This document shows, piece by piece, positions 1 to 47,557 of a stretch of DNA of 47,557 nucleotides. The stretch's first letter is position 1, and every line of letters starts with the position of its first letter. Source of the stretch: Flavobacteriaceae bacterium (GTDB lineage: Bacteria > Bacteroidota > Bacteroidia > Flavobacteriales > Flavobacteriaceae); assembly GCA_002706045.1 (NCBI GenBank), contig PAJL01000062.1, forward strand, positions 2,279-49,835, in the 5' to 3' direction. The translations under genes and the position numbers were made by a program. The notes under the pieces were generated by a model, which did no database searches, was not told the DNA's origin, and saw only the letters and a list, made by a program, of their open reading frames with translations.

Positions 1-1
1 T

Positions 2-130
2 GAGGCGGATAAAAAATTGACCAATAAAATTAAAAAAGCGGCACAGCTTTTTGATGTTGCGGTTTTGGACCATTTGATAATAGCACCAGATGGCGAGTAT
101 TACAGTTTTGCCAATCACGGATTATTATAA
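2..130 (+). CDS. radC: RadC/JAB-domain protein, C-terminal end only
   Basis: The last 42 codons of a gene entering from the left edge. The reading frame ends in a hydrophobic Asp-His-Leu-Ile-Ile stretch followed by an Ala-Pro-Asp-Gly and Ser-Phe-Ala-Asn-His tail, which is how RadC-family (JAB-fold) proteins of Bacteroidota usually end. RadC-like genes are common passengers of Bacteroidota conjugative elements; their biochemical role is not settled. The catalytic histidines would lie outside the window, so activity cannot be judged. The frame is inferred from the shared stop at 128-130 and the family-like ending. Confidence 0.75.
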   Translation, partial: EADKKLTNKIKKAAQLFDVAVLDHLIIAPDGEYYSFANHGLL

Positions 131-147
131 TTTAAAGCTACTATATT

Positions 148-345
148 ATGGTCTATTTGAATTACAACAACCTCGATGAAGCTACCCAAGAACGATTGCT
201 TTCTATGTCCAAAAAAGAAGTGGAACGCAAGTTTGGGAAACAGCTTAGGAACTATGCAAGAGAGCATTTTGTAAATTACCAAAAGCTCTTGGAAGAAGAA
301 GCGATACGAAATCTATACAATTTTAAGTATGTTTTCAATATTTAA
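148..345 (+). CDS. Small conserved hypothetical protein of the element
   Basis: A 65-residue, charged, mainly helical protein starting 17 bases after the RadC stop, so probably co-transcribed with it. It has no signal peptide, membrane segment or recognisable motif. The N-terminal part reads like a short adaptor with an Asp-Glu-Ala-Thr-Gln-Glu-Arg-Leu-Leu helix, and the middle is Lys/Glu rich. It resembles the small conserved proteins often found beside RadC in Bacteroidota conjugative elements, but I cannot assign a function. A clear terminator follows at 366, marking the end of this transcript. Confidence 0.6.
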   Translation: MVYLNYNNLDEATQERLLSMSKKEVERKFGKQLRNYAREHFVNYQKLLEEEAIRNLYNFKYVFNI

Positions 346-365
346 AACAACAAATCACACCAAAC

Positions 366-394
366 AAGCCCTTATATTATGAGGGCTTTTTTTT
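366..394 (+). terminator. Rho-independent terminator after the RadC operon
   Basis: Stem AAGCCCT (366-372) pairs with AGGGCTT (382-388) across a 9-base loop and runs into eight Ts. It separates the RadC transcript from the structured region upstream of the mobilisation genes. Confidence 0.85.
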
Positions 395-733
395 ATGCCC
401 AAACCCTTAAATTCCATATCTTTACAGGGTGAAAATATTATTTTTTCTTATGGTCATCACCATAATTTGATTTGACTTTCCTTGATGACCATATCCATAG
501 AATTGCAACATAAAAAGCAACTGACTTTTTAGTCAGGTTGTTTGAAAAATTTTGTCCCTGCGGGACGAATTTGAGAAGCAAGAGGGTAACACGCCAAGGC
601 GGTGTTAACGATTGTTTTTTGTTTGTAATTATTTGATATTCAAATAATTATAGTGATTGTGTTTTAAGAACATCAATAAGTTTTACAGTAAATCTTGTTG
701 AAACGCCTATAAAACGGCAATTTTTTACAGTAA
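395..733. other. Gene-free structured region, candidate origin of transfer
   Basis: About 340 bases with no credible gene, directly upstream of the mobilisation genes, where Bacteroidota elements commonly carry oriT. It contains three inverted repeats. GTCCC (554-558) pairs with GGGAC (562-566), extendable by weak pairs. TAACACGCC (587-595) and its near-complement ending GTGTTA (598-607) are separated by AA, with one bulged G at 601. A perfect 11-bp AT-rich repeat follows: TAATTATTTGA (626-636) against its complement at 640-650 with TAT between. Position and structure suggest relaxase and accessory-protein binding. The nick site is not recognised. Confidence 0.45.
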
Positions 734-735
734 AT
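681..735. promoter_or_regulatory. Paired palindromic operator at the start of the mobilisation operon
   Basis: The 13-mer TTTTACAGTAAAT occurs at 681-693 and again at 723-735, exactly 42 bases apart (four helical turns). Its core TTTAC-A-GTAAA is a perfect odd palindrome. The second copy overlaps the start codon at 734. Two in-phase palindromes covering a start fit autorepression by a DNA-binding mobilisation protein such as the product of the next gene. That link is inferred. Confidence 0.5.
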
Positions 736-1282
736 GAAGTCAAATCGTCAAAAGAAATACAGTTTTTCTGCCATCAGCATCAAGCCAAAGGTGGCAATTC
801 GCTTTCGGAAATTTTCCAAGAAAATTACCCGTTCCCATACCGATACGCTGGAAGCAATGATGAATTTTTTTGATTTGAATGAGCTTTCCCCAAATGAATT
901 TTTGGGTGCAAATATGAAGACTTTAGAGAATAGCTTAAAAAAAAGAATCAATGCCCTTGTAGCCATTATTAGGGATATTGAAAAAAATCAGACCAAGCCC
1001 ACCAATGCAATGTTGGAATTGCTCTTTCAAGAAAATCCGGATGTGAAAGAACCACAAGAAGAATTCTTTGAATTTGAACAACAGGAACTGATTACAGAAA
1101 ATGAGGAACTGAACCATTACCGAAACCGATACGAAGAAGTTCAGCAACAATTCCATTCCGTAAAACATGATTTGGAAAAAATCATCGATAAGACCACGTA
1201 TGTAAAAAGCAGTTTTGGAAAGGGTTATCTAAAGCTCGATTTGAGCAAAGATGAATTTGAAACTATTAAACAAAAACTATAA
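734..1282 (+). CDS. bfmA: BfmA/BtgA-type mobilisation accessory protein
   Basis: A 182-residue protein resembling the BfmA/BtgA family of Bacteroides mobilisation proteins, which bind oriT and help the relaxase. The basic N-terminal third (residues 1-45) has the look of a ribbon-helix-helix-like DNA-binding region. Residues about 110-165 are Glu/Gln rich and probably coiled coil. The stop overlaps the start of the relaxase gene by one base (TAATG), showing translational coupling in a three-gene mobilisation operon. The start codon lies inside the second copy of a palindromic repeat, which suggests autoregulation. The family call rests on length, position and N-terminal composition. Confidence 0.7.
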   Translation: MKSNRQKKYSFSAISIKPKVAIRFRKFSKKITRSHTDTLEAMMNFFDLNELSPNEFLGANMKTLENSLKKRINALVAIIRDIEKNQTKPTNAMLELLFQENPDVKEPQEEFFEFEQQELITENEELNHYRNRYEEVQQQFHSVKHDLEKIIDKTTYVKSSFGKGYLKLDLSKDEFETIKQKL

Positions 1283-2310
1283 TGTATATCACAGTAACCA
1301 AACAGACATTGGACGGCAATTATGCACAGAGCGTTTCTGATTTTGTCGCTTACCTTGAAAAAGAGAATGAGGGAAAACCTATTGATGAAATGGAACATTT
1401 TTTCAATCAATATGGTGAAGAAATATCGAGCAAGGAAGTCATAAAGGAAATAGATGGAAATACCGCCAAACTAAAAAAGACCGAACCCAAGTTTTATTCC
1501 ATTACGGTCAATCCGAGTGCTTATGAATTGAAACGTTTACAAAATCATTCAGAAGAACTAAAACAGTACACCCGAGAACTGATGAAGGAATATGCCAAGT
1601 CTTTCAATCGTGAAATAAACGGACGAGCCGTAACCGTAGATGATATTAAATATTACGCCAAGATTGAACACCAACGCACCTATAAAGGAACAGACAAACA
1701 AATTCAAGAAAACCAACCGTATGCCACCAAGATACTTCAGATTAAAAATGATATTCGGAAAATAGAAAATGGCGAATTAGAAGGGAACATCAAGAAACTA
1801 CAACAAAATATTTCTCGATTGGAAAAAGAAGCACCACACCAACAAGATGGTAAACGGATTGTTAGAGGAATGCCAAAAGAGGGTTCACAAAGCCACATTC
1901 ATATTATTGTAAGTAGAAAGGATATGTCAAACAAATACAGTTTATCGCCTGGAAGTAAATACAAGGCTTCTGAAACCATATTTAATGGAAAACCTGTAAA
2001 GCGTGGTTTTGATAGGGATAAATTCTTTAAGGCATCTGAAAAGAGGTTTGACACGCTATTTCAGTACAAAAGAAATTACGTGGAAACCTATAAGGCAAGA
2101 AAAACTTTCCTCAAAAACCCAAAGCTGTATTTCTCTATCCTTTCAGGATTGCCGACCAATGAAAAAGCAACGGCATATAAAATTCTTGCCAAATCCGGTG
2201 TGCCGATAATGAACATTCCAACGAATAAAGTACAGTTAGCGTTAAAGGTCATCAACAAATTTAAAAAAGGCTTTGATAGAGCTGTACAATCAGGTTCTAT
2301 TGGAATATGA
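1282..2310 (+). CDS. mobB: MobB relaxase-like protein (DUF5712 family)
   Basis: A 342-residue protein that should nick and carry the transferred strand at oriT. The key signature is Ser-His-Ile-His-Ile-Ile-Val-Ser (H205 and H207), with a further histidine at 130, matching the metal-binding HxH of HUH-type relaxases as seen in the DUF5712 mobilisation family. A helical, charged insert spans about 140-185. Tyr24, within an early Phe-Val-Ala-Tyr-Leu helix, is a possible catalytic tyrosine, but this is a guess. The gene is sandwiched by overlaps with the accessory protein upstream and the coupling ATPase downstream (ATGA), the usual mobA-mobB-mobC order of flavobacterial elements. Confidence 0.8.
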   Translation: MYITVTKQTLDGNYAQSVSDFVAYLEKENEGKPIDEMEHFFNQYGEEISSKEVIKEIDGNTAKLKKTEPKFYSITVNPSAYELKRLQNHSEELKQYTRELMKEYAKSFNREINGRAVTVDDIKYYAKIEHQRTYKGTDKQIQENQPYATKILQIKNDIRKIENGELEGNIKKLQQNISRLEKEAPHQQDGKRIVRGMPKEGSQSHIHIIVSRKDMSNKYSLSPGSKYKASETIFNGKPVKRGFDRDKFFKASEKRFDTLFQYKRNYVETYKARKTFLKNPKLYFSILSGLPTNEKATAYKILAKSGVPIMNIPTNKVQLALKVINKFKKGFDRAVQSGSIGI

Positions 2311-3761
2311 GTTTATCAACCGCACATATTATCCTATTCATCATTGTTCCGCTATTGTTTTTTGGGACGGTTCTATATGTCTTTCTTTATCCAGAGGATT
2401 CAACAAAACGAGATAAGAAATATCGGGTTTATTTCAAACTACGTTGGGGCAGGTTTAAAATAGATAATGTCAAAAGAGGAGTTTCTGTGATTGGGTCTGC
2501 GGGAAGCGGAAAGACAGAAAGCGTAATCTATAATTTTTTACAGCATTTCAGCACCAATGAATTTTGTGGCATCATACACGATTACAAGGATTTTGAACTT
2601 ACTGAAATTGCCTACCCTTTATTTAAAAGCAAGGGTATTAAATTCTATACTATTGCTTTTGATCAAATCCATTATTGTGTCAATCCTATTGCACCACGAT
2701 ATTTGCCCAATGAGGAAAGTGTCAACGAATTATCCAAAGTTCTTATTGAAAACCTTTTGGAATTCAATGAGTCCAGCTCAAATAGTACCTCAAAATTCTT
2801 TAACGATGCCGTGGAAGGTTTGTTGGGTGGGATGATTTGGAAGCTAAAAACAAGCTATCCACAATTTTGCACATTACCACATTTAATTGCCATTTTTCAA
2901 TCAATAACCACCAAAAGATTGGTTGCATTTTTAAGTTCTAATCTTACTTCAAAAAGTATGGCAAGTGCTTTTATTAACGGAATGGATTCCGATAAGCAAA
3001 CAGCAGGTGTCAAAAGCACCTTGGCTAATGCCTTTAAAAAAATAAGCTCACAACAGTTATTTATGGCTTTGTCAAAAGATGAAGTGCCATTGAACATTAA
3101 CCACAAGGACAATCCAGCAATAATTTCTATTGTAAATCATCCGAAATACGAATCAGCTTATTCGCCAATTATTGCAGCAATTATGCACACGGTTATCAAA
3201 CAAATGAGCGTCAGAGGGCAACGTTCTTCATTTTTAATGATGGAAGAAGCACCCACCATTAAATTGCTAAATATGCACCGTATTCCAGCAACTTTGCGAA
3301 GTTATGATATTGCTACTATCTATGTGATTCAGGACAAAGTTCAGAACGATATTATGTATGGCGATAAAATGAGCAAAGCCATTTTGAGCAATTTATCCTA
3401 TCAGTTTTTTGGCAAGGTAAACGACCCAGATACTGCTAAATATTACGAACGCTTTTTTGAAATCATCAAGAAACCCACACATAGTATTAGTAAAAGTAGT
3501 GGGTTAACTTGGGAAAGCCGTATTACCAAAGGCGAAAAAGAAGTTTCCAAACGTAGAGCGGAAGTATTCTTTAGATTAAAACAGGGCGAGTTTATCGCAT
3601 TTGCTGATGGAAAGGATAAAAAAGTTCAATTCAAATTACAGGCTATTGAAAAGGAAGTACCTCGAAAAATAAAACAGTATTCCAATGAGGATTTGCAGTT
3701 GAACTTTGAAAGGGTTTATCGGGAAATATCTATGATATTTCAAAGCCAAAAACAATTGTAA
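2307..3761 (+). CDS. mobC: MobC type IV coupling protein (TraG/VirD4-like ATPase)
   Basis: A 484-residue coupling ATPase expected to sit in the inner membrane and feed the relaxase-DNA complex to the conjugation pore. A hydrophobic segment at residues 8-28 anchors it. Walker A GSAGSGKT is at 63-70, and a Walker B-like stretch with Met-Met-Glu-Glu-Ala-Pro follows around residue 312. The C-terminal part has the Phe-Phe-Gly-Lys-Val and Asp-Pro-Asp-Thr-Ala elements common in Bacteroidota MobC/TraG-like proteins. It overlaps the relaxase gene by four bases. Length and order fit the family; no defect seen. Confidence 0.88.
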   Translation: MSLSTAHIILFIIVPLLFFGTVLYVFLYPEDSTKRDKKYRVYFKLRWGRFKIDNVKRGVSVIGSAGSGKTESVIYNFLQHFSTNEFCGIIHDYKDFELTEIAYPLFKSKGIKFYTIAFDQIHYCVNPIAPRYLPNEESVNELSKVLIENLLEFNESSSNSTSKFFNDAVEGLLGGMIWKLKTSYPQFCTLPHLIAIFQSITTKRLVAFLSSNLTSKSMASAFINGMDSDKQTAGVKSTLANAFKKISSQQLFMALSKDEVPLNINHKDNPAIISIVNHPKYESAYSPIIAAIMHTVIKQMSVRGQRSSFLMMEEAPTIKLLNMHRIPATLRSYDIATIYVIQDKVQNDIMYGDKMSKAILSNLSYQFFGKVNDPDTAKYYERFFEIIKKPTHSISKSSGLTWESRITKGEKEVSKRRAEVFFRLKQGEFIAFADGKDKKVQFKLQAIEKEVPRKIKQYSNEDLQLNFERVYREISMIFQSQKQL

Positions 3762-3794
3762 TAAAAACAGCTTTTTCTAGCATTTAAAATAAAA

Positions 3795-3815
3795 TTGTAT
3801 ATTTGTATTATACAA
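3795..3815. promoter_or_regulatory. Operator over the -7 box of the padR-like operon
   Basis: TTGTATA (3795-3801) and TATACAA (3809-3815) form a perfect 7-bp inverted repeat with a 7-base spacer. The Bacteroidota -7 element TATATTTG (fits TAnnTTTG) lies at 3798-3805, inside the repeat. Start codon at 3834. This is the expected arrangement for an autorepressing PadR dimer. Confidence 0.65.
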
Positions 3816-3833
3816 CTTGTTTAATACTTGATT

Positions 3834-4208
3834 ATGTCTACTAAAAATTACGAGACAGAATTACTCACAGCATGGGAAGAAACCTATAAAAAAGGGCAAC
3901 TGAGTTTTTGGATGCTACTTTCAATTAATTCGCAATCTCGTTATGTAGAGGAAATACAAGATTCCATCAAAGAGCTTACCAATGGTTATATAGACTGTGA
4001 GCACCAAAGTATATATAGGTCGCTTCGTAAGTTCCATAAGTTGGAAATTGTGGACTTTGAGTTGAAGCCTGGCCAAAAAGGACCAGACAGAAAATATTAT
4101 TTTTTAACAAAGCTTGGTAAAAAACTACTTCAAGAATTTACTGCTAGGAACATCAATATATTCTACGACAAGAAAATTAAAAACCTATTAAAAGAAATAA
4201 CATCATGA
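3834..4208 (+). CDS. PadR-family transcriptional repressor
   Basis: A 124-residue winged-helix regulator. The N-terminal half reads as the PadR wing: Leu-Ser-Phe-Trp-Met-Leu-Leu near residue 25, then Glu-Glu-Ile-Gln-Asp-Ser-Ile and the recognition helix with Ser-Ile-Tyr-Arg-Ser-Leu-Arg-Lys. This is followed by the basic beta wing Gly-Pro-Asp-Arg-Lys-Tyr-Tyr and a C-terminal dimerisation helix. PadR proteins usually repress drug-response and efflux genes. I chose the ATG at 3834 over an in-frame TTG at 3828, since ATG is the normal start here. It overlaps the membrane protein downstream by ATGA, and a multidrug-type pump follows, so it may control that pump. Autoregulation is suggested by the operator at 3795-3815. 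Confidence 0.8.
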   Translation: MSTKNYETELLTAWEETYKKGQLSFWMLLSINSQSRYVEEIQDSIKELTNGYIDCEHQSIYRSLRKFHKLEIVDFELKPGQKGPDRKYYFLTKLGKKLLQEFTARNINIFYDKKIKNLLKEITS

Positions 4209-4612
4209 AAAAACTCACAACAAATTTAAAATATTTTGCTATTGCCTTAATGGTTTTGACATTAATCTTCTCTTATTATTTATACAGCTTTATAGCGTCT
4301 GAACAATATACCAATATCATTGTTCTCGCTACAGTTTTTGGGATTTCCGTCTTTGCCATTGGCTTATATTTTGGCTATATCGACAAGGAAGTAAATACAA
4401 AAATCGACCTTGGCTTTAATTACCATTTGTTCACATACATTATTGTAAACGGCATTGGGATTATATGGCTGTTTTCGGTACTAGGGTTTACCAATGAAAA
4501 CATTAAGATGGCAGCTTCACAACTTTTATTTTGGGGAATAGGTTTGTTTGTCCATTACTTATTTAGCCGAAGAAGTATAAAGGGTTATGACAGGGACACC
4601 ATATTCAAGTAA
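4205..4612 (+). CDS. Four-helix integral membrane protein, unknown
   Basis: A 135-residue protein with four hydrophobic segments at roughly residues 11-30, 38-57, 76-98 and 103-121 and a basic C-terminus, so an inner-membrane protein. It overlaps the PadR-like gene by four bases and must be co-translated with it. Small membrane proteins paired with PadR regulators are common in Bacteroidota and Firmicutes, sometimes as sensors or targets. I recognise no functional motif. The next 127 bases hold only AT-rich leader DNA before the adaptor gene. Confidence 0.7.
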   Translation: MKKLTTNLKYFAIALMVLTLIFSYYLYSFIASEQYTNIIVLATVFGISVFAIGLYFGYIDKEVNTKIDLGFNYHLFTYIIVNGIGIIWLFSVLGFTNENIKMAASQLLFWGIGLFVHYLFSRRSIKGYDRDTIFK

Positions 4613-4739
4613 AAGGTATCAGAATCTTCAAATCACAAAAAAACACCTCTTACATTCATTTATGCTTCTTGTGTAACATTTGATTTTTTTCAAAACATCC
4701 ATAACATAGTTTTACTGACATATTGAAAGTAAATCTTAA

Positions 4740-5990
4740 ATGGATAAAAAAATCAAGAAGAAATATTGGACTTTAAAAAGAATAATTTCCTATTCCGTTG
4801 GAAGTCTAATAATCCTCACAACATTATATTTCCTGTTTTTTGGTGGTAGCAACTCATCTGTTGAAATTGACAAGGATAAAGTTACCGTTTCAGAAGTCAG
4901 AACAGGGATTTTCCAAGAATACATACCGCAAACCGGAACCGTAGAACCTAAATATACGTTTTATTTGGATGCTGTTGAAGGCGGTGTTATCAAAAAAGTA
5001 CATAAAGAGAGTGGCTCTATTTTAAAACCTGGGGACGTTATTTTGGAACTTTCCAACCTAAACAGGGAATTGAATGTACTTAGCCAAGAAGCGAGTTTAA
5101 ATGAGAGTATAAACCGTGTTAGACAAACCCGTTTATCACTCGAACAAAATGACCTGCAACAACTTCAAACCTTAGCTGAAATTGACAATCAAATTCAAAA
5201 GTTAGAACCTCAATATAACAGAAACAAACAGTTGTTTGAGAAAAAACTTATTTCCAAACAAGAATTTGAGCAAATTGAAGCAGACTACTTCTACAATTTA
5301 AAAAGACGTGATATAACTTATAGAAGCTACAAGAAAGATTCCCTATCCAGAAAACGACAGTTGGTGCAATTGAACCAATCTGAACAGCGAATGTCCCAAA
5401 GTCTGGATGGTGTTGGAAAAATATTGGATAATCTCGTGGTAAAATCGCCAATTGAAGGACAGCTTTCAGCACCAAACCTTTTTGAAGGTCAGTCCATTTC
5501 CCCAGGTGAGCGATTGGGACAAGTAGATGTTGTTGGAACTTATAAAATAAAATCCCGTATTGACGAGCTGTATCTTCCAAAGATTGACACAGGCTTAAAG
5601 GCAACTACCACTATTAACGGCGAAGTTTATGAATTAAAAATCACATACATCTATCCCACAATTACAGAAGGCAGATTTGAAGTTGATTTAGAATTTACAA
5701 ACAAAATTCCTGAAGGTATCAAGAGAGGTCAAACTTTAAGATTAAGGATAGAATTAGGCGATAGCACAGATGAAACCTTAATAAATTCAGGTGCGTTTTA
5801 TAACAAAACAGGCGGCAATTGGATATACGTATTGAATGAAGATGGAACAAAAGCTACAAAAAGGAACATAAGCTTAGGCAGAGAAAATTCCGAGGCCTAT
5901 GTTGTCATTTCGGGTTTAGAACCTGGTGAAAAAGTAATCACTTCCTCTTATGACAATTTTGGCGATAATGATATTATAAAATTTAAATAG
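4740..5990 (+). CDS. MacA/HlyD-type periplasmic adaptor of an efflux pump
   Basis: A 416-residue membrane fusion protein linking an inner-membrane ABC transporter to a TolC-like channel. A single N-terminal transmembrane segment is at about residues 17-32. The beta-barrel/lipoyl half-motif follows (Gly-Thr-Val-Glu-Pro then Gly-Gly-Val-Ile-Lys-Lys-Val), then a long alpha-hairpin (about 110-225, Gln/Glu rich coiled coil), the second lipoyl half with Val-Lys-Ser-Pro-Ile-Glu-Gly, and a C-terminal beta domain. Length fits MacA-like proteins. The ATPase gene starts seven bases after the stop and the channel gene follows, so this is an operon. No permease lies in it; the nearest is the FtsX-type gene at 12206. 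Confidence 0.88.
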   Translation: MDKKIKKKYWTLKRIISYSVGSLIILTTLYFLFFGGSNSSVEIDKDKVTVSEVRTGIFQEYIPQTGTVEPKYTFYLDAVEGGVIKKVHKESGSILKPGDVILELSNLNRELNVLSQEASLNESINRVRQTRLSLEQNDLQQLQTLAEIDNQIQKLEPQYNRNKQLFEKKLISKQEFEQIEADYFYNLKRRDITYRSYKKDSLSRKRQLVQLNQSEQRMSQSLDGVGKILDNLVVKSPIEGQLSAPNLFEGQSISPGERLGQVDVVGTYKIKSRIDELYLPKIDTGLKATTTINGEVYELKITYIYPTITEGRFEVDLEFTNKIPEGIKRGQTLRLRIELGDSTDETLINSGAFYNKTGGNWIYVLNEDGTKATKRNISLGRENSEAYVVISGLEPGEKVITSSYDNFGDNDIIKFK

Positions 5991-5996
5991 TTAATT

Positions 5997-6689
5997 ATGA
6001 TAAATGTAAATAATCTTAAAAAAGTTTACCGAACCGATGAGATAGAAACCACTTCTCTCAACGATATAAATTTCAAGATAGATGAAGGCGAATTTGTAGC
6101 GGTTATGGGACCATCTGGTTGCGGAAAATCAACATTATTGAACATATTGGGACTTTTGGACAAGCCAACAAGTGGCGACTATGAGTTTAATGGTGTCATG
6201 GCATCGAGTTTAGGTGGAAAACAACGCACATTATTGTTAAAAGGTAATATAGGCTTCATTTTTCAAAGTTTTAACCTTATAGATGATTTAACAGTTTTCG
6301 AGAATGTTGAACTGCCGTTGTTATATCAAAAAGTTCCTAAAAGTGAGCGTAAACAGAAAGTCGAAGAAATTTTAAAGAAAGTTGATATTCTACATCGTAA
6401 AAATCACTTTCCCAATCAATTGTCAGGTGGTCAACAACAGCGTGTTGCAGTAGCAAGGGCAATAGTTTCCGAGCCTAAACTTATTTTGGCAGATGAACCG
6501 ACAGGAAATTTAGATTCAGAAAATGGAAACGATGTCATTGAGATAATCAAAAAATTAAACGAGGAAGGTGCAACAATAGTTATGGTCACCCACTCTAATC
6601 ACGATGCCAGTTTTGCAAAAAGGATAATTAGGCTTTTTGATGGAAAAATTGTCGAAGATTCCATTAATGAGAAAGTTCTTGCTAATTAA
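5997..6689 (+). CDS. ABC transporter ATPase (MacB/LolD-type)
   Basis: A 230-residue nucleotide-binding subunit. Walker A GPSGCGKST is at 38-46, the Q-loop Phe-Gln-Ser-Phe-Asn near 89-93, the ABC signature LSGGQQQR at 142-149, Walker B with Leu-Ala-Asp-Glu at 164-167, and the switch histidine is H199. The sequence is intact, and the signature and Pro-Thr-Gly-Asn-Leu-Asp D-loop are those of the MacB/LolD/FtsE group that partner FtsX-type permeases. It energises export from the inner membrane or periplasm, not import. It lies between the adaptor and channel genes with gaps of six bases each. Confidence 0.93.
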   Translation: MINVNNLKKVYRTDEIETTSLNDINFKIDEGEFVAVMGPSGCGKSTLLNILGLLDKPTSGDYEFNGVMASSLGGKQRTLLLKGNIGFIFQSFNLIDDLTVFENVELPLLYQKVPKSERKQKVEEILKKVDILHRKNHFPNQLSGGQQQRVAVARAIVSEPKLILADEPTGNLDSENGNDVIEIIKKLNEEGATIVMVTHSNHDASFAKRIIRLFDGKIVEDSINEKVLAN

Positions 6690-6695
6690 TATATA

Positions 6696-8039
6696 ATGCG
6701 ATTAACCCTAATTTTTATAGTTATTGGCATCTGTTCATTACCATTTAAGGTAACTGGACAGAATGCCAATTCTGTTATTACTTTAGATGAAGCGATAGAG
6801 CAAAGCCTATTGCACAATCAAGACATACTTATTCAGGAAAACAATCTAAAAGCATCGGTTTACAAAATCAAGGAAACATACAGCAGATTGCTTCCAAGCC
6901 TATCAACATTTGGTCAATTTCAAGTAAGGAAAGGCGGTCAGTTTATTGAGCAACAATCTGAATTTGTGAACAATGCCAAGACGGATAATTTTTATGGTGC
7001 TATTGATGCCAATATCAATATTTTCAATGGGTTCAATAATTTGAATTCCATTCAAGAATCCAAGAATAACAAAGATGCCCAGGAACAGTTACTAAAACGG
7101 ACAAAACAAGATGTGATTCTCGAAATTTCAACGCTTTACTTAAAATGCTTAATTAGTAAAGAGCTTATCCTAATCATTGAGAACAATTTAAAAACCCAAG
7201 AAACTATTTTAGAAAAGGTTGCCAATGAAGCAGAATTGGGCAAACGTGCCGAAATTGACCTTTATCTTCAGAAAGCTGAAATTGAAAAATTGAAATTAGA
7301 GCTTTTAAAAGCCAAAGGGATTTTCAATAATGATAAAGCAAGGTTAACAAGTTTAATTGGTAGTGAACCCAATACAAACATTGACGTTGTTGAGCCTTTG
7401 AAGTTAATACCAGAAACCTTATCTAATAGTACTAATACCAAAGTTGATAGCCTCTATAAAATAGCTTTGGGAAAAAGACCGGATTTATTGCGGGCAAACT
7501 CAAACATCAAAGCGGCTAAAAACAGGATTAGAATACAAGGGTCGAGTATCTTACCAACTTTAAGTGCTTTTTATAGCTATAACACAGGTTATAATTCTGG
7601 ATTTATTAATGATTTTCAAACGCAGATAGATGATAACTTATTAAATGAATATGGCTTGAGACTAAGCATTCCGCTCTTTAACAACCTTAAAGGCAGAAGT
7701 GCAAGACAACAGGCCAAAGTCGATTTCTTTAATGCAGAACTTGAAAAGGAAAAGTTAGAGTTGCAAATAAAACAACAGATTTCCGTCGCTCATCAAAACT
7801 ATTTAGAAGCCTTACAGACCCTTATCCAAACAGAAAAGCAATTGACACACGCAGAATTAGTCTATGAGTTGGAAACCGAACGTTTTGATTTAGGTATTTC
7901 AGACATAAAACGATATTCGGAAGCCACCGATGATATTGTTAAGACGAGGTCTGATGCAATTCAAGCGAAATATACCCTAATGTTTCAAGAAATTTTCTTG
8001 GAATATGCTTTGGGAAGTTTAAAATATGGTACTATCTAA
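6696..8039 (+). CDS. TolC-like outer membrane efflux channel
   Basis: A 447-residue outer membrane factor. It has a signal peptide (residues 1-21, ending Val-Thr-Gly-Gln). Two TolC repeats follow: Ile-Thr-Leu-Asp-Glu-Ala-Ile-Glu-Gln-Ser near residue 27 and a second block beginning about 240 with Ala-Leu-Gly-Lys-Arg-Pro-Asp-Leu-Leu-Arg-Ala. Long helical regions rich in Gln, Lys and Glu lie between. It completes the adaptor-ATPase-channel operon. The gene ends nine bases before the end of the convergent response regulator gene. No terminator hairpin is visible between them. Confidence 0.9.
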   Translation: MRLTLIFIVIGICSLPFKVTGQNANSVITLDEAIEQSLLHNQDILIQENNLKASVYKIKETYSRLLPSLSTFGQFQVRKGGQFIEQQSEFVNNAKTDNFYGAIDANINIFNGFNNLNSIQESKNNKDAQEQLLKRTKQDVILEISTLYLKCLISKELILIIENNLKTQETILEKVANEAELGKRAEIDLYLQKAEIEKLKLELLKAKGIFNNDKARLTSLIGSEPNTNIDVVEPLKLIPETLSNSTNTKVDSLYKIALGKRPDLLRANSNIKAAKNRIRIQGSSILPTLSAFYSYNTGYNSGFINDFQTQIDDNLLNEYGLRLSIPLFNNLKGRSARQQAKVDFFNAELEKEKLELQIKQQISVAHQNYLEALQTLIQTEKQLTHAELVYELETERFDLGISDIKRYSEATDDIVKTRSDAIQAKYTLMFQEIFLEYALGSLKYGTI

Positions 8040-8048
8040 TATTGAAGA

Positions 8049-8756
8049 TTACCCTACAATTTTCATCAAATCTTCCCTATAATTTCTACCAACAGGAATT
8101 TTTGTTTGCCCTATTCGTATTTGATGCGTTTCAATAATTTCCATGTGATTTTTAGACACCACATAAGATTTGTGAACCCTAATAAACTCTTCGGGACTTA
8201 AAATTTCAAACACATCTTTCATATTTTGTCTGGATAGAATTTTTTTATCCTTGGTGTGAAAAGTGAGATAGTTGCCATCCTTTTCTAAATACAGAATATC
8301 ATCTACTTGGATTTTATAGAGCTGTGGACCACTTTTAATATAGATGGTTTTGTCAGTTTCAGTATTTGGTGTTAGACTATCCTTTTTGGTTTCCGAAGAA
8401 ATTAAATTTTTGGCTTTGGTAACCGCTTTTAAGAAGCGTTTAAAATCTATGGGCTTCAGCAAATAATCTGCTGTGTTATAGTCGTAACTTTCCAGAGCAT
8501 ATTCAGAATATGCAGTTGTAAAAATAATTTTCGGCTTTTGCTCAAGTACATTTAAAAACTCTATACCATTTAATTTGGGCATATTAATGTCCAAAAAAAT
8601 CAAATCGATTTTCTCGTTTTGTAGGTAATCGATAGCCTTTACTGGATCTCTAAAAGTTGCTTCAACTTCAACAATATCAGTATCATTGGCATAGCGTTGT
8701 AGCACCTCGATAGCCTTTGGTTCATCATCAATTATTATGGTTTTTATACTACGCAT
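8049..8756 (-). CDS. LytTR-family response regulator
   Basis: A 235-residue two-component regulator. The receiver domain (1-120) has the acidic pair D10/D11, phosphoacceptor D56 in Phe-Leu-Asp-Ile-Asn-Met-Pro, T80/T81 and K101. A LytTR DNA-binding domain fills about 135-232, ending with the typical Phe-Ile-Arg-Val-His-Lys-Ser-Tyr and Ile-Pro-Val-Gly-Arg block. LytTR regulators bind short direct repeats, and matching half-sites occur in the intergenic region beyond the kinase gene (9829-10005). It overlaps the kinase gene by eight bases. It is encoded opposite to the pump genes it probably controls. Confidence 0.93.
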   Translation of the reverse strand: MRSIKTIIIDDEPKAIEVLQRYANDTDIVEVEATFRDPVKAIDYLQNEKIDLIFLDINMPKLNGIEFLNVLEQKPKIIFTTAYSEYALESYDYNTADYLLKPIDFKRFLKAVTKAKNLISSETKKDSLTPNTETDKTIYIKSGPQLYKIQVDDILYLEKDGNYLTFHTKDKKILSRQNMKDVFEILSPEEFIRVHKSYVVSKNHMEIIETHQIRIGQTKIPVGRNYREDLMKIVG

Positions 8757-9819
8757 TAGTTTTAATGTTCAGTTCAACAGTAAACCTGTCTTCTTTTTTT
8801 GATATTTCCAATTTGTGTTGGTTTGGATAGATGAGTTCCAGACGTCTCTTAACATTTTCCAACCCTATTCCAGAGGCACTTTCAGATACGCCAGAATGCT
8901 CAAATATTTTATTCTTTACACGGAAATAAATATTGCCGTCCGTAACATCCAAGAGCATTTTAATAATAGAGCTCTCATCCATACTAAATCCGTGCTTAAA
9001 GGCATTTTCCACAAAGGGCAACAAAATCATTGGTGCAATCTTTATTTGCTCTGGATTCCCTTTTTTATCAAAATTTATGATGAAATCTTCTTCGTCATAA
9101 CGTAATTTCTGTATTTCAATAAAACTCTCAATATAATCAATCTCTTTTTTTAAGGACACAAAGGAAGCGTTGCTTTCATACAACATATAACGCATTAGGT
9201 TGGACAATTCGTTTATTCCGGTTGAAAGTTCTGGAACATCGTGCTTTTGAGCAATTGAAAACAAGTTGTTTAATGTATTGAACAGAAAGTGTGGGTTAAT
9301 TTGTGCCTTTAAAAAATTTAATTCCGTGGACAGTTTTTCTTGAGTAATCTCATTTCTCAGCTTTTCATTTTTGAACCATTCAAAAGTGAACGCATAGGCA
9401 ATAGAAAGTGCTGTGTAAAAAATAAACAAGGCTATATGTAACCCTAAACTGGGAAATGAAAAAAGACCATCTTCAATAGATAAGGTATAGTTTAAATAAC
9501 GGTTATAAATAATGGACAATGCCATACCCAAAATTAGGATAGCAATTAACTTAAGTAAATAGTTAAAAAATTTACGCGATTTGAAATAAGATGGCAATAG
9601 AACAAGTACATTGGTATAAAAAACCAAGGCACTTAGACTAATGGTTACGATGGTTGCCCAAACAAAATTATCATCATAAGTGATTACTGTTGTTTGTTCA
9701 GTTGAATTGGATTCGGCAAACACTTCTAAAGTAGCAACACCAAATACTTTGGATACAATATAGATTCCTAGCACCCAAAAAAGTAAATGAAGTATTACAA
9801 TGGAAACTTTTCTTAACAT
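8749..9819 (-). CDS. LytS/YehU-type sensor histidine kinase
   Basis: A 356-residue membrane kinase. Four hydrophobic segments lie at about 5-27, 52-76, 84-106 and 122-146. The His_kinase domain carries the phosphorylated H177 in the Asn-Pro-His-Phe-Leu-Phe-Asn motif. An HATPase domain with the N-box Phe-Val-Glu-Asn-Ala-Phe-Lys-His and the G-box Gly-Ile-Gly-Leu-Glu-Asn-Val-Lys-Arg-Arg-Leu follows. The small extracytoplasmic loop (residues 30-50) suggests sensing within the membrane. The gene is translationally coupled to its LytTR partner. A candidate -7 element TAATTTTG lies 21 bases upstream of the start on this strand. Confidence 0.92.
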   Translation of the reverse strand: MLRKVSIVILHLLFWVLGIYIVSKVFGVATLEVFAESNSTEQTTVITYDDNFVWATIVTISLSALVFYTNVLVLLPSYFKSRKFFNYLLKLIAILILGMALSIIYNRYLNYTLSIEDGLFSFPSLGLHIALFIFYTALSIAYAFTFEWFKNEKLRNEITQEKLSTELNFLKAQINPHFLFNTLNNLFSIAQKHDVPELSTGINELSNLMRYMLYESNASFVSLKKEIDYIESFIEIQKLRYDEEDFIINFDKKGNPEQIKIAPMILLPFVENAFKHGFSMDESSIIKMLLDVTDGNIYFRVKNKIFEHSGVSESASGIGLENVKRRLELIYPNQHKLEISKKEDRFTVELNIKTNA

Positions 9820-9828
9820 ATAAGTATA

Positions 9829-10005
9829 ACAGTTTGTTACAAAATTAACAATTAAACCCTAATAAGACTTCCACAGCATTATAAACAACATCAAAAAGAC
9901 CGTAAACAACGTGTTTTAGAAATTCCAATCGTAATAACAAAAAGCTGCTCTTTAAGCTACCCTACAAGTACTACGTAACAAACTTTTCGTGTATTTACAA
10001 ACTGT
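9829..10005. promoter_or_regulatory. LytTR-type half-sites between the kinase and the cargo operon
   Basis: Three 9-mers fit the published LytTR consensus [TA][AC][CA]GTTN[AG][TG]. They are ACAGTTTGT at 9829-9837 on plus, AAAGTTTGT at 9978-9986 on minus, and ACAGTTTGT at 9997-10005 on minus. The last two are direct repeats with starts 19 bases apart, near the usual pair spacing, and lie 50-75 bases before the start at 10054. The single copy lies by the kinase promoter. Within the same region AGTTTGTTAC (9831-9840) and GTAACAAACT (9975-9984) are exact inverted copies. Confidence 0.55.
9840..9847 (-). promoter_or_regulatory. Candidate -7 element of the two-component operon
   Basis: On the minus strand TAATTTTG matches the Bacteroidota consensus TAnnTTTG and lies about 20 bases before the kinase start at 9819. 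It touches a LytTR half-site, so autoregulation is possible. No convincing -33 element is seen. Confidence 0.4.
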
Positions 10006-10053
10006 ACTTAATCTTGCTTTAAATAAATCTTGAACCTGTTAAATTATAAAACA

Positions 10054-10452
10054 ATGAAAAACATTTTAATGCTATTTATGGCTCTTGCTTTGACATCAAC
10101 AACTGTTATTGCACAAGCTTCTGAAGAAATTATGAAGCAAAGGGCTAGTGAAATGCATAGCCTCATAAAAGTTGATGATGCTGATAAACACAAGGAATTT
10201 ATACTTAAAAACTACAGTAAAAAACTGTTAGAGAAATATGAAATGGAACGCCATACCGGAATGTTCAAAATGATAAATAAGGACTTTAGAGATAGCAAAA
10301 TAGTATCAATGAAGCCCAATGTAAAGGAAAACAAATTATTAATGCTTATTGAAAGAATCAGCGATAAACATCAAGTCACCTTCGATATTTCTTATGACCC
10401 AAAAGACAATTATAAAATTAATGGTATGGGTATCGAAGCAGGTGAAATGTAG
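10054..10452 (+). CDS. Small exported protein, unknown
   Basis: A 132-residue protein with a clear signal peptide (about residues 1-20, ending Val-Ile-Ala-Gln-Ala). The mature part is about 110 residues, rich in Lys, Glu and Met, and predicted mixed alpha/beta. I took the ATG at 10054, which begins directly with the signal peptide; an in-frame TTG at 10030 adds eight residues before it. It is the first gene after the LytTR half-sites and so the likeliest direct target of the two-component system. The serine hydrolase follows 41 bases later. It may be a stress-induced periplasmic protein, but no family is recognised. Confidence 0.65.
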   Translation: MKNILMLFMALALTSTTVIAQASEEIMKQRASEMHSLIKVDDADKHKEFILKNYSKKLLEKYEMERHTGMFKMINKDFRDSKIVSMKPNVKENKLLMLIERISDKHQVTFDISYDPKDNYKINGMGIEAGEM

Positions 10453-10493
10453 GTTAAGTCAGTTTTATATAAATCTAATTAATAAATTTTATT

Positions 10494-12185
10494 ATGAAAA
10501 TTACAGTTACAATATTTCTTTTTACAATGATTTCCTTTCTCGGTTATGGACAACAAGACATAGGAAAATCAATAGATGAATATCTTAAAAGAACCGAACC
10601 TCTAGGGTTTTCAGGAGCAATTATAGTCTCTAAAGATGGTAAAACGATATTGAATGAGGGTTACGGTTATGCCAATAGAGATAATAAGAAAAAAAATGCT
10701 TCAACTTCAGTTTTTTCTACAGGTTCCGTGTCCAAACAATTTACAGCTGCCGCCATTATGAAGCTAGAAATGATGGGAAAGTTAACAACAGATGATAAAA
10801 TTTCAGATTACTTTGAGAATGTACCTAAAGACAAATCAGAAATTAAAATTCACAATTTACTTACCCATACGTCTGGTTTAACTGGTGCACTAGCGGATGA
10901 TTTTGATAGAATATCAAAAGAAGAATATTTGAAACAAGCCTTAAATTCCAAATTGGAATTCAATCCAGGAGACAACTTCAATTATTCCAATGTTGGTTAC
11001 TCGCTACTTGCAATGATTATAGAAAAACAAAGCGGTATCAGTTATGAAGAATTTCTCAATAAATATCTTTTCACACCTTCGGGAATGACCCAAACAGGAT
11101 ACAATATACCAAATTGGAAGGAAACTAATTTTGTTGAGAATTATAAGGGCAATAAAAACACGGGTTCAACAAAACTCTTTACAAACCCGACATGGCATTT
11201 AATAGGTAATGGAGGTTTACTATCCACAACAACCGATATGATGAAGTGGGTTAGAGCATTGAAAACCGAGAAAATCCTATCTAACAAAGTAAAAGAGAAA
11301 ATGTTTACACCATATAGAAATGATTATGGTTATGGCTGGGGTGTGTTGGATGATGGAGCATTAAGGCAACATAATGGTGGCAGTTCATTGGGTCTTGGAG
11401 CAGAGTTAAGATGGTTTGTAGAAGACGATGTGATAATCATGATTTTTACCAATGCCACAATTAATGGCAACTTAGGATTTTCAGTAGTGCGAGAAGATTT
11501 AGAAGCATTGGCAATGGGAGATGAAATTTCTCTTCCACCAAAATTTAGTATAAAAGAGACCAATACAAAACCCTTATTAGGAACATACCAATTAGCATCT
11601 GGACAACAATTTAAAATACAGGAAAGGTCAGGATCAACATTATTGTTAATTGACAATCAAGAGTTGTTAGACTTAATTTCTGACCCAAAAAACTATAGCC
11701 CAAATAGTCCATCAGTAACATTAAATAAAAAATTTGATGATGCTTTTAAATTAGCTTTCGAGAAAGATGATTACAGTAAATTCTCATTTACTGGTGCTTC
11801 TAAGGTATTAGAAGAAGAGATTAAAAATGAAATTAAAATGGAGGGGCTCAAAGATCCTCATTACAGAGTTGTAAAATCAATTTTATCCAAAAACAATAAA
11901 AACGCTTATATAACCCAAGTAGCCTTGAGCGAAGACCCTAGTTTTAATAATGAAAGTATGTTGCTGAGTATAGTAACCGAGAATTCAAAATATGCTGGAT
12001 TAGGCGTGGATTTTGGATTTGTTGGTCCTTTAGAACTTTCACTCTATCCAATAGGTAAAGATAAATTTCAGGCATACAGTCTCAGTAATAAAATGGGAGC
12101 AATTCTTGAAATAAAGGGACATAACAATATTTACGATTTTATAGTTGACGGTGTTAAAGTATCTAACATCAAAAAAATCAAATAA
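10494..12185 (+). CDS. Exported serine hydrolase (class C beta-lactamase/PBP-like)
   Basis: A 563-residue exported protein with a signal peptide (1-20). The beta-lactamase/transpeptidase-like domain (about 25-345) has the nucleophile motif S78-Val-Ser-K81, Y164-Ser-N166 as the YxN motif, and a His-Asn-Gly-Gly-Ser motif near residue 290 in place of KTG. This is the pattern of Bacteroidota beta-lactamase-family serine hydrolases, whose substrates range from D-amino peptides to esters. The C-terminal 200 residues are an additional domain of unknown role with predicted beta structure. This gene is not proof of beta-lactam resistance. It sits between a LytTR-controlled promoter region and the ABC permease. 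Confidence 0.85.
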   Translation: MKITVTIFLFTMISFLGYGQQDIGKSIDEYLKRTEPLGFSGAIIVSKDGKTILNEGYGYANRDNKKKNASTSVFSTGSVSKQFTAAAIMKLEMMGKLTTDDKISDYFENVPKDKSEIKIHNLLTHTSGLTGALADDFDRISKEEYLKQALNSKLEFNPGDNFNYSNVGYSLLAMIIEKQSGISYEEFLNKYLFTPSGMTQTGYNIPNWKETNFVENYKGNKNTGSTKLFTNPTWHLIGNGGLLSTTTDMMKWVRALKTEKILSNKVKEKMFTPYRNDYGYGWGVLDDGALRQHNGGSSLGLGAELRWFVEDDVIIMIFTNATINGNLGFSVVREDLEALAMGDEISLPPKFSIKETNTKPLLGTYQLASGQQFKIQERSGSTLLLIDNQELLDLISDPKNYSPNSPSVTLNKKFDDAFKLAFEKDDYSKFSFTGASKVLEEEIKNEIKMEGLKDPHYRVVKSILSKNNKNAYITQVALSEDPSFNNESMLLSIVTENSKYAGLGVDFGFVGPLELSLYPIGKDKFQAYSLSNKMGAILEIKGHNNIYDFIVDGVKVSNIKKIK

Positions 12186-12205
12186 GTTTTCTCAATTAAG
12201 GAATT

Positions 12206-14647
12206 ATGTTTAAAAACTATTTCAAAACTGCCCTTAGAAACTTACGGAAAGACAGGCTAAATACCGCAACCAATTTAATAGGATTGGCCATAGGTATTGC
12301 CTGTTGTATTTTGATTCTGATTTTCGTGAACAATGAATTGTCCTTTGATCAGTTCCATAAAAATTCAGACCGCATCTATCGTGCTTGGGTAAAAGAGAAC
12401 TACAAATCTGGACAGCAATTTTTTAACACCGTAACACCTTATCCGTTAGGTTCGGCTTTAGAAAATGAAATTCCGGAGATACAAAGCGTTGTGCAAATAT
12501 CATTGTTTAATTGGCAAGTCGTTTCCGACAGCAAGAAAAACCCAACGACTGTACACATGGTCGGCAAAGATTTCTTTGATGTATTTAGTTTTAAAACCAT
12601 ATCCGGAAACACCTCAAAAGTATTTGATGACGTTAAAAACATTGTCCTTACTGAAGAAATGGCGTTGAGACACTTTGGAAGTACTGATGTAATAGGAAAA
12701 GATGTCGTTTTTGATTTAGATAATGAAGAAAATATATTTTCGGTAAAAGCAGTAGTTGAAAACCCACCGACCAATTCAAGTATCAGATTTAATATGCTTA
12801 TCTCTGACCTCAATAAAACTACACTTTTAGGTGGTATAGAGTTGGAAAATTGGTTTAACATCAACCCAGAAACCTATGTGTTATTAAAAGAAGAAAGCTC
12901 TTTGGCTAATACAGAGCCAAAGTTAAAGGTGATTTCTAAAAAATATGTCGGTATGCCTGAAGGCGATACCTATACCATAGGATTACAACCATTAACAGAT
13001 ATACATCTAAATCCAGATTATCCAATAGGCATCGCACCTGTAACAGACCCAAAATATGCTTACATTCTTGGTGGTATCGCACTTCTTATCCTGGCATTGG
13101 CTTGTATAAACTTTATAATGCTTTCAATCAGTAAATCAGTAGGTAGAGCTAAAGAAGTTGGCGTGAGGAAATCCATCGGTGCTTTGAAGTCTCAAATTGT
13201 TCAACAATTTTTAAGTGAAGCTATCCTTACGGTTTTCTTGGCACTCATCATAGGATTGGTTTTGGCAAGGATTTTTCTTCCTTACTTCAACGATTTGGCA
13301 AACAAAGAACTTTCCATGTCGTTTACGCCTTTCTTAATAGGTGTTGCCCTTTCTATGGTCGTAATCATAGGCATCGTAGCCGGTTCTTATCCAGCTTTGG
13401 TGGTTTCAAACTTTAGAGCTGCAAGTATATTGAAAGGTGGAAATACGGGAGTAAGCAGTAAAAACAACTTAAGAAAAATCCTGATAGGTTTTCAGTTTGT
13501 CCTTTCTATTGGTTTAATAGCCAGTACGTTCATTATGACCAAGCAATTGAATTTCATTAAAAACAAAAATTTAGGTTTTGATAAGGAACAATTGGTTAGT
13601 GTCCAATTACAAGTTCCTGAAGGAAGAATGACAAGTACCATTAATAAGGGAATGGAAACATCAAAACTTTTTAAGGATAAACTAAACGGGCTACCCGAAA
13701 TTAAAAATGTAGCTGCAAGCTCACATACATTTTCCCCAGGCGGTTGGACGGAAATAGGTTTTACAGACTTAGATGGAAAGTACAACGAGTTTAATTTGAA
13801 CATTGTTTCGTCCGAATATCTTTCCACAATGGATATGAAACTGGTTTCGGGAAGGGATTTCCAAGAAGGAAATGCTTCTGACCAAAGAAGAGCAGTCATA
13901 GTAAATGAAGCGTTTGCCAAAAAGTACAATATTCAAAATTTAAAAGGAACTAAAATTTCAGACTCAAATTTTGGAGACCATGAAATCATTGGTATCGTAA
14001 AAGATTTTAATTACACCTCGCTACATGGCGAAATAGAACCTTTAGTACTATCACTTAACCCTTCTTTGTTTTTTGTAGGTAATGTGGATATTAATATTTA
14101 TTCAAGTCCTACACCAAAGCTCTTGGTAAGATTAAAACCCAATGCAGTTCAAGATGGCATATCAGAAATTAAACAAGTCTGGACTGAAATTTCAGGCGAT
14201 AGCCCATTTGATTATCAATTTATAGACCAACAATTGGATGCTTTATATGAGCAGGAACAAAACTTAGGAACCATCGTGGGCATTACTTCACTATTTGCCA
14301 TTTTGGTTGGTGGCTTAGGGTTATTTGCATTGGCTTCACTTAATATCCAAAATAGAATGAAGGAATTGAGTATTCGTAAAATTTTAGGAGCATCAAACGG
14401 CACGACCCTTTTCCTAATTGCCAAGGAATATATCATTATGATAGTTATAACGCTTTTAATTGCATCGCCAATCACATGGTTCATTATGTCCGATTGGTTG
14501 TCAACATTCACTTATAGAATTGATATTACTGTTATAGTATTCCTATTGGCTGGAATTGTCGCTACTGTAACAGCAGTATTATCCATTAGTTACCATTCTT
14601 ACCGAGCCATAAAAACCGAGCCAATAGAATATTTGAGATACGAATAG
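12206..14647 (+). CDS. FtsX/MacB-type ABC transporter permease
   Basis: An 813-residue permease of the large Bacteroidota type with two MacB-like periplasmic domains and two FtsX blocks. It begins with the typical Phe-Lys-Asn-Tyr-Phe-Lys-Thr-Ala-Leu-Arg-Asn-Leu, then a first transmembrane helix at about 21-41. Three helices lie around 285-400 with the conserved Arg-Ala-Lys-Glu-Val-Gly-Val-Arg-Lys coupling motif, a further helix near 430, and the final three near 690-800 with a second motif Met-Lys-Glu-Leu-Ser-Ile-Arg-Lys. It has no ATPase domain of its own, so the ATPase at 5997 is the natural partner, giving a MacAB-TolC-like exporter. The gene is separated from those partners by the two-component pair and a hydrolase. 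Confidence 0.9.
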   Translation: MFKNYFKTALRNLRKDRLNTATNLIGLAIGIACCILILIFVNNELSFDQFHKNSDRIYRAWVKENYKSGQQFFNTVTPYPLGSALENEIPEIQSVVQISLFNWQVVSDSKKNPTTVHMVGKDFFDVFSFKTISGNTSKVFDDVKNIVLTEEMALRHFGSTDVIGKDVVFDLDNEENIFSVKAVVENPPTNSSIRFNMLISDLNKTTLLGGIELENWFNINPETYVLLKEESSLANTEPKLKVISKKYVGMPEGDTYTIGLQPLTDIHLNPDYPIGIAPVTDPKYAYILGGIALLILALACINFIMLSISKSVGRAKEVGVRKSIGALKSQIVQQFLSEAILTVFLALIIGLVLARIFLPYFNDLANKELSMSFTPFLIGVALSMVVIIGIVAGSYPALVVSNFRAASILKGGNTGVSSKNNLRKILIGFQFVLSIGLIASTFIMTKQLNFIKNKNLGFDKEQLVSVQLQVPEGRMTSTINKGMETSKLFKDKLNGLPEIKNVAASSHTFSPGGWTEIGFTDLDGKYNEFNLNIVSSEYLSTMDMKLVSGRDFQEGNASDQRRAVIVNEAFAKKYNIQNLKGTKISDSNFGDHEIIGIVKDFNYTSLHGEIEPLVLSLNPSLFFVGNVDINIYSSPTPKLLVRLKPNAVQDGISEIKQVWTEISGDSPFDYQFIDQQLDALYEQEQNLGTIVGITSLFAILVGGLGLFALASLNIQNRMKELSIRKILGASNGTTLFLIAKEYIIMIVITLLIASPITWFIMSDWLSTFTYRIDITVIVFLLAGIVATVTAVLSISYHSYRAIKTEPIEYLRYE

Positions 14648-14771
14648 AGAAAAGCCAAATAACAAATTTGAGCTATTGATAGCAAATCAAATGTGTTTTA
14701 TAACATCAATTTTTATAAAAACAAATACTAACATTTCTTTATAGAATAAAGAACCATTAAATGAAACAAAA

Positions 14772-16214
14772 ATGAAAAAAATATTATTTGCCATACTATT
14801 TACAACAATATTGTTCAACTGCAAGAACAATAAAAAAGACAATCAGACAGCTCATGCATCAGATGAGGCAACAGGGCTTCCGGAATCATTTGAAGCCAAG
14901 GTCGATGCCCTTGTAAAGCAGTATCAGGATTTAGAAATATTTTCAGGTATTGTTTTAGTAGCAGAAAAAGGAAACCCTGTTTATCATAAAGCGTTTGGTC
15001 TTGCAGATAGAGAAGAAAACAGACCTAATGAACTAACTACACTCTTTGATATTGGGTCAATGAACAAAACATTTACCTCTATTATAATTAAACAGTTAAT
15101 AGCTGAAGGGAAATTAAACTACGATAGCAAGTTAACTTCTTTTATACAGGGTTTTGAAGACCCTAACGTCAATAAGGTCGATATTGACCATCTATTGAAC
15201 CATGAGTCTGGTTTTGGCGATTACCATAGAGACGGTTATTTTGATTTGCCAAAGTCCGAAAAAACCATTTCGGCAATAACAGATCGAGCGAAAGAAGATG
15301 AATTGTTCTTTGAACCTGGAGAAGAAAACGAATATTCCAACACAGGATATATTTTATTGGGTGCTGTAATAGAAAAAGTTACTGGTAAAAGCTATTTTGA
15401 CAACGTAAAAGAGCGAATAATTGAGCCCTTAAATTTAGAGAACACCTATGTTGAAAATCTTGATAGATTTGAGAATCAAAGGGCAATAGGCTACTTATAC
15501 TCACCTCTTGGAGTTTTAGAAGAAAACGATAACATGCAGGATATACCCAATCCAGATGGTGGCTTCTTATCCACCACCGAAGATGTGATGAAATTCTACC
15601 GTTCGTATTACTATGACGACGTTTTGCTAACTGAAGATATTAAATCTGAAGATTCCTATTTTCAACAAATTAGAGAGCTTCCAAAAGGTAAAGCACCTTT
15701 GTCTGCTGGAGGGTTTGAGGGTTTCAATACAGCGATGTACCATGTGTTAAGTGATGATAGATCAATAATTGTATTTGCCAATATGGATGAACCCATTGCC
15801 GAAAAATTAGCTCTGGGTATTTTAATGATAACTAGAGGTCAAGAACCAGATCAGCCAAAATTGCCGGCAATTCAAAACGTAAATAAGGCCTTTAAAGAAA
15901 AGGGTACAGAATATATTGAAAACAATTTTGATGAACTCACGACTAATTTTCATCCCGAAGACCCAAAAGACATTATACTTAATGATTTAGGTTATGCCTA
16001 TATTTTTGGAGCAAATGATATTGATAGTGCCATAAAACTATTTGAACTCAATACTAAACTCTTTCCAGATATTGCAAATACATGGGACAGTCTTGGAGAA
16101 GCATATTATAAAAAAGGAGACAAGAAAAATGCTTTAAAGAATTATAAAAAGGCTTTGGAAATTCGACCGGATTTGCCCTCTGCAAAAGAAATGGTAGAGA
16201 AAATCAAAATTTAA
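14772..16214 (+). CDS. Serine hydrolase with C-terminal TPR repeats, probable lipoprotein
   Basis: A 480-residue protein. The N-terminal hydrophobic segment ends in Leu-Phe-Asn-Cys (C17), a plausible lipoprotein signal. The beta-lactamase-like domain has S96-Met-Asn-K99 and Y188-Ser-N190. The third motif, normally His-x-Gly-Gly, reads Ala-Gly-Gly-Phe, so the histidine is missing, which could change or lower activity. The C-terminal about 75 residues form two TPR repeats (Asp-Ser-Leu-Gly-Glu-Ala-Tyr-Tyr-Lys-Lys-Gly-Asp then Ala-Leu-Lys-Asn-Tyr). Related hydrolases are at 10494 and 22980. It has its own 124-base leader and a terminator-like hairpin downstream. Confidence 0.83.
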   Translation: MKKILFAILFTTILFNCKNNKKDNQTAHASDEATGLPESFEAKVDALVKQYQDLEIFSGIVLVAEKGNPVYHKAFGLADREENRPNELTTLFDIGSMNKTFTSIIIKQLIAEGKLNYDSKLTSFIQGFEDPNVNKVDIDHLLNHESGFGDYHRDGYFDLPKSEKTISAITDRAKEDELFFEPGEENEYSNTGYILLGAVIEKVTGKSYFDNVKERIIEPLNLENTYVENLDRFENQRAIGYLYSPLGVLEENDNMQDIPNPDGGFLSTTEDVMKFYRSYYYDDVLLTEDIKSEDSYFQQIRELPKGKAPLSAGGFEGFNTAMYHVLSDDRSIIVFANMDEPIAEKLALGILMITRGQEPDQPKLPAIQNVNKAFKEKGTEYIENNFDELTTNFHPEDPKDIILNDLGYAYIFGANDIDSAIKLFELNTKLFPDIANTWDSLGEAYYKKGDKKNALKNYKKALEIRPDLPSAKEMVEKIKI

Positions 16215-16478
16215 TATCGCAATAAAAATGGCACATACAAAAAAGGATAAGATTAGATTTTATATCAAGTTTACATTGGTTTGTGTGTTCGCCCTTGTTC
16301 TATCAATTATTTTGATGTTTGTGATTGATATAATGTTGTTTTATCTAAGAAATTGATTCAAAATAGATTTTAGTGTTTTTTCATTGTAGATGGTTGAAAA
16401 GGGGCATTGATTGTTTTTTCATTTGATGGTTAATGTTTTAGTGTAATCAAGTGCCTCTTTTTTTGTTTATAAAAGCAA
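16215..16478 (+). terminator. Terminator-bearing gap with possible broken small ORF
   Basis: A long imperfect hairpin closes the previous transcript. GGGGCATTGATT (16401-16412) pairs with AATCAA-G-TGCCTC (16445-16457) with one G-U pair and one bulged G, followed by seven Ts (16458-16464). Upstream, an ATG at 16229 opens a basic 10-residue start, while a hydrophobic stretch ending at the TGA at 16354-16356 lies in another frame. This could be a frameshifted small membrane protein, but the evidence is thin. Confidence 0.55.
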
Positions 16479-17444
16479 ATGAGTAAATACATAGTTATAA
16501 TGAATCAAAATAAATCACAAGCAATTAATAGATATAACTGTAAGTTCTTAGGCATAGGACTATTATTTATTATTTGGGCTTTGTCATGCAAAGCCCAAAA
16601 CAATAATGCACAATTGGTGCCTTTCAAATATGAAAAAAATCAAATAATTGTTGAAACTAAGTTAAATGGTAAAGATCAAACACTATACATGCTATTAGAT
16701 ACTGGTGTTGACCCTTCCGTGATTGATTTAAAAACAGCAGAGGACATTGGCTTAAATATCCAAAAGGACGATGAAGGTAGTGCAAGCGGTAGAGGAAACT
16801 CAAACGCAAAGGTTTACCCTGTATCTATAAATCAACTTATGATACAAGACCAAAATTATGGAGATATAGAAGGTTTAACATTTGACATGAGTAGAATTGA
16901 AAAAAAACTGGGTAGAAAAATTCATGGAATATTAGGATACTGTTTTCTGAAAAACAAAATATTCAGAATAGATTATGCTAAAAAGACAATTGAATTTTTT
17001 AATACAATTGACAATTTAGAAAATTCCCTCTCAGACAAAGCCAAAAAGCTCAAATTTATTACCGATGGTGAAGATATGATTCCTCTTATCGAAGATTTGA
17101 GTATTAATGGTCATCAATTCATAGCGTCTTTTGATACAGGTTCAAGTCTTGGTGTTCAAATTTATGAACATAGATTAGCTGATGTAAAGCTAGATACAAT
17201 TAATCTGGATAAATTGAAAAAATCGCAACTCTATGGTGCTCAGGGCAAGAAAAAAACGGTAATAACAAGTCTAAATAAATTGACACTTGATTCAAATATT
17301 GTTTTCAAGAATTTAACCTTAACCATATCATCTATAAAAAACAAAGAGCAGCTTAGGATGGGTAATATAGGAAATAAGTTTCTTGAGAATTTTAGAGTGA
17401 CATTTGATTTTGTTGATAGAGCAATAATTTTAGAAAACAACTAA
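16479..17444 (+). CDS. Retropepsin-like aspartyl protease, exported
   Basis: A 321-residue protein with two aspartic protease half-motifs: D74-Thr-Gly in Leu-Leu-Asp-Thr-Gly and D219-Thr-Gly in Ser-Phe-Asp-Thr-Gly-Ser-Ser. Having both on one chain makes it a two-lobe, single-chain aspartyl protease of the type common in Bacteroidota. An N-terminal hydrophobic segment (about 22-37) ends Leu-Ser-Cys-Lys, suggesting export and perhaps lipidation, although the lipobox is weak. An in-frame ATG at 16500 is also possible. The beta-lactamase/S41 fusion gene follows after seven bases, so the two are likely one operon of extracytoplasmic proteases. Confidence 0.8.
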   Translation: MSKYIVIMNQNKSQAINRYNCKFLGIGLLFIIWALSCKAQNNNAQLVPFKYEKNQIIVETKLNGKDQTLYMLLDTGVDPSVIDLKTAEDIGLNIQKDDEGSASGRGNSNAKVYPVSINQLMIQDQNYGDIEGLTFDMSRIEKKLGRKIHGILGYCFLKNKIFRIDYAKKTIEFFNTIDNLENSLSDKAKKLKFITDGEDMIPLIEDLSINGHQFIASFDTGSSLGVQIYEHRLADVKLDTINLDKLKKSQLYGAQGKKKTVITSLNKLTLDSNIVFKNLTLTISSIKNKEQLRMGNIGNKFLENFRVTFDFVDRAIILENN

Positions 17445-17451
17445 CATTTAT

Positions 17452-19203
17452 ATGAAAATAACTAATCTATATCTATTGTCTTTTCTATGTCTATTGTCGT
17501 GTGGCAATGACAAAAAAAGTAGTGATATTGATAAGTTAAATGAAAATTCCTCAAAAGAAATTCACTCTGATACATTTCAGAAAATCATTGATTCCGCTCA
17601 AGTTGAAGGCTCTATTCTAATCTATAATCCTCAAGATAATACGTATTATTCCAACGACTTTGATTGGGCAAAAACAGGAAGGTTACCTGCTTCAACGTTT
17701 AAAGTGCCAAATTCTATAATTGCACTAGAAACTGGTGTTGTACAAAGTGATACAACACTCTTAAAATGGGATGGCAAGCCTAGGGCAATGAAGATATGGG
17801 AAAAAGACCTGACCTTAAAACAGGCTTTCCAACGCTCGTGTGTGCCTTGCTATCAAGACATTGCCCGTAAAATTGGTTCAGACCGAATGAAAGACAACTT
17901 GAATAAGTTGGATTACGGAAATATGGATGTCAACACTTCAAACCTCGATGAATTCTGGCTAGAAGGCGAATCCAAAATCAATCAATTCCAACAAATAGAT
18001 TTTCTTTCAAGATTTTATAAATCAGAACTGCCTATTTCCGAGGAAACGCATAAAATAATGAAGCGGATGATGCACATTGAAAACACAGAGCCTTTTCGTA
18101 TTAGTGGAAAAACAGGTTTGTCTATTAGAGAAGGAAATAAGAACGGTTGGTTTGTTGGTTACATAGAATATGGAACCAAGCAATTTTTCTTTGCCACCAA
18201 TCTAGAACCTAAAGAGAACTTAGACTCAAACGATTTTAATAAAAGCCGTATGGCAGTAACAATCGAGGCCTTTAAATCATTGGAACTCATCCCAGAGAAA
18301 AACCTTTACTATGATGAGGATTACGTCGAAAAAATAGTTACAACGATTGCCAACACCTATAACGATAATTATGTGTTTCCTGAAAAAGGACAGGCTATCA
18401 AAACTGAGCTTCTAAAAAGTTTAAAGCAAGGTAAATACAATAATGCTAAAAGTTATGATTCCCTATCAGCAATTCTTAAGCGTGAAATGATTGCCATTAC
18501 AAATGATAAACATATAAATGTATCGTACAATGGTAATAAAGTAGAAGAAGATGCTGGTGGCGTTGGTGGAAACTTTTTTGACCAGTTCAAGAATTATGGT
18601 TTTGAAAAAGTTGAAATGTTGGATGGTGATATTGGCTACTTAGATTTAACCATCTTCCATCCTATTCAAATGAAACCAGAAGCAGCAACTGTTGCACAAG
18701 AATCAATGCAATCGCTAAAAGATAGCAAAGCCCTTATTTTCGATTTAAGAGAATGTAGAGGTGGCGTCCCAGCAATGCTTAACTTATTGATAACCTATCT
18801 CTATCCGGAAGGCGAAAGAAAACATCTTAACGATTTCTTTTATAGGCCTTCTAACGATACAACCAGCACCTATACAGTTGATAAAGTTAAAGGACGAAGA
18901 TTTGTTACAGAACCAGTAGTTGTCTTAACGAGTGGCAGAACATTTTCGGCTGCTGAGGAGTTTGCCTACGACCTAAAACATATGGGACGCGCTACAATTA
19001 TTGGAGAAACTACTGGAGGCGGTGCACATCCAGTTCGTGGTATGAACATAGAAAATGACTTTGAAGTAAGCGTTCCTGTTGGCAGAGCCATCAATCCAAT
19101 AACAAAAACAAATTGGGAAGGTGTTGGTGTTATACCTGATGTAAAAACTAAAAAAGAAGACGCTTTAAAGAAGGCTTTGGAGTGGATAAACAAATACAAA
19201 TAA
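17452..19203 (+). CDS. Class D beta-lactamase domain fused to an S41 protease
   Basis: A 583-residue lipoprotein: lipobox Leu-Leu-Ser-Cys with C17. Residues about 40-280 form a class D (OXA-like) penicillin-recognising domain with every motif: S81-Thr-Phe-K84, S129-Cys-V131, Y155-Gly-N157, Phe-Trp-Leu near 168-170, and K220-Thr-Gly. Residues about 285-583 form an S41 (tail-specific/IRBP-like) peptidase: the Asn-Tyr-Val-Phe-Pro N-cap near 306, a Phe-Asp-Leu-Arg-Glu-Cys-Arg-Gly-Gly strand near 430, and the nucleophile S499 in Thr-Phe-Ser-Ala-Ala. Both halves look catalytically complete. Class D enzymes are normally about 250 residues and free-standing, so the fusion is unusual. Expected site is the outer envelope. 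It could hydrolyse beta-lactams or act as a sensor; I cannot tell which. Confidence 0.88.
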   Translation: MKITNLYLLSFLCLLSCGNDKKSSDIDKLNENSSKEIHSDTFQKIIDSAQVEGSILIYNPQDNTYYSNDFDWAKTGRLPASTFKVPNSIIALETGVVQSDTTLLKWDGKPRAMKIWEKDLTLKQAFQRSCVPCYQDIARKIGSDRMKDNLNKLDYGNMDVNTSNLDEFWLEGESKINQFQQIDFLSRFYKSELPISEETHKIMKRMMHIENTEPFRISGKTGLSIREGNKNGWFVGYIEYGTKQFFFATNLEPKENLDSNDFNKSRMAVTIEAFKSLELIPEKNLYYDEDYVEKIVTTIANTYNDNYVFPEKGQAIKTELLKSLKQGKYNNAKSYDSLSAILKREMIAITNDKHINVSYNGNKVEEDAGGVGGNFFDQFKNYGFEKVEMLDGDIGYLDLTIFHPIQMKPEAATVAQESMQSLKDSKALIFDLRECRGGVPAMLNLLITYLYPEGERKHLNDFFYRPSNDTTSTYTVDKVKGRRFVTEPVVVLTSGRTFSAAEEFAYDLKHMGRATIIGETTGGGAHPVRGMNIENDFEVSVPVGRAINPITKTNWEGVGVIPDVKTKKEDALKKALEWINKYK

Positions 19204-19212
19204 TACAGAACT

Positions 19213-20106
19213 ATGTTAAACCTAAAAACCACAATAGCAATCTTATTCTTCTCAATCAGTATCACAAATGTAAATGCTCAAGAAGAAGGCTTTAAGATAG
19301 ACGCAGTAACCAAAACAGGCGATACCTATCCTTGTGTTTCAAAGGATGGTAAATTCGTTTTTTACGCTTCTAATAGAGATGGTGATAACGACTTGTACGT
19401 CTATAATACCGAAGATAAAATCACAAAAAAAATTATCGACTTGGCTGGAGATGAAAGTCAGCCAGACATTTCACCAGATGGTACCAAGCTTACCTTTTAT
19501 GCAACAGTTGGCGATGTCGAAAAAGGACTTCGAGAAATATATATGTCGGATATTGATGGTACAAATATAAAAAGACTAACTGACCACGGATTAACTACGT
19601 TTCATCCAAAATTTACACCAGATGGTACTAAAGTACTCTACAATAAACAAGTGTCAGCTGAAGAGGATAGGTTTGAATTTTACACAGTAGATATTGCCAC
19701 AGGTGAGAAAGAGCTAATACTCACGGATTCTAAAAGCATCACGTTTGGTTCATTCTCGCCAGATGGTACGAAACTCGTGTTTGTAAAATGGATGGAAGGT
19801 ATGGATACCGAAGTTTTCTTGTCGGATGCTGATGGTTCCAATCAAATAAACGTTTCCAAAAACTCACTTTTTAATGGTTGGCCAACGTGGACACCAGACA
19901 GCAAAAACATAATTTTTGCGTCAGACAAGGAAAAGAAATTCCATTTCCATCTGTATAAATACAATCTTGCTTCTAAAACAACTGTAAAAATTACTGAAGG
20001 CGACAGACAATTTATTCAAGCCACAGCTTCGGTAGATAAGGTTTTCGCAAATAGTAATTATACAAGGGATTCTTCAAGTCAAATCGTTTCTTTTCCTCTT
20101 AAATAA
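19213..20106 (+). CDS. TolB-like PD40 beta-propeller protein, exported
   Basis: A 297-residue protein with a signal peptide (1-22, ending Asn-Ala-Gln). It has at least five repeats of the PD40/TolB type, each with Ser-Pro-Asp-Gly-Thr-Lys-Leu or Asp-Gly-Lys-Phe-Val and a following Phe-Tyr-Ala-Ser-Asn-Arg-Asp-Gly, giving a beta-propeller. Such domains bind proteins or peptides in the periplasm and often accompany TonB receptors or peptidases. It lies ten bases after the protease fusion and eleven bases before the TonB-dependent receptor. A second PD40 protein is encoded at 25738. Confidence 0.83.
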   Translation: MLNLKTTIAILFFSISITNVNAQEEGFKIDAVTKTGDTYPCVSKDGKFVFYASNRDGDNDLYVYNTEDKITKKIIDLAGDESQPDISPDGTKLTFYATVGDVEKGLREIYMSDIDGTNIKRLTDHGLTTFHPKFTPDGTKVLYNKQVSAEEDRFEFYTVDIATGEKELILTDSKSITFGSFSPDGTKLVFVKWMEGMDTEVFLSDADGSNQINVSKNSLFNGWPTWTPDSKNIIFASDKEKKFHFHLYKYNLASKTTVKITEGDRQFIQATASVDKVFANSNYTRDSSSQIVSFPLK

Positions 20107-20117
20107 CTTTAAACCTA

Positions 20118-22517
20118 ATGATAAATAAACTAAGCGTAAAGCTAATTTTAATACTATTAATTCCTTTTATAGGTGTTTCTCAGGAAGTAGATATCATTGG
20201 AAAAATCATAGATTCCAATAACAGACCATTGGAATTTGTTAATGCAATTGTCTTTACTCAAGACAGTACTTTTGTAAAAGGAACAGTTACGGATGGATTA
20301 GGTGAGTTTAAAATTAGTAGTGCCATAAGTTTTGGTAGTTATATAAAGCTTCAATCATTGGGCTTTAAAGAAGTTTATAGAAATTTAGATTCAGGTTCTT
20401 CAATAATTGATTTAGGTAACATAACAATGGAAGACGACAACCAAATGCTAGACGAAGTTGTCGTTACTGCTGAGAAGCCATTGATAGAAAGACGTTCAGA
20501 CAGATTAATTGTTAATGTAAGTAACAGTATATTGGCAACTGGTAGTAACGGACTAGAAATCTTAGAGCGCTCACCAGGTCTTTTTATTGAGGACAATGGA
20601 ATTTCACTACGAGGTAGAACAGGTGTTAATGTACAGATAAATGGAAGACAACAAAGGTTATCTGCATCAGAATTGAACAACTATTTACAATCCATTCCCT
20701 CATCGCAAATAGAAAAAATTGAAATCATCAATAATCCCTCGGCTGCTTTTGATGCTGAAGGTTCTGCCGGTGTAGTTAACATTGTTTTAAAACGAGATGG
20801 TAATTTAGGAACCAATGGAAGTGTAAATGCTTCTTACGGTCAAGGAGTTTATCACAGAACATCTGAAGGCTTATCATTAAATCATAGAAACTCAAAAACA
20901 TCACTCTATCTTGGCCTCAATCATAATTTTGACCAAAGATTTAACAACCTATTTACTACCCGAAGGTTTTCTGAAAATGGTGAGGTCGTGAATACTTTCG
21001 ACCAAGATTCAAGGTCAATAACACCAACACATTCTTATTTGGCAAATATTGGTATGGACTACAGTATAGGCGAAAGGTCTAATATCGGAGCAGATATTAC
21101 GACCAATTGGTCAAATGCAGACCAAGATGCCAATGGAAGTTCTCTAATTCTTGATGACGATAACAATCCATCTGGCTCATTTACTACCGACACAGATTCA
21201 AAGAATGACCGTTTTAATTTTGCAGCGAATGCAAACTTCAGAACTAATTTTAGGGAAGACAAAGGCAACTTTATTTTCAATGCAGACTATGCTACTTATA
21301 ACACAGACGGAAATCAACAATTTATAACAAACATTACTGATAACGGGAATCAATCTACTGAAATTTTAACTGGTGATATAGATGGTACTTTAGACTTGTT
21401 TGTATTAAAAGCAGATTTAAACCTAAATAATAGTAAAATTGGTAACCTTTCATTCGGAGCAAAATCTAGTTTTGTTACCAACGATAGTGATTTGGATTAC
21501 TTTGATGTCGTAAACGGTAGTACTACACCCAATGATGTATTTAGTGCTCAGTTTGAATATAAGGAAAACATAAATGCAGCATATGTAAACTGGAAGCTTT
21601 CAAAAGAAAAATGGACTTATCAGTTTGGTCTAAGAACTGAGCATACCAATATTGAAGGAAATCAAATTGATGGGGATATTAGTTTTGATAGAGATTATGT
21701 ACAACTGTTTCCAAGCTTGTTTTTAGAACATAAACCAACCGAGAAGCATACGTTTGGCCTTAATGCAAGTAGAAGAATAAATAGACCTGATTACAATCAG
21801 TTAAATCCGATTAGAAATTTTGTGGACATCACGACTTCAAGAGTTGGTAATCCAGAATTAGTACCTGAAATCGCCAACAATCTGGAACTCATTTACAATT
21901 ACGATAATTGGTTGGACTTTAGTCTAAGTTATAGCAATACTTCAGACAGAATTTTGCCAGTACTCATTCAAGACGATGAAAATCGGTCGACCTCAGTTCA
22001 ATTGGTAAATATCGATGATTATAACTATCTAGGTTTAAATACAAGTATTACACTAAATCCCATAAAGTCTATGACAAGTCGGTGGGATTTAGAATTCTTC
22101 TATAACGAATTTTTGGGTGTCGTCAATGGTTTTGATTTAAGTGAAAAAGGCTCTGCATTCAGAATAAGGTCTTATAACACGTATAAATTTGGCAAAGGCT
22201 GGTCAACAGAACTAAACGGATTCTACCAACCACTTTACAATTTTGGAATTACCAGTTTTGACCCACGTTGGAAAATTGACATTGGCATACAAAAATCAGT
22301 ATTAAATGATAAAGGCAAGATAAAATTCGTAGTAACAGATATTTTCTGGAGATACTACCCAAGAGGGTTTACGGACTTTGGTAATATCAATGAAGATTTT
22401 AGAAGCGTGCGCGATACAAGAGTGGCTACATTATCATTTTCATACAATTTTGGAAACAACAAAGTAAAAGTCAATAAAAATGAAGGTGGAGCTAAAGAAG
22501 AAAAAAGTAGAACATAA
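20118..22517 (+). CDS. TonB-dependent receptor-like outer membrane barrel protein
   Basis: A 799-residue outer membrane protein with a signal peptide (1-21). Then comes a carboxypeptidase-regulatory-like domain (about 24-100, with Gly-Lys-Ile-Ile-Asp-Ser-Asn-Asn-Arg-Pro-Leu-Glu-Phe-Val), a plug domain (about 108-240, Leu-Asp-Glu-Val-Val-Val-Thr-Ala at its start) and a C-terminal barrel of the Bacteroidota 'outer membrane beta-barrel family' type ending in aromatic strands. There is no SusD partner, so this is not a polysaccharide utilisation pair. A role in importing or sensing a peptide or metal ligand is possible. The C-terminus runs on past the last barrel strand with a Lys/Glu-rich tail. 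Confidence 0.88.
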   Translation: MINKLSVKLILILLIPFIGVSQEVDIIGKIIDSNNRPLEFVNAIVFTQDSTFVKGTVTDGLGEFKISSAISFGSYIKLQSLGFKEVYRNLDSGSSIIDLGNITMEDDNQMLDEVVVTAEKPLIERRSDRLIVNVSNSILATGSNGLEILERSPGLFIEDNGISLRGRTGVNVQINGRQQRLSASELNNYLQSIPSSQIEKIEIINNPSAAFDAEGSAGVVNIVLKRDGNLGTNGSVNASYGQGVYHRTSEGLSLNHRNSKTSLYLGLNHNFDQRFNNLFTTRRFSENGEVVNTFDQDSRSITPTHSYLANIGMDYSIGERSNIGADITTNWSNADQDANGSSLILDDDNNPSGSFTTDTDSKNDRFNFAANANFRTNFREDKGNFIFNADYATYNTDGNQQFITNITDNGNQSTEILTGDIDGTLDLFVLKADLNLNNSKIGNLSFGAKSSFVTNDSDLDYFDVVNGSTTPNDVFSAQFEYKENINAAYVNWKLSKEKWTYQFGLRTEHTNIEGNQIDGDISFDRDYVQLFPSLFLEHKPTEKHTFGLNASRRINRPDYNQLNPIRNFVDITTSRVGNPELVPEIANNLELIYNYDNWLDFSLSYSNTSDRILPVLIQDDENRSTSVQLVNIDDYNYLGLNTSITLNPIKSMTSRWDLEFFYNEFLGVVNGFDLSEKGSAFRIRSYNTYKFGKGWSTELNGFYQPLYNFGITSFDPRWKIDIGIQKSVLNDKGKIKFVVTDIFWRYYPRGFTDFGNINEDFRSVRDTRVATLSFSYNFGNNKVKVNKNEGGAKEEKSRT

Positions 22518-22527
22518 AATCAATTCT

Positions 22528-22941
22528 ATGCCAGCAGGATATTCAGGAACACCATTAGCAAAAAAATTAGGGCTTAAAAAAGACTTTAAGGTCTTGATGT
22601 ACAATATGCCAGACAACTATTTTAATCTGTTTAAAGATTTACCATCGTCTTTTGAGGTGTTGGGAGAGTTGAATCCGCAATCGGCAGATTTTATACACCT
22701 GTTTTGTATTTGGTCTAATGAATTGAAAGATATTATACTAGACTATAAAAGAGCTTTAAAAAAAGATGGACTGTTGTGGGTAAGTTGGCCTAAAGGAAGT
22801 TCTAAAATACAGACCGATTTAAATAGGGATTTAATCAGGGAGTTTGTTTTATCTATTGGCTTGGTAGATGTAAAAGTTGCAGCAATTGACGAAGACTGGA
22901 GCGGACTGAAGTTTGTTTATCGTCTCAAAGATAGAAGTTAA
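22528..22941 (+). CDS. DUF3052 family protein
   Basis: A 137-residue cytoplasmic protein with the family start Gly-Tyr-Ser-Gly-Thr-Pro-Leu-Ala-Lys-Lys-Leu-Gly and the conserved Gly-Leu-Leu-Trp-Val-Ser-Trp-Pro-Lys-Gly-Ser-Ser-Lys near the middle. The family has no settled function; its Rossmann-like core is reminiscent of methyltransferases without obvious cofactor residues. I prefer the ATG at 22528, ten bases after the receptor stop and matching the family's usual start. An upstream in-frame ATG at 22480 would overlap the receptor gene by 38 bases. It is one of the few cytoplasmic proteins in the cargo. Confidence 0.8.
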   Translation: MPAGYSGTPLAKKLGLKKDFKVLMYNMPDNYFNLFKDLPSSFEVLGELNPQSADFIHLFCIWSNELKDIILDYKRALKKDGLLWVSWPKGSSKIQTDLNRDLIREFVLSIGLVDVKVAAIDEDWSGLKFVYRLKDRS

Positions 22942-22979
22942 AAAAGTTTATAATAATGAATCAATTAAAATAAGAAATT

Positions 22980-24104
22980 ATGAAAACAAAATCAATAACG
23001 ATTTTGGTCATTTGCCTTACGGTAATAAGCCTTATGAGTTTTAAAAATGAATCAAAAAATTCAGAAAGTACGAAACCTAATCCAAAAGACATTATTGAAA
23101 AAATTAATGTGCTAATTGAAGATTACGAAAGTAAAGGCTACGAAGGTGGTATTTATGTTAGCTCTTACGGAAAAGGAAGAACGCTATTCTCTGAAGATTA
23201 CTTTTCAGCTAATAATGCGATTGATAAAAAAACAATATTTGGTATCGCATCAGTAAATAAAACCCTTACTTCTGCGGCAATCTTTACACTTATAGAAAAG
23301 GGCAAGATAGAACTAAATACGACTTTAGGGATTGTTTTTGAAAATGTTCCTAACGATAAAAAAAATATAACAATAGAACAGCTATTGACCCACACTTCTG
23401 GAATTGCTGATGACTTTATCATGGAAGGCGAAGTCGATGCTGAAAAAGCCCGTAAACTGTTGTTTAAAGAAAAACTATTGTTTAAACCATCCGAAGGGTT
23501 TCAATATTCAAGTGATACATTCAATTTATTGGCGATGGTAATAGAAAATGTAAGTGGCATGCCTTATGAAATGTTTGTTAGAAAAAATGTTTTGTTGCCT
23601 TTAGAGATGAAAAACACCTTCTTTTGGGAAGAAGTGGCAAATAAGAAAATAAAAGACTTTAAAATTGCTTCTTTTGAAAATCCCATACCTGATTCATGGA
23701 AAAAGAGAAATTGGGGCTTTATCGGCTCAGGAGGAATCTTTTTAACGCTAGAAGACTTATCAAAAGTTGCCGATATATTCAATACAGATTCAAAGGTATT
23801 AACTAAGGAAAGTATAGATGAAATGGTGTCCCCAATAATGGACTTTAATAGCAGGTCAATGGGTAAAATTGGAATTGCAAAAGGATGTTTTAAAGGATAT
23901 AATAATGAAAGCTTGTTAGAATATATATCGTCAGGTACAGAAGACAATGGTCACAATGCAATTGTAATCTATTTTCCAGAAAAGAATTTGAAGATAGCTG
24001 TCTTATCGAACAAACTTAAAACGAAAGAAGGTGGTACTGTTTCAAAAGAAATTGCAAAAGACATTTATGAATTATTCAAACAAGAACAATGGTTAAAAAA
24101 ATGA
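22980..24104 (+). CDS. Exported serine hydrolase (beta-lactamase family)
   Basis: A 374-residue exported protein, with a signal peptide at residues 1-20. It has the nucleophile motif S91-Val-Asn-K94 and a Thr-His-Thr-Ser-Gly loop near 137-141. The second motif is Y176-Ser-Ser rather than Tyr-x-Asn, and a Gly-His-Asn near 330 stands where His-x-Gly is expected. These departures suggest an esterase or peptidase rather than a true beta-lactamase. It shares layout with the hydrolases at 10494 and 14772 but lacks their C-terminal extensions. Its stop overlaps the next start (ATGA at 24101). Confidence 0.82.
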   Translation: MKTKSITILVICLTVISLMSFKNESKNSESTKPNPKDIIEKINVLIEDYESKGYEGGIYVSSYGKGRTLFSEDYFSANNAIDKKTIFGIASVNKTLTSAAIFTLIEKGKIELNTTLGIVFENVPNDKKNITIEQLLTHTSGIADDFIMEGEVDAEKARKLLFKEKLLFKPSEGFQYSSDTFNLLAMVIENVSGMPYEMFVRKNVLLPLEMKNTFFWEEVANKKIKDFKIASFENPIPDSWKKRNWGFIGSGGIFLTLEDLSKVADIFNTDSKVLTKESIDEMVSPIMDFNSRSMGKIGIAKGCFKGYNNESLLEYISSGTEDNGHNAIVIYFPEKNLKIAVLSNKLKTKEGGTVSKEIAKDIYELFKQEQWLKK

Positions 24105-24586
24105 AATTAATACTAATTCTATTGGTTAGTATCCAATGTATAGGGGCTCAAGAGTCGACTGAAAACGACAAACAAATACACCAATTCGATTTCTGGATTG
24201 GCGAATGGAATGTTTACAAATTTGGTACAGATACTATCATTGGCATAAGTTCAATTAAATCTAAATTAAACAATAAAGTCATTGAAGAGAATTTTCAATC
24301 TCTAAAGTACAAGTACCAAGGGATGAGTTTAAACACTTTTGATAGTAAATTAAACCGCTGGGAACAATTTTATGTGGATAATAGTGGATTAAAACTACAT
24401 CTTTTTGGAAACTTTGAAAAGAATAAAATGATATTATCAGATTGTGGGGAATTCAACCAAAATTGCAACAGAATCACTTGGACAGATTTACCAGACATAA
24501 CTGTCAGACAAGAATGGGAGCAATCCAAGGATAAAGGAAAAACTTGGGTTAAAGTTTTTGATGGGCATTATAAAAAAAGACAATGA
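24101..24586 (+). CDS. DUF1579-like exported protein
   Basis: A 161-residue exported protein. The signal peptide (1-16) ends Cys-Ile-Gly-Ala-Gln. The mature N-terminus carries Phe-Asp-Phe-Trp-Ile-Gly-Glu-Trp-Asn-Val, the hallmark of DUF1579-type lipocalin-like barrels, and the C-terminus has Lys-Gly-Lys-Thr-Trp-Val. I chose the ATG at 24101 because it forms an ATGA overlap with the upstream stop and begins directly with the signal peptide; an ATG at 24089 is in frame. Such proteins probably bind small hydrophobic ligands. Similar proteins are at 28623 and 29551. Confidence 0.72.
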   Translation: MKLILILLVSIQCIGAQESTENDKQIHQFDFWIGEWNVYKFGTDTIIGISSIKSKLNNKVIEENFQSLKYKYQGMSLNTFDSKLNRWEQFYVDNSGLKLHLFGNFEKNKMILSDCGEFNQNCNRITWTDLPDITVRQEWEQSKDKGKTWVKVFDGHYKKRQ

Positions 24587-25527
24587 GTTTTATTAGATTA
24601 GTAATAGTTTCAGTATGTATTTTATTCCTCGGATGTAATTCAAATAAGAAGGTAAAAGAAGAATCAACCCGAGAAAGTCCTAAAATTGCTTTCACTTTCG
24701 ATGATGGTTCAACCAAAGACCTTCCAAATCATAAACTAGAGGAATGGAATCAACTAATTTTGAACCATCTAAAAAAGAATGATTTAAAGGCAGTACTATT
24801 TGCCACAGGATTATTTTTAGAAGGGAAAAAAGGCAGATACATCCTAAACTCTTGGAATGATGCTGGACATAAAATTGCCAACCATACCTACTCTCATCCC
24901 TATTATCACAGTTCGAAAATTACTATAAAAGATTTTGAGAATGAACTCTTAAAAAATGATTCAGTAATTAAAAACTATTCAAATTATTATAGGTATTTCA
25001 GGTATCCTTACTTAAAAGAAGGCAATACCATAGCCAAAAGGGATAGCTTTAGAGATTTTCTAAAGAATCAAAACTATAAAGTTGGTCATGTAACTATTGA
25101 TGCTTCGGACTGGTATGTAAGTTCAAGATTAACGAAAAGATTAAAAGAAAATCCCGAAGTTAATGTATCTGGATATAGTGACTATTACATAGACCACATT
25201 TACGATCGTGCCTTATTTTATGACAGTTTAGCAACCCAACTTACAAACAGAAAAATACCACATACACTTTTACTACACCATAACTTAACATCTGCTCTAT
25301 TTTTAGATGATTTGATAACTCATTTTAAAAATAAGGGATGGGAAGTCATAAATGCTGACGAAGCATTTAAAGATTCTATTTTTAATAATGAACCCAATAC
25401 TATTCCAGCAGGAGAAAGTCTTGTTTGGGCTTTGGCAAAACAGTCCGGAAAGTATGAAAATGTTTTGCGTTATCCTGCTGAAGATTCTCAATATGAAAAA
25501 GAAGCAATGGATGGTTTAGGACTTTAA
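24583..25527 (+). CDS. NodB-type polysaccharide deacetylase lipoprotein
   Basis: A 314-residue lipoprotein (Leu-Phe-Leu-Gly-Cys, C18). The NodB domain is complete: motif 1 Thr-Phe-Asp-Asp-Gly, motif 2 Asn-His-Thr-Tyr-Ser-His for the metal, motif 3 Arg-Tyr-Pro-Tyr, motif 4 with Asp-Ala-Ser-Asp-Trp, and motif 5 Leu-Leu-Leu-His-His. Enzymes of this type remove acetyl groups from peptidoglycan or other N-acetylglucosamine polymers, which can protect against lysozyme-like hydrolases. It overlaps the DUF1579-like gene by four bases. A second, shorter paralogue is at 33560. A strong terminator follows at 25602. Confidence 0.88.
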   Translation: MSFIRLVIVSVCILFLGCNSNKKVKEESTRESPKIAFTFDDGSTKDLPNHKLEEWNQLILNHLKKNDLKAVLFATGLFLEGKKGRYILNSWNDAGHKIANHTYSHPYYHSSKITIKDFENELLKNDSVIKNYSNYYRYFRYPYLKEGNTIAKRDSFRDFLKNQNYKVGHVTIDASDWYVSSRLTKRLKENPEVNVSGYSDYYIDHIYDRALFYDSLATQLTNRKIPHTLLLHHNLTSALFLDDLITHFKNKGWEVINADEAFKDSIFNNEPNTIPAGESLVWALAKQSGKYENVLRYPAEDSQYEKEAMDGLGL

Positions 25528-25601
25528 TAAAAGTAAGCACCTAAGTTTATATAATTGATGGAGATTTGTATAACTGCTTAAAGTGTTTAGTTTTAGTGTT
25601 G

Positions 25602-25633
25602 GAGCACAGTCATTTGATTGTGCTCTTTTTTTT
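25602..25633 (+). terminator. Rho-independent terminator
   Basis: GAGCACAGTCA (25602-25612) pairs with TGATTGTGCTC (25615-25625), 11 bp with one G-U pair and a TT loop, followed by eight Ts. It closes the transcript ending with the first deacetylase. The following 100 bases lead into the PD40 gene at 25738 and hold no other feature I can name. Confidence 0.9.
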
Positions 25634-25737
25634 AAATAACATTTTTCCAAGATGAAATTTCAAAAACAGGCAGTTTATAACAGATTCTTTATTACACAAG
25701 ATTAGCAAACTATTTTTAGGGTTAAACTAATTGATAA

Positions 25738-26625
25738 ATGCCTAGTATTGGTTGTTACATAACTACAATTCCCAAAACCCAAACAGTCATTTGGGTTCTA
25801 ATAATAGGTCTATTTTTTAGCTGTAAAAGCACTTATACCGCTTATCATTATCAACAATTAGAAAGGATTACAATTGGAAATGGTTTAACCTTTCATCCAA
25901 AAGAAGAGCTGGTTCTTATTTCAAAACCAACTGAGTTAAAATCTGAAAACGGAAAACCATTCTACAGGATATTCCAGTTAAAATTTAAAGACAATCAATG
26001 GTGCTGCGAAACCGAAGTGCCTTTTTCAAGTGAGTTTACCGATTATCACCCTGTATTTTCACCAGACGGAAAATGGTTGTATTTCAATTCTGATAGACCA
26101 ATTCCTAATTCTGAAAAGCAACCAGAAAAAATCAATATCTGGCGAATAAAGTACAACGATGGTATCTGGGACAAACCAGAATATTTAACAGCTATCAATA
26201 CCGAAAATCACGAATCTTATCCAACTATTTCCAATATGGGTACACTCTATTTCAATTCAGATAGATCTGGAGGAAAAGGCTCAATGGACATCTACAAATC
26301 AGAGAATATTGATGGTAAGTTTTTAAAACCCATATTGGTAGAACAACTCAATTCCAAAGACAGCGAAAATGATATGTTTGTTGACCCTCAGGTGCAGTTC
26401 ATCATTTTGAACAGATACCTCTTTGATACAAAAGAAATAGAACTTTTTATATCCTATTATAAAAATGGCAAATGGTTAAAACCAGAACCATTGACCAGTA
26501 TTAATGAAACAGGTGTTTGGGAATTAACACCTACACTATCACCAGATGGGAATTATTTATTTATCGAGGTAAATGGTAAAATCAAAAGTTTTCCAATTCA
26601 TCAAATCAAAAATAATCAAAAATGA
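25738..26625 (+). CDS. PD40 beta-propeller lipoprotein
   Basis: A 295-residue probable lipoprotein: a hydrophobic helix at about 14-28 followed by Phe-Phe-Ser-Cys (C29). The mature part has several PD40/WD40-like blades, each with Phe-Ser-Pro-Asp-Gly-Lys-Trp-Leu-Tyr-Phe-Asn-Ser-Asp or similar, as in TolB and OmpA-associated PD40 proteins. It is the second propeller protein of the cargo and first gene after the terminator, so it probably opens a new transcript. It overlaps the amidohydrolase gene by ATGA, suggesting the two work together in the envelope. Confidence 0.8.
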   Translation: MPSIGCYITTIPKTQTVIWVLIIGLFFSCKSTYTAYHYQQLERITIGNGLTFHPKEELVLISKPTELKSENGKPFYRIFQLKFKDNQWCCETEVPFSSEFTDYHPVFSPDGKWLYFNSDRPIPNSEKQPEKINIWRIKYNDGIWDKPEYLTAINTENHESYPTISNMGTLYFNSDRSGGKGSMDIYKSENIDGKFLKPILVEQLNSKDSENDMFVDPQVQFIILNRYLFDTKEIELFISYYKNGKWLKPEPLTSINETGVWELTPTLSPDGNYLFIEVNGKIKSFPIHQIKNNQK

Positions 26626-28604
26626 AAACAAGTAGTTGTGCAAGGAGTTTATTGCTAGGGTTTATTTTACTTACATTAAATGCATTTAACAATTTAGCTA
26701 TTGCCCAAAATTCAATCTTAATTAAAAACATCAAAATCATCGATGTTGAAAACGGTAATATCCAAAAAGGAAAATATGTAATTGTAAAAAATGATTTGAT
26801 TAAATCAATTACCAATAAAAAACCATCAGGAAAATTTGATATTGAAATCAATGGGAAAAACAAATTTTTAATGCCTGGAATGGTCAATATGTACACCCAT
26901 GTTAATGAAGACAATTTGTGGTTGTACCTCGCTAATGGGCAAACCACAGTAAAAGATGCACCGAGCCACTTGACCGCTTTAGGCTTAAAAAAAAGAATCC
27001 AAAACAATGAAATCATTGGACCAAGAATATTTGCAGTAGGATTACGAGCTACTGGTATGCCTGCACCTTATCATAGCCAACAGCCTGTAACGACACCTAA
27101 AGAGGCAATTAATCAGTTAAGAGAAGCTAAACGCTTGGGATATGATGGTATGTTCATTTATGCAAGCTGTAATAAAGAGACGTATCAACCAATAATTGAT
27201 GAGGCAAAGAGACTAAACTTTCATATCAGTGGGCATTTTCCTCAAAATGTAGAATTGGAGACGGCCTTAAATTCTACCCAAAAGTCATTTGATAATCTTA
27301 CAGGTGTTACTCGTCGTGGAAAATTACGATTGGATAAAGAAAAGTTTATCTCTGGTTTGTTAGAAAATAGCCAAGCAATAACACCCACACTTACGGTTCA
27401 TAGGTTATGGGCAAATAGTGATAAAAAGGATAGTATTTATACTACAATACCAAAAGAATACATACCCAATAAAATGAAATCCAACTGGCTGCCAGTAGAC
27501 AATGGGAGCGGCAGTTATCCTTATAAAGAAGTTGCCAGTTTAATTAAGGAACTGTATCAAAGAGGCGTACAATTGTATATAGGTAGTGACGGTGGTTATC
27601 CAATGGTGGTAAATGGTTTTTCTTATCACGACGAGATAAATAATTTTTCCAGTTTGGGAATACCAAATAGTGAGATTCTTAAAATAGCAACAATTCAATC
27701 TGCCAATTTTTTAGGCTACGAGAATTTAGGATTGGTCAAAGAGGGCTATCTGGCAGATTTGCTAATACTTAATAAAAATCCTTTGAAGGATATCTCAAAT
27801 TTAAAGACCATCAATCATGTAATTTCTAATGGAAAACCGTTGTCAAAGAAAAGATTAGAAGATGAACTCGCTACACTTAAAAACAAGATTAAAAATCCTA
27901 AGGATAGATTTTCAAAGTGGCAAGAAATTACGAATACTTGGAAGAAGGATTCTATATTAAAATATCAATTGAAGAACAATGATATCATCGTTGGGGAAGA
28001 GCTTATAAATATTGACAAAAAAGATGAAAGGAACTTTAATCTTGAAGCCATTAATGTCATGGATGGTCCAGATTCAAGGGAAACTTATCTATTTGCCAAA
28101 GTAATCAATAAACAAATGGATTCACTTTACGTCAAATCTATTACGCCAGAAGGAGTCTATGAAGCAACTCTGAAGCGTAATCAGAATATAGTTAAGATAA
28201 GTGGAATAGCACCTTTTCATGGCAACTTTACTTATAAAGAAGAATGGGTTCCTGGCACACTATTTTTAGGACCTTTCACATCCAGATATTTTGATTTAGA
28301 TATTACAGCAAATTATGTTTTAGCAATGTTGCTAAAAAGAAATCTTAGGGAGAATCAAGCTGACCAATTACCAGTAATCCAAATTGAGTTGAATAGTGAG
28401 GAATTCGGTAAAAAACTAATAATCGACAATTCTGAATATACCATACTTAACACAACTGAAAATAATTTCAAAATCATCTATAAAGGCTTTTCAGGTTATA
28501 GAGCAATAACAAGTGGCTCATTCGTCATTGATATTGAGACTGACAAGAACAACATACCCAAGAAAATTATGGATGACACAAAAACAATCGAATTACAACT
28601 TTAA
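26622..28604 (+). CDS. Amidohydrolase-superfamily protein with an altered metal site
   Basis: A 660-residue exported protein. The signal peptide (1-29) ends Ala-Ile-Ala-Gln. The amidohydrolase TIM-barrel (about 30-400) begins with the usual small beta-sandwich and Met-Pro-Gly-Met. The first metal motif, normally Asp-Met-His-x-His, reads Asn-Met-Y91-Thr-H93, so the first histidine and preceding Asp are changed. The strand-4 lysine position reads Gly-Met-Phe-Ile-Tyr. Later H201 and H205 and the Gly-Ser-Asp near 335 are kept. This suggests a single-metal or inactive relative. A further 250 residues form a C-terminal domain of unknown role. Imidazolonepropionase-like peptidases are the nearest family. 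Confidence 0.8.
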   Translation: MKTSSCARSLLLGFILLTLNAFNNLAIAQNSILIKNIKIIDVENGNIQKGKYVIVKNDLIKSITNKKPSGKFDIEINGKNKFLMPGMVNMYTHVNEDNLWLYLANGQTTVKDAPSHLTALGLKKRIQNNEIIGPRIFAVGLRATGMPAPYHSQQPVTTPKEAINQLREAKRLGYDGMFIYASCNKETYQPIIDEAKRLNFHISGHFPQNVELETALNSTQKSFDNLTGVTRRGKLRLDKEKFISGLLENSQAITPTLTVHRLWANSDKKDSIYTTIPKEYIPNKMKSNWLPVDNGSGSYPYKEVASLIKELYQRGVQLYIGSDGGYPMVVNGFSYHDEINNFSSLGIPNSEILKIATIQSANFLGYENLGLVKEGYLADLLILNKNPLKDISNLKTINHVISNGKPLSKKRLEDELATLKNKIKNPKDRFSKWQEITNTWKKDSILKYQLKNNDIIVGEELINIDKKDERNFNLEAINVMDGPDSRETYLFAKVINKQMDSLYVKSITPEGVYEATLKRNQNIVKISGIAPFHGNFTYKEEWVPGTLFLGPFTSRYFDLDITANYVLAMLLKRNLRENQADQLPVIQIELNSEEFGKKLIIDNSEYTILNTTENNFKIIYKGFSGYRAITSGSFVIDIETDKNNIPKKIMDDTKTIELQL

Positions 28605-28622
28605 ATTAATAAAACTAAAATC

Positions 28623-29117
28623 ATGAAAAAACTAAATGTATTAACAATCGTAATTGTATTACTATTTCAAGTAAACACTTTACATTCTCAAAGTGATGAT
28701 TCCAACTATTATAAAGATTGGGAAGGCATGTGGTATGAAGTTATTGACGGCAAAACAAATGAATTCCCAAGTTTTGTGGTTACAAAATCTTTGTATGATA
28801 GCTCTTATGAAGAAGTATGGATGCAAGGTAAAGGCGGTCATTACGGAAAAGCTTGGAGAGCTTTTGACGGAAGAACAAAAAAATGGGACTTCGCGTGGAT
28901 TTCTACTGATGGTTTATTCCAATTATGGGAAGGTAAAAAGGTAGATGGTATTTGGTACATCTACAAGTATTTTGTTCTAGACAATGGTGAAAAAGTATTA
29001 TCCAGACAGGCATTTATAGTTAATGACAAAACGCATATGACACGTACTAGCGAACATTCAAGAGATGAAGGAAAAACTTGGACATTGCGTTTTACGGAGA
29101 ATTTTGTGAAGAAGTAA
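28623..29117 (+). CDS. DUF1579-like exported protein
   Basis: A 164-residue exported protein (signal peptide 1-22, ending Leu-His-Ser-Gln) with a short barrel-like mature domain rich in Trp, Tyr and Lys. The C-terminal Arg-Asp-Glu-Gly-Lys-Thr-Trp-Thr-Leu motif matches the Lys-Gly-Lys-Thr-Trp-Val of the DUF1579-like protein at 24101, so I place it in the same lipocalin-like group, although the N-terminal Phe-Trp-Ile-Gly-Glu-Trp motif is replaced by Trp-Glu-Gly-Met-Trp-Tyr. It begins 18 bases after the amidohydrolase stop and belongs to that operon. Ligand unknown. Confidence 0.62.
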   Translation: MKKLNVLTIVIVLLFQVNTLHSQSDDSNYYKDWEGMWYEVIDGKTNEFPSFVVTKSLYDSSYEEVWMQGKGGHYGKAWRAFDGRTKKWDFAWISTDGLFQLWEGKKVDGIWYIYKYFVLDNGEKVLSRQAFIVNDKTHMTRTSEHSRDEGKTWTLRFTENFVKK

Positions 29118-29131
29118 TTCGTTTATTTAAA

Positions 29132-29554
29132 ATGAAACAACACATCGCTCACATATCCCTTGTAGTCAAAGACTACGATGAAGCCATCGATTTCTACACA
29201 AAAAAACTCAATTTTGTCTTAATTGAGGACACCTATATTAAGGAACAAGACAAACGTTGGGTGCTAATAGCACCACCTAATGCCAAAGAATGCTGTCTTT
29301 TACTGGCGAAGGCGTCAAACCCTGAGCAAGAGAAGCATATTGGCAATCAAACTGGAGGACGTGTATTTCTCTTCTTGTTTACGGATGATTTTTGGAGAGA
29401 TTATAATAACATGCTAAATAATGAAATCCAGTTTGTCCGACCACCTAAAGAAGAACCTTATGGTACAGTAGCTGTATTTCAAGATTTGTATGGCAACCTA
29501 TGGGATTTGCTTCAACCAAATGAACACAACAAGGGTACTTTTTTTAATAAATGA
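29132..29554 (+). CDS. VOC-family (glyoxalase/bleomycin-resistance fold) protein
   Basis: A 140-residue cytoplasmic protein of the vicinal oxygen chelate fold: His-Ile-Ser-Leu-Val-Val-Lys-Asp-Tyr-Asp-Glu-Ala-Ile-Asp-Phe-Tyr at the start, then Lys-Leu-Asn-Phe, and Val-Ala-Val-Phe-Gln-Asp-Leu-Tyr-Gly-Asn-Leu-Trp-Asp at the end. Members include glyoxalases, dioxygenases and antibiotic-binding proteins (bleomycin, fosfomycin). The start at 29132 gives a normal VOC N-terminus. A longer in-frame start at 29078 would overlap the upstream gene by 40 bases. It overlaps the next gene by ATGA. The metal ligands are only partly recognisable, so enzyme or binding role is open. Confidence 0.85.
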   Translation: MKQHIAHISLVVKDYDEAIDFYTKKLNFVLIEDTYIKEQDKRWVLIAPPNAKECCLLLAKASNPEQEKHIGNQTGGRVFLFLFTDDFWRDYNNMLNNEIQFVRPPKEEPYGTVAVFQDLYGNLWDLLQPNEHNKGTFFNK

Positions 29555-30129
29555 ATAAAATGACAACTAAAACAAAAATATTAATCATTATTTCTGTAGT
29601 CTGCTTATTAGGTTGTAAAGCTTCCAATGTGGCTCAACAATCTAAAACCGCTACTTTGGTTGGATCACTTATTTCAGAAGAAATTAAACAGTATGGGCAA
29701 TTTGTTGGAGAATGGGATTGTGAGATCTCTAACTTACAAAAAGATGGCACTTGGGTAACTTCAAATGCTTCATGGCGATTCGAGTATATTCTGGGAGGAA
29801 CGGCCATACAAGATTATTGGATAAATCCCACAAATAGTAGCGATTCTAATGAAACCCTTCTCGGAACTAATATTAGAACATTCAACCCAAAAGAGAACAA
29901 ATGGGAATGTGTTTGGTTAGAAAACAAAAGCAAAAAAATTAACGGGATTTGGAAATCACACCAAGATGTCAACAAAAATATTTTGTTATACGATGATACC
30001 GGAAACTGGCTGATTACCTTCTATAATATAACCGAGAATAGCTTTGATTGGAAATGGGATTTCGAACAGGAAGATGGTTCAATGAAAACGATGTCTAAGA
30101 TGAAGGCTGAAAGGATAATTTATAGATAG
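29551..30129 (+). CDS. DUF1579-family lipoprotein-like protein
   Basis: A 192-residue exported protein. The N-terminal hydrophobic segment ends Leu-Leu-Gly-Cys (C22), a good lipobox. The mature domain has Phe-Val-Gly-Glu-Trp-Asp-Cys near its start and Tyr-Ile-Leu-Gly-Gly-Thr-Ala, both typical of DUF1579-like beta-barrels. A Trp-Lys-Trp-Asp-Phe-Glu-Gln-Glu-Asp-Gly strand follows near the C-terminus. It is translationally coupled to the VOC protein. It is the third such lipocalin-like protein in the cargo, which suggests repeated handling of one small ligand or just expansion of a favoured envelope family. Confidence 0.72.
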   Translation: MNKMTTKTKILIIISVVCLLGCKASNVAQQSKTATLVGSLISEEIKQYGQFVGEWDCEISNLQKDGTWVTSNASWRFEYILGGTAIQDYWINPTNSSDSNETLLGTNIRTFNPKENKWECVWLENKSKKINGIWKSHQDVNKNILLYDDTGNWLITFYNITENSFDWKWDFEQEDGSMKTMSKMKAERIIYR

Positions 30130-30159
30130 AAGTCTAATTAAAAAATAAAACATTAAAAC

Positions 30160-30615
30160 ATGAATAGAATAATTCTAATAACCCTATTTGTATTTTCAAC
30201 TTGTCAATTTTCTTTTTCCCAAACCTTTGAAGGCGACAAAAAGGAAATCGAAAAGATAGTTGAAAACATCGAGTCATTTTCAAAATATTATACTTCGGGC
30301 GATTATGATGCATTGGCAAATGCCTATTGCAAAGAAGCAACGATTTTACCACCTGGAGCAGACATCATAAAAGGACGTGAAGCCATAAAAAAACGATGGA
30401 TTCTTCCATCTGGAGTGAACGTACCTTATCATAAAATAACACCGATTGAAATTAAGATAATTGATAATTATGCCTATGATATTGGCTATTATGAAGGAAA
30501 GACCATAAGGAAAGATAAAAGCGAAGTGTCTTGGAAAGGTAAATACCTGATTGTTTGGAAAAAGGAAGATGGCGATTGGAAGATTTATTCCGATGCTTGG
30601 AATAAGATAAATTAG
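30160..30615 (+). CDS. Exported NTF2/SnoaL-like protein (DUF4440 type)
   Basis: A 151-residue exported protein, signal peptide 1-20. The mature domain has the NTF2-like pattern: Tyr-Thr-Ser-Gly-Asp-Tyr-Asp-Ala-Leu-Ala-Asn-Ala-Tyr, Ala-Thr-Ile-Leu-Pro-Pro-Gly, Ile-Lys-Gly-Arg-Glu-Ala-Ile and the C-terminal Trp-Lys-Ile-Tyr-Ser-Asp-Ala-Trp. This fold forms a cone-shaped pocket used by isomerases, dehydratases and binding proteins. No catalytic pair is diagnostic. It lies in a run of closely spaced exported proteins, 30 bases after one and 19 before the next. Confidence 0.78.
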   Translation: MNRIILITLFVFSTCQFSFSQTFEGDKKEIEKIVENIESFSKYYTSGDYDALANAYCKEATILPPGADIIKGREAIKKRWILPSGVNVPYHKITPIEIKIIDNYAYDIGYYEGKTIRKDKSEVSWKGKYLIVWKKEDGDWKIYSDAWNKIN

Positions 30616-30634
30616 TTTAAAATTAAAGGTCAAT

Positions 30635-32335
30635 ATGAATAACACATTTTTATCACTCTGTTTTTTTGTAATAATTACAAGTTGTTTTTCCCAAAACAAC
30701 TTTAAGAAATCGATTGAAACAAAAGATAGTATCACTAATCACTATCAACAAAAGAACTACGAGAAGGCCCAAAAATTGGCTGCGGAATACTTATCAAATA
30801 ATCCTTATGATATTGAAGCGGTATATCTAAATGCACAAATAAGCTACCATTTAAAACAATGGCCAACTGCGATTATTGGTTTTAAAAAATCAATAGCCAA
30901 TGGTTACAATATTGCGGAATCTAAATACAATATGGCCTGTTGTTATGCTCTTCAGGGAAATAAAGCCGAAGCTTCAACTTGGTTACAATCGGCAATAGAT
31001 GATTACCCTTCTTTTTACTATCAATGGATGGAAGATTCAGATTTGGCAACTCTGGCAAATGATACCGAATATCTCAATCAGATTTACCAATATGACCGAA
31101 CGGCAAATGATAGAGTTTCAAAATGGAAAGCTGATATAGACTTCTTTTCTAATAGAATGAAGCAATTCCACTACAATCTTTTTAGTAATATAATAGAAGA
31201 AGAATGGGATGCTAAAATCCTTGAACTCTATAATCAAGTCAAAGAATTAAATGATGAGGAAATTATTGTCGGCCTTATGAAATTATCGGCTATGGCTGGT
31301 GATGGCCATACAACCATTGTGCCACCAATATCGGACAATTTCAATTTTAAAATGTCGCCTTTTCTAACTTATATTTTTGATGATGGCATCTATATTCTTG
31401 AAACCCAAAAAGGATATGAACACTTATTGGGAAGTAAATTGATTAGTATAAATAATATGCCAATTGATGATGTGCTGAAGAAAATACAGACCATTGTACC
31501 TTCCGATAATAAGTTTGGAAACAAATGGTTGCAACCTTTGGTTTTAAATATACCACAATTGCTTTATGGACTCAATATCATTGATAAGAAGAAGGAATAT
31601 ACTATCACCTATATTAAAGATGGAAAGCAAAATATGGCGAATATCAAATGTGAAACCTCATTGACTGGAGACTTTTTGGAAAGTTGGATTTACGGATTCC
31701 ACGATTTGGAAGGATGGTCTAAAGTAAATCAATCAAAAATTCCATCGTCTCAAACGAATAGAGAAAAACCGTATTGGATTGAATATCAAAAAGAAAGTCA
31801 AATAGTAGTGTTCCATTATAATCAAGTTCAAACCGATGAAAACGAGAATGAGGCTGCCTTTATCAACCGATTAAATAGTTTCATTTCCAATAATCCTGTT
31901 AAAGCCTTGGTTGTTGATTTAAGATATAATGAAGGCGGAGACAACACCATTTACAGACCTATTTTAAATGGCATCATAGGCAATGAAAAAGTGAACCAAA
32001 AAGATAAATTATATGTGTTGATAGGCAGAAGAACCTTTTCTGCCGGAATGTGTTTTGCAACAGAGCTTGAAAAATCGACTAACGCTACTTTTGTTGGAGA
32101 ACCAACTGGTTCTAGTCCCAATTTTGTGGGGGAATCTGGTGGAGTGTTTCAATTACCCTATTCAGGTATTTATGCAAATGCCTCAAATTTATATTGGCAA
32201 AACAGTTTTGCTTTTGATAATAGAAAGTTTATCGCACCCAATATGTATGTAGAACCGAAGTTTAGTGATTATATCAACGGAATAGATGCTTCGTTGGAAA
32301 CCATTCAAGAGTATTTAAAGATATCCAAAAATTGA
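30635..32335 (+). CDS. TPR and S41-family peptidase, exported
   Basis: A 566-residue exported protein with a signal-like N-terminus ending Cys-Phe-Ser-Gln; Cys14 in Ile-Thr-Ser-Cys is a candidate lipidation site. Residues about 30-130 hold TPR-like helices (Tyr-Asn-Met-Ala-Cys-Cys-Tyr-Ala-Leu-Gln-Gly). The S41 fold follows, with Val-Val-Asp-Leu-Arg-Tyr-Asn-Glu-Gly-Gly-Asp and the nucleophile in Thr-Phe-Ser-Ala-Gly near residue 470. A Gly-Asp-Gly-His-Thr near 225 is also typical of this group. It is the second S41 peptidase in the cargo after the class D fusion at 17452. Confidence 0.82.
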   Translation: MNNTFLSLCFFVIITSCFSQNNFKKSIETKDSITNHYQQKNYEKAQKLAAEYLSNNPYDIEAVYLNAQISYHLKQWPTAIIGFKKSIANGYNIAESKYNMACCYALQGNKAEASTWLQSAIDDYPSFYYQWMEDSDLATLANDTEYLNQIYQYDRTANDRVSKWKADIDFFSNRMKQFHYNLFSNIIEEEWDAKILELYNQVKELNDEEIIVGLMKLSAMAGDGHTTIVPPISDNFNFKMSPFLTYIFDDGIYILETQKGYEHLLGSKLISINNMPIDDVLKKIQTIVPSDNKFGNKWLQPLVLNIPQLLYGLNIIDKKKEYTITYIKDGKQNMANIKCETSLTGDFLESWIYGFHDLEGWSKVNQSKIPSSQTNREKPYWIEYQKESQIVVFHYNQVQTDENENEAAFINRLNSFISNNPVKALVVDLRYNEGGDNTIYRPILNGIIGNEKVNQKDKLYVLIGRRTFSAGMCFATELEKSTNATFVGEPTGSSPNFVGESGGVFQLPYSGIYANASNLYWQNSFAFDNRKFIAPNMYVEPKFSDYINGIDASLETIQEYLKISKN

Positions 32336-32445
32336 AATTTCATATATCTGCATTTCACAAACCTAAAATAGTAATTCATAACTCAAAATTGTTTGATAAA
32401 AATCAATTTTCAACTTTTGTTGGTCATATAAATTTTAATCAAATT

Positions 32446-33552
32446 ATGCCAAAACAAATATCAAGATTTTTGATTTTTATCTCAATTATCTTTCTTCAAT
32501 CGCAAGCCCATTCTCAAAATGACGAAAATTTAGTAAGAGCTACCCTCATGGATTATATAGAAGGAACTTCTACTGGCGAAGTTCATAGATTAAAAAGGGC
32601 ATTCCATCCCGATGCCAAACTATATTATGTTCAAAATGACACCTTAAGTGAAAGGTCTGCGGAGGCATATATAAAACTATTTAAACCAGGTCGTAAGAAC
32701 AATAGGCCTGGACAAATTGTTTCCATAAACGTTTCAAAAGACGCTGCCATAGGTGTAGTTGAAGTAGATTTTCCATCTCGAAAAAGAAAATACACAGATT
32801 ATATGCTTCTGCTTAAAGACAAAGGAGCTTGGAAAATTGTCCATAAATCCTACACGTATAAAAGTTACGACAGAAAAGGGAAAATCCTGTTCGTGGTCTC
32901 AAACGAGGATTCGTTTGGAGAAAACAGTAAAAAATTAACAGGCACACATTATGGGGAATTGGTAGTGCCATATCATAAATTTTCACAAGCAGGTTATGAA
33001 GTGGATTTCGTTAGTCCTAAAGGTGGTAAAGTAGCTCTGGCCTATTTTAATCTACAAGATTCACTTCAACAAAAGTATTTTTATGACCAAAAAATACAAC
33101 ACAAACTTAAATATAGCTTTCAGCCCAAAGATGTAAATTCCTCGGAATACAAAGCAGTTTTCTATTGCGGCGGCTCTGCACCTGTATTTGATATTCCTGA
33201 AAACCTTGCCCTTCAAGAAATTGCAAGGGAAATTTACGAAGAAAACGAAGGGGTGGTTAGTTCAGTTTGTCATGGTGCTGCTGGCTTGGTTAATGTCAAA
33301 CTATCCAATGGAGAATTTTTAATAAAAGGAAAGAAAATGAATTCTTTTACCAACAATGAAGAATCCAATAAAAATCTGTTACCTTTTCTGGTTGAGAGCA
33401 AATTAAAAGAAAGAGGGGCAATATTCCGTTCTTCAGATAAATGGCAACCACATGTAGAAGTTGATGGCAGACTCATCACAGGGCAAAATCCTGCTTCTTT
33501 AGAAAAATTAACTGATGAAATTATTAAAGCACTCAATGATAAAACCAATTAA
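32446..33552 (+). CDS. Exported NTF2-like and DJ-1/PfpI fusion protein
   Basis: A 368-residue protein with a clear signal peptide (1-24, ending Ala-His-Ser-Gln). Residues about 27-140 form an NTF2-like (putative lumazine-binding type) domain: Asp-Tyr-Ile-Glu-Gly-Thr-Ser and Phe-His-Pro-Asp-Ala. Residues about 145-365 form a DJ-1/PfpI domain with Gly-Lys-Ile-Leu-Phe-Val-Val at its start and the nucleophile elbow Val-C275-H276-Gly-Ala-Ala-Gly. DJ-1-type proteins are usually cytoplasmic deglycases, proteases or holdases, so secretion is notable. I start at the ATG at 32446 because it begins the signal peptide. An in-frame TTG at 32332 only adds 38 residues of unlikely sequence. Confidence 0.82.
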   Translation: MPKQISRFLIFISIIFLQSQAHSQNDENLVRATLMDYIEGTSTGEVHRLKRAFHPDAKLYYVQNDTLSERSAEAYIKLFKPGRKNNRPGQIVSINVSKDAAIGVVEVDFPSRKRKYTDYMLLLKDKGAWKIVHKSYTYKSYDRKGKILFVVSNEDSFGENSKKLTGTHYGELVVPYHKFSQAGYEVDFVSPKGGKVALAYFNLQDSLQQKYFYDQKIQHKLKYSFQPKDVNSSEYKAVFYCGGSAPVFDIPENLALQEIAREIYEENEGVVSSVCHGAAGLVNVKLSNGEFLIKGKKMNSFTNNEESNKNLLPFLVESKLKERGAIFRSSDKWQPHVEVDGRLITGQNPASLEKLTDEIIKALNDKTN

Positions 33553-33559
33553 ATTGAAT

Positions 33560-34498
33560 ATGAATAAACCACTAAAACTTTTAACGCTTTCCGTTGTTTT
33601 GATTGGAAGCATTTTTACATCATATTCCCAAAACAGAAAAGTAGCAATAACCATAGACGATTTGCTGGCAACACCTGCTGATGAGAATGAATATGAATAT
33701 ATTACCGACAACCTATTAAAAACACTCACAAAGAATGATATTAAGGCTATTGGCTTCGTAAATGAAAGTAGGTTATACACCAACGATAATCCAGATTCCA
33801 CAAAAATCAAAATTTTAGAAAAATGGATGAAATCCGATATGCAATTAGGAAATCACACATTTTCACATGTTTATATCAATAACACATCTATTGAAGATTA
33901 TAAAAAGGATGTGATAAAAGGAGAATTGATTACACGCCCATTGCTTGAAAAATATAATACAGAGCTAAAATATTTTCGTCATCCACAATTAAGAACCGGA
34001 CCAACTGATGAATATAGAAGTGAATTGACCAGCTTTTTAAAAAACAGAGGCTATACCGTAGCACCAGTTACCATCGATAATGATGAGTATATCCATGCGT
34101 TTTGCTATGCCAATGCCAAAAGGGAGGGTAAAACCGCCTTAATGGATAAAATAGGTAAAGATTATATAGACTATATGACTTCGGTTTTTGATTTCTATGA
34201 AAAATTATCAGTCTCTTTTCTAGGTTACGAAGTGCCTCAAACATTGCTAATTCATGCCAACAATTTAAACGCTGATTATTTGGACGAATTGGTTGCAATG
34301 ATGACATCAAGAAATTATGAATTTATATCTATGGATGAAGCTCTAAAGGATAAAGCCTATAAAATGCCAGAAGGCACACATTCAAGAGGTCCATCTTGGA
34401 TTCAACGTTGGATGATTGCCAAAGGGCAAGAACCAGAATCCCATCCACCAGTATCAAAATTTATTGATGAACTGTACCAAAAATATAGAAATCAATGA
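33560..34498 (+). CDS. Exported NodB-type polysaccharide deacetylase
   Basis: A 312-residue exported protein, signal peptide 1-24 (ending Ser-Tyr-Ser-Gln). The NodB motifs are Ile-Thr-Ile-Asp-Asp, Asn-His-Thr-Phe-Ser-His, Arg-His-Pro-Gln, Thr-Ile-Asp-Asn-Asp-Glu and Leu-Leu-Ile-His. All metal ligands appear present. It is a divergent paralogue of the lipoprotein deacetylase at 24583 and lacks a lipobox, so the two may work at different sites. The ATG at 33560 starts seven bases after the upstream stop and begins the signal peptide; a longer in-frame start at 33515 would overlap that gene. It overlaps the esterase gene by ATGA. Confidence 0.86.
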   Translation: MNKPLKLLTLSVVLIGSIFTSYSQNRKVAITIDDLLATPADENEYEYITDNLLKTLTKNDIKAIGFVNESRLYTNDNPDSTKIKILEKWMKSDMQLGNHTFSHVYINNTSIEDYKKDVIKGELITRPLLEKYNTELKYFRHPQLRTGPTDEYRSELTSFLKNRGYTVAPVTIDNDEYIHAFCYANAKREGKTALMDKIGKDYIDYMTSVFDFYEKLSVSFLGYEVPQTLLIHANNLNADYLDELVAMMTSRNYEFISMDEALKDKAYKMPEGTHSRGPSWIQRWMIAKGQEPESHPPVSKFIDELYQKYRNQ

Positions 34499-35367
34499 GA
34501 TTAAGTTCTAACATATTTTTGGTTTTTACCCTATTGATTTCAGCCAATATTTCGTGCCAAAACAAAAATAAAAAGTCTATTGAACCTTATACGCTACAAA
34601 ATACAGAACAACGATTTTTAAGTTCAAAAAGTAATGGCATTGACTATAAGCTCTATATTTCATACCCAGAGAGTTACACGGATTCAACTGATAGAAAATA
34701 TCCGGTTTTATACTTGTTAGACGCTGACTATTCATTTGCCATTGCTAAAAATATAATTGACCACCTTGCACAACGAAACCACCTTCAAGAAATCATCATT
34801 GTTGGAATTGCCTATGCAGGAGAAAATAAATATCGCATCAACAGAACAAGGGACTATACACCAACCAACTCGGAAGAACCTGGTGTTTCCTTTCAGGAAA
34901 TCCAAAATAAATATAGTGGTGGTGGCATACAATTTTCACAGTTTATAGAAAATGAACTCATTCCATATATTGATAAAGAATTAAGAACAACCAATTTTCG
35001 GGTTATAACTGGTCATTCTTATGGTGGGCTATTTTCAAGTTGGACTTTACTTACAAAACCTCAATTGTTTGATGGTTACATTGTAGTAAGTCCTTCCCTT
35101 TGGTACGATGATAAATTAATGTTCAAAATAACGGATAAACTATCCGAAAATGAACAAAAGATTAAAGCTTATTTTACCGTTGGAGATAGAGAGGTTAACA
35201 ACCAATGGAATATGCCGGAAGATTTAAAACAATTTGTGGAAAAATTGCAATCAAAGAATCTGGAAAATCTCGATATTAAATTTGAGGTTGGAGAAAACGA
35301 AACACATAACAGCATTTTTCCTTCTGCATTAAGTAATGGATTAAGATTTGTTTTTGATGGAATATAA
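34495..35367 (+). CDS. Alpha/beta-hydrolase esterase (IroE/Fes-like), exported
   Basis: A 290-residue exported esterase. The N-terminal hydrophobic segment ends Asn-Ile-Ser-Cys (C21), a weak lipobox. The alpha/beta-hydrolase fold has Val-Leu-Tyr-Leu-Leu-Asp-Ala-Asp-Tyr near residues 71-79, the nucleophile elbow Gly-His-S175-Tyr-Gly-Gly, and a late Glu-Thr-His-Asn that should supply the catalytic histidine. This is the pattern of the enterochelin-esterase-like (Esterase_D/IroE) family, which cleaves siderophore or other esters. Overlaps with the genes on either side show co-translation. Its substrate here is unknown. Confidence 0.85.
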   Translation: MRLSSNIFLVFTLLISANISCQNKNKKSIEPYTLQNTEQRFLSSKSNGIDYKLYISYPESYTDSTDRKYPVLYLLDADYSFAIAKNIIDHLAQRNHLQEIIIVGIAYAGENKYRINRTRDYTPTNSEEPGVSFQEIQNKYSGGGIQFSQFIENELIPYIDKELRTTNFRVITGHSYGGLFSSWTLLTKPQLFDGYIVVSPSLWYDDKLMFKITDKLSENEQKIKAYFTVGDREVNNQWNMPEDLKQFVEKLQSKNLENLDIKFEVGENETHNSIFPSALSNGLRFVFDGI

Positions 35368-35773
35368 TATCAGAAAATGCAAAAATGAAGACAAACATGA
35401 AATTTACAGGTTGGTCAATCAGTTAAAAGACCAACCTTTAGATAAAAGTATTTTTTTCAAGAAATTCGATGATAATGTACTCAATAAAAATATTGAATAC
35501 TGGCTCTTGGAGAATCATAACAGCATAACAGGTTTTATTAGTATCCATAAAAACCAACTATTGCATCATAATGAAGCTATATACGAAATACAAGAACTTA
35601 TCATAGATGAATCCCAAAGAAACCTTGGTTTGGGAAGCAAATTACTACGCTTCGTTCTACATAGATTTCAAAATAATAACATTGAACTTGCCAGCAATAA
35701 ATCAAGGTTACAATCAATATCATTCTACGAAAAGCACGGTTTTAAAGCGACCCATAACAAATTCACACGATAG
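35357..35773 (+). CDS. GNAT-family N-acetyltransferase
   Basis: A 138-residue cytoplasmic acetyltransferase. The acetyl-CoA-binding motif appears as Gln-Glu-Leu-Ile-Ile-Asp-Glu-Ser-Gln-Arg-Asn-Leu-Gly-Leu-Gly-Ser-Lys-Leu-Leu near residues 75-94, and the C-terminal strand has Ser-Phe-Tyr-Glu-Lys-His-Gly-Phe. It starts at the ATG at 35357, overlapping the esterase gene by 11 bases; an in-frame TTG at 35348 is less likely. It closes the long cargo run. GNAT enzymes may inactivate antibiotics or toxins, but the family does not fix the substrate. The next 216 bases hold an imperfect palindrome and the rteC promoter region. Confidence 0.85.
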   Translation: MEYNIRKCKNEDKHEIYRLVNQLKDQPLDKSIFFKKFDDNVLNKNIEYWLLENHNSITGFISIHKNQLLHHNEAIYEIQELIIDESQRNLGLGSKLLRFVLHRFQNNNIELASNKSRLQSISFYEKHGFKATHNKFTR

Positions 35774-35938
35774 CATATTTTAGTCAATCTTACATTTAAA
35801 AAATGTGTCGTTTATATAATTGGATTTCAAAGAAAATTATTTGCAATGGCAAATTTTGAAAATTTATTGAATTTCTTCACGACCATATTTCTCTTTAGCT
35901 TCATTTCAAAATCAAATTCAGGTAGCTTATAACAAAAA

Positions 35939-35969
35939 TTGGCATATTCTTATCGCTTTCCTGATTTTG
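35939..35969 (+). promoter_or_regulatory. Candidate promoter of the rteC-like gene
   Basis: TTG at 35939-35941 and TGATTTTG at 35962-35969 (one mismatch to TAnnTTTG) have a 20-base spacer, as in Bacteroidota -33/-7 promoters. The start codon at 35990 follows about 20 bases later. Confidence 0.45.
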
Positions 35970-35989
35970 CACCTTAAAAGACACTTTTC

Positions 35990-36841
35990 TTGATTTCAAA
36001 ATTCAACAAAATATTAGCTGAATTAAATGATAAGATTTTCACATTTGAATCTGAAGCCACGGATGTGCTTCAACTTTCGGAAAAGTGTATCAAAGTTGTA
36101 AAAGATACATTGGAAGCTATTAGGGAAATTGTGTTAGAAGAAGATTTTAAAAACACACAGGATGAGATAGAATTTTTTAAAACTGTAAAGCCCAAGGTAT
36201 ATAGTAAGCTAATATATTATGCCAAACTTTTTGGCATTGAAAGCAAAAGACCCAGAGGAAGTAGTAAATCTCAAATTTATTATTTAAACGAACAGATAGA
36301 GAAACTACAAGTATATTTCAATGATAATTTGGAGTTCTATCATTATTATCGTCGTGGACTGAACACACTTGACAAAAATTATTATGTAAGGGGAAAATCG
36401 AACATCAGGCTTTTTCCCGACACATTCCATTTTTTTACAGATAAAAAATTTGCAACCAGTCATGACTCTACAGTTGCTACGATAATGGCTTATGATATGT
36501 TAATCATTTACCTTAAAAAAGAAATAGACACCCTTGAGAACAATAATTTTAATATGGAAGCTACAGTACAACCTTTTTCTAAACGGTCCAACTTATATTG
36601 GACAGGCAGTAAAACAGATTTAATTGAACTTATTTATGCTTTACACAGTAGTGGAGTAATAAATAGCGGAACAGCAGATATAAAAGAAATGGCAGTAGCT
36701 TGTGAACACATTTTCAATGTTGATTTAGGCCATTACTATCATACTTTTATTGAGCTGAAATCCCGAAAGACAAACAGAACAAAATTTATTGACCAACTTC
36801 GGGAAGCGTTAATAAAACGCATGGAAGAATCAGAAGAATAA
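35990..36841 (+). CDS. rteC: RteC-family regulator of the conjugative element
   Basis: A 283-residue protein of the RteC family, which in CTnDOT activates the excision genes. The C-terminal half has the family block Tyr-Trp-Thr-Gly-Ser-Lys-Thr-Asp-Leu-Ile-Glu-Leu-Ile-Tyr-Ala-Leu near residue 205, followed by Asp-Ile-Lys-Glu-Met-Ala and Phe-Asn-Val-Asp-Leu-Gly, and ends with Asn-Arg-Thr-Lys-Phe-Ile-Asp-Gln-Leu. The start is a TTG at 35990; no ATG occurs in frame until far inside the conserved region. It lies directly upstream of an excisionase-like gene, as expected of an RteC target. No RteA/RteB two-component pair is in the window. Confidence 0.88.
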   Translation: MISKFNKILAELNDKIFTFESEATDVLQLSEKCIKVVKDTLEAIREIVLEEDFKNTQDEIEFFKTVKPKVYSKLIYYAKLFGIESKRPRGSSKSQIYYLNEQIEKLQVYFNDNLEFYHYYRRGLNTLDKNYYVRGKSNIRLFPDTFHFFTDKKFATSHDSTVATIMAYDMLIIYLKKEIDTLENNNFNMEATVQPFSKRSNLYWTGSKTDLIELIYALHSSGVINSGTADIKEMAVACEHIFNVDLGHYYHTFIELKSRKTNRTKFIDQLREALIKRMEESEE

Positions 36842-36855
36842 TTTCCCAACCTGTC

Positions 36856-36992
36856 CCCAAGTTGGGAGATTGGTAAAAATCTAACCTTTCAATTTTTATT
36901 GGTTTATTTTGAGATAGCTATACTAATCAGAAGATGCTAAATCATAACAATTCTATTCAAAAATAATTTAAAAAAATCTTTCCCAACTTGGG
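36856..36992. promoter_or_regulatory. Repeated CCCAA-S-TTGGG palindromes upstream of the excisionase-like gene
   Basis: CCCAA-G-TTGGG occurs at 36856-36866 and CCCAA-C-TTGGG at 36982-36992. A further half-site TTCCCAAC at 36843-36850 also pairs with the first copy as a 7-bp stem (TCCCAAC at 36844-36850 and GTTGGGA at 36861-36867). They lie in the 275-base gap between rteC and the excisionase-like gene, where an activator should bind. The factor is not known from the sequence. Confidence 0.5.
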
Positions 36993-37056
36993 TAGAACTA
37001 TGGAATAAAATCCAACAAACGGCCACAATTTTGTAGAACGAAAGTCAAATCAGGTC

Positions 37057-37103
37057 AGGGGCTATCAAATGAGTTGACAGCGATGAGATAGTCCCTTTCT
37101 TTT
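37057..37103 (+). terminator. Hairpin with T-run in the leader of the excisionase-like gene
   Basis: AGGGGCTATC (37057-37066) pairs with GATAGTCCCT (37087-37096), ten pairs with one G-U, across a 20-base loop. TTCTTTT follows and the start codon is 13 bases later at 37117. It looks like a terminator or attenuator in a 5' leader, or the end of the rteC transcript. Confidence 0.55.
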
Positions 37104-37116
37104 AAATCGTTTTACA

Positions 37117-37395
37117 ATGCCTACCAGTATCATTACCACAGACGACCTTCGGGAATTCAAAATGGAATTGCTCGATGATATCAAAGAACTACTCAACAAG
37201 CAATCTGGCCATATCACCAAAAGGTGGCTAAAATCCCCTGAAGTCAAAGAACTTTTGGGAATCTCTTCCGGCACTTTACAAAATTTAAGAATTAATGGCA
37301 CATTGCCTTATACCAAAGTAGGCGGTGTACTCTATTACGATTATGAAGAAATTATGAGCGTAATGGAAAATAATAAAGTTCATAACAAATTTTAA
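37117..37395 (+). CDS. Excisionase-like helix-turn-helix protein
   Basis: A 92-residue protein. A helical N-terminal part (residues 8-30) is followed by a MerR/excisionase-type winged helix: Lys-Glu-Leu-Leu-Gly-Ile-Ser-Ser-Gly-Thr-Leu-Gln-Asn-Leu-Arg, then the wing Gly-Thr-Leu-Pro-Tyr-Thr-Lys-Val-Gly-Gly and Tyr-Tyr-Asp-Tyr-Glu-Glu-Ile. Small proteins of this kind (Xis2c/Xis2d-like) bend DNA in excision of CTnDOT-class elements and also switch on transfer genes. Position after rteC supports this role. It is seven bases upstream of the replication-type gene. Confidence 0.82.
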   Translation: MPTSIITTDDLREFKMELLDDIKELLNKQSGHITKRWLKSPEVKELLGISSGTLQNLRINGTLPYTKVGGVLYYDYEEIMSVMENNKVHNKF

Positions 37396-37402
37396 AATTG
37401 TT

Positions 37403-38089
37403 ATGGAACAGGTCAACTATATAAAACACTTAAACGCTGTATTCCTACAATTCTCAAAAGACAGACGTTTAAACCCTACTCACATTAGTTTGTACGTGGC
37501 ACTATTTCAACTGTGGAACACCTATCATTTTCCAGCGGACTTCTACATCAACCGCGAAGAAGCAATGCAATATTCCAAAATCGGTTCAAAGACCACATAC
37601 CATCGCTGCATCAAAGAATTAAATCATTGGAAATACTTGATTTATGAACCATCGCATAACCCATTTAAAGGTAGCCGAATCAAGATGTTCAATTTTGGGA
37701 CAAGTGATGAACAAGCTCTGTACCCAAACCCTACCAATATCGGGACAAGCAATGGACAAGCAGTGGTATCTATAAATAAACATACTCAAACAGGAAAAAA
37801 CAATACAAACGATACTAAACTTGACCAGCCAAAAAATGAAAATGAAGTCATTGATTTTTTTGAAAAGAAAAACTGGCCAGAATTGGAAGCAAAAAAATTT
37901 TTCAATCATTACCAGGGAATCGGCTGGAAAGTAGGTGGTAAAACAAAAATTGTCGATTGGCACGCCACAGCTCGTAACTGGATGTTAAAAGCGGACGAAC
38001 TCAAAGAAGAAAAAACGATGGTCGCAGTTAGCCAAAATACGGACAACCTAAAGACAAGTTCCAATAAAAATTACAATGAGCCCTTATGA
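37403..38089 (+). CDS. DnaD/DnaT-like replication initiation protein
   Basis: A 228-residue protein with two parts. Residues about 1-100 look like a winged-helix DNA-binding domain (Thr-His-Ile-Ser-Leu-Tyr-Val-Ala-Leu-Phe and a Thr-Thr-Tyr-His-Arg-Cys-Ile-Lys-Glu-Leu recognition helix). After a polar linker, residues about 150-205 have the aromatic pattern Phe-Phe-Asn-His-Tyr ... Gly-Trp-Lys-Val-Gly ... Trp-His-Ala-Thr-Ala-Arg-Asn-Trp, typical of replisome organiser and DnaD/DnaT-like C-terminal domains. It overlaps the DnaC-like ATPase gene by ATGA. Together they suggest that the excised circle can start its own replication. Confidence 0.68.
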   Translation: MEQVNYIKHLNAVFLQFSKDRRLNPTHISLYVALFQLWNTYHFPADFYINREEAMQYSKIGSKTTYHRCIKELNHWKYLIYEPSHNPFKGSRIKMFNFGTSDEQALYPNPTNIGTSNGQAVVSINKHTQTGKNNTNDTKLDQPKNENEVIDFFEKKNWPELEAKKFFNHYQGIGWKVGGKTKIVDWHATARNWMLKADELKEEKTMVAVSQNTDNLKTSSNKNYNEPL

Positions 38090-38748
38090 GTATCCAAAAA
38101 CCAAATATCATCGTTGAAGGTAGTGTACAATACACTTTGGGAACATTTAAAAACAATGAAATCCTTTACGACTTTGATAAAATGATTATTTATCTCAATG
38201 CCAAAGGGAAACTATTATTTGGCAAGAAGTTTAAAATCTTTGAGGAAGACCGAGATATTCTATTCAAGCTCTGTAATTATTACATCAAGGATGAGGCGAA
38301 TTGCAAAAAATTGGGCATAGACATTAACAAAGGAATTTTGCTTTCCGGTCCTGTTGGCTGCGGAAAAACCAGTTTAATGAAACTCTTACGCCATATAGTA
38401 CCACATCAGAAATCGTATGAAGTCATACCCACAAGAAACATTGCCTTTGCATTTAACAATATTGGTTACACCATCATTGAAAATTATGGTGATAAAAAAT
38501 TCTATTGCTTTGACGATTTAGGTGTAGAGCCTACTGGAAGGCATTTTGGAAAAGACTGTAACGTAATGGGCGAAATTTTGCTTTCCCGTTACGATTTGTT
38601 TTTAAGCCATAAAATTAAGACCCACGCAACAACGAACCTGAATGCAAAAGAACTGGAAGAACGCTATGGGAATCGTGTGCGTTCAAGAATGCGACAACTT
38701 TTTAATTTAGTTGCGTTTGACAAGAGCAGTCAAGATAAAAGAGCCTAA
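38086..38748 (+). CDS. DnaC/IstB-like AAA+ ATPase, probable helicase loader
   Basis: A 220-residue AAA+ ATPase. Walker A GPVGCGKTS is at 88-96, Walker B Phe-Tyr-Cys-Phe-Asp-Asp-Leu-Gly at about 139-146, a sensor-like Thr-His-Ala-Thr-Thr-Asn-Leu near 187-193, and a box VII-type Arg-Tyr-Gly-Asn-Arg-Val-Arg-Ser-Arg. DnaC-like proteins load the replicative helicase; in mobile elements they pair with a DnaD/DnaT-like organiser, as here. No IstA transposase is present, so this is not an IS21 helper. Its stop codon overlaps the stop of the convergent ExoX-C gene by three bases (the two genes overlap by four). Confidence 0.83.
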   Translation: MSIQKPNIIVEGSVQYTLGTFKNNEILYDFDKMIIYLNAKGKLLFGKKFKIFEEDRDILFKLCNYYIKDEANCKKLGIDINKGILLSGPVGCGKTSLMKLLRHIVPHQKSYEVIPTRNIAFAFNNIGYTIIENYGDKKFYCFDDLGVEPTGRHFGKDCNVMGEILLSRYDLFLSHKIKTHATTNLNAKELEERYGNRVRSRMRQLFNLVAFDKSSQDKRA

Positions 38749-39176
38749 AATTCGTTTTTGTTTTCATCCTCTAAATGAAGTAATTCGTGAATCATATCGC
38801 TTTCGTCCAAATATTGAGCCAGCCATTTTTGTTGGGACAACCAATTGATATATTCCTTATCAGATTCAAAAATATCCTCAACAAATTCCCCCTGATATTT
38901 ACCAAAACTGAATTTTGTTCCCGCATCTTGTCCCTCGACTTCAGTTTTAAACAATTTATAATAGGTTTCCAACAAACCTTCTTCTCTACATCTATAATAC
39001 AACCATTGTTTTTTATAGCCTTTGTATTGCCTTCTTTTTTCAAGATATTTTACCTTTTCAACATCAGATAATACCTTGTATGAATGTTGTTTGGTTTTAG
39101 GTCTAAATAACCAACCTAAGGTCATTCCCAAAGTATTTTGGATAACGTTTAAAAAGAAAATGGCTATCGTTTTCAT
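38745..39176 (-). CDS. Protein with an ExoX-C-like domain
   Basis: A 143-residue protein. The N-terminal about 25 residues are hydrophobic (Ile-Phe-Phe-Leu-Asn-Val-Ile and Leu-Gly-Trp-Leu-Phe), suggesting a membrane anchor or signal. The C-terminal part has Phe-Ser-Phe-Gly-Lys-Tyr-Gln-Gly-Glu-Phe-Val-Glu-Asp-Ile-Phe near residues 88-102 and Tyr-Ile-Asn-Trp-Leu, matching the small Gly-Lys-Tyr-x-Gly domain found at the C-terminus of exodeoxyribonuclease X and in DUF3820-like proteins. The nuclease domain itself is absent, so it is probably not an enzyme. It lies 74 bases downstream of the ImmA/IrrE gene and could be part of that operon. Confidence 0.6.
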   Translation of the reverse strand: MKTIAIFFLNVIQNTLGMTLGWLFRPKTKQHSYKVLSDVEKVKYLEKRRQYKGYKKQWLYYRCREEGLLETYYKLFKTEVEGQDAGTKFSFGKYQGEFVEDIFESDKEYINWLSQQKWLAQYLDESDMIHELLHLEDENKNEF

Positions 39177-39250
39177 TTGTATTTACAATGTTCTAACTAG
39201 CTGTAATTTATGAAAAATTGGTCAATTTATAAAGAGTATAAAACGTCTAT

Positions 39251-40072
39251 TTACTCTTCCCAAACAATACTTAATACTGAATTATATGTAGTTGAAATAA
39301 TGCAGTATTCAAAGAATTTAAAATCATTGTCATCTTCCGAATTCTTTAAGTCAAACCAAGTGGATTTCCAAATCTGTTGTTTAGATTGGTGCTTTGCGTA
39401 TATCTTGCCTTTTTCAAAAAATTCCATTGCAACAGAATCTTCAGGTGGTTCTAGCTTTGTTCTATCGATAATAAAATGAGGATAGCCTTTTGGCCATTTC
39501 CAATAACTTACGGTTTTATTGTGCGAGTGAAAAAGACAAATAGGATGGTCCCCAAGTTCAAAATATTTAAAAGCTATCGATGTTATACTTGTTTTGAAAA
39601 ATGTAGCCAAGTCCCTAAGTAATTGAGGCGAAAATTTTTTACCTTTTTGTTTTTCAAAGAACAAGGTACTTGGCATAAGCAGTTCAGAAGCAAATTGGTT
39701 GGCCTCGTATTCTATACGTCCACTTTTTGCCTGTTTTTCCTTATTGTTGAACCAAGAAGTTGTTGCTTCATTATCGTTATGGATGTCAATTCCTTTATGA
39801 AGTATAAAATGGCCAATTTCGTGGGCAAGCGTGAACCGCTTTTTTTGTTCAAATTCAATATTCTGATTTATTTCAATGATGGTATGTTTCTTACCGAATA
39901 TTATTCTTCCATCAGAATTTAGCAAAGGTTTTTCAATAACAGTTGCACCTAGACCACTTGCAAATAATTCCAAGGGGAAATCCAAAAGACTTTCAAAGCC
40001 ATTTTGGTGCAACAAATCCCTTGCTGCCGCAGAACCTTTATTATATCTATAATTCTTCATTATCCAATTCAT
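39251..40072 (-). CDS. ImmA/IrrE-family metallopeptidase
   Basis: A 273-residue zinc peptidase. The catalytic helix is H84-Glu-Ile-Gly-H88, and the downstream helix Arg-Ile-Glu-Tyr-Glu-Ala-Asn-Gln-Phe-Ala (E121/E123) supplies the third ligand, as in ImmA and IrrE. The last 110 residues form an extra domain typical of ImmA/IrrE proteins that may sense a signal. Such enzymes switch on mobile elements or stress genes by cleaving a repressor. Its start overlaps the unknown helical gene, and that gene overlaps the sigma-like gene, so the three are one unit. ATG at 40060 is an alternative start. Confidence 0.88.
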   Translation of the reverse strand: MNWIMKNYRYNKGSAAARDLLHQNGFESLLDFPLELFASGLGATVIEKPLLNSDGRIIFGKKHTIIEINQNIEFEQKKRFTLAHEIGHFILHKGIDIHNDNEATTSWFNNKEKQAKSGRIEYEANQFASELLMPSTLFFEKQKGKKFSPQLLRDLATFFKTSITSIAFKYFELGDHPICLFHSHNKTVSYWKWPKGYPHFIIDRTKLEPPEDSVAMEFFEKGKIYAKHQSKQQIWKSTWFDLKNSEDDNDFKFFEYCIISTTYNSVLSIVWEE

Positions 40073-40448
40073 CCATCAAGTCAACCAAATTTTTCCCTTT
40101 AATGATTTCTTTTATTTCATCAGAGGTTAGCTTATCTAGGTTTCTAAATTGCACCGACATTTGTTTAGTTTCTACTAAATTTATCAAAGTGGAAATAGGT
40201 TTCTCAATATTTTTATTGATTGCTTCTTGAAATTTCTCAACGATTTTATCAATTAATGCCTGATTACTATCTTGAGTAACCATAGCGGTTTGAGTAAATT
40301 TTAATCGTTTTAAAAAATTGGATATTTCAATGCTTTCATTGGCTACATCCACACCTTCTTCTTCTAAGGATTTTTTTATCAATTCAAGATCAGAATTGAG
40401 ATAAAATTCAGTTAATCCCTTATCTATTTTATTCTTTAAATTGCTCAT
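40047..40448 (-). CDS. Small helical protein between sigma-like and ImmA/IrrE genes, unknown
   Basis: A 133-residue acidic, mostly helical protein with no cysteine, signal peptide or membrane segment. It has a Leu-Glu-Leu-Ile-Lys-Lys-Ser-Leu-Glu-Glu-Glu-Gly block near 22-33 and an acidic end (Asp-Glu-Leu-Asp-Asn-Glu-Glu-Leu). It overlaps the sigma-like gene by four bases (ATGA) and the ImmA/IrrE gene by 26 bases, so its level is tied to both. By position it may be the protein cleaved by the peptidase, or an anti-sigma-like partner. This is inference; no family is recognised. Confidence 0.7.
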   Translation of the reverse strand: MSNLKNKIDKGLTEFYLNSDLELIKKSLEEEGVDVANESIEISNFLKRLKFTQTAMVTQDSNQALIDKIVEKFQEAINKNIEKPISTLINLVETKQMSVQFRNLDKLTSDEIKEIIKGKNLVDLMDELDNEEL

Positions 40449-41038
40449 TTTACCTGACTGTTTAGTTTCTTTTTTCTTCTTTCAAGCCTTTTAACGGCGT
40501 TGTAAACTTCGGTGCTATCTATTTCCAAGAAATCTGATATTTCACTTGGTTTATAGATGTCTTCGCACCAACATTCAAATATTAGCATCTCTAAGTCCGA
40601 TGCACCAGAGTCTTTAAGTAACGTAACATAGTCTTCCTTTAGTTTTTTATTATCAATTTCTTTAAATGATTGGTCGTTGTAGCCAACTTCTTCTAAGAAT
40701 ACTGGTATATCGAGGATATACGATTCTTCGTTTTCATTTTCTTCTTCGGGTGGCTTTCGTCTTTTTGCTTTTTCGTGATAAGAACTGATTTCACTTTTTA
40801 GAACCCCAAAAAGGAAGTTCTCAAAATCACATTTGTCTTTATCCCAATTCCTTATATCGGTAAGTGCTTTTTGGAAAACGTTAAAAACAAAATCCAACTT
40901 TTGTTGCCCCTCGTGATTGTCATTATAATTGCCAAGCCTTTTCTTGGTATAGGCTCTCATTCTTAAAACGAGGTGGCTTAATTGGTCATTAGTATATTTG
41001 CGAAATACATCGGCGACCTCTTTGCTCGATTTATCCAT
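40445..41038 (-). CDS. Sigma-70-like transcription factor
   Basis: A 197-residue protein resembling extracytoplasmic-function-size sigma factors. Residues about 45-95 look like region 2 (Phe-Val-Phe-Asn-Val-Phe-Gln-Lys-Ala then Asp-Phe-Glu-Asn-Phe-Leu-Phe-Gly-Val-Leu-Lys-Ser). Residues about 140-195 look like region 4 (Leu-Glu-Met-Leu-Ile-Phe-Glu-Cys-Trp then Ile-Ser-Asp-Phe-Leu-Glu-Ile-Asp-Ser-Thr-Glu-Val-Tyr-Asn-Ala-Val-Lys-Arg-Leu). The region 2 to 4 linker is rich in Glu. It starts 23 bases from a pair of concentric inverted repeats and is divergent from the ubiquitin-like cassette, which it may regulate. It heads an operon with an unknown protein and an ImmA/IrrE peptidase. Confidence 0.65.
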   Translation of the reverse strand: MDKSSKEVADVFRKYTNDQLSHLVLRMRAYTKKRLGNYNDNHEGQQKLDFVFNVFQKALTDIRNWDKDKCDFENFLFGVLKSEISSYHEKAKRRKPPEEENENEESYILDIPVFLEEVGYNDQSFKEIDNKKLKEDYVTLLKDSGASDLEMLIFECWCEDIYKPSEISDFLEIDSTEVYNAVKRLERRKKKLNSQVK

Positions 41039-41060
41039 ATAGATTGATGTTCTAGTAATA

Positions 41061-41123
41061 ATATGCTTGCGGATTTAAAAAATTTGCCATCAGATGGCAA
41101 AAAAGATAAAAAGGCAAGCATAT
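41061..41123. promoter_or_regulatory. Two concentric inverted repeats in the divergent control region
   Basis: The outer arms are ATATGCTTGC (41061-41070) and GCAAGCATAT (41114-41123). The inner palindrome is TTTGCCATC (41083-41091), A41092, then GATGGCAAA (41093-41101). Both repeats centre on base 41092, with 12-base A-rich spacers between them. The structure starts 23 bases before the sigma-like start codon. Confidence 0.7.
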
Positions 41124-41133
41124 AAGATTGAAG

Positions 41134-41157
41134 GCACAATATAAAAAAATATAGTGC
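41134..41157. promoter_or_regulatory. AT-rich imperfect palindrome with an A-tract
   Basis: GCAC-A-ATAT (41134-41142) pairs with ATAT-A-GTGC (41149-41157) apart from one A-A mismatch, around a six-A loop. It lies between the concentric repeats and the 51-residue peptide gene. It could be a further operator or bent DNA. Confidence 0.4.
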
Positions 41158-41243
41158 AACAACCTTTTAAGTAGAAGGTGCAAAAAACGAGCGGAAATCC
41201 ACAGCTCTGAATGGATAGTGTATAACCTTAAAAATTCATTTTT

Positions 41244-41399
41244 ATGAATAGTATTAATTTCTCAAAAGGAGAGCTGAGCGTTTGTCGTAAAGGCAATTGT
41301 GTCAATGTACGAGGAAATATGGCAAAGGTCATAGTTTTTGGTATTGCAACGCTCGTTGTAGTCAAGGGCATAGCTGCATTACTGGAGCAATCCAATTAG
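41244..41399 (+). CDS. Small hydrophobic peptide at the head of the conjugation cassette
   Basis: A 51-residue protein too short for routine gene calling. Residues 1-28 are polar and basic with C14-Arg-Lys-Gly-Asn-C19. Residues 29-47 form one strongly hydrophobic helix interrupted by a lysine, and the tail is Glu-Gln-Ser-Asn. The ATG at 41244 follows the control region directly and the frame is followed at once by a strong hairpin. It may be a membrane peptide (effector, anchor) or the peptide modified by the downstream enzyme. It has no C-terminal glycine and is too small for a ubiquitin fold. Codon content and position argue for a real gene; function unknown. Confidence 0.6.
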   Translation: MNSINFSKGELSVCRKGNCVNVRGNMAKVIVFGIATLVVVKGIAALLEQSN

Positions 41400-41402
41400 C
41401 AG

Positions 41403-41444
41403 TTGATTGTGGCAGTCCTAAATAATTAGGACTGCCACAATCAA
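41403..41444 (+). terminator. 19-bp perfect hairpin between the peptide gene and the hydrolase gene
   Basis: TTGATTGTGGCAGTCCTAA (41403-41421) pairs perfectly with its complement (41426-41444) around a four-base ATAA loop. No T-run follows on the plus strand, so it may be an intrinsic but weak terminator, an mRNA-stabilising hairpin or an attenuator. It would make the 51-residue peptide more abundant than the downstream enzymes. Confidence 0.65.
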
Positions 41445-41519
41445 AATATTAAACGGTCAATCTGTCATAAAATATGATTGGCTTAAATGTTGAATAGTAA
41501 ATGTTAAAAAAAACAAAAT

Positions 41520-42659
41520 ATGAGTAAGAAAATTATAAAGTACTATCCTGTCGGCAATGGGGATACTTCACTTTTCAAAACCAGTAACGCCAATATTATT
41601 ACAGATTGTAACATCCGTGAAGTAAAAGATGGAATCTATGATGTTAAGGAAGATCTTGTAAAAGAATTGGAAAAAAGAAATGATAGACCCTATACGGATT
41701 TATTTGTCCTGACCCACCACGACAATGACCATTGTTTAAACTTTGGAAAACACTTCCATACAGGAAAAATTAGTTCATACGATGACGATGATGAAAAAAT
41801 AATAATTGACGAGCTTTGGGTCAATGAATATATTTTAGGGGACGATAATATTTCTGATGATACTGATGCTGGCATCATACGCAAAGAAGTGAGACGCAGA
41901 AGAAATCTGTATAAAAACAATGATAGTGCTAAGAACGAAAGAGGAAATAGGCTGGTATTGATTGGGTACGACGACAATAATAATTTTACAAACGTACCAC
42001 AGCACATACCAGGACAAGTTGTGAATGAAATCAATGATACCACTCTCGACAAGTTTGAATTTTTCATACACGCACCTTTTAAAGCAGATGTGATTGACTG
42101 TAATGCGAATGAGGATAGAAACATGTCTAGTATCGTTTATCAAGCTAGATTCTACAAAAGCTATGGAAGTGACTTTTCCTGTAGGGTTCTACACGGTGGA
42201 GATGCAGACCACTATCGATGGGCAAAGATTAAGGAAAAATCAGAAAAGAATGAGAATGAAGATGCTTTAGAATGGGATATTTTTCAAACCCCTCACCATT
42301 GCTCTTGGACTTTTTTCAACGATACGCCATATAAAGATGACGACAAGAATATTGATAACTCTGAACCGAAACAAACCTCAATTGATATTCTAAACTATAA
42401 GCTTACTGGAGCAAAAGTTGTGGCCACCTCTAAGAAAATTGTAGACGATAAAGATAATCCACCTCATTATCCAGCAAGAACAGAATATACCAATGTTGTT
42501 GGTAGCAGCAACTTTAAAAACACGCAAAAGTTTTATGACGATTTTAAAAAGCCAATTGTTTTCGAAATAGATGATTATGGTGCTACCTTGATTAAAGCAA
42601 CTGCGGCCGCAATTAGCTCAGGCTTAAGTAAACCATCAAGAGCAGGAAGAGCAGGATAA
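41520..42659 (+). CDS. ComEC-like metallo-beta-lactamase-fold hydrolase with a Gly-ended tail
   Basis: A 379-residue cytoplasmic protein of the MBL fold. The metal motif Thr-H66-His-D68-Asn-D70-H71 is the HxDxDH form seen in ComEC/Rec2-related hydrolases. A Leu-His-Gly-Gly-Asp-Ala-Asp strand and a Pro-His-His-Cys-Ser motif (ComEC has Pro-His-His-Gly-Ser) follow. The large charged insert about 80-140 is unusual. The C-terminus reads Ser-Lys-Pro-Ser-Arg-Ala-Gly-Arg-Ala-Gly, encoded by a tandem copy of AGAGCAGGA (42639-42656). The stop is two bases before the E2-E1-JAB gene. MBL proteins of this type recur beside prokaryotic E1/E2 fusions. Its tail could be the site that is activated by the E1 domain. 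Confidence 0.88.
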   Translation: MSKKIIKYYPVGNGDTSLFKTSNANIITDCNIREVKDGIYDVKEDLVKELEKRNDRPYTDLFVLTHHDNDHCLNFGKHFHTGKISSYDDDDEKIIIDELWVNEYILGDDNISDDTDAGIIRKEVRRRRNLYKNNDSAKNERGNRLVLIGYDDNNNFTNVPQHIPGQVVNEINDTTLDKFEFFIHAPFKADVIDCNANEDRNMSSIVYQARFYKSYGSDFSCRVLHGGDADHYRWAKIKEKSEKNENEDALEWDIFQTPHHCSWTFFNDTPYKDDDKNIDNSEPKQTSIDILNYKLTGAKVVATSKKIVDDKDNPPHYPARTEYTNVVGSSNFKNTQKFYDDFKKPIVFEIDDYGATLIKATAAAISSGLSKPSRAGRAG

Positions 42660-42661
42660 AT

Positions 42662-44842
42662 ATGGAGCAAGATTACGTATCACCAACGAATGATAAAGTA
42701 AAGATTGAAGAGCTAAAGAATGATAGATCCAAACAAATTCTCTCTTCAATCGATGCTTTTGGCGGAACTGTTATTCTATTAAAGGTTTTACACGGTAAGC
42801 ATGAAGATGAATTTCTATTTCTCAAATTTCTTCCCGACATACCCAACAACCCTATTAATGATATTCGGCAAGAAGAAATAATCGTCATAATTACCTCGCA
42901 GGATAATATTTCATTACCCAAGGTTTTCGCTTGTAGAGATGATTTTCCTTTGGGATTACCACATACTAATGTAACTAAGGATGAAAGGCCTGTCAGCCTC
43001 TGTATTTTTGAAGAGAATTTTGAAGAATTGAAACATAAATGGTCTGGCTCTTATTTTTTACAAGCAATCAAGAGCTGGCTTGAACTCACGGCTAGAGACG
43101 AGTTACACGAAGAAAATCAGCCTTTGGAACCTTTTGTTATGGGAAGTAACGGTATTATCGTTAACCCTGATAACCATTACATCAAGAAGTTACCCAATGG
43201 CTTTTATAAAACGACAGATAGTACACTCGGTACACCAATCCATAAGTTATTTATTGCTACATGTCCCGTAGATAATGGTGTTGTACACCAAAGAGTTGAT
43301 AATCTATATGCTCTGAACGAGCTTTTCAAATCGAAGAATATTGACTTACTTAAACTATTAAAACCAAAAATCACAAAATTAGTCGATGATGGTTTATCCC
43401 ATAGAATAGATGGAGATTACTGGAAAGGGCTGATTTTTTTAATTGTTGAAATTCCCATTCTAAGGGATTCTAAAAATTCAGAACCCACATTAGCCGGATT
43501 TAAAATCAACGCAACCTTAGGCGAGTTGTCAAGTATGTTTGGAAGAGCGATTATTGGGCTTGATGAATTGATTGCAGTAAAAGAAAATCTATCTGAAGAT
43601 AAATTGACCCCAATCGATGTAGAAATACTAAGCCCGCATTTAAGTTTGAATAAAATTTCAGCACAAACCTATAGCGGTATTGATAGAAAATACTCAGATT
43701 CTAAATTTACATTAATAGGTCTTGGTGCTATAGGTTCTCAATTTTTTATGAACCTTGCTAGAAGTGGTTTTGGTATTTGGAATCTTGTTGACAAGGATAT
43801 TATGCTACCACATAATTTTATAAGACACGCTTCAACCGATATTGAAAATCACATAGCAAAAAACAAAGCAGTAGCTATTTCCAAACAAGCGAATGACCTA
43901 TTGAATGATTCGGATTTTTCTAAACCATTTGCTACTAGTGTTTATGATGTCGATAAGTCAGTTATGGAAGGTTCAGATATCATTTTAGACATGTCCACCT
44001 CAATTGGAGTCGAAAGATATTTGGCTAATGAAATCAAAAATGTAAGAAAAGTATCAGCTTTTCTAAATCCGATGGGAACTGATTTTGTGATGCTAACAGA
44101 AGACGTTGAAAGTTATTACCCATTGGATATTTTAGAAATTCAATATTATAAAGAGCTATTAACTAATCCTGAATTATCCAATCATTTAGATTATGAACAG
44201 GATAGCAAAATACGATATGCAAGAGGATGTAGAGATATTACGTCAAAAATTCCTCAAGAAAATCTATCCATTTTTTCTGGTGTTGCCTCAAAGATATTCA
44301 AGCAAAATTTGAAAAATAATAATGCAGGATTGCAAATATGGAGGACTAATAAATCGCAAAACATAGTTCACCATGGTTTTGAAATTGATGATTGGCAGGA
44401 AAAATCAATTTCAGGTTGGACTATTTATATAAATGAAAATAATTTTCTTGATACGGTATCCAAATTTAGGGAAGACAAATTGCCAAATGAAACTGGCGGG
44501 ATTTTGATTGGGGCAATCGATAATTACTACAAGAAAATTTATATAGTTCATACCATTTTGGCCCCAGAAGATAGTATTGAGAGACCAACCCTGTTCATTA
44601 GAGGTATAAAAGATGTAAGTAAAAAATTGAGCCAAATAAGCGAGATTACAAACAACAATCTAAAATATTTGGGCGAATGGCACAGCCACCCTAGAAACTG
44701 TGGATTAAGTATGAGTGGAGAAGATAAAATTCAGTTCGCTGAACTATTAAGTGAAGCAAAACTAAATGGCCAACCAGCAATTATGCTTATTTTAGGCGAT
44801 GATAATAAATTTAAAATCCATTTAGATAACTGTGAACTTTAA
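42662..44842 (+). CDS. E2-E1-JAB triple-fusion ubiquitin-like conjugation enzyme
   Basis: A 726-residue protein with three domains. The E2-like fold (about 10-165) has the catalytic C114 in Pro-Val-Ser-Leu-Cys, followed by a Trp-rich helix. After a long middle segment, the E1 ThiF-like domain (about 345-560) has the nucleotide loop G353-Leu-G355-Ala-Ile-G358, D377 in Val-Asp-Lys-Asp and Asn-Phe-Ile-Arg-His at 385-389; C523 in Arg-Gly-Cys-Arg-Asp is a candidate thioester cysteine. The JAB/JAMM peptidase (about 585-726) has E610 and H674-Ser-H676-Pro then S685-x-x-D688, a full zinc site. So one chain can activate, transfer and remove a modifier. It overlaps the membrane-protein gene by 11 bases. 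CBASS Cap2 has E2-E1 only and needs separate Cap3. Confidence 0.93.
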   Translation: MEQDYVSPTNDKVKIEELKNDRSKQILSSIDAFGGTVILLKVLHGKHEDEFLFLKFLPDIPNNPINDIRQEEIIVIITSQDNISLPKVFACRDDFPLGLPHTNVTKDERPVSLCIFEENFEELKHKWSGSYFLQAIKSWLELTARDELHEENQPLEPFVMGSNGIIVNPDNHYIKKLPNGFYKTTDSTLGTPIHKLFIATCPVDNGVVHQRVDNLYALNELFKSKNIDLLKLLKPKITKLVDDGLSHRIDGDYWKGLIFLIVEIPILRDSKNSEPTLAGFKINATLGELSSMFGRAIIGLDELIAVKENLSEDKLTPIDVEILSPHLSLNKISAQTYSGIDRKYSDSKFTLIGLGAIGSQFFMNLARSGFGIWNLVDKDIMLPHNFIRHASTDIENHIAKNKAVAISKQANDLLNDSDFSKPFATSVYDVDKSVMEGSDIILDMSTSIGVERYLANEIKNVRKVSAFLNPMGTDFVMLTEDVESYYPLDILEIQYYKELLTNPELSNHLDYEQDSKIRYARGCRDITSKIPQENLSIFSGVASKIFKQNLKNNNAGLQIWRTNKSQNIVHHGFEIDDWQEKSISGWTIYINENNFLDTVSKFREDKLPNETGGILIGAIDNYYKKIYIVHTILAPEDSIERPTLFIRGIKDVSKKLSQISEITNNNLKYLGEWHSHPRNCGLSMSGEDKIQFAELLSEAKLNGQPAIMLILGDDNKFKIHLDNCEL

Positions 44843-45431
44843 GGCTTACGATATAATTTCCAAATTACTACCAGGATATGCACTAGTATATTCCTTGATT
44901 TTTTTATATGCAGACCATACTGTTTATTTTAAGGCAGACTTCATTCTACCAATAACAGTTATAGCCTATTTTCTAGGCTATATTCTTGACACTTTTAGTA
45001 GCTGGCTTGAAGACATTTTTTATTTTACTTGGAAAGGTAAGCCATCTACAAGGTTGCTGTCCAAACGCAAAGGTATCTGGAAGATTCCACCGCCTCATTT
45101 TTTAAAAAAAATGAAAAAGGACACTATAAAAATATTGGACAATGAGGTTTCTGACGATGAACTCTTCAGATTTATACAATCATCTGCTTACGCCATAAAC
45201 AAAGATAGATTAAGTGATTTTTTACAAAATTTTATTTTTGCTCGTGTTCTTTTGACTCTTAGTATCTTTTTAACGGTGCTGTTCGGAATTAAATATTATT
45301 GTTATTGGCAATTCTTTTCTATCTCGCTTCCAATTCTTTTCGTTTGTTGGTATAGGGCGAAACAAAGAGCTTATTATTACGCAGTAGAAGTATTAAGAAT
45401 ATATCATTCTTCTAATTTAAAAAACAAATAG
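44832..45431 (+). CDS. Membrane protein of the conjugation cassette, unknown
   Basis: A 199-residue integral membrane protein. Hydrophobic helices lie at about 13-26, 34-55 (start of cassette) and 135-153, 157-172 (end). Between them is a basic, soluble loop of about 75 residues with Lys-Lys-Met-Lys-Lys-Asp and a Phe-Ile-Gln-Ser-Ser-Ala-Tyr-Ala-Ile motif. The start is GTG at 44832, inside the end of the triple-fusion gene, so translation is coupled. There is no ATG in frame near. No family recognised. By position it may be the effector that damages the membrane or an anchor for the conjugation enzyme. Confidence 0.72.
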   Translation: MNFKAYDIISKLLPGYALVYSLIFLYADHTVYFKADFILPITVIAYFLGYILDTFSSWLEDIFYFTWKGKPSTRLLSKRKGIWKIPPPHFLKKMKKDTIKILDNEVSDDELFRFIQSSAYAINKDRLSDFLQNFIFARVLLTLSIFLTVLFGIKYYCYWQFFSISLPILFVCWYRAKQRAYYYAVEVLRIYHSSNLKNK

Positions 45432-45552
45432 GATAAGGTTGTTAATTTTTTACAGCACCCCTATTTCTTAACTAAAGACAAAAATAACGATATAACAATC
45501 CTTACTATTTTAGAAATATTTTTTACAATCTTAATAAACAATTCCTTCATAA

Positions 45553-46224
45553 TCAAATATTTAAATAATTATACAGCCCCATTAAAATAGCCAAAGCCAT
45601 AGCCCTTATATTTTTTGGCTTTAAAAAATAATTCGCTTCATCGGTGTTGGTAATAAAGCCCATTTCAATGAGTATTGAAGGGCGATACGTAGTATTCTCA
45701 CGAAGCACTTGAAAATTCGCAAATTGCACACCTCGTTTTTTAAAACCCAATTTTAGAGTGCTTTCTTCTAAAATGGACAAGCCCATTCCAATTGATTCTT
45801 TTAAGTTTTCTTCATTACTGTTGGTGCGATGCACGTAAATATCCATTCCTTTTGAGGAAGTATATGAAGCATTACAATGTAACGATACATACACGTCTGC
45901 ATTCAAGCTTTTAGCCAATCGGCTTCTATCCGATAAAGAAATCAAGGTATCATTATATCTGGTCAAGTACACATCAAACCTATCATTTAAGAGAGTTTTA
46001 TTTAACCATAAAATTTCTTTGGCAATACCTAATGTGACATCCTTTTCTTGAATATCGTTTACACCAATTGCACCAGTATCATTTCCACCGTGCCCAGAGT
46101 CTATTACAATCACTTTTTGTTGCCCGAAAATAACACAGAATTGTAGCATCAAAATCACAAAACTGACGTTTTTGGGCGTTATCCACTTCCAAAATTTTAG
46201 AGTTATCAACATAGACTTATCCAA
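45553..46224 (-). CDS. N-acetylmuramoyl-L-alanine amidase (Amidase_3)
   Basis: A 223-residue exported peptidoglycan amidase. A hydrophobic signal or anchor spans about 18-34. The zinc site is Asp-Ser-Gly-His-Gly-Gly-Asn-Asp, Gln-Glu-Lys (glutamate), Ser-Leu-His-Cys-Asn-Ala (histidine), and a catalytic glutamate near the end in Ile-Glu-Met-Gly-Phe. It should cut the murein to admit the conjugation pore. It is divergent from the tra operon. A second in-frame ATG six codons further downstream (46209) is possible. The 121 bases between this gene's end and the cassette hold no gene. Confidence 0.9.
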   Translation of the reverse strand: MDKSMLITLKFWKWITPKNVSFVILMLQFCVIFGQQKVIVIDSGHGGNDTGAIGVNDIQEKDVTLGIAKEILWLNKTLLNDRFDVYLTRYNDTLISLSDRSRLAKSLNADVYVSLHCNASYTSSKGMDIYVHRTNSNEENLKESIGMGLSILEESTLKLGFKKRGVQFANFQVLRENTTYRPSILIEMGFITNTDEANYFLKPKNIRAMALAILMGLYNYLNI

Positions 46225-46234
46225 TTTTCATAAA

Positions 46235-46352
46235 ATTTGATACCAATTCGCATCAAATAAAAACAATTGATATCAAAATTTATTTTATTCACAATTTACT
46301 GATTATCAGTTATTTGTATTGCAATATACACTATTTTTCAAATATCAAAATT
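46235..46352. promoter_or_regulatory. Repeats in the amidase/tra divergent region
   Basis: ATTTGAT (46235-46241) and ATCAAAT (46252-46258) form a perfect inverted repeat. The palindrome TTGATATCAA is at 46267-46276. The 11-mer ATATCAAAATT occurs at 46270-46280 and 46342-46352, 72 bases apart. All lie between the starts of the amidase and traE, so they may regulate conjugation. Confidence 0.35.
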
Positions 46353-46378
46353 GACGTAAAATTTAAATCACCTTGATT

Positions 46379-46666
46379 ATGAAAAAATCACATTATGTAA
46401 CCATCTTATCATTACTTATTTCAAGTACGACTTTTGCACAAATTGGTGGTATCGAAGATTCCGTAAACGATGTTTCAGACACTATCCGAACCATTTTCCC
46501 AATTATTTTGGGCGTCATCTTTTTAATCGGCTTCCTTTTCAATGCTGGACACTTCTTTGGCGAAAATGCCGATTTAAAAAAAGGTATTACTCGCGTATTG
46601 GTCTTTGTACTGATAGCGGGAGCAGTCGTGGGCATCTTTACGTACCTCATTAGCATCGTAGTCTAA
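46379..46666 (+). CDS. traE: TraE-like conjugal transfer protein (DUF4134)
   Basis: A 95-residue protein of the DUF4134 family. The signal-like N-terminus (1-20) ends Thr-Phe-Ala-Gln, followed by Ile-Glu-Asp-Ser-Val-Asn-Asp-Val and two hydrophobic segments at about 37-55 and 68-92. It matches TraE of CTnDOT-class elements, where it resembles the VirB2-type pilin. I take ATG at 46379 as start (an in-frame TTG at 46373 adds two residues). It overlaps the next gene by one base. Confidence 0.9.
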   Translation: MKKSHYVTILSLLISSTTFAQIGGIEDSVNDVSDTIRTIFPIILGVIFLIGFLFNAGHFFGENADLKKGITRVLVFVLIAGAVVGIFTYLISIVV

Positions 46667-46950
46667 TGAAAAAGTTCGAGGTCTATAAAAACATACGCAA
46701 GCGAGCTGTGATAATGGGTCTGCCCATATCATTGTTCGCTTTAATGATGACCGTTGTTATAGGTTCATTGCTGTTCATCATCTTTTCCTTCAGCTTTACT
46801 GTTATCATTTCGGTATTTCTTCTGAACGGTGTATTGTATATCGCTTTGACCCACATAACCAAGAACCCAGCTTTAATGCATATCAAAAAGGTATTCCCAC
46901 AAACAATTAGTAATAAAAAAGGAAGTCGCTTGTACTATGAAGAAGATTAA
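46666..46950 (+). CDS. traF: TraF-like conjugal transfer protein (DUF4133)
   Basis: A 94-residue inner-membrane protein of the DUF4133 family, equivalent to VirB3. Two hydrophobic segments lie at about 16-40 and 42-60, flanked by basic residues. It starts one base before the end of traE and its end overlaps the traG start by 14 bases. Order E-F-G is that of the CTnDOT transfer operon. Confidence 0.88.
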   Translation: MKKFEVYKNIRKRAVIMGLPISLFALMMTVVIGSLLFIIFSFSFTVIISVFLLNGVLYIALTHITKNPALMHIKKVFPQTISNKKGSRLYYEED

Positions 46951-47557
46951 TCTATCTGCAAATCATCCTATTTTGGATATTCAAGACCATATCGTTTTTG
47001 CGAATAATGGCAATGTAATGTTGGGCTATCAAGTAGATAATCCTGAAATCTATTCCCTTGCGGAAAAAGATTTTGAGGATATGCACGGTTCGTGGTTTCA
47101 GGCGTTTAAATCATTGCCTATCGCTACGGTCATCCATAAACAGGACATTTATCAGAAAAAAGAATATTTGGCTGAAGAAATTCCAGATAAAACCTTTCTA
47201 CAAAGAGCCACACACGACTATTTTGAAGGTAGAGAGTTTATAAAACATACTTCTTACCTATTCTTTATTCTACCTCATAATAAGGCTTTGAACGCACCAA
47301 AGTTTGTTAACCCTTTTCGTAAAGTTGAAAAGGGCATCCATAAGCAAATGGACCACAACGTACTGGAATTTATTGCTTCGGTAAATGATGCAGTTTCTTT
47401 TGTCAATAACAGCCGAAAAGTATCATTGATGCCTTTGGGTATAGATAAAGTCCTGTCATTGACCAATGCATACTTTAACGGGTTCAACGATGGTTTCGAT
47501 ACTGATATCCAATTAAAAAAATCAAATATTGAAATTGGCGACCATCATTTTGATGTG
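46937..47557 (+). CDS. traG: TraG-like conjugation ATPase (VirB4 type), N-terminal part
   Basis: The first 207 codons of a gene continuing past the right edge. The start Lys-Lys-Ile-Asn-Leu-Ser and the early Asn-Gly-Asn-Val-Met-Leu-Gly-Tyr match the N-terminus of Bacteroidota TraG conjugation ATPases (VirB4-like), which normally exceed 800 residues. The ATPase motifs lie beyond the window. The start overlaps traF by 14 bases, so it belongs to the traE-F-G operon. Confidence 0.88.
   Translation, partial: MKKINLSANHPILDIQDHIVFANNGNVMLGYQVDNPEIYSLAEKDFEDMHGSWFQAFKSLPIATVIHKQDIYQKKEYLAEEIPDKTFLQRATHDYFEGREFIKHTSYLFFILPHNKALNAPKFVNPFRKVEKGIHKQMDHNVLEFIASVNDAVSFVNNSRKVSLMPLGIDKVLSLTNAYFNGFNDGFDTDIQLKKSNIEIGDHHFDV

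What the first reader, a model, noticed from the sequence alone, without database searches (positions are those of the whole stretch)
42610..42659. Hydrolase C-terminus Arg-Ala-Gly-Arg-Ala-Gly may be the activated tail
The MBL protein ends in Pro-Ser-Arg-Ala-Gly-Arg-Ala-Gly from a tandem nine-base repeat (AGAGCAGGA twice). E1 enzymes act on C-terminal glycines, and in CBASS the Cap2 E1-E2 conjugates the Gly-ended CD-NTase itself. With no ubiquitin-like gene here, this hydrolase is the most obvious substrate. The repeat also makes the tail length easy to change.
Basis: partly seen in the sequence, partly recalled or inferred. Interest (0 to 1): 0.75.

Follow-up and report, generated by a model that had tools for sequence, protein, structure and literature searches.

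The report
Enzyme tail for ubiquitin-like conjugation
A bacterial immune operon encodes a metal-dependent hydrolase whose floppy tail ends in a widely conserved glycine, which suggests that the neighbouring ubiquitin-type enzyme attaches the whole hydrolase to targets, as bacteria are already known to do with cGAS-like enzymes.

Summary
In detail: the MBL-fold protein (41520-42659) ends KPSRAGRAG, from AGAGCAGGA twice (42639-42656). The operon is a known kind: NCBIfam '6A-MBL', in print since 2006. I tested the tail hypothesis on homologues. Of 70 MBL representatives (80% clusters) beside an E2-E1-JAB fusion, 58 have RAG, YG or HG in the last 10 residues; of 20 other weakly related MBL tails, 0 do. 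E2, E1 and JAB catalytic residues are almost invariant in 61 of 61 full-length partners. The tail is disordered in AlphaFold. Of four MBLs with a stand-alone E2-like partner and no E1 or JAB, three lack the motif. Confounder: in 26-27 of 70 the YG/HG/NG codons overlap the partner's ATG; in the window they do not. Only 30 of 70 end in Gly; residues after it suggest JAB trimming. Best reading: the MBL itself is conjugated, as the CD-NTase is in type II CBASS, with a swappable membrane effector. No biochemistry was possible.

The parts
41520..42659 (+). MBL-fold hydrolase, 379 aa, the proposed conjugated protein; metal ligands H66, D68, D70, H71, D228, H259 (assigned by recall of the MBL fold)
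   Evidence: NCBIfam NF058524 351 bits, cut-off 220; H66, D70, H71, D228, H259 in 64 of 64 aligned MBLs, D or H at 68; AlphaFold pLDDT 92.9; closest fold ComEC MBL domain 9ic4
42600..42656 (+). C-terminal tail, residues 361-379, mostly disordered in the model
   Evidence: pLDDT under 50 at 361-369 and 374-379
42639..42656 (+). AGAGCAGGA tandem repeat encoding RAG-RAG (Gly376 and Gly379)
42662..44842 (+). E2-E1-JAB fusion (Cap2 and Cap3 in one chain), 726 aa; E2 Cys114, E1 Gly353/355/358 and Cys523, JAB E610/H674/H676/S685/D688
   Evidence: Pfam Prok-E2_A, ThiF, Prok-JAB; NCBIfam NF058523 535 bits, cut-off 320
44832..45431 (+). Membrane protein, GTG start overlapping the fusion gene; proposed effector
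   Evidence: belongs to one of six membrane-protein families found in third position across the loci
41244..41399 (+). Small 51-aa ORF with a hydrophobic segment, upstream of the MBL gene; role unknown
   Evidence: 61-84% identical in four related genomes (L041; L043; L002/L042/L158, apparently one genome; L046) and 36% over 44 aa in L064
39251..40072 (-). CapP-like IrrE/ImmA peptidase regulator
   Evidence: PADLOC capP 213.6 bits; Pfam Peptidase_M78
40047..40448 (-). CapH-like regulator (weak match)
   Evidence: PADLOC capH 24.5 bits
40445..41038 (-). Sigma-70-like protein divergent from the operon
   Evidence: NCBIfam sigma70-ECF 24.6 bits, below its cut-off of 42.9

Best explanation
This is a 6A-MBL operon carried by what looks like a conjugative element. 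The MBL hydrolase is itself the substrate of the neighbouring E2-E1-JAB enzyme. Its disordered tail presents a C-terminal Gly to the E1 domain, which adenylates it and passes it through cysteines (E1 Cys523, E2 Cys114) to an amine on an unknown target. The JAB domain removes conjugates and, in the lineages where residues follow the conserved Gly, first trims the tail, as deubiquitinases do with ubiquitin-like precursors. The MBL fold is ComEC-like with an intact metal site, so it is probably a hydrolase acting on nucleic acid or nucleotide, switched or localised by conjugation. The third gene is a swappable membrane effector that carries out the response. Shown here: tail conservation, its link to E1/JAB (few cases), conserved catalytic residues, predicted disorder of the tail, effector modularity. 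Inferred: adenylation, conjugation, trimming, nuclease activity, anti-phage role.
For: Tail motif 58 of 70 strict against 0 of 20 weakly related MBL tails. Gly kept with all four codons (GGC 25, GGT 16, GGA 14, GGG 7 of 62) and in loci labelled Bacteroidota, Pseudomonadota, Thermodesulfobacteriota, Bacillota, Chloroflexota, Actinomycetota, Cyanobacteriota and Methanobacteriota. E2 Cys, E1 Cys and nucleotide-loop Gly residues in 61 of 61; JAB residues in 61 of 61 except H676 in 60. MBLs with a stand-alone E2-like partner lack the motif in 3 of 4; the label needs three changes on the tree, at least two forced by well-supported branches. Tail disordered in the model. Closest solved relatives of the partner are Cap2 structures with CdnD02 or its C-terminus. 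Where the partner's ATG overlaps the MBL tail, the next base is G in 30 of 33, against 10 of 31 elsewhere (p 1e-6), as expected if Gly is selected.
Against: No biochemistry. In 26-27 of 70 representatives the YG/HG/NG codons coincide with the partner's start codon, so part of the motif there may be forced by gene overlap. The E2-only control is four loci with one exception (L049 ends ...RFYGEE), and its three changes on the tree could also be one gain and two losses, as the tool warns. E1 and JAB are absent together there, so the control cannot separate E1 recognition from JAB recognition. L157, a distant MBL (91 bits) ending GSEYGR, has no room downstream to show a partner and was not counted. 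Representatives are related; shuffles and Fisher tests ignore kinship. L113 and L126 have broken partners and L051, L045 and L112 ones cut by the contig. If the MBL is a nuclease, a membrane effector beside it is not obviously needed.
Confidence: 0.75

Rival explanations
1. The tail is recognised by the JAB domain only: proteolysis at the conserved Gly activates or releases the MBL, and the E2-E1 part works on something else.
For: Many tails run 1-6 residues past the Gly, which suits a cleavage site; MBL nucleases of other systems are proenzymes activated by a protease (PMC12799240, abstract and passages); E1 and JAB are absent together in the E2-only loci.
Against: 30 of 70 end exactly in Gly with nothing to cleave; E1 and E2 cysteines are invariant in 61 of 61 and no other substrate gene was seen in the operon.
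Confidence: 0.12
2. The Gly is a by-product of translation signals: a Shine-Dalgarno-like GGA or an overlapping ATG of the next gene.
For: xATGGx gives YG/HG/NG plus the partner's ATG in 26-27 of 70; the window tail is AGAGCAGGA just before the next gene.
Against: 43-44 of 70 have no such ATG overlap; all four Gly codons are used; ATGG is enriched in overlaps (30 of 33 against 10 of 31); synonymous changes in the window's own tail family; the residues before Y/A-G are not explained.
Confidence: 0.04
3. The E2-E1 conjugates a ubiquitin-like protein encoded elsewhere in the genome and the MBL is only an effector.
For: Bil systems use a ubiquitin-like protein, BilA (review passage); the assembly is 73.55% complete, so one could be missing.
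Against: 103 of 109 MBL ORFs found have the fusion ORF overlapping or close behind (the loci were found by the MBL, so this says nothing of fusions without one); the MBL carries the E1-type Gly; no ThiS/MoaD over the cut-off in the assembly.
Confidence: 0.06

Closest known systems
6A-MBL system (NCBIfam NF058524, NF058523; Iyer et al. 2006 Table 1 row 6a)
   Same: Both genes score far above the curated cut-offs; same two-gene core, MBL plus E2-E1-JAB triple-module protein.
   Different: The NCBIfam MBL model ends at residue 354 of this protein, before the tail; the 2006 passages I saw propose no substrate. A search for '6A-MBL' found no paper in the held library.
Type II CBASS (Cap2/Cap3/CD-NTase)
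   Same: E2-E1 enzyme most like Cap2, JAB peptidase, Gly-ended partner enzyme that is no ubiquitin-like protein, a membrane-attacking effector such as a phospholipase (CapV), CapP/CapH or WYL regulators.
   Different: MBL replaces the CD-NTase; JAB is fused to E1; Gly is often followed by extra residues, whereas Jenson et al. report the last residue of cGAS itself as conserved G or A.
Bil and Bub operons
   Same: E1, E2 and JAB for protein conjugation; BilA is processed by BilC (review passage).
   Different: No ubiquitin-like gene seen in this operon; the fold match of the fusion to BubCD (9ea4, E 1.8e-8) is far weaker than to Cap2 (7to3, E 3.9e-23).
Defence-associated MBL nucleases (HamM, AVAST, Lamassu, DRT)
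   Same: ComEC-like MBL fold; weak PADLOC matches RTasMBL, LmuA, Avs1a.
   Different: Those pair with a trypsin-like protease (PMC12799240, passages); here the partner is E2-E1-JAB.

Membership tests
6A-MBL system | MBL protein over NF058524 cut-off | tested here: met
   351.4 bits against 220
6A-MBL system | E2-E1-JAB fusion over NF058523 cut-off, adjacent | tested here: met
   535 bits against 320; 2 bases between the genes
6A-MBL system | Anti-phage activity | not testable with these tools
   named so by NCBIfam only
Type II CBASS | CD-NTase (cyclase) gene in the operon | tested here: not met
   no nucleotidyltransferase match among the three operon genes
Type II CBASS | Cap2-like E2-E1 and Cap3-like JAB | tested here: met
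   fused in one chain
Type II CBASS | Partner enzyme with conserved C-terminal Gly/Ala | tested here: met
   with residues after the Gly in many homologues
Type II CBASS | Covalent conjugation of the partner | not testable with these tools
   needs biochemistry
Bil/Bub | ubiquitin-like protein gene | tested here: not met
   no such match among the three operon genes
Trypsin-MBL nuclease pair | adjacent trypsin-like protease | tested here: not met
   the next gene is E2-E1-JAB
ComEC-like MBL hydrolase | fold and metal ligands | tested here: met

The most novel reading that the evidence does not exclude
6A-MBL is a second 'conjugated enzyme' immune system beside type II CBASS: a whole metallo-hydrolase, made as a precursor in many lineages and matured by the fused JAB domain at a conserved internal Gly, is attached to a target, and this arms a swappable membrane effector. 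The hydrolase takes the cyclase's place and may make or remove a signal. A reduced E2-only form has dropped activation and, with it, the Gly.
Probability: 0.35. Interest if true: 0.82.

Novelty: new variant of a known kind. Interest (0 to 1): 0.63.

Why it matters
E1 and E2 enzymes are usually discussed as acting on small ubiquitin-like modifiers; the CBASS cyclase is a reviewed exception (PMC12355090, passages). A second, unrelated enzyme family with a Gly tail would suggest that bacterial E2-E1-JAB modules attach whole enzymes as a general strategy, and would name the substrate of a system whose operon has been in print since 2006. The precursor-like tails and the E2-only relatives make simple, decisive tests possible.

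Tried and rejected
Considered and rejected: Shine-Dalgarno or start-codon by-product as the full explanation; the tandem repeat as a general feature (relatives L043, L044 have one copy); the 51-aa upstream ORF as a hidden modifier (it ends in EQSN, no Gly); a ubiquitin-like gene in the operon.

Led nowhere: the phage collection holds no MBL match. [quoted passage not shown] Six look-ups of papers that I know by recall or from a reference list (Ledvina et al. 2023 and three Corbett-laboratory papers) were not held, so whether they discuss the MBL tail is unknown to me. Searching more genomes for E2-only relatives added none. A plasmid search with the E2-only protein gave 12 records whose neighbours I did not read.

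Rows dropped before counts: from 140 loci I kept 109 MBL ORFs with a stop, over 60 bits and reaching the C-terminal half; broken L111 fell out. 67 clusters at 80% identity, less 4 E2-only, give 63; seven later loci (L151-L156, L163) make 70. L157 (91 bits, ends GSEYGR, 258 bases left on the contig) was left out. L045 and L112 are counted although their partner gene is cut by the contig end; they are left out (68 items, 64 with an ATG). The scan kept 79 of 404 relatives. The wide pattern had N added after I saw L051. In one search the script took an earlier AG for L033 and L097. The third-gene finder is crude and its counts are not dereplicated.

Full report
What is there. The + strand holds an MBL-fold gene (41520-42659), an E2-E1-JAB fusion two bases later (42662-44842) and an overlapping membrane-protein gene with a GTG start (44832-45431). 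The MBL ends SKPSRAGRAG, and the last 18 coding bases are AGAGCAGGA twice. NCBIfam names the first two genes as the '6A-MBL' pair, with 351 and 535 bits against cut-offs of 220 and 320. Iyer et al. 2006 list the same two-gene operon in row 6a (PMC1779556, passages). Divergent genes upstream look like CapP, CapH (weakly) and a sigma-like protein. An RteC match and a TraG match on an ORF cut by the window end, below its cut-off, point to a conjugative element.

Is the tail conserved? Of 109 usable MBL ORFs, 67 clusters remain at 80% identity. In the 63 clusters that sit beside the fusion, RAG, YG or HG lies in the last 10 residues of 53. Shuffled tails average 3.1 (0 of 2000 reach 53), and windows further upstream in the same proteins give 0-4. 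Seven later loci add five more strict cases, 58 of 70; the other two end ISQG and GFGSYNE. A wide X-Gly pattern, widened after seeing L051, fits 70 of 70. As a negative control, 20 distinct tails of other, weakly related MBL ORFs in the same loci or genomes give 0 strict and 1 wide (Fisher p 4e-12 for strict; kinship not modelled). RAG is found in Pseudomonadota, Nostoc and many Bacteroidota; P-x-TYG in archaeal, Chloroflexota, Bacillota and Bacteroidota loci; HG mostly in proteobacterial loci; QG mainly in one Bacteroidota clade; GFG in a separate clade.

A confounder. xAT-GGx codes YG, HG or NG and hides an ATG in the +1 frame. In 26 of 70 (27 with L097) that ATG is a possible start of the fusion gene. 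So in that subset overlap may shape the residue before the Gly. It does not explain the Gly itself: the base after an overlapping ATG is G in 30 of 33, against 10 of 31 where the start does not overlap (p 1e-6). The window belongs to the 43-44 of 70 without such overlap. Gly codons are mixed (GGC 25, GGT 16, GGA 14, GGG 7), which argues against a ribosome-binding site. In the window's own family the tail shows only synonymous changes.

Precursor-like tails. 30 of 70 end in Gly (27 of the first 63); most others have 1-6 variable residues after the conserved Gly, for example PRAGR, PRAGLWMKSK, SKYGNGEV. One 80% cluster holds both forms (L052 ends STYG; L055 ends STYGNGEV). Extensions also occur where the genes do not overlap: L039, L127, L132, L140 have gaps of 11-68 bases. 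An E1 needs a free C-terminal carboxylate, so those proteins would need trimming; the fused JAB is the obvious candidate. This is inference.

The enzyme. In 61 of 61 full-length representatives the E2 Cys114, E1 Cys523 and the nucleotide-loop Gly residues are kept, and so is the JAB site, except H676 in 60. The AlphaFold model (pLDDT 90.6) matches Cap2-CdnD02 7to3 first by fold and Cap2 first by sequence profile. Jenson et al. report a Cap2 thioester with the C-terminal Gly of cGAS and a conserved last Gly/Ala in 1,583 cGAS sequences from operons with full Cap2 and Cap3, but none in operons lacking Cap2 and Cap3 or lacking the E2 domain (PMC10097602, passages).

Natural experiment. Four MBLs (L047, L048, L049, L068) have a separate E2-like protein with an LCL cysteine motif and no E1 or JAB found in the locus. 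In L047, L048 and L068 it is 214-221 aa, with a SEC-C match in L048 and L068; in L049 it is 145 aa. Pfam gave only a weak UQ_con match (L068, E 0.085), so 'E2-like' rests mainly on the alignment. Three of the four MBLs end KPWCNTDD, SGNWCKS and KQPHCTND, without the motif; L049 ends RFYGEE. On the tree the E2-only label needs three changes, at least two forced (one gain and two losses are not excluded), and L068 sits inside a clade with intact fusions and QG tails. This resembles the published CBASS pattern, though the missing domain differs (E1 and JAB here, E2 there) and numbers are small.

The hydrolase and effector. The MBL model has pLDDT 92.9 with a disordered tail (361-369 and 374-379 under 50). 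The best fold and profile match is the ComEC MBL domain. H66, D70, H71, D228, H259 are in 64 of 64; residue 68 is D in 56 and H in 8. Related defence MBLs are DNases activated by proteolysis (PMC12799240, abstract and passages). Of 97 loci with a full fusion plus the window, the third ORF belongs to one of six membrane-protein families in 45 and to patatins in 13; 27 had none by my rule and 13 had something else, two of them MBLs (not dereplicated). L158, from the relative with an 89% identical MBL, has the same regulators and core but another membrane protein and an extra MBL, so the effector is exchangeable. 11 of 24 plasmid loci have a WYL regulator annotated upstream and 2 have ImmA/IrrE with HTH.

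Conclusion. The tail is probably the E1 substrate, so the MBL stands where the CD-NTase stands in type II CBASS. It works like CBASS conjugation but is not CBASS, since no cyclase is in the operon. The operon is known; the substrate assignment, the precursor form and the E2-only loss were not found in print, but key papers were not held. The target of conjugation, the MBL's chemistry and the trigger are open.

Noticed in passing
41244-41399 (+): A 51-aa ORF with a hydrophobic segment lies between the regulators and the MBL gene and is 61-84% identical in four related genomes, 36% over 44 aa in L064. Role unknown.
   Followed up: partly
L158 (G039) compared with window 44832-45431: Same regulators, MBL and fusion in a related element, but the third gene is an unrelated membrane protein followed by a second MBL: effector swap at a fixed place.
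   Followed up: partly
L047 7169-7834, L048 7202-7849, L068 7172-7816: Stand-alone E2-like proteins (SEC-C match in L048 and L068) replace the E2-E1-JAB fusion; similar proteins are on plasmids of Haliscomenobacter, Runella, Vibrio and others.
   Followed up: partly
L075, L077, L078, L082, L083, L091, L096: In these Bacteroidales loci a second, weakly related MBL ORF lies about 0.6-1.4 kb upstream of the operon MBL; in L078 a homologue of the window's third gene lies between them.
   Followed up: no
L111: MBL reading frame in three pieces in a complete Niabella chromosome: decayed gene or sequencing errors.
   Followed up: no
45553-46224 (-): N-acetylmuramoyl-L-alanine amidase between the defence operon and the transfer genes; L158 has a similar-looking ORF there.
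   Followed up: no
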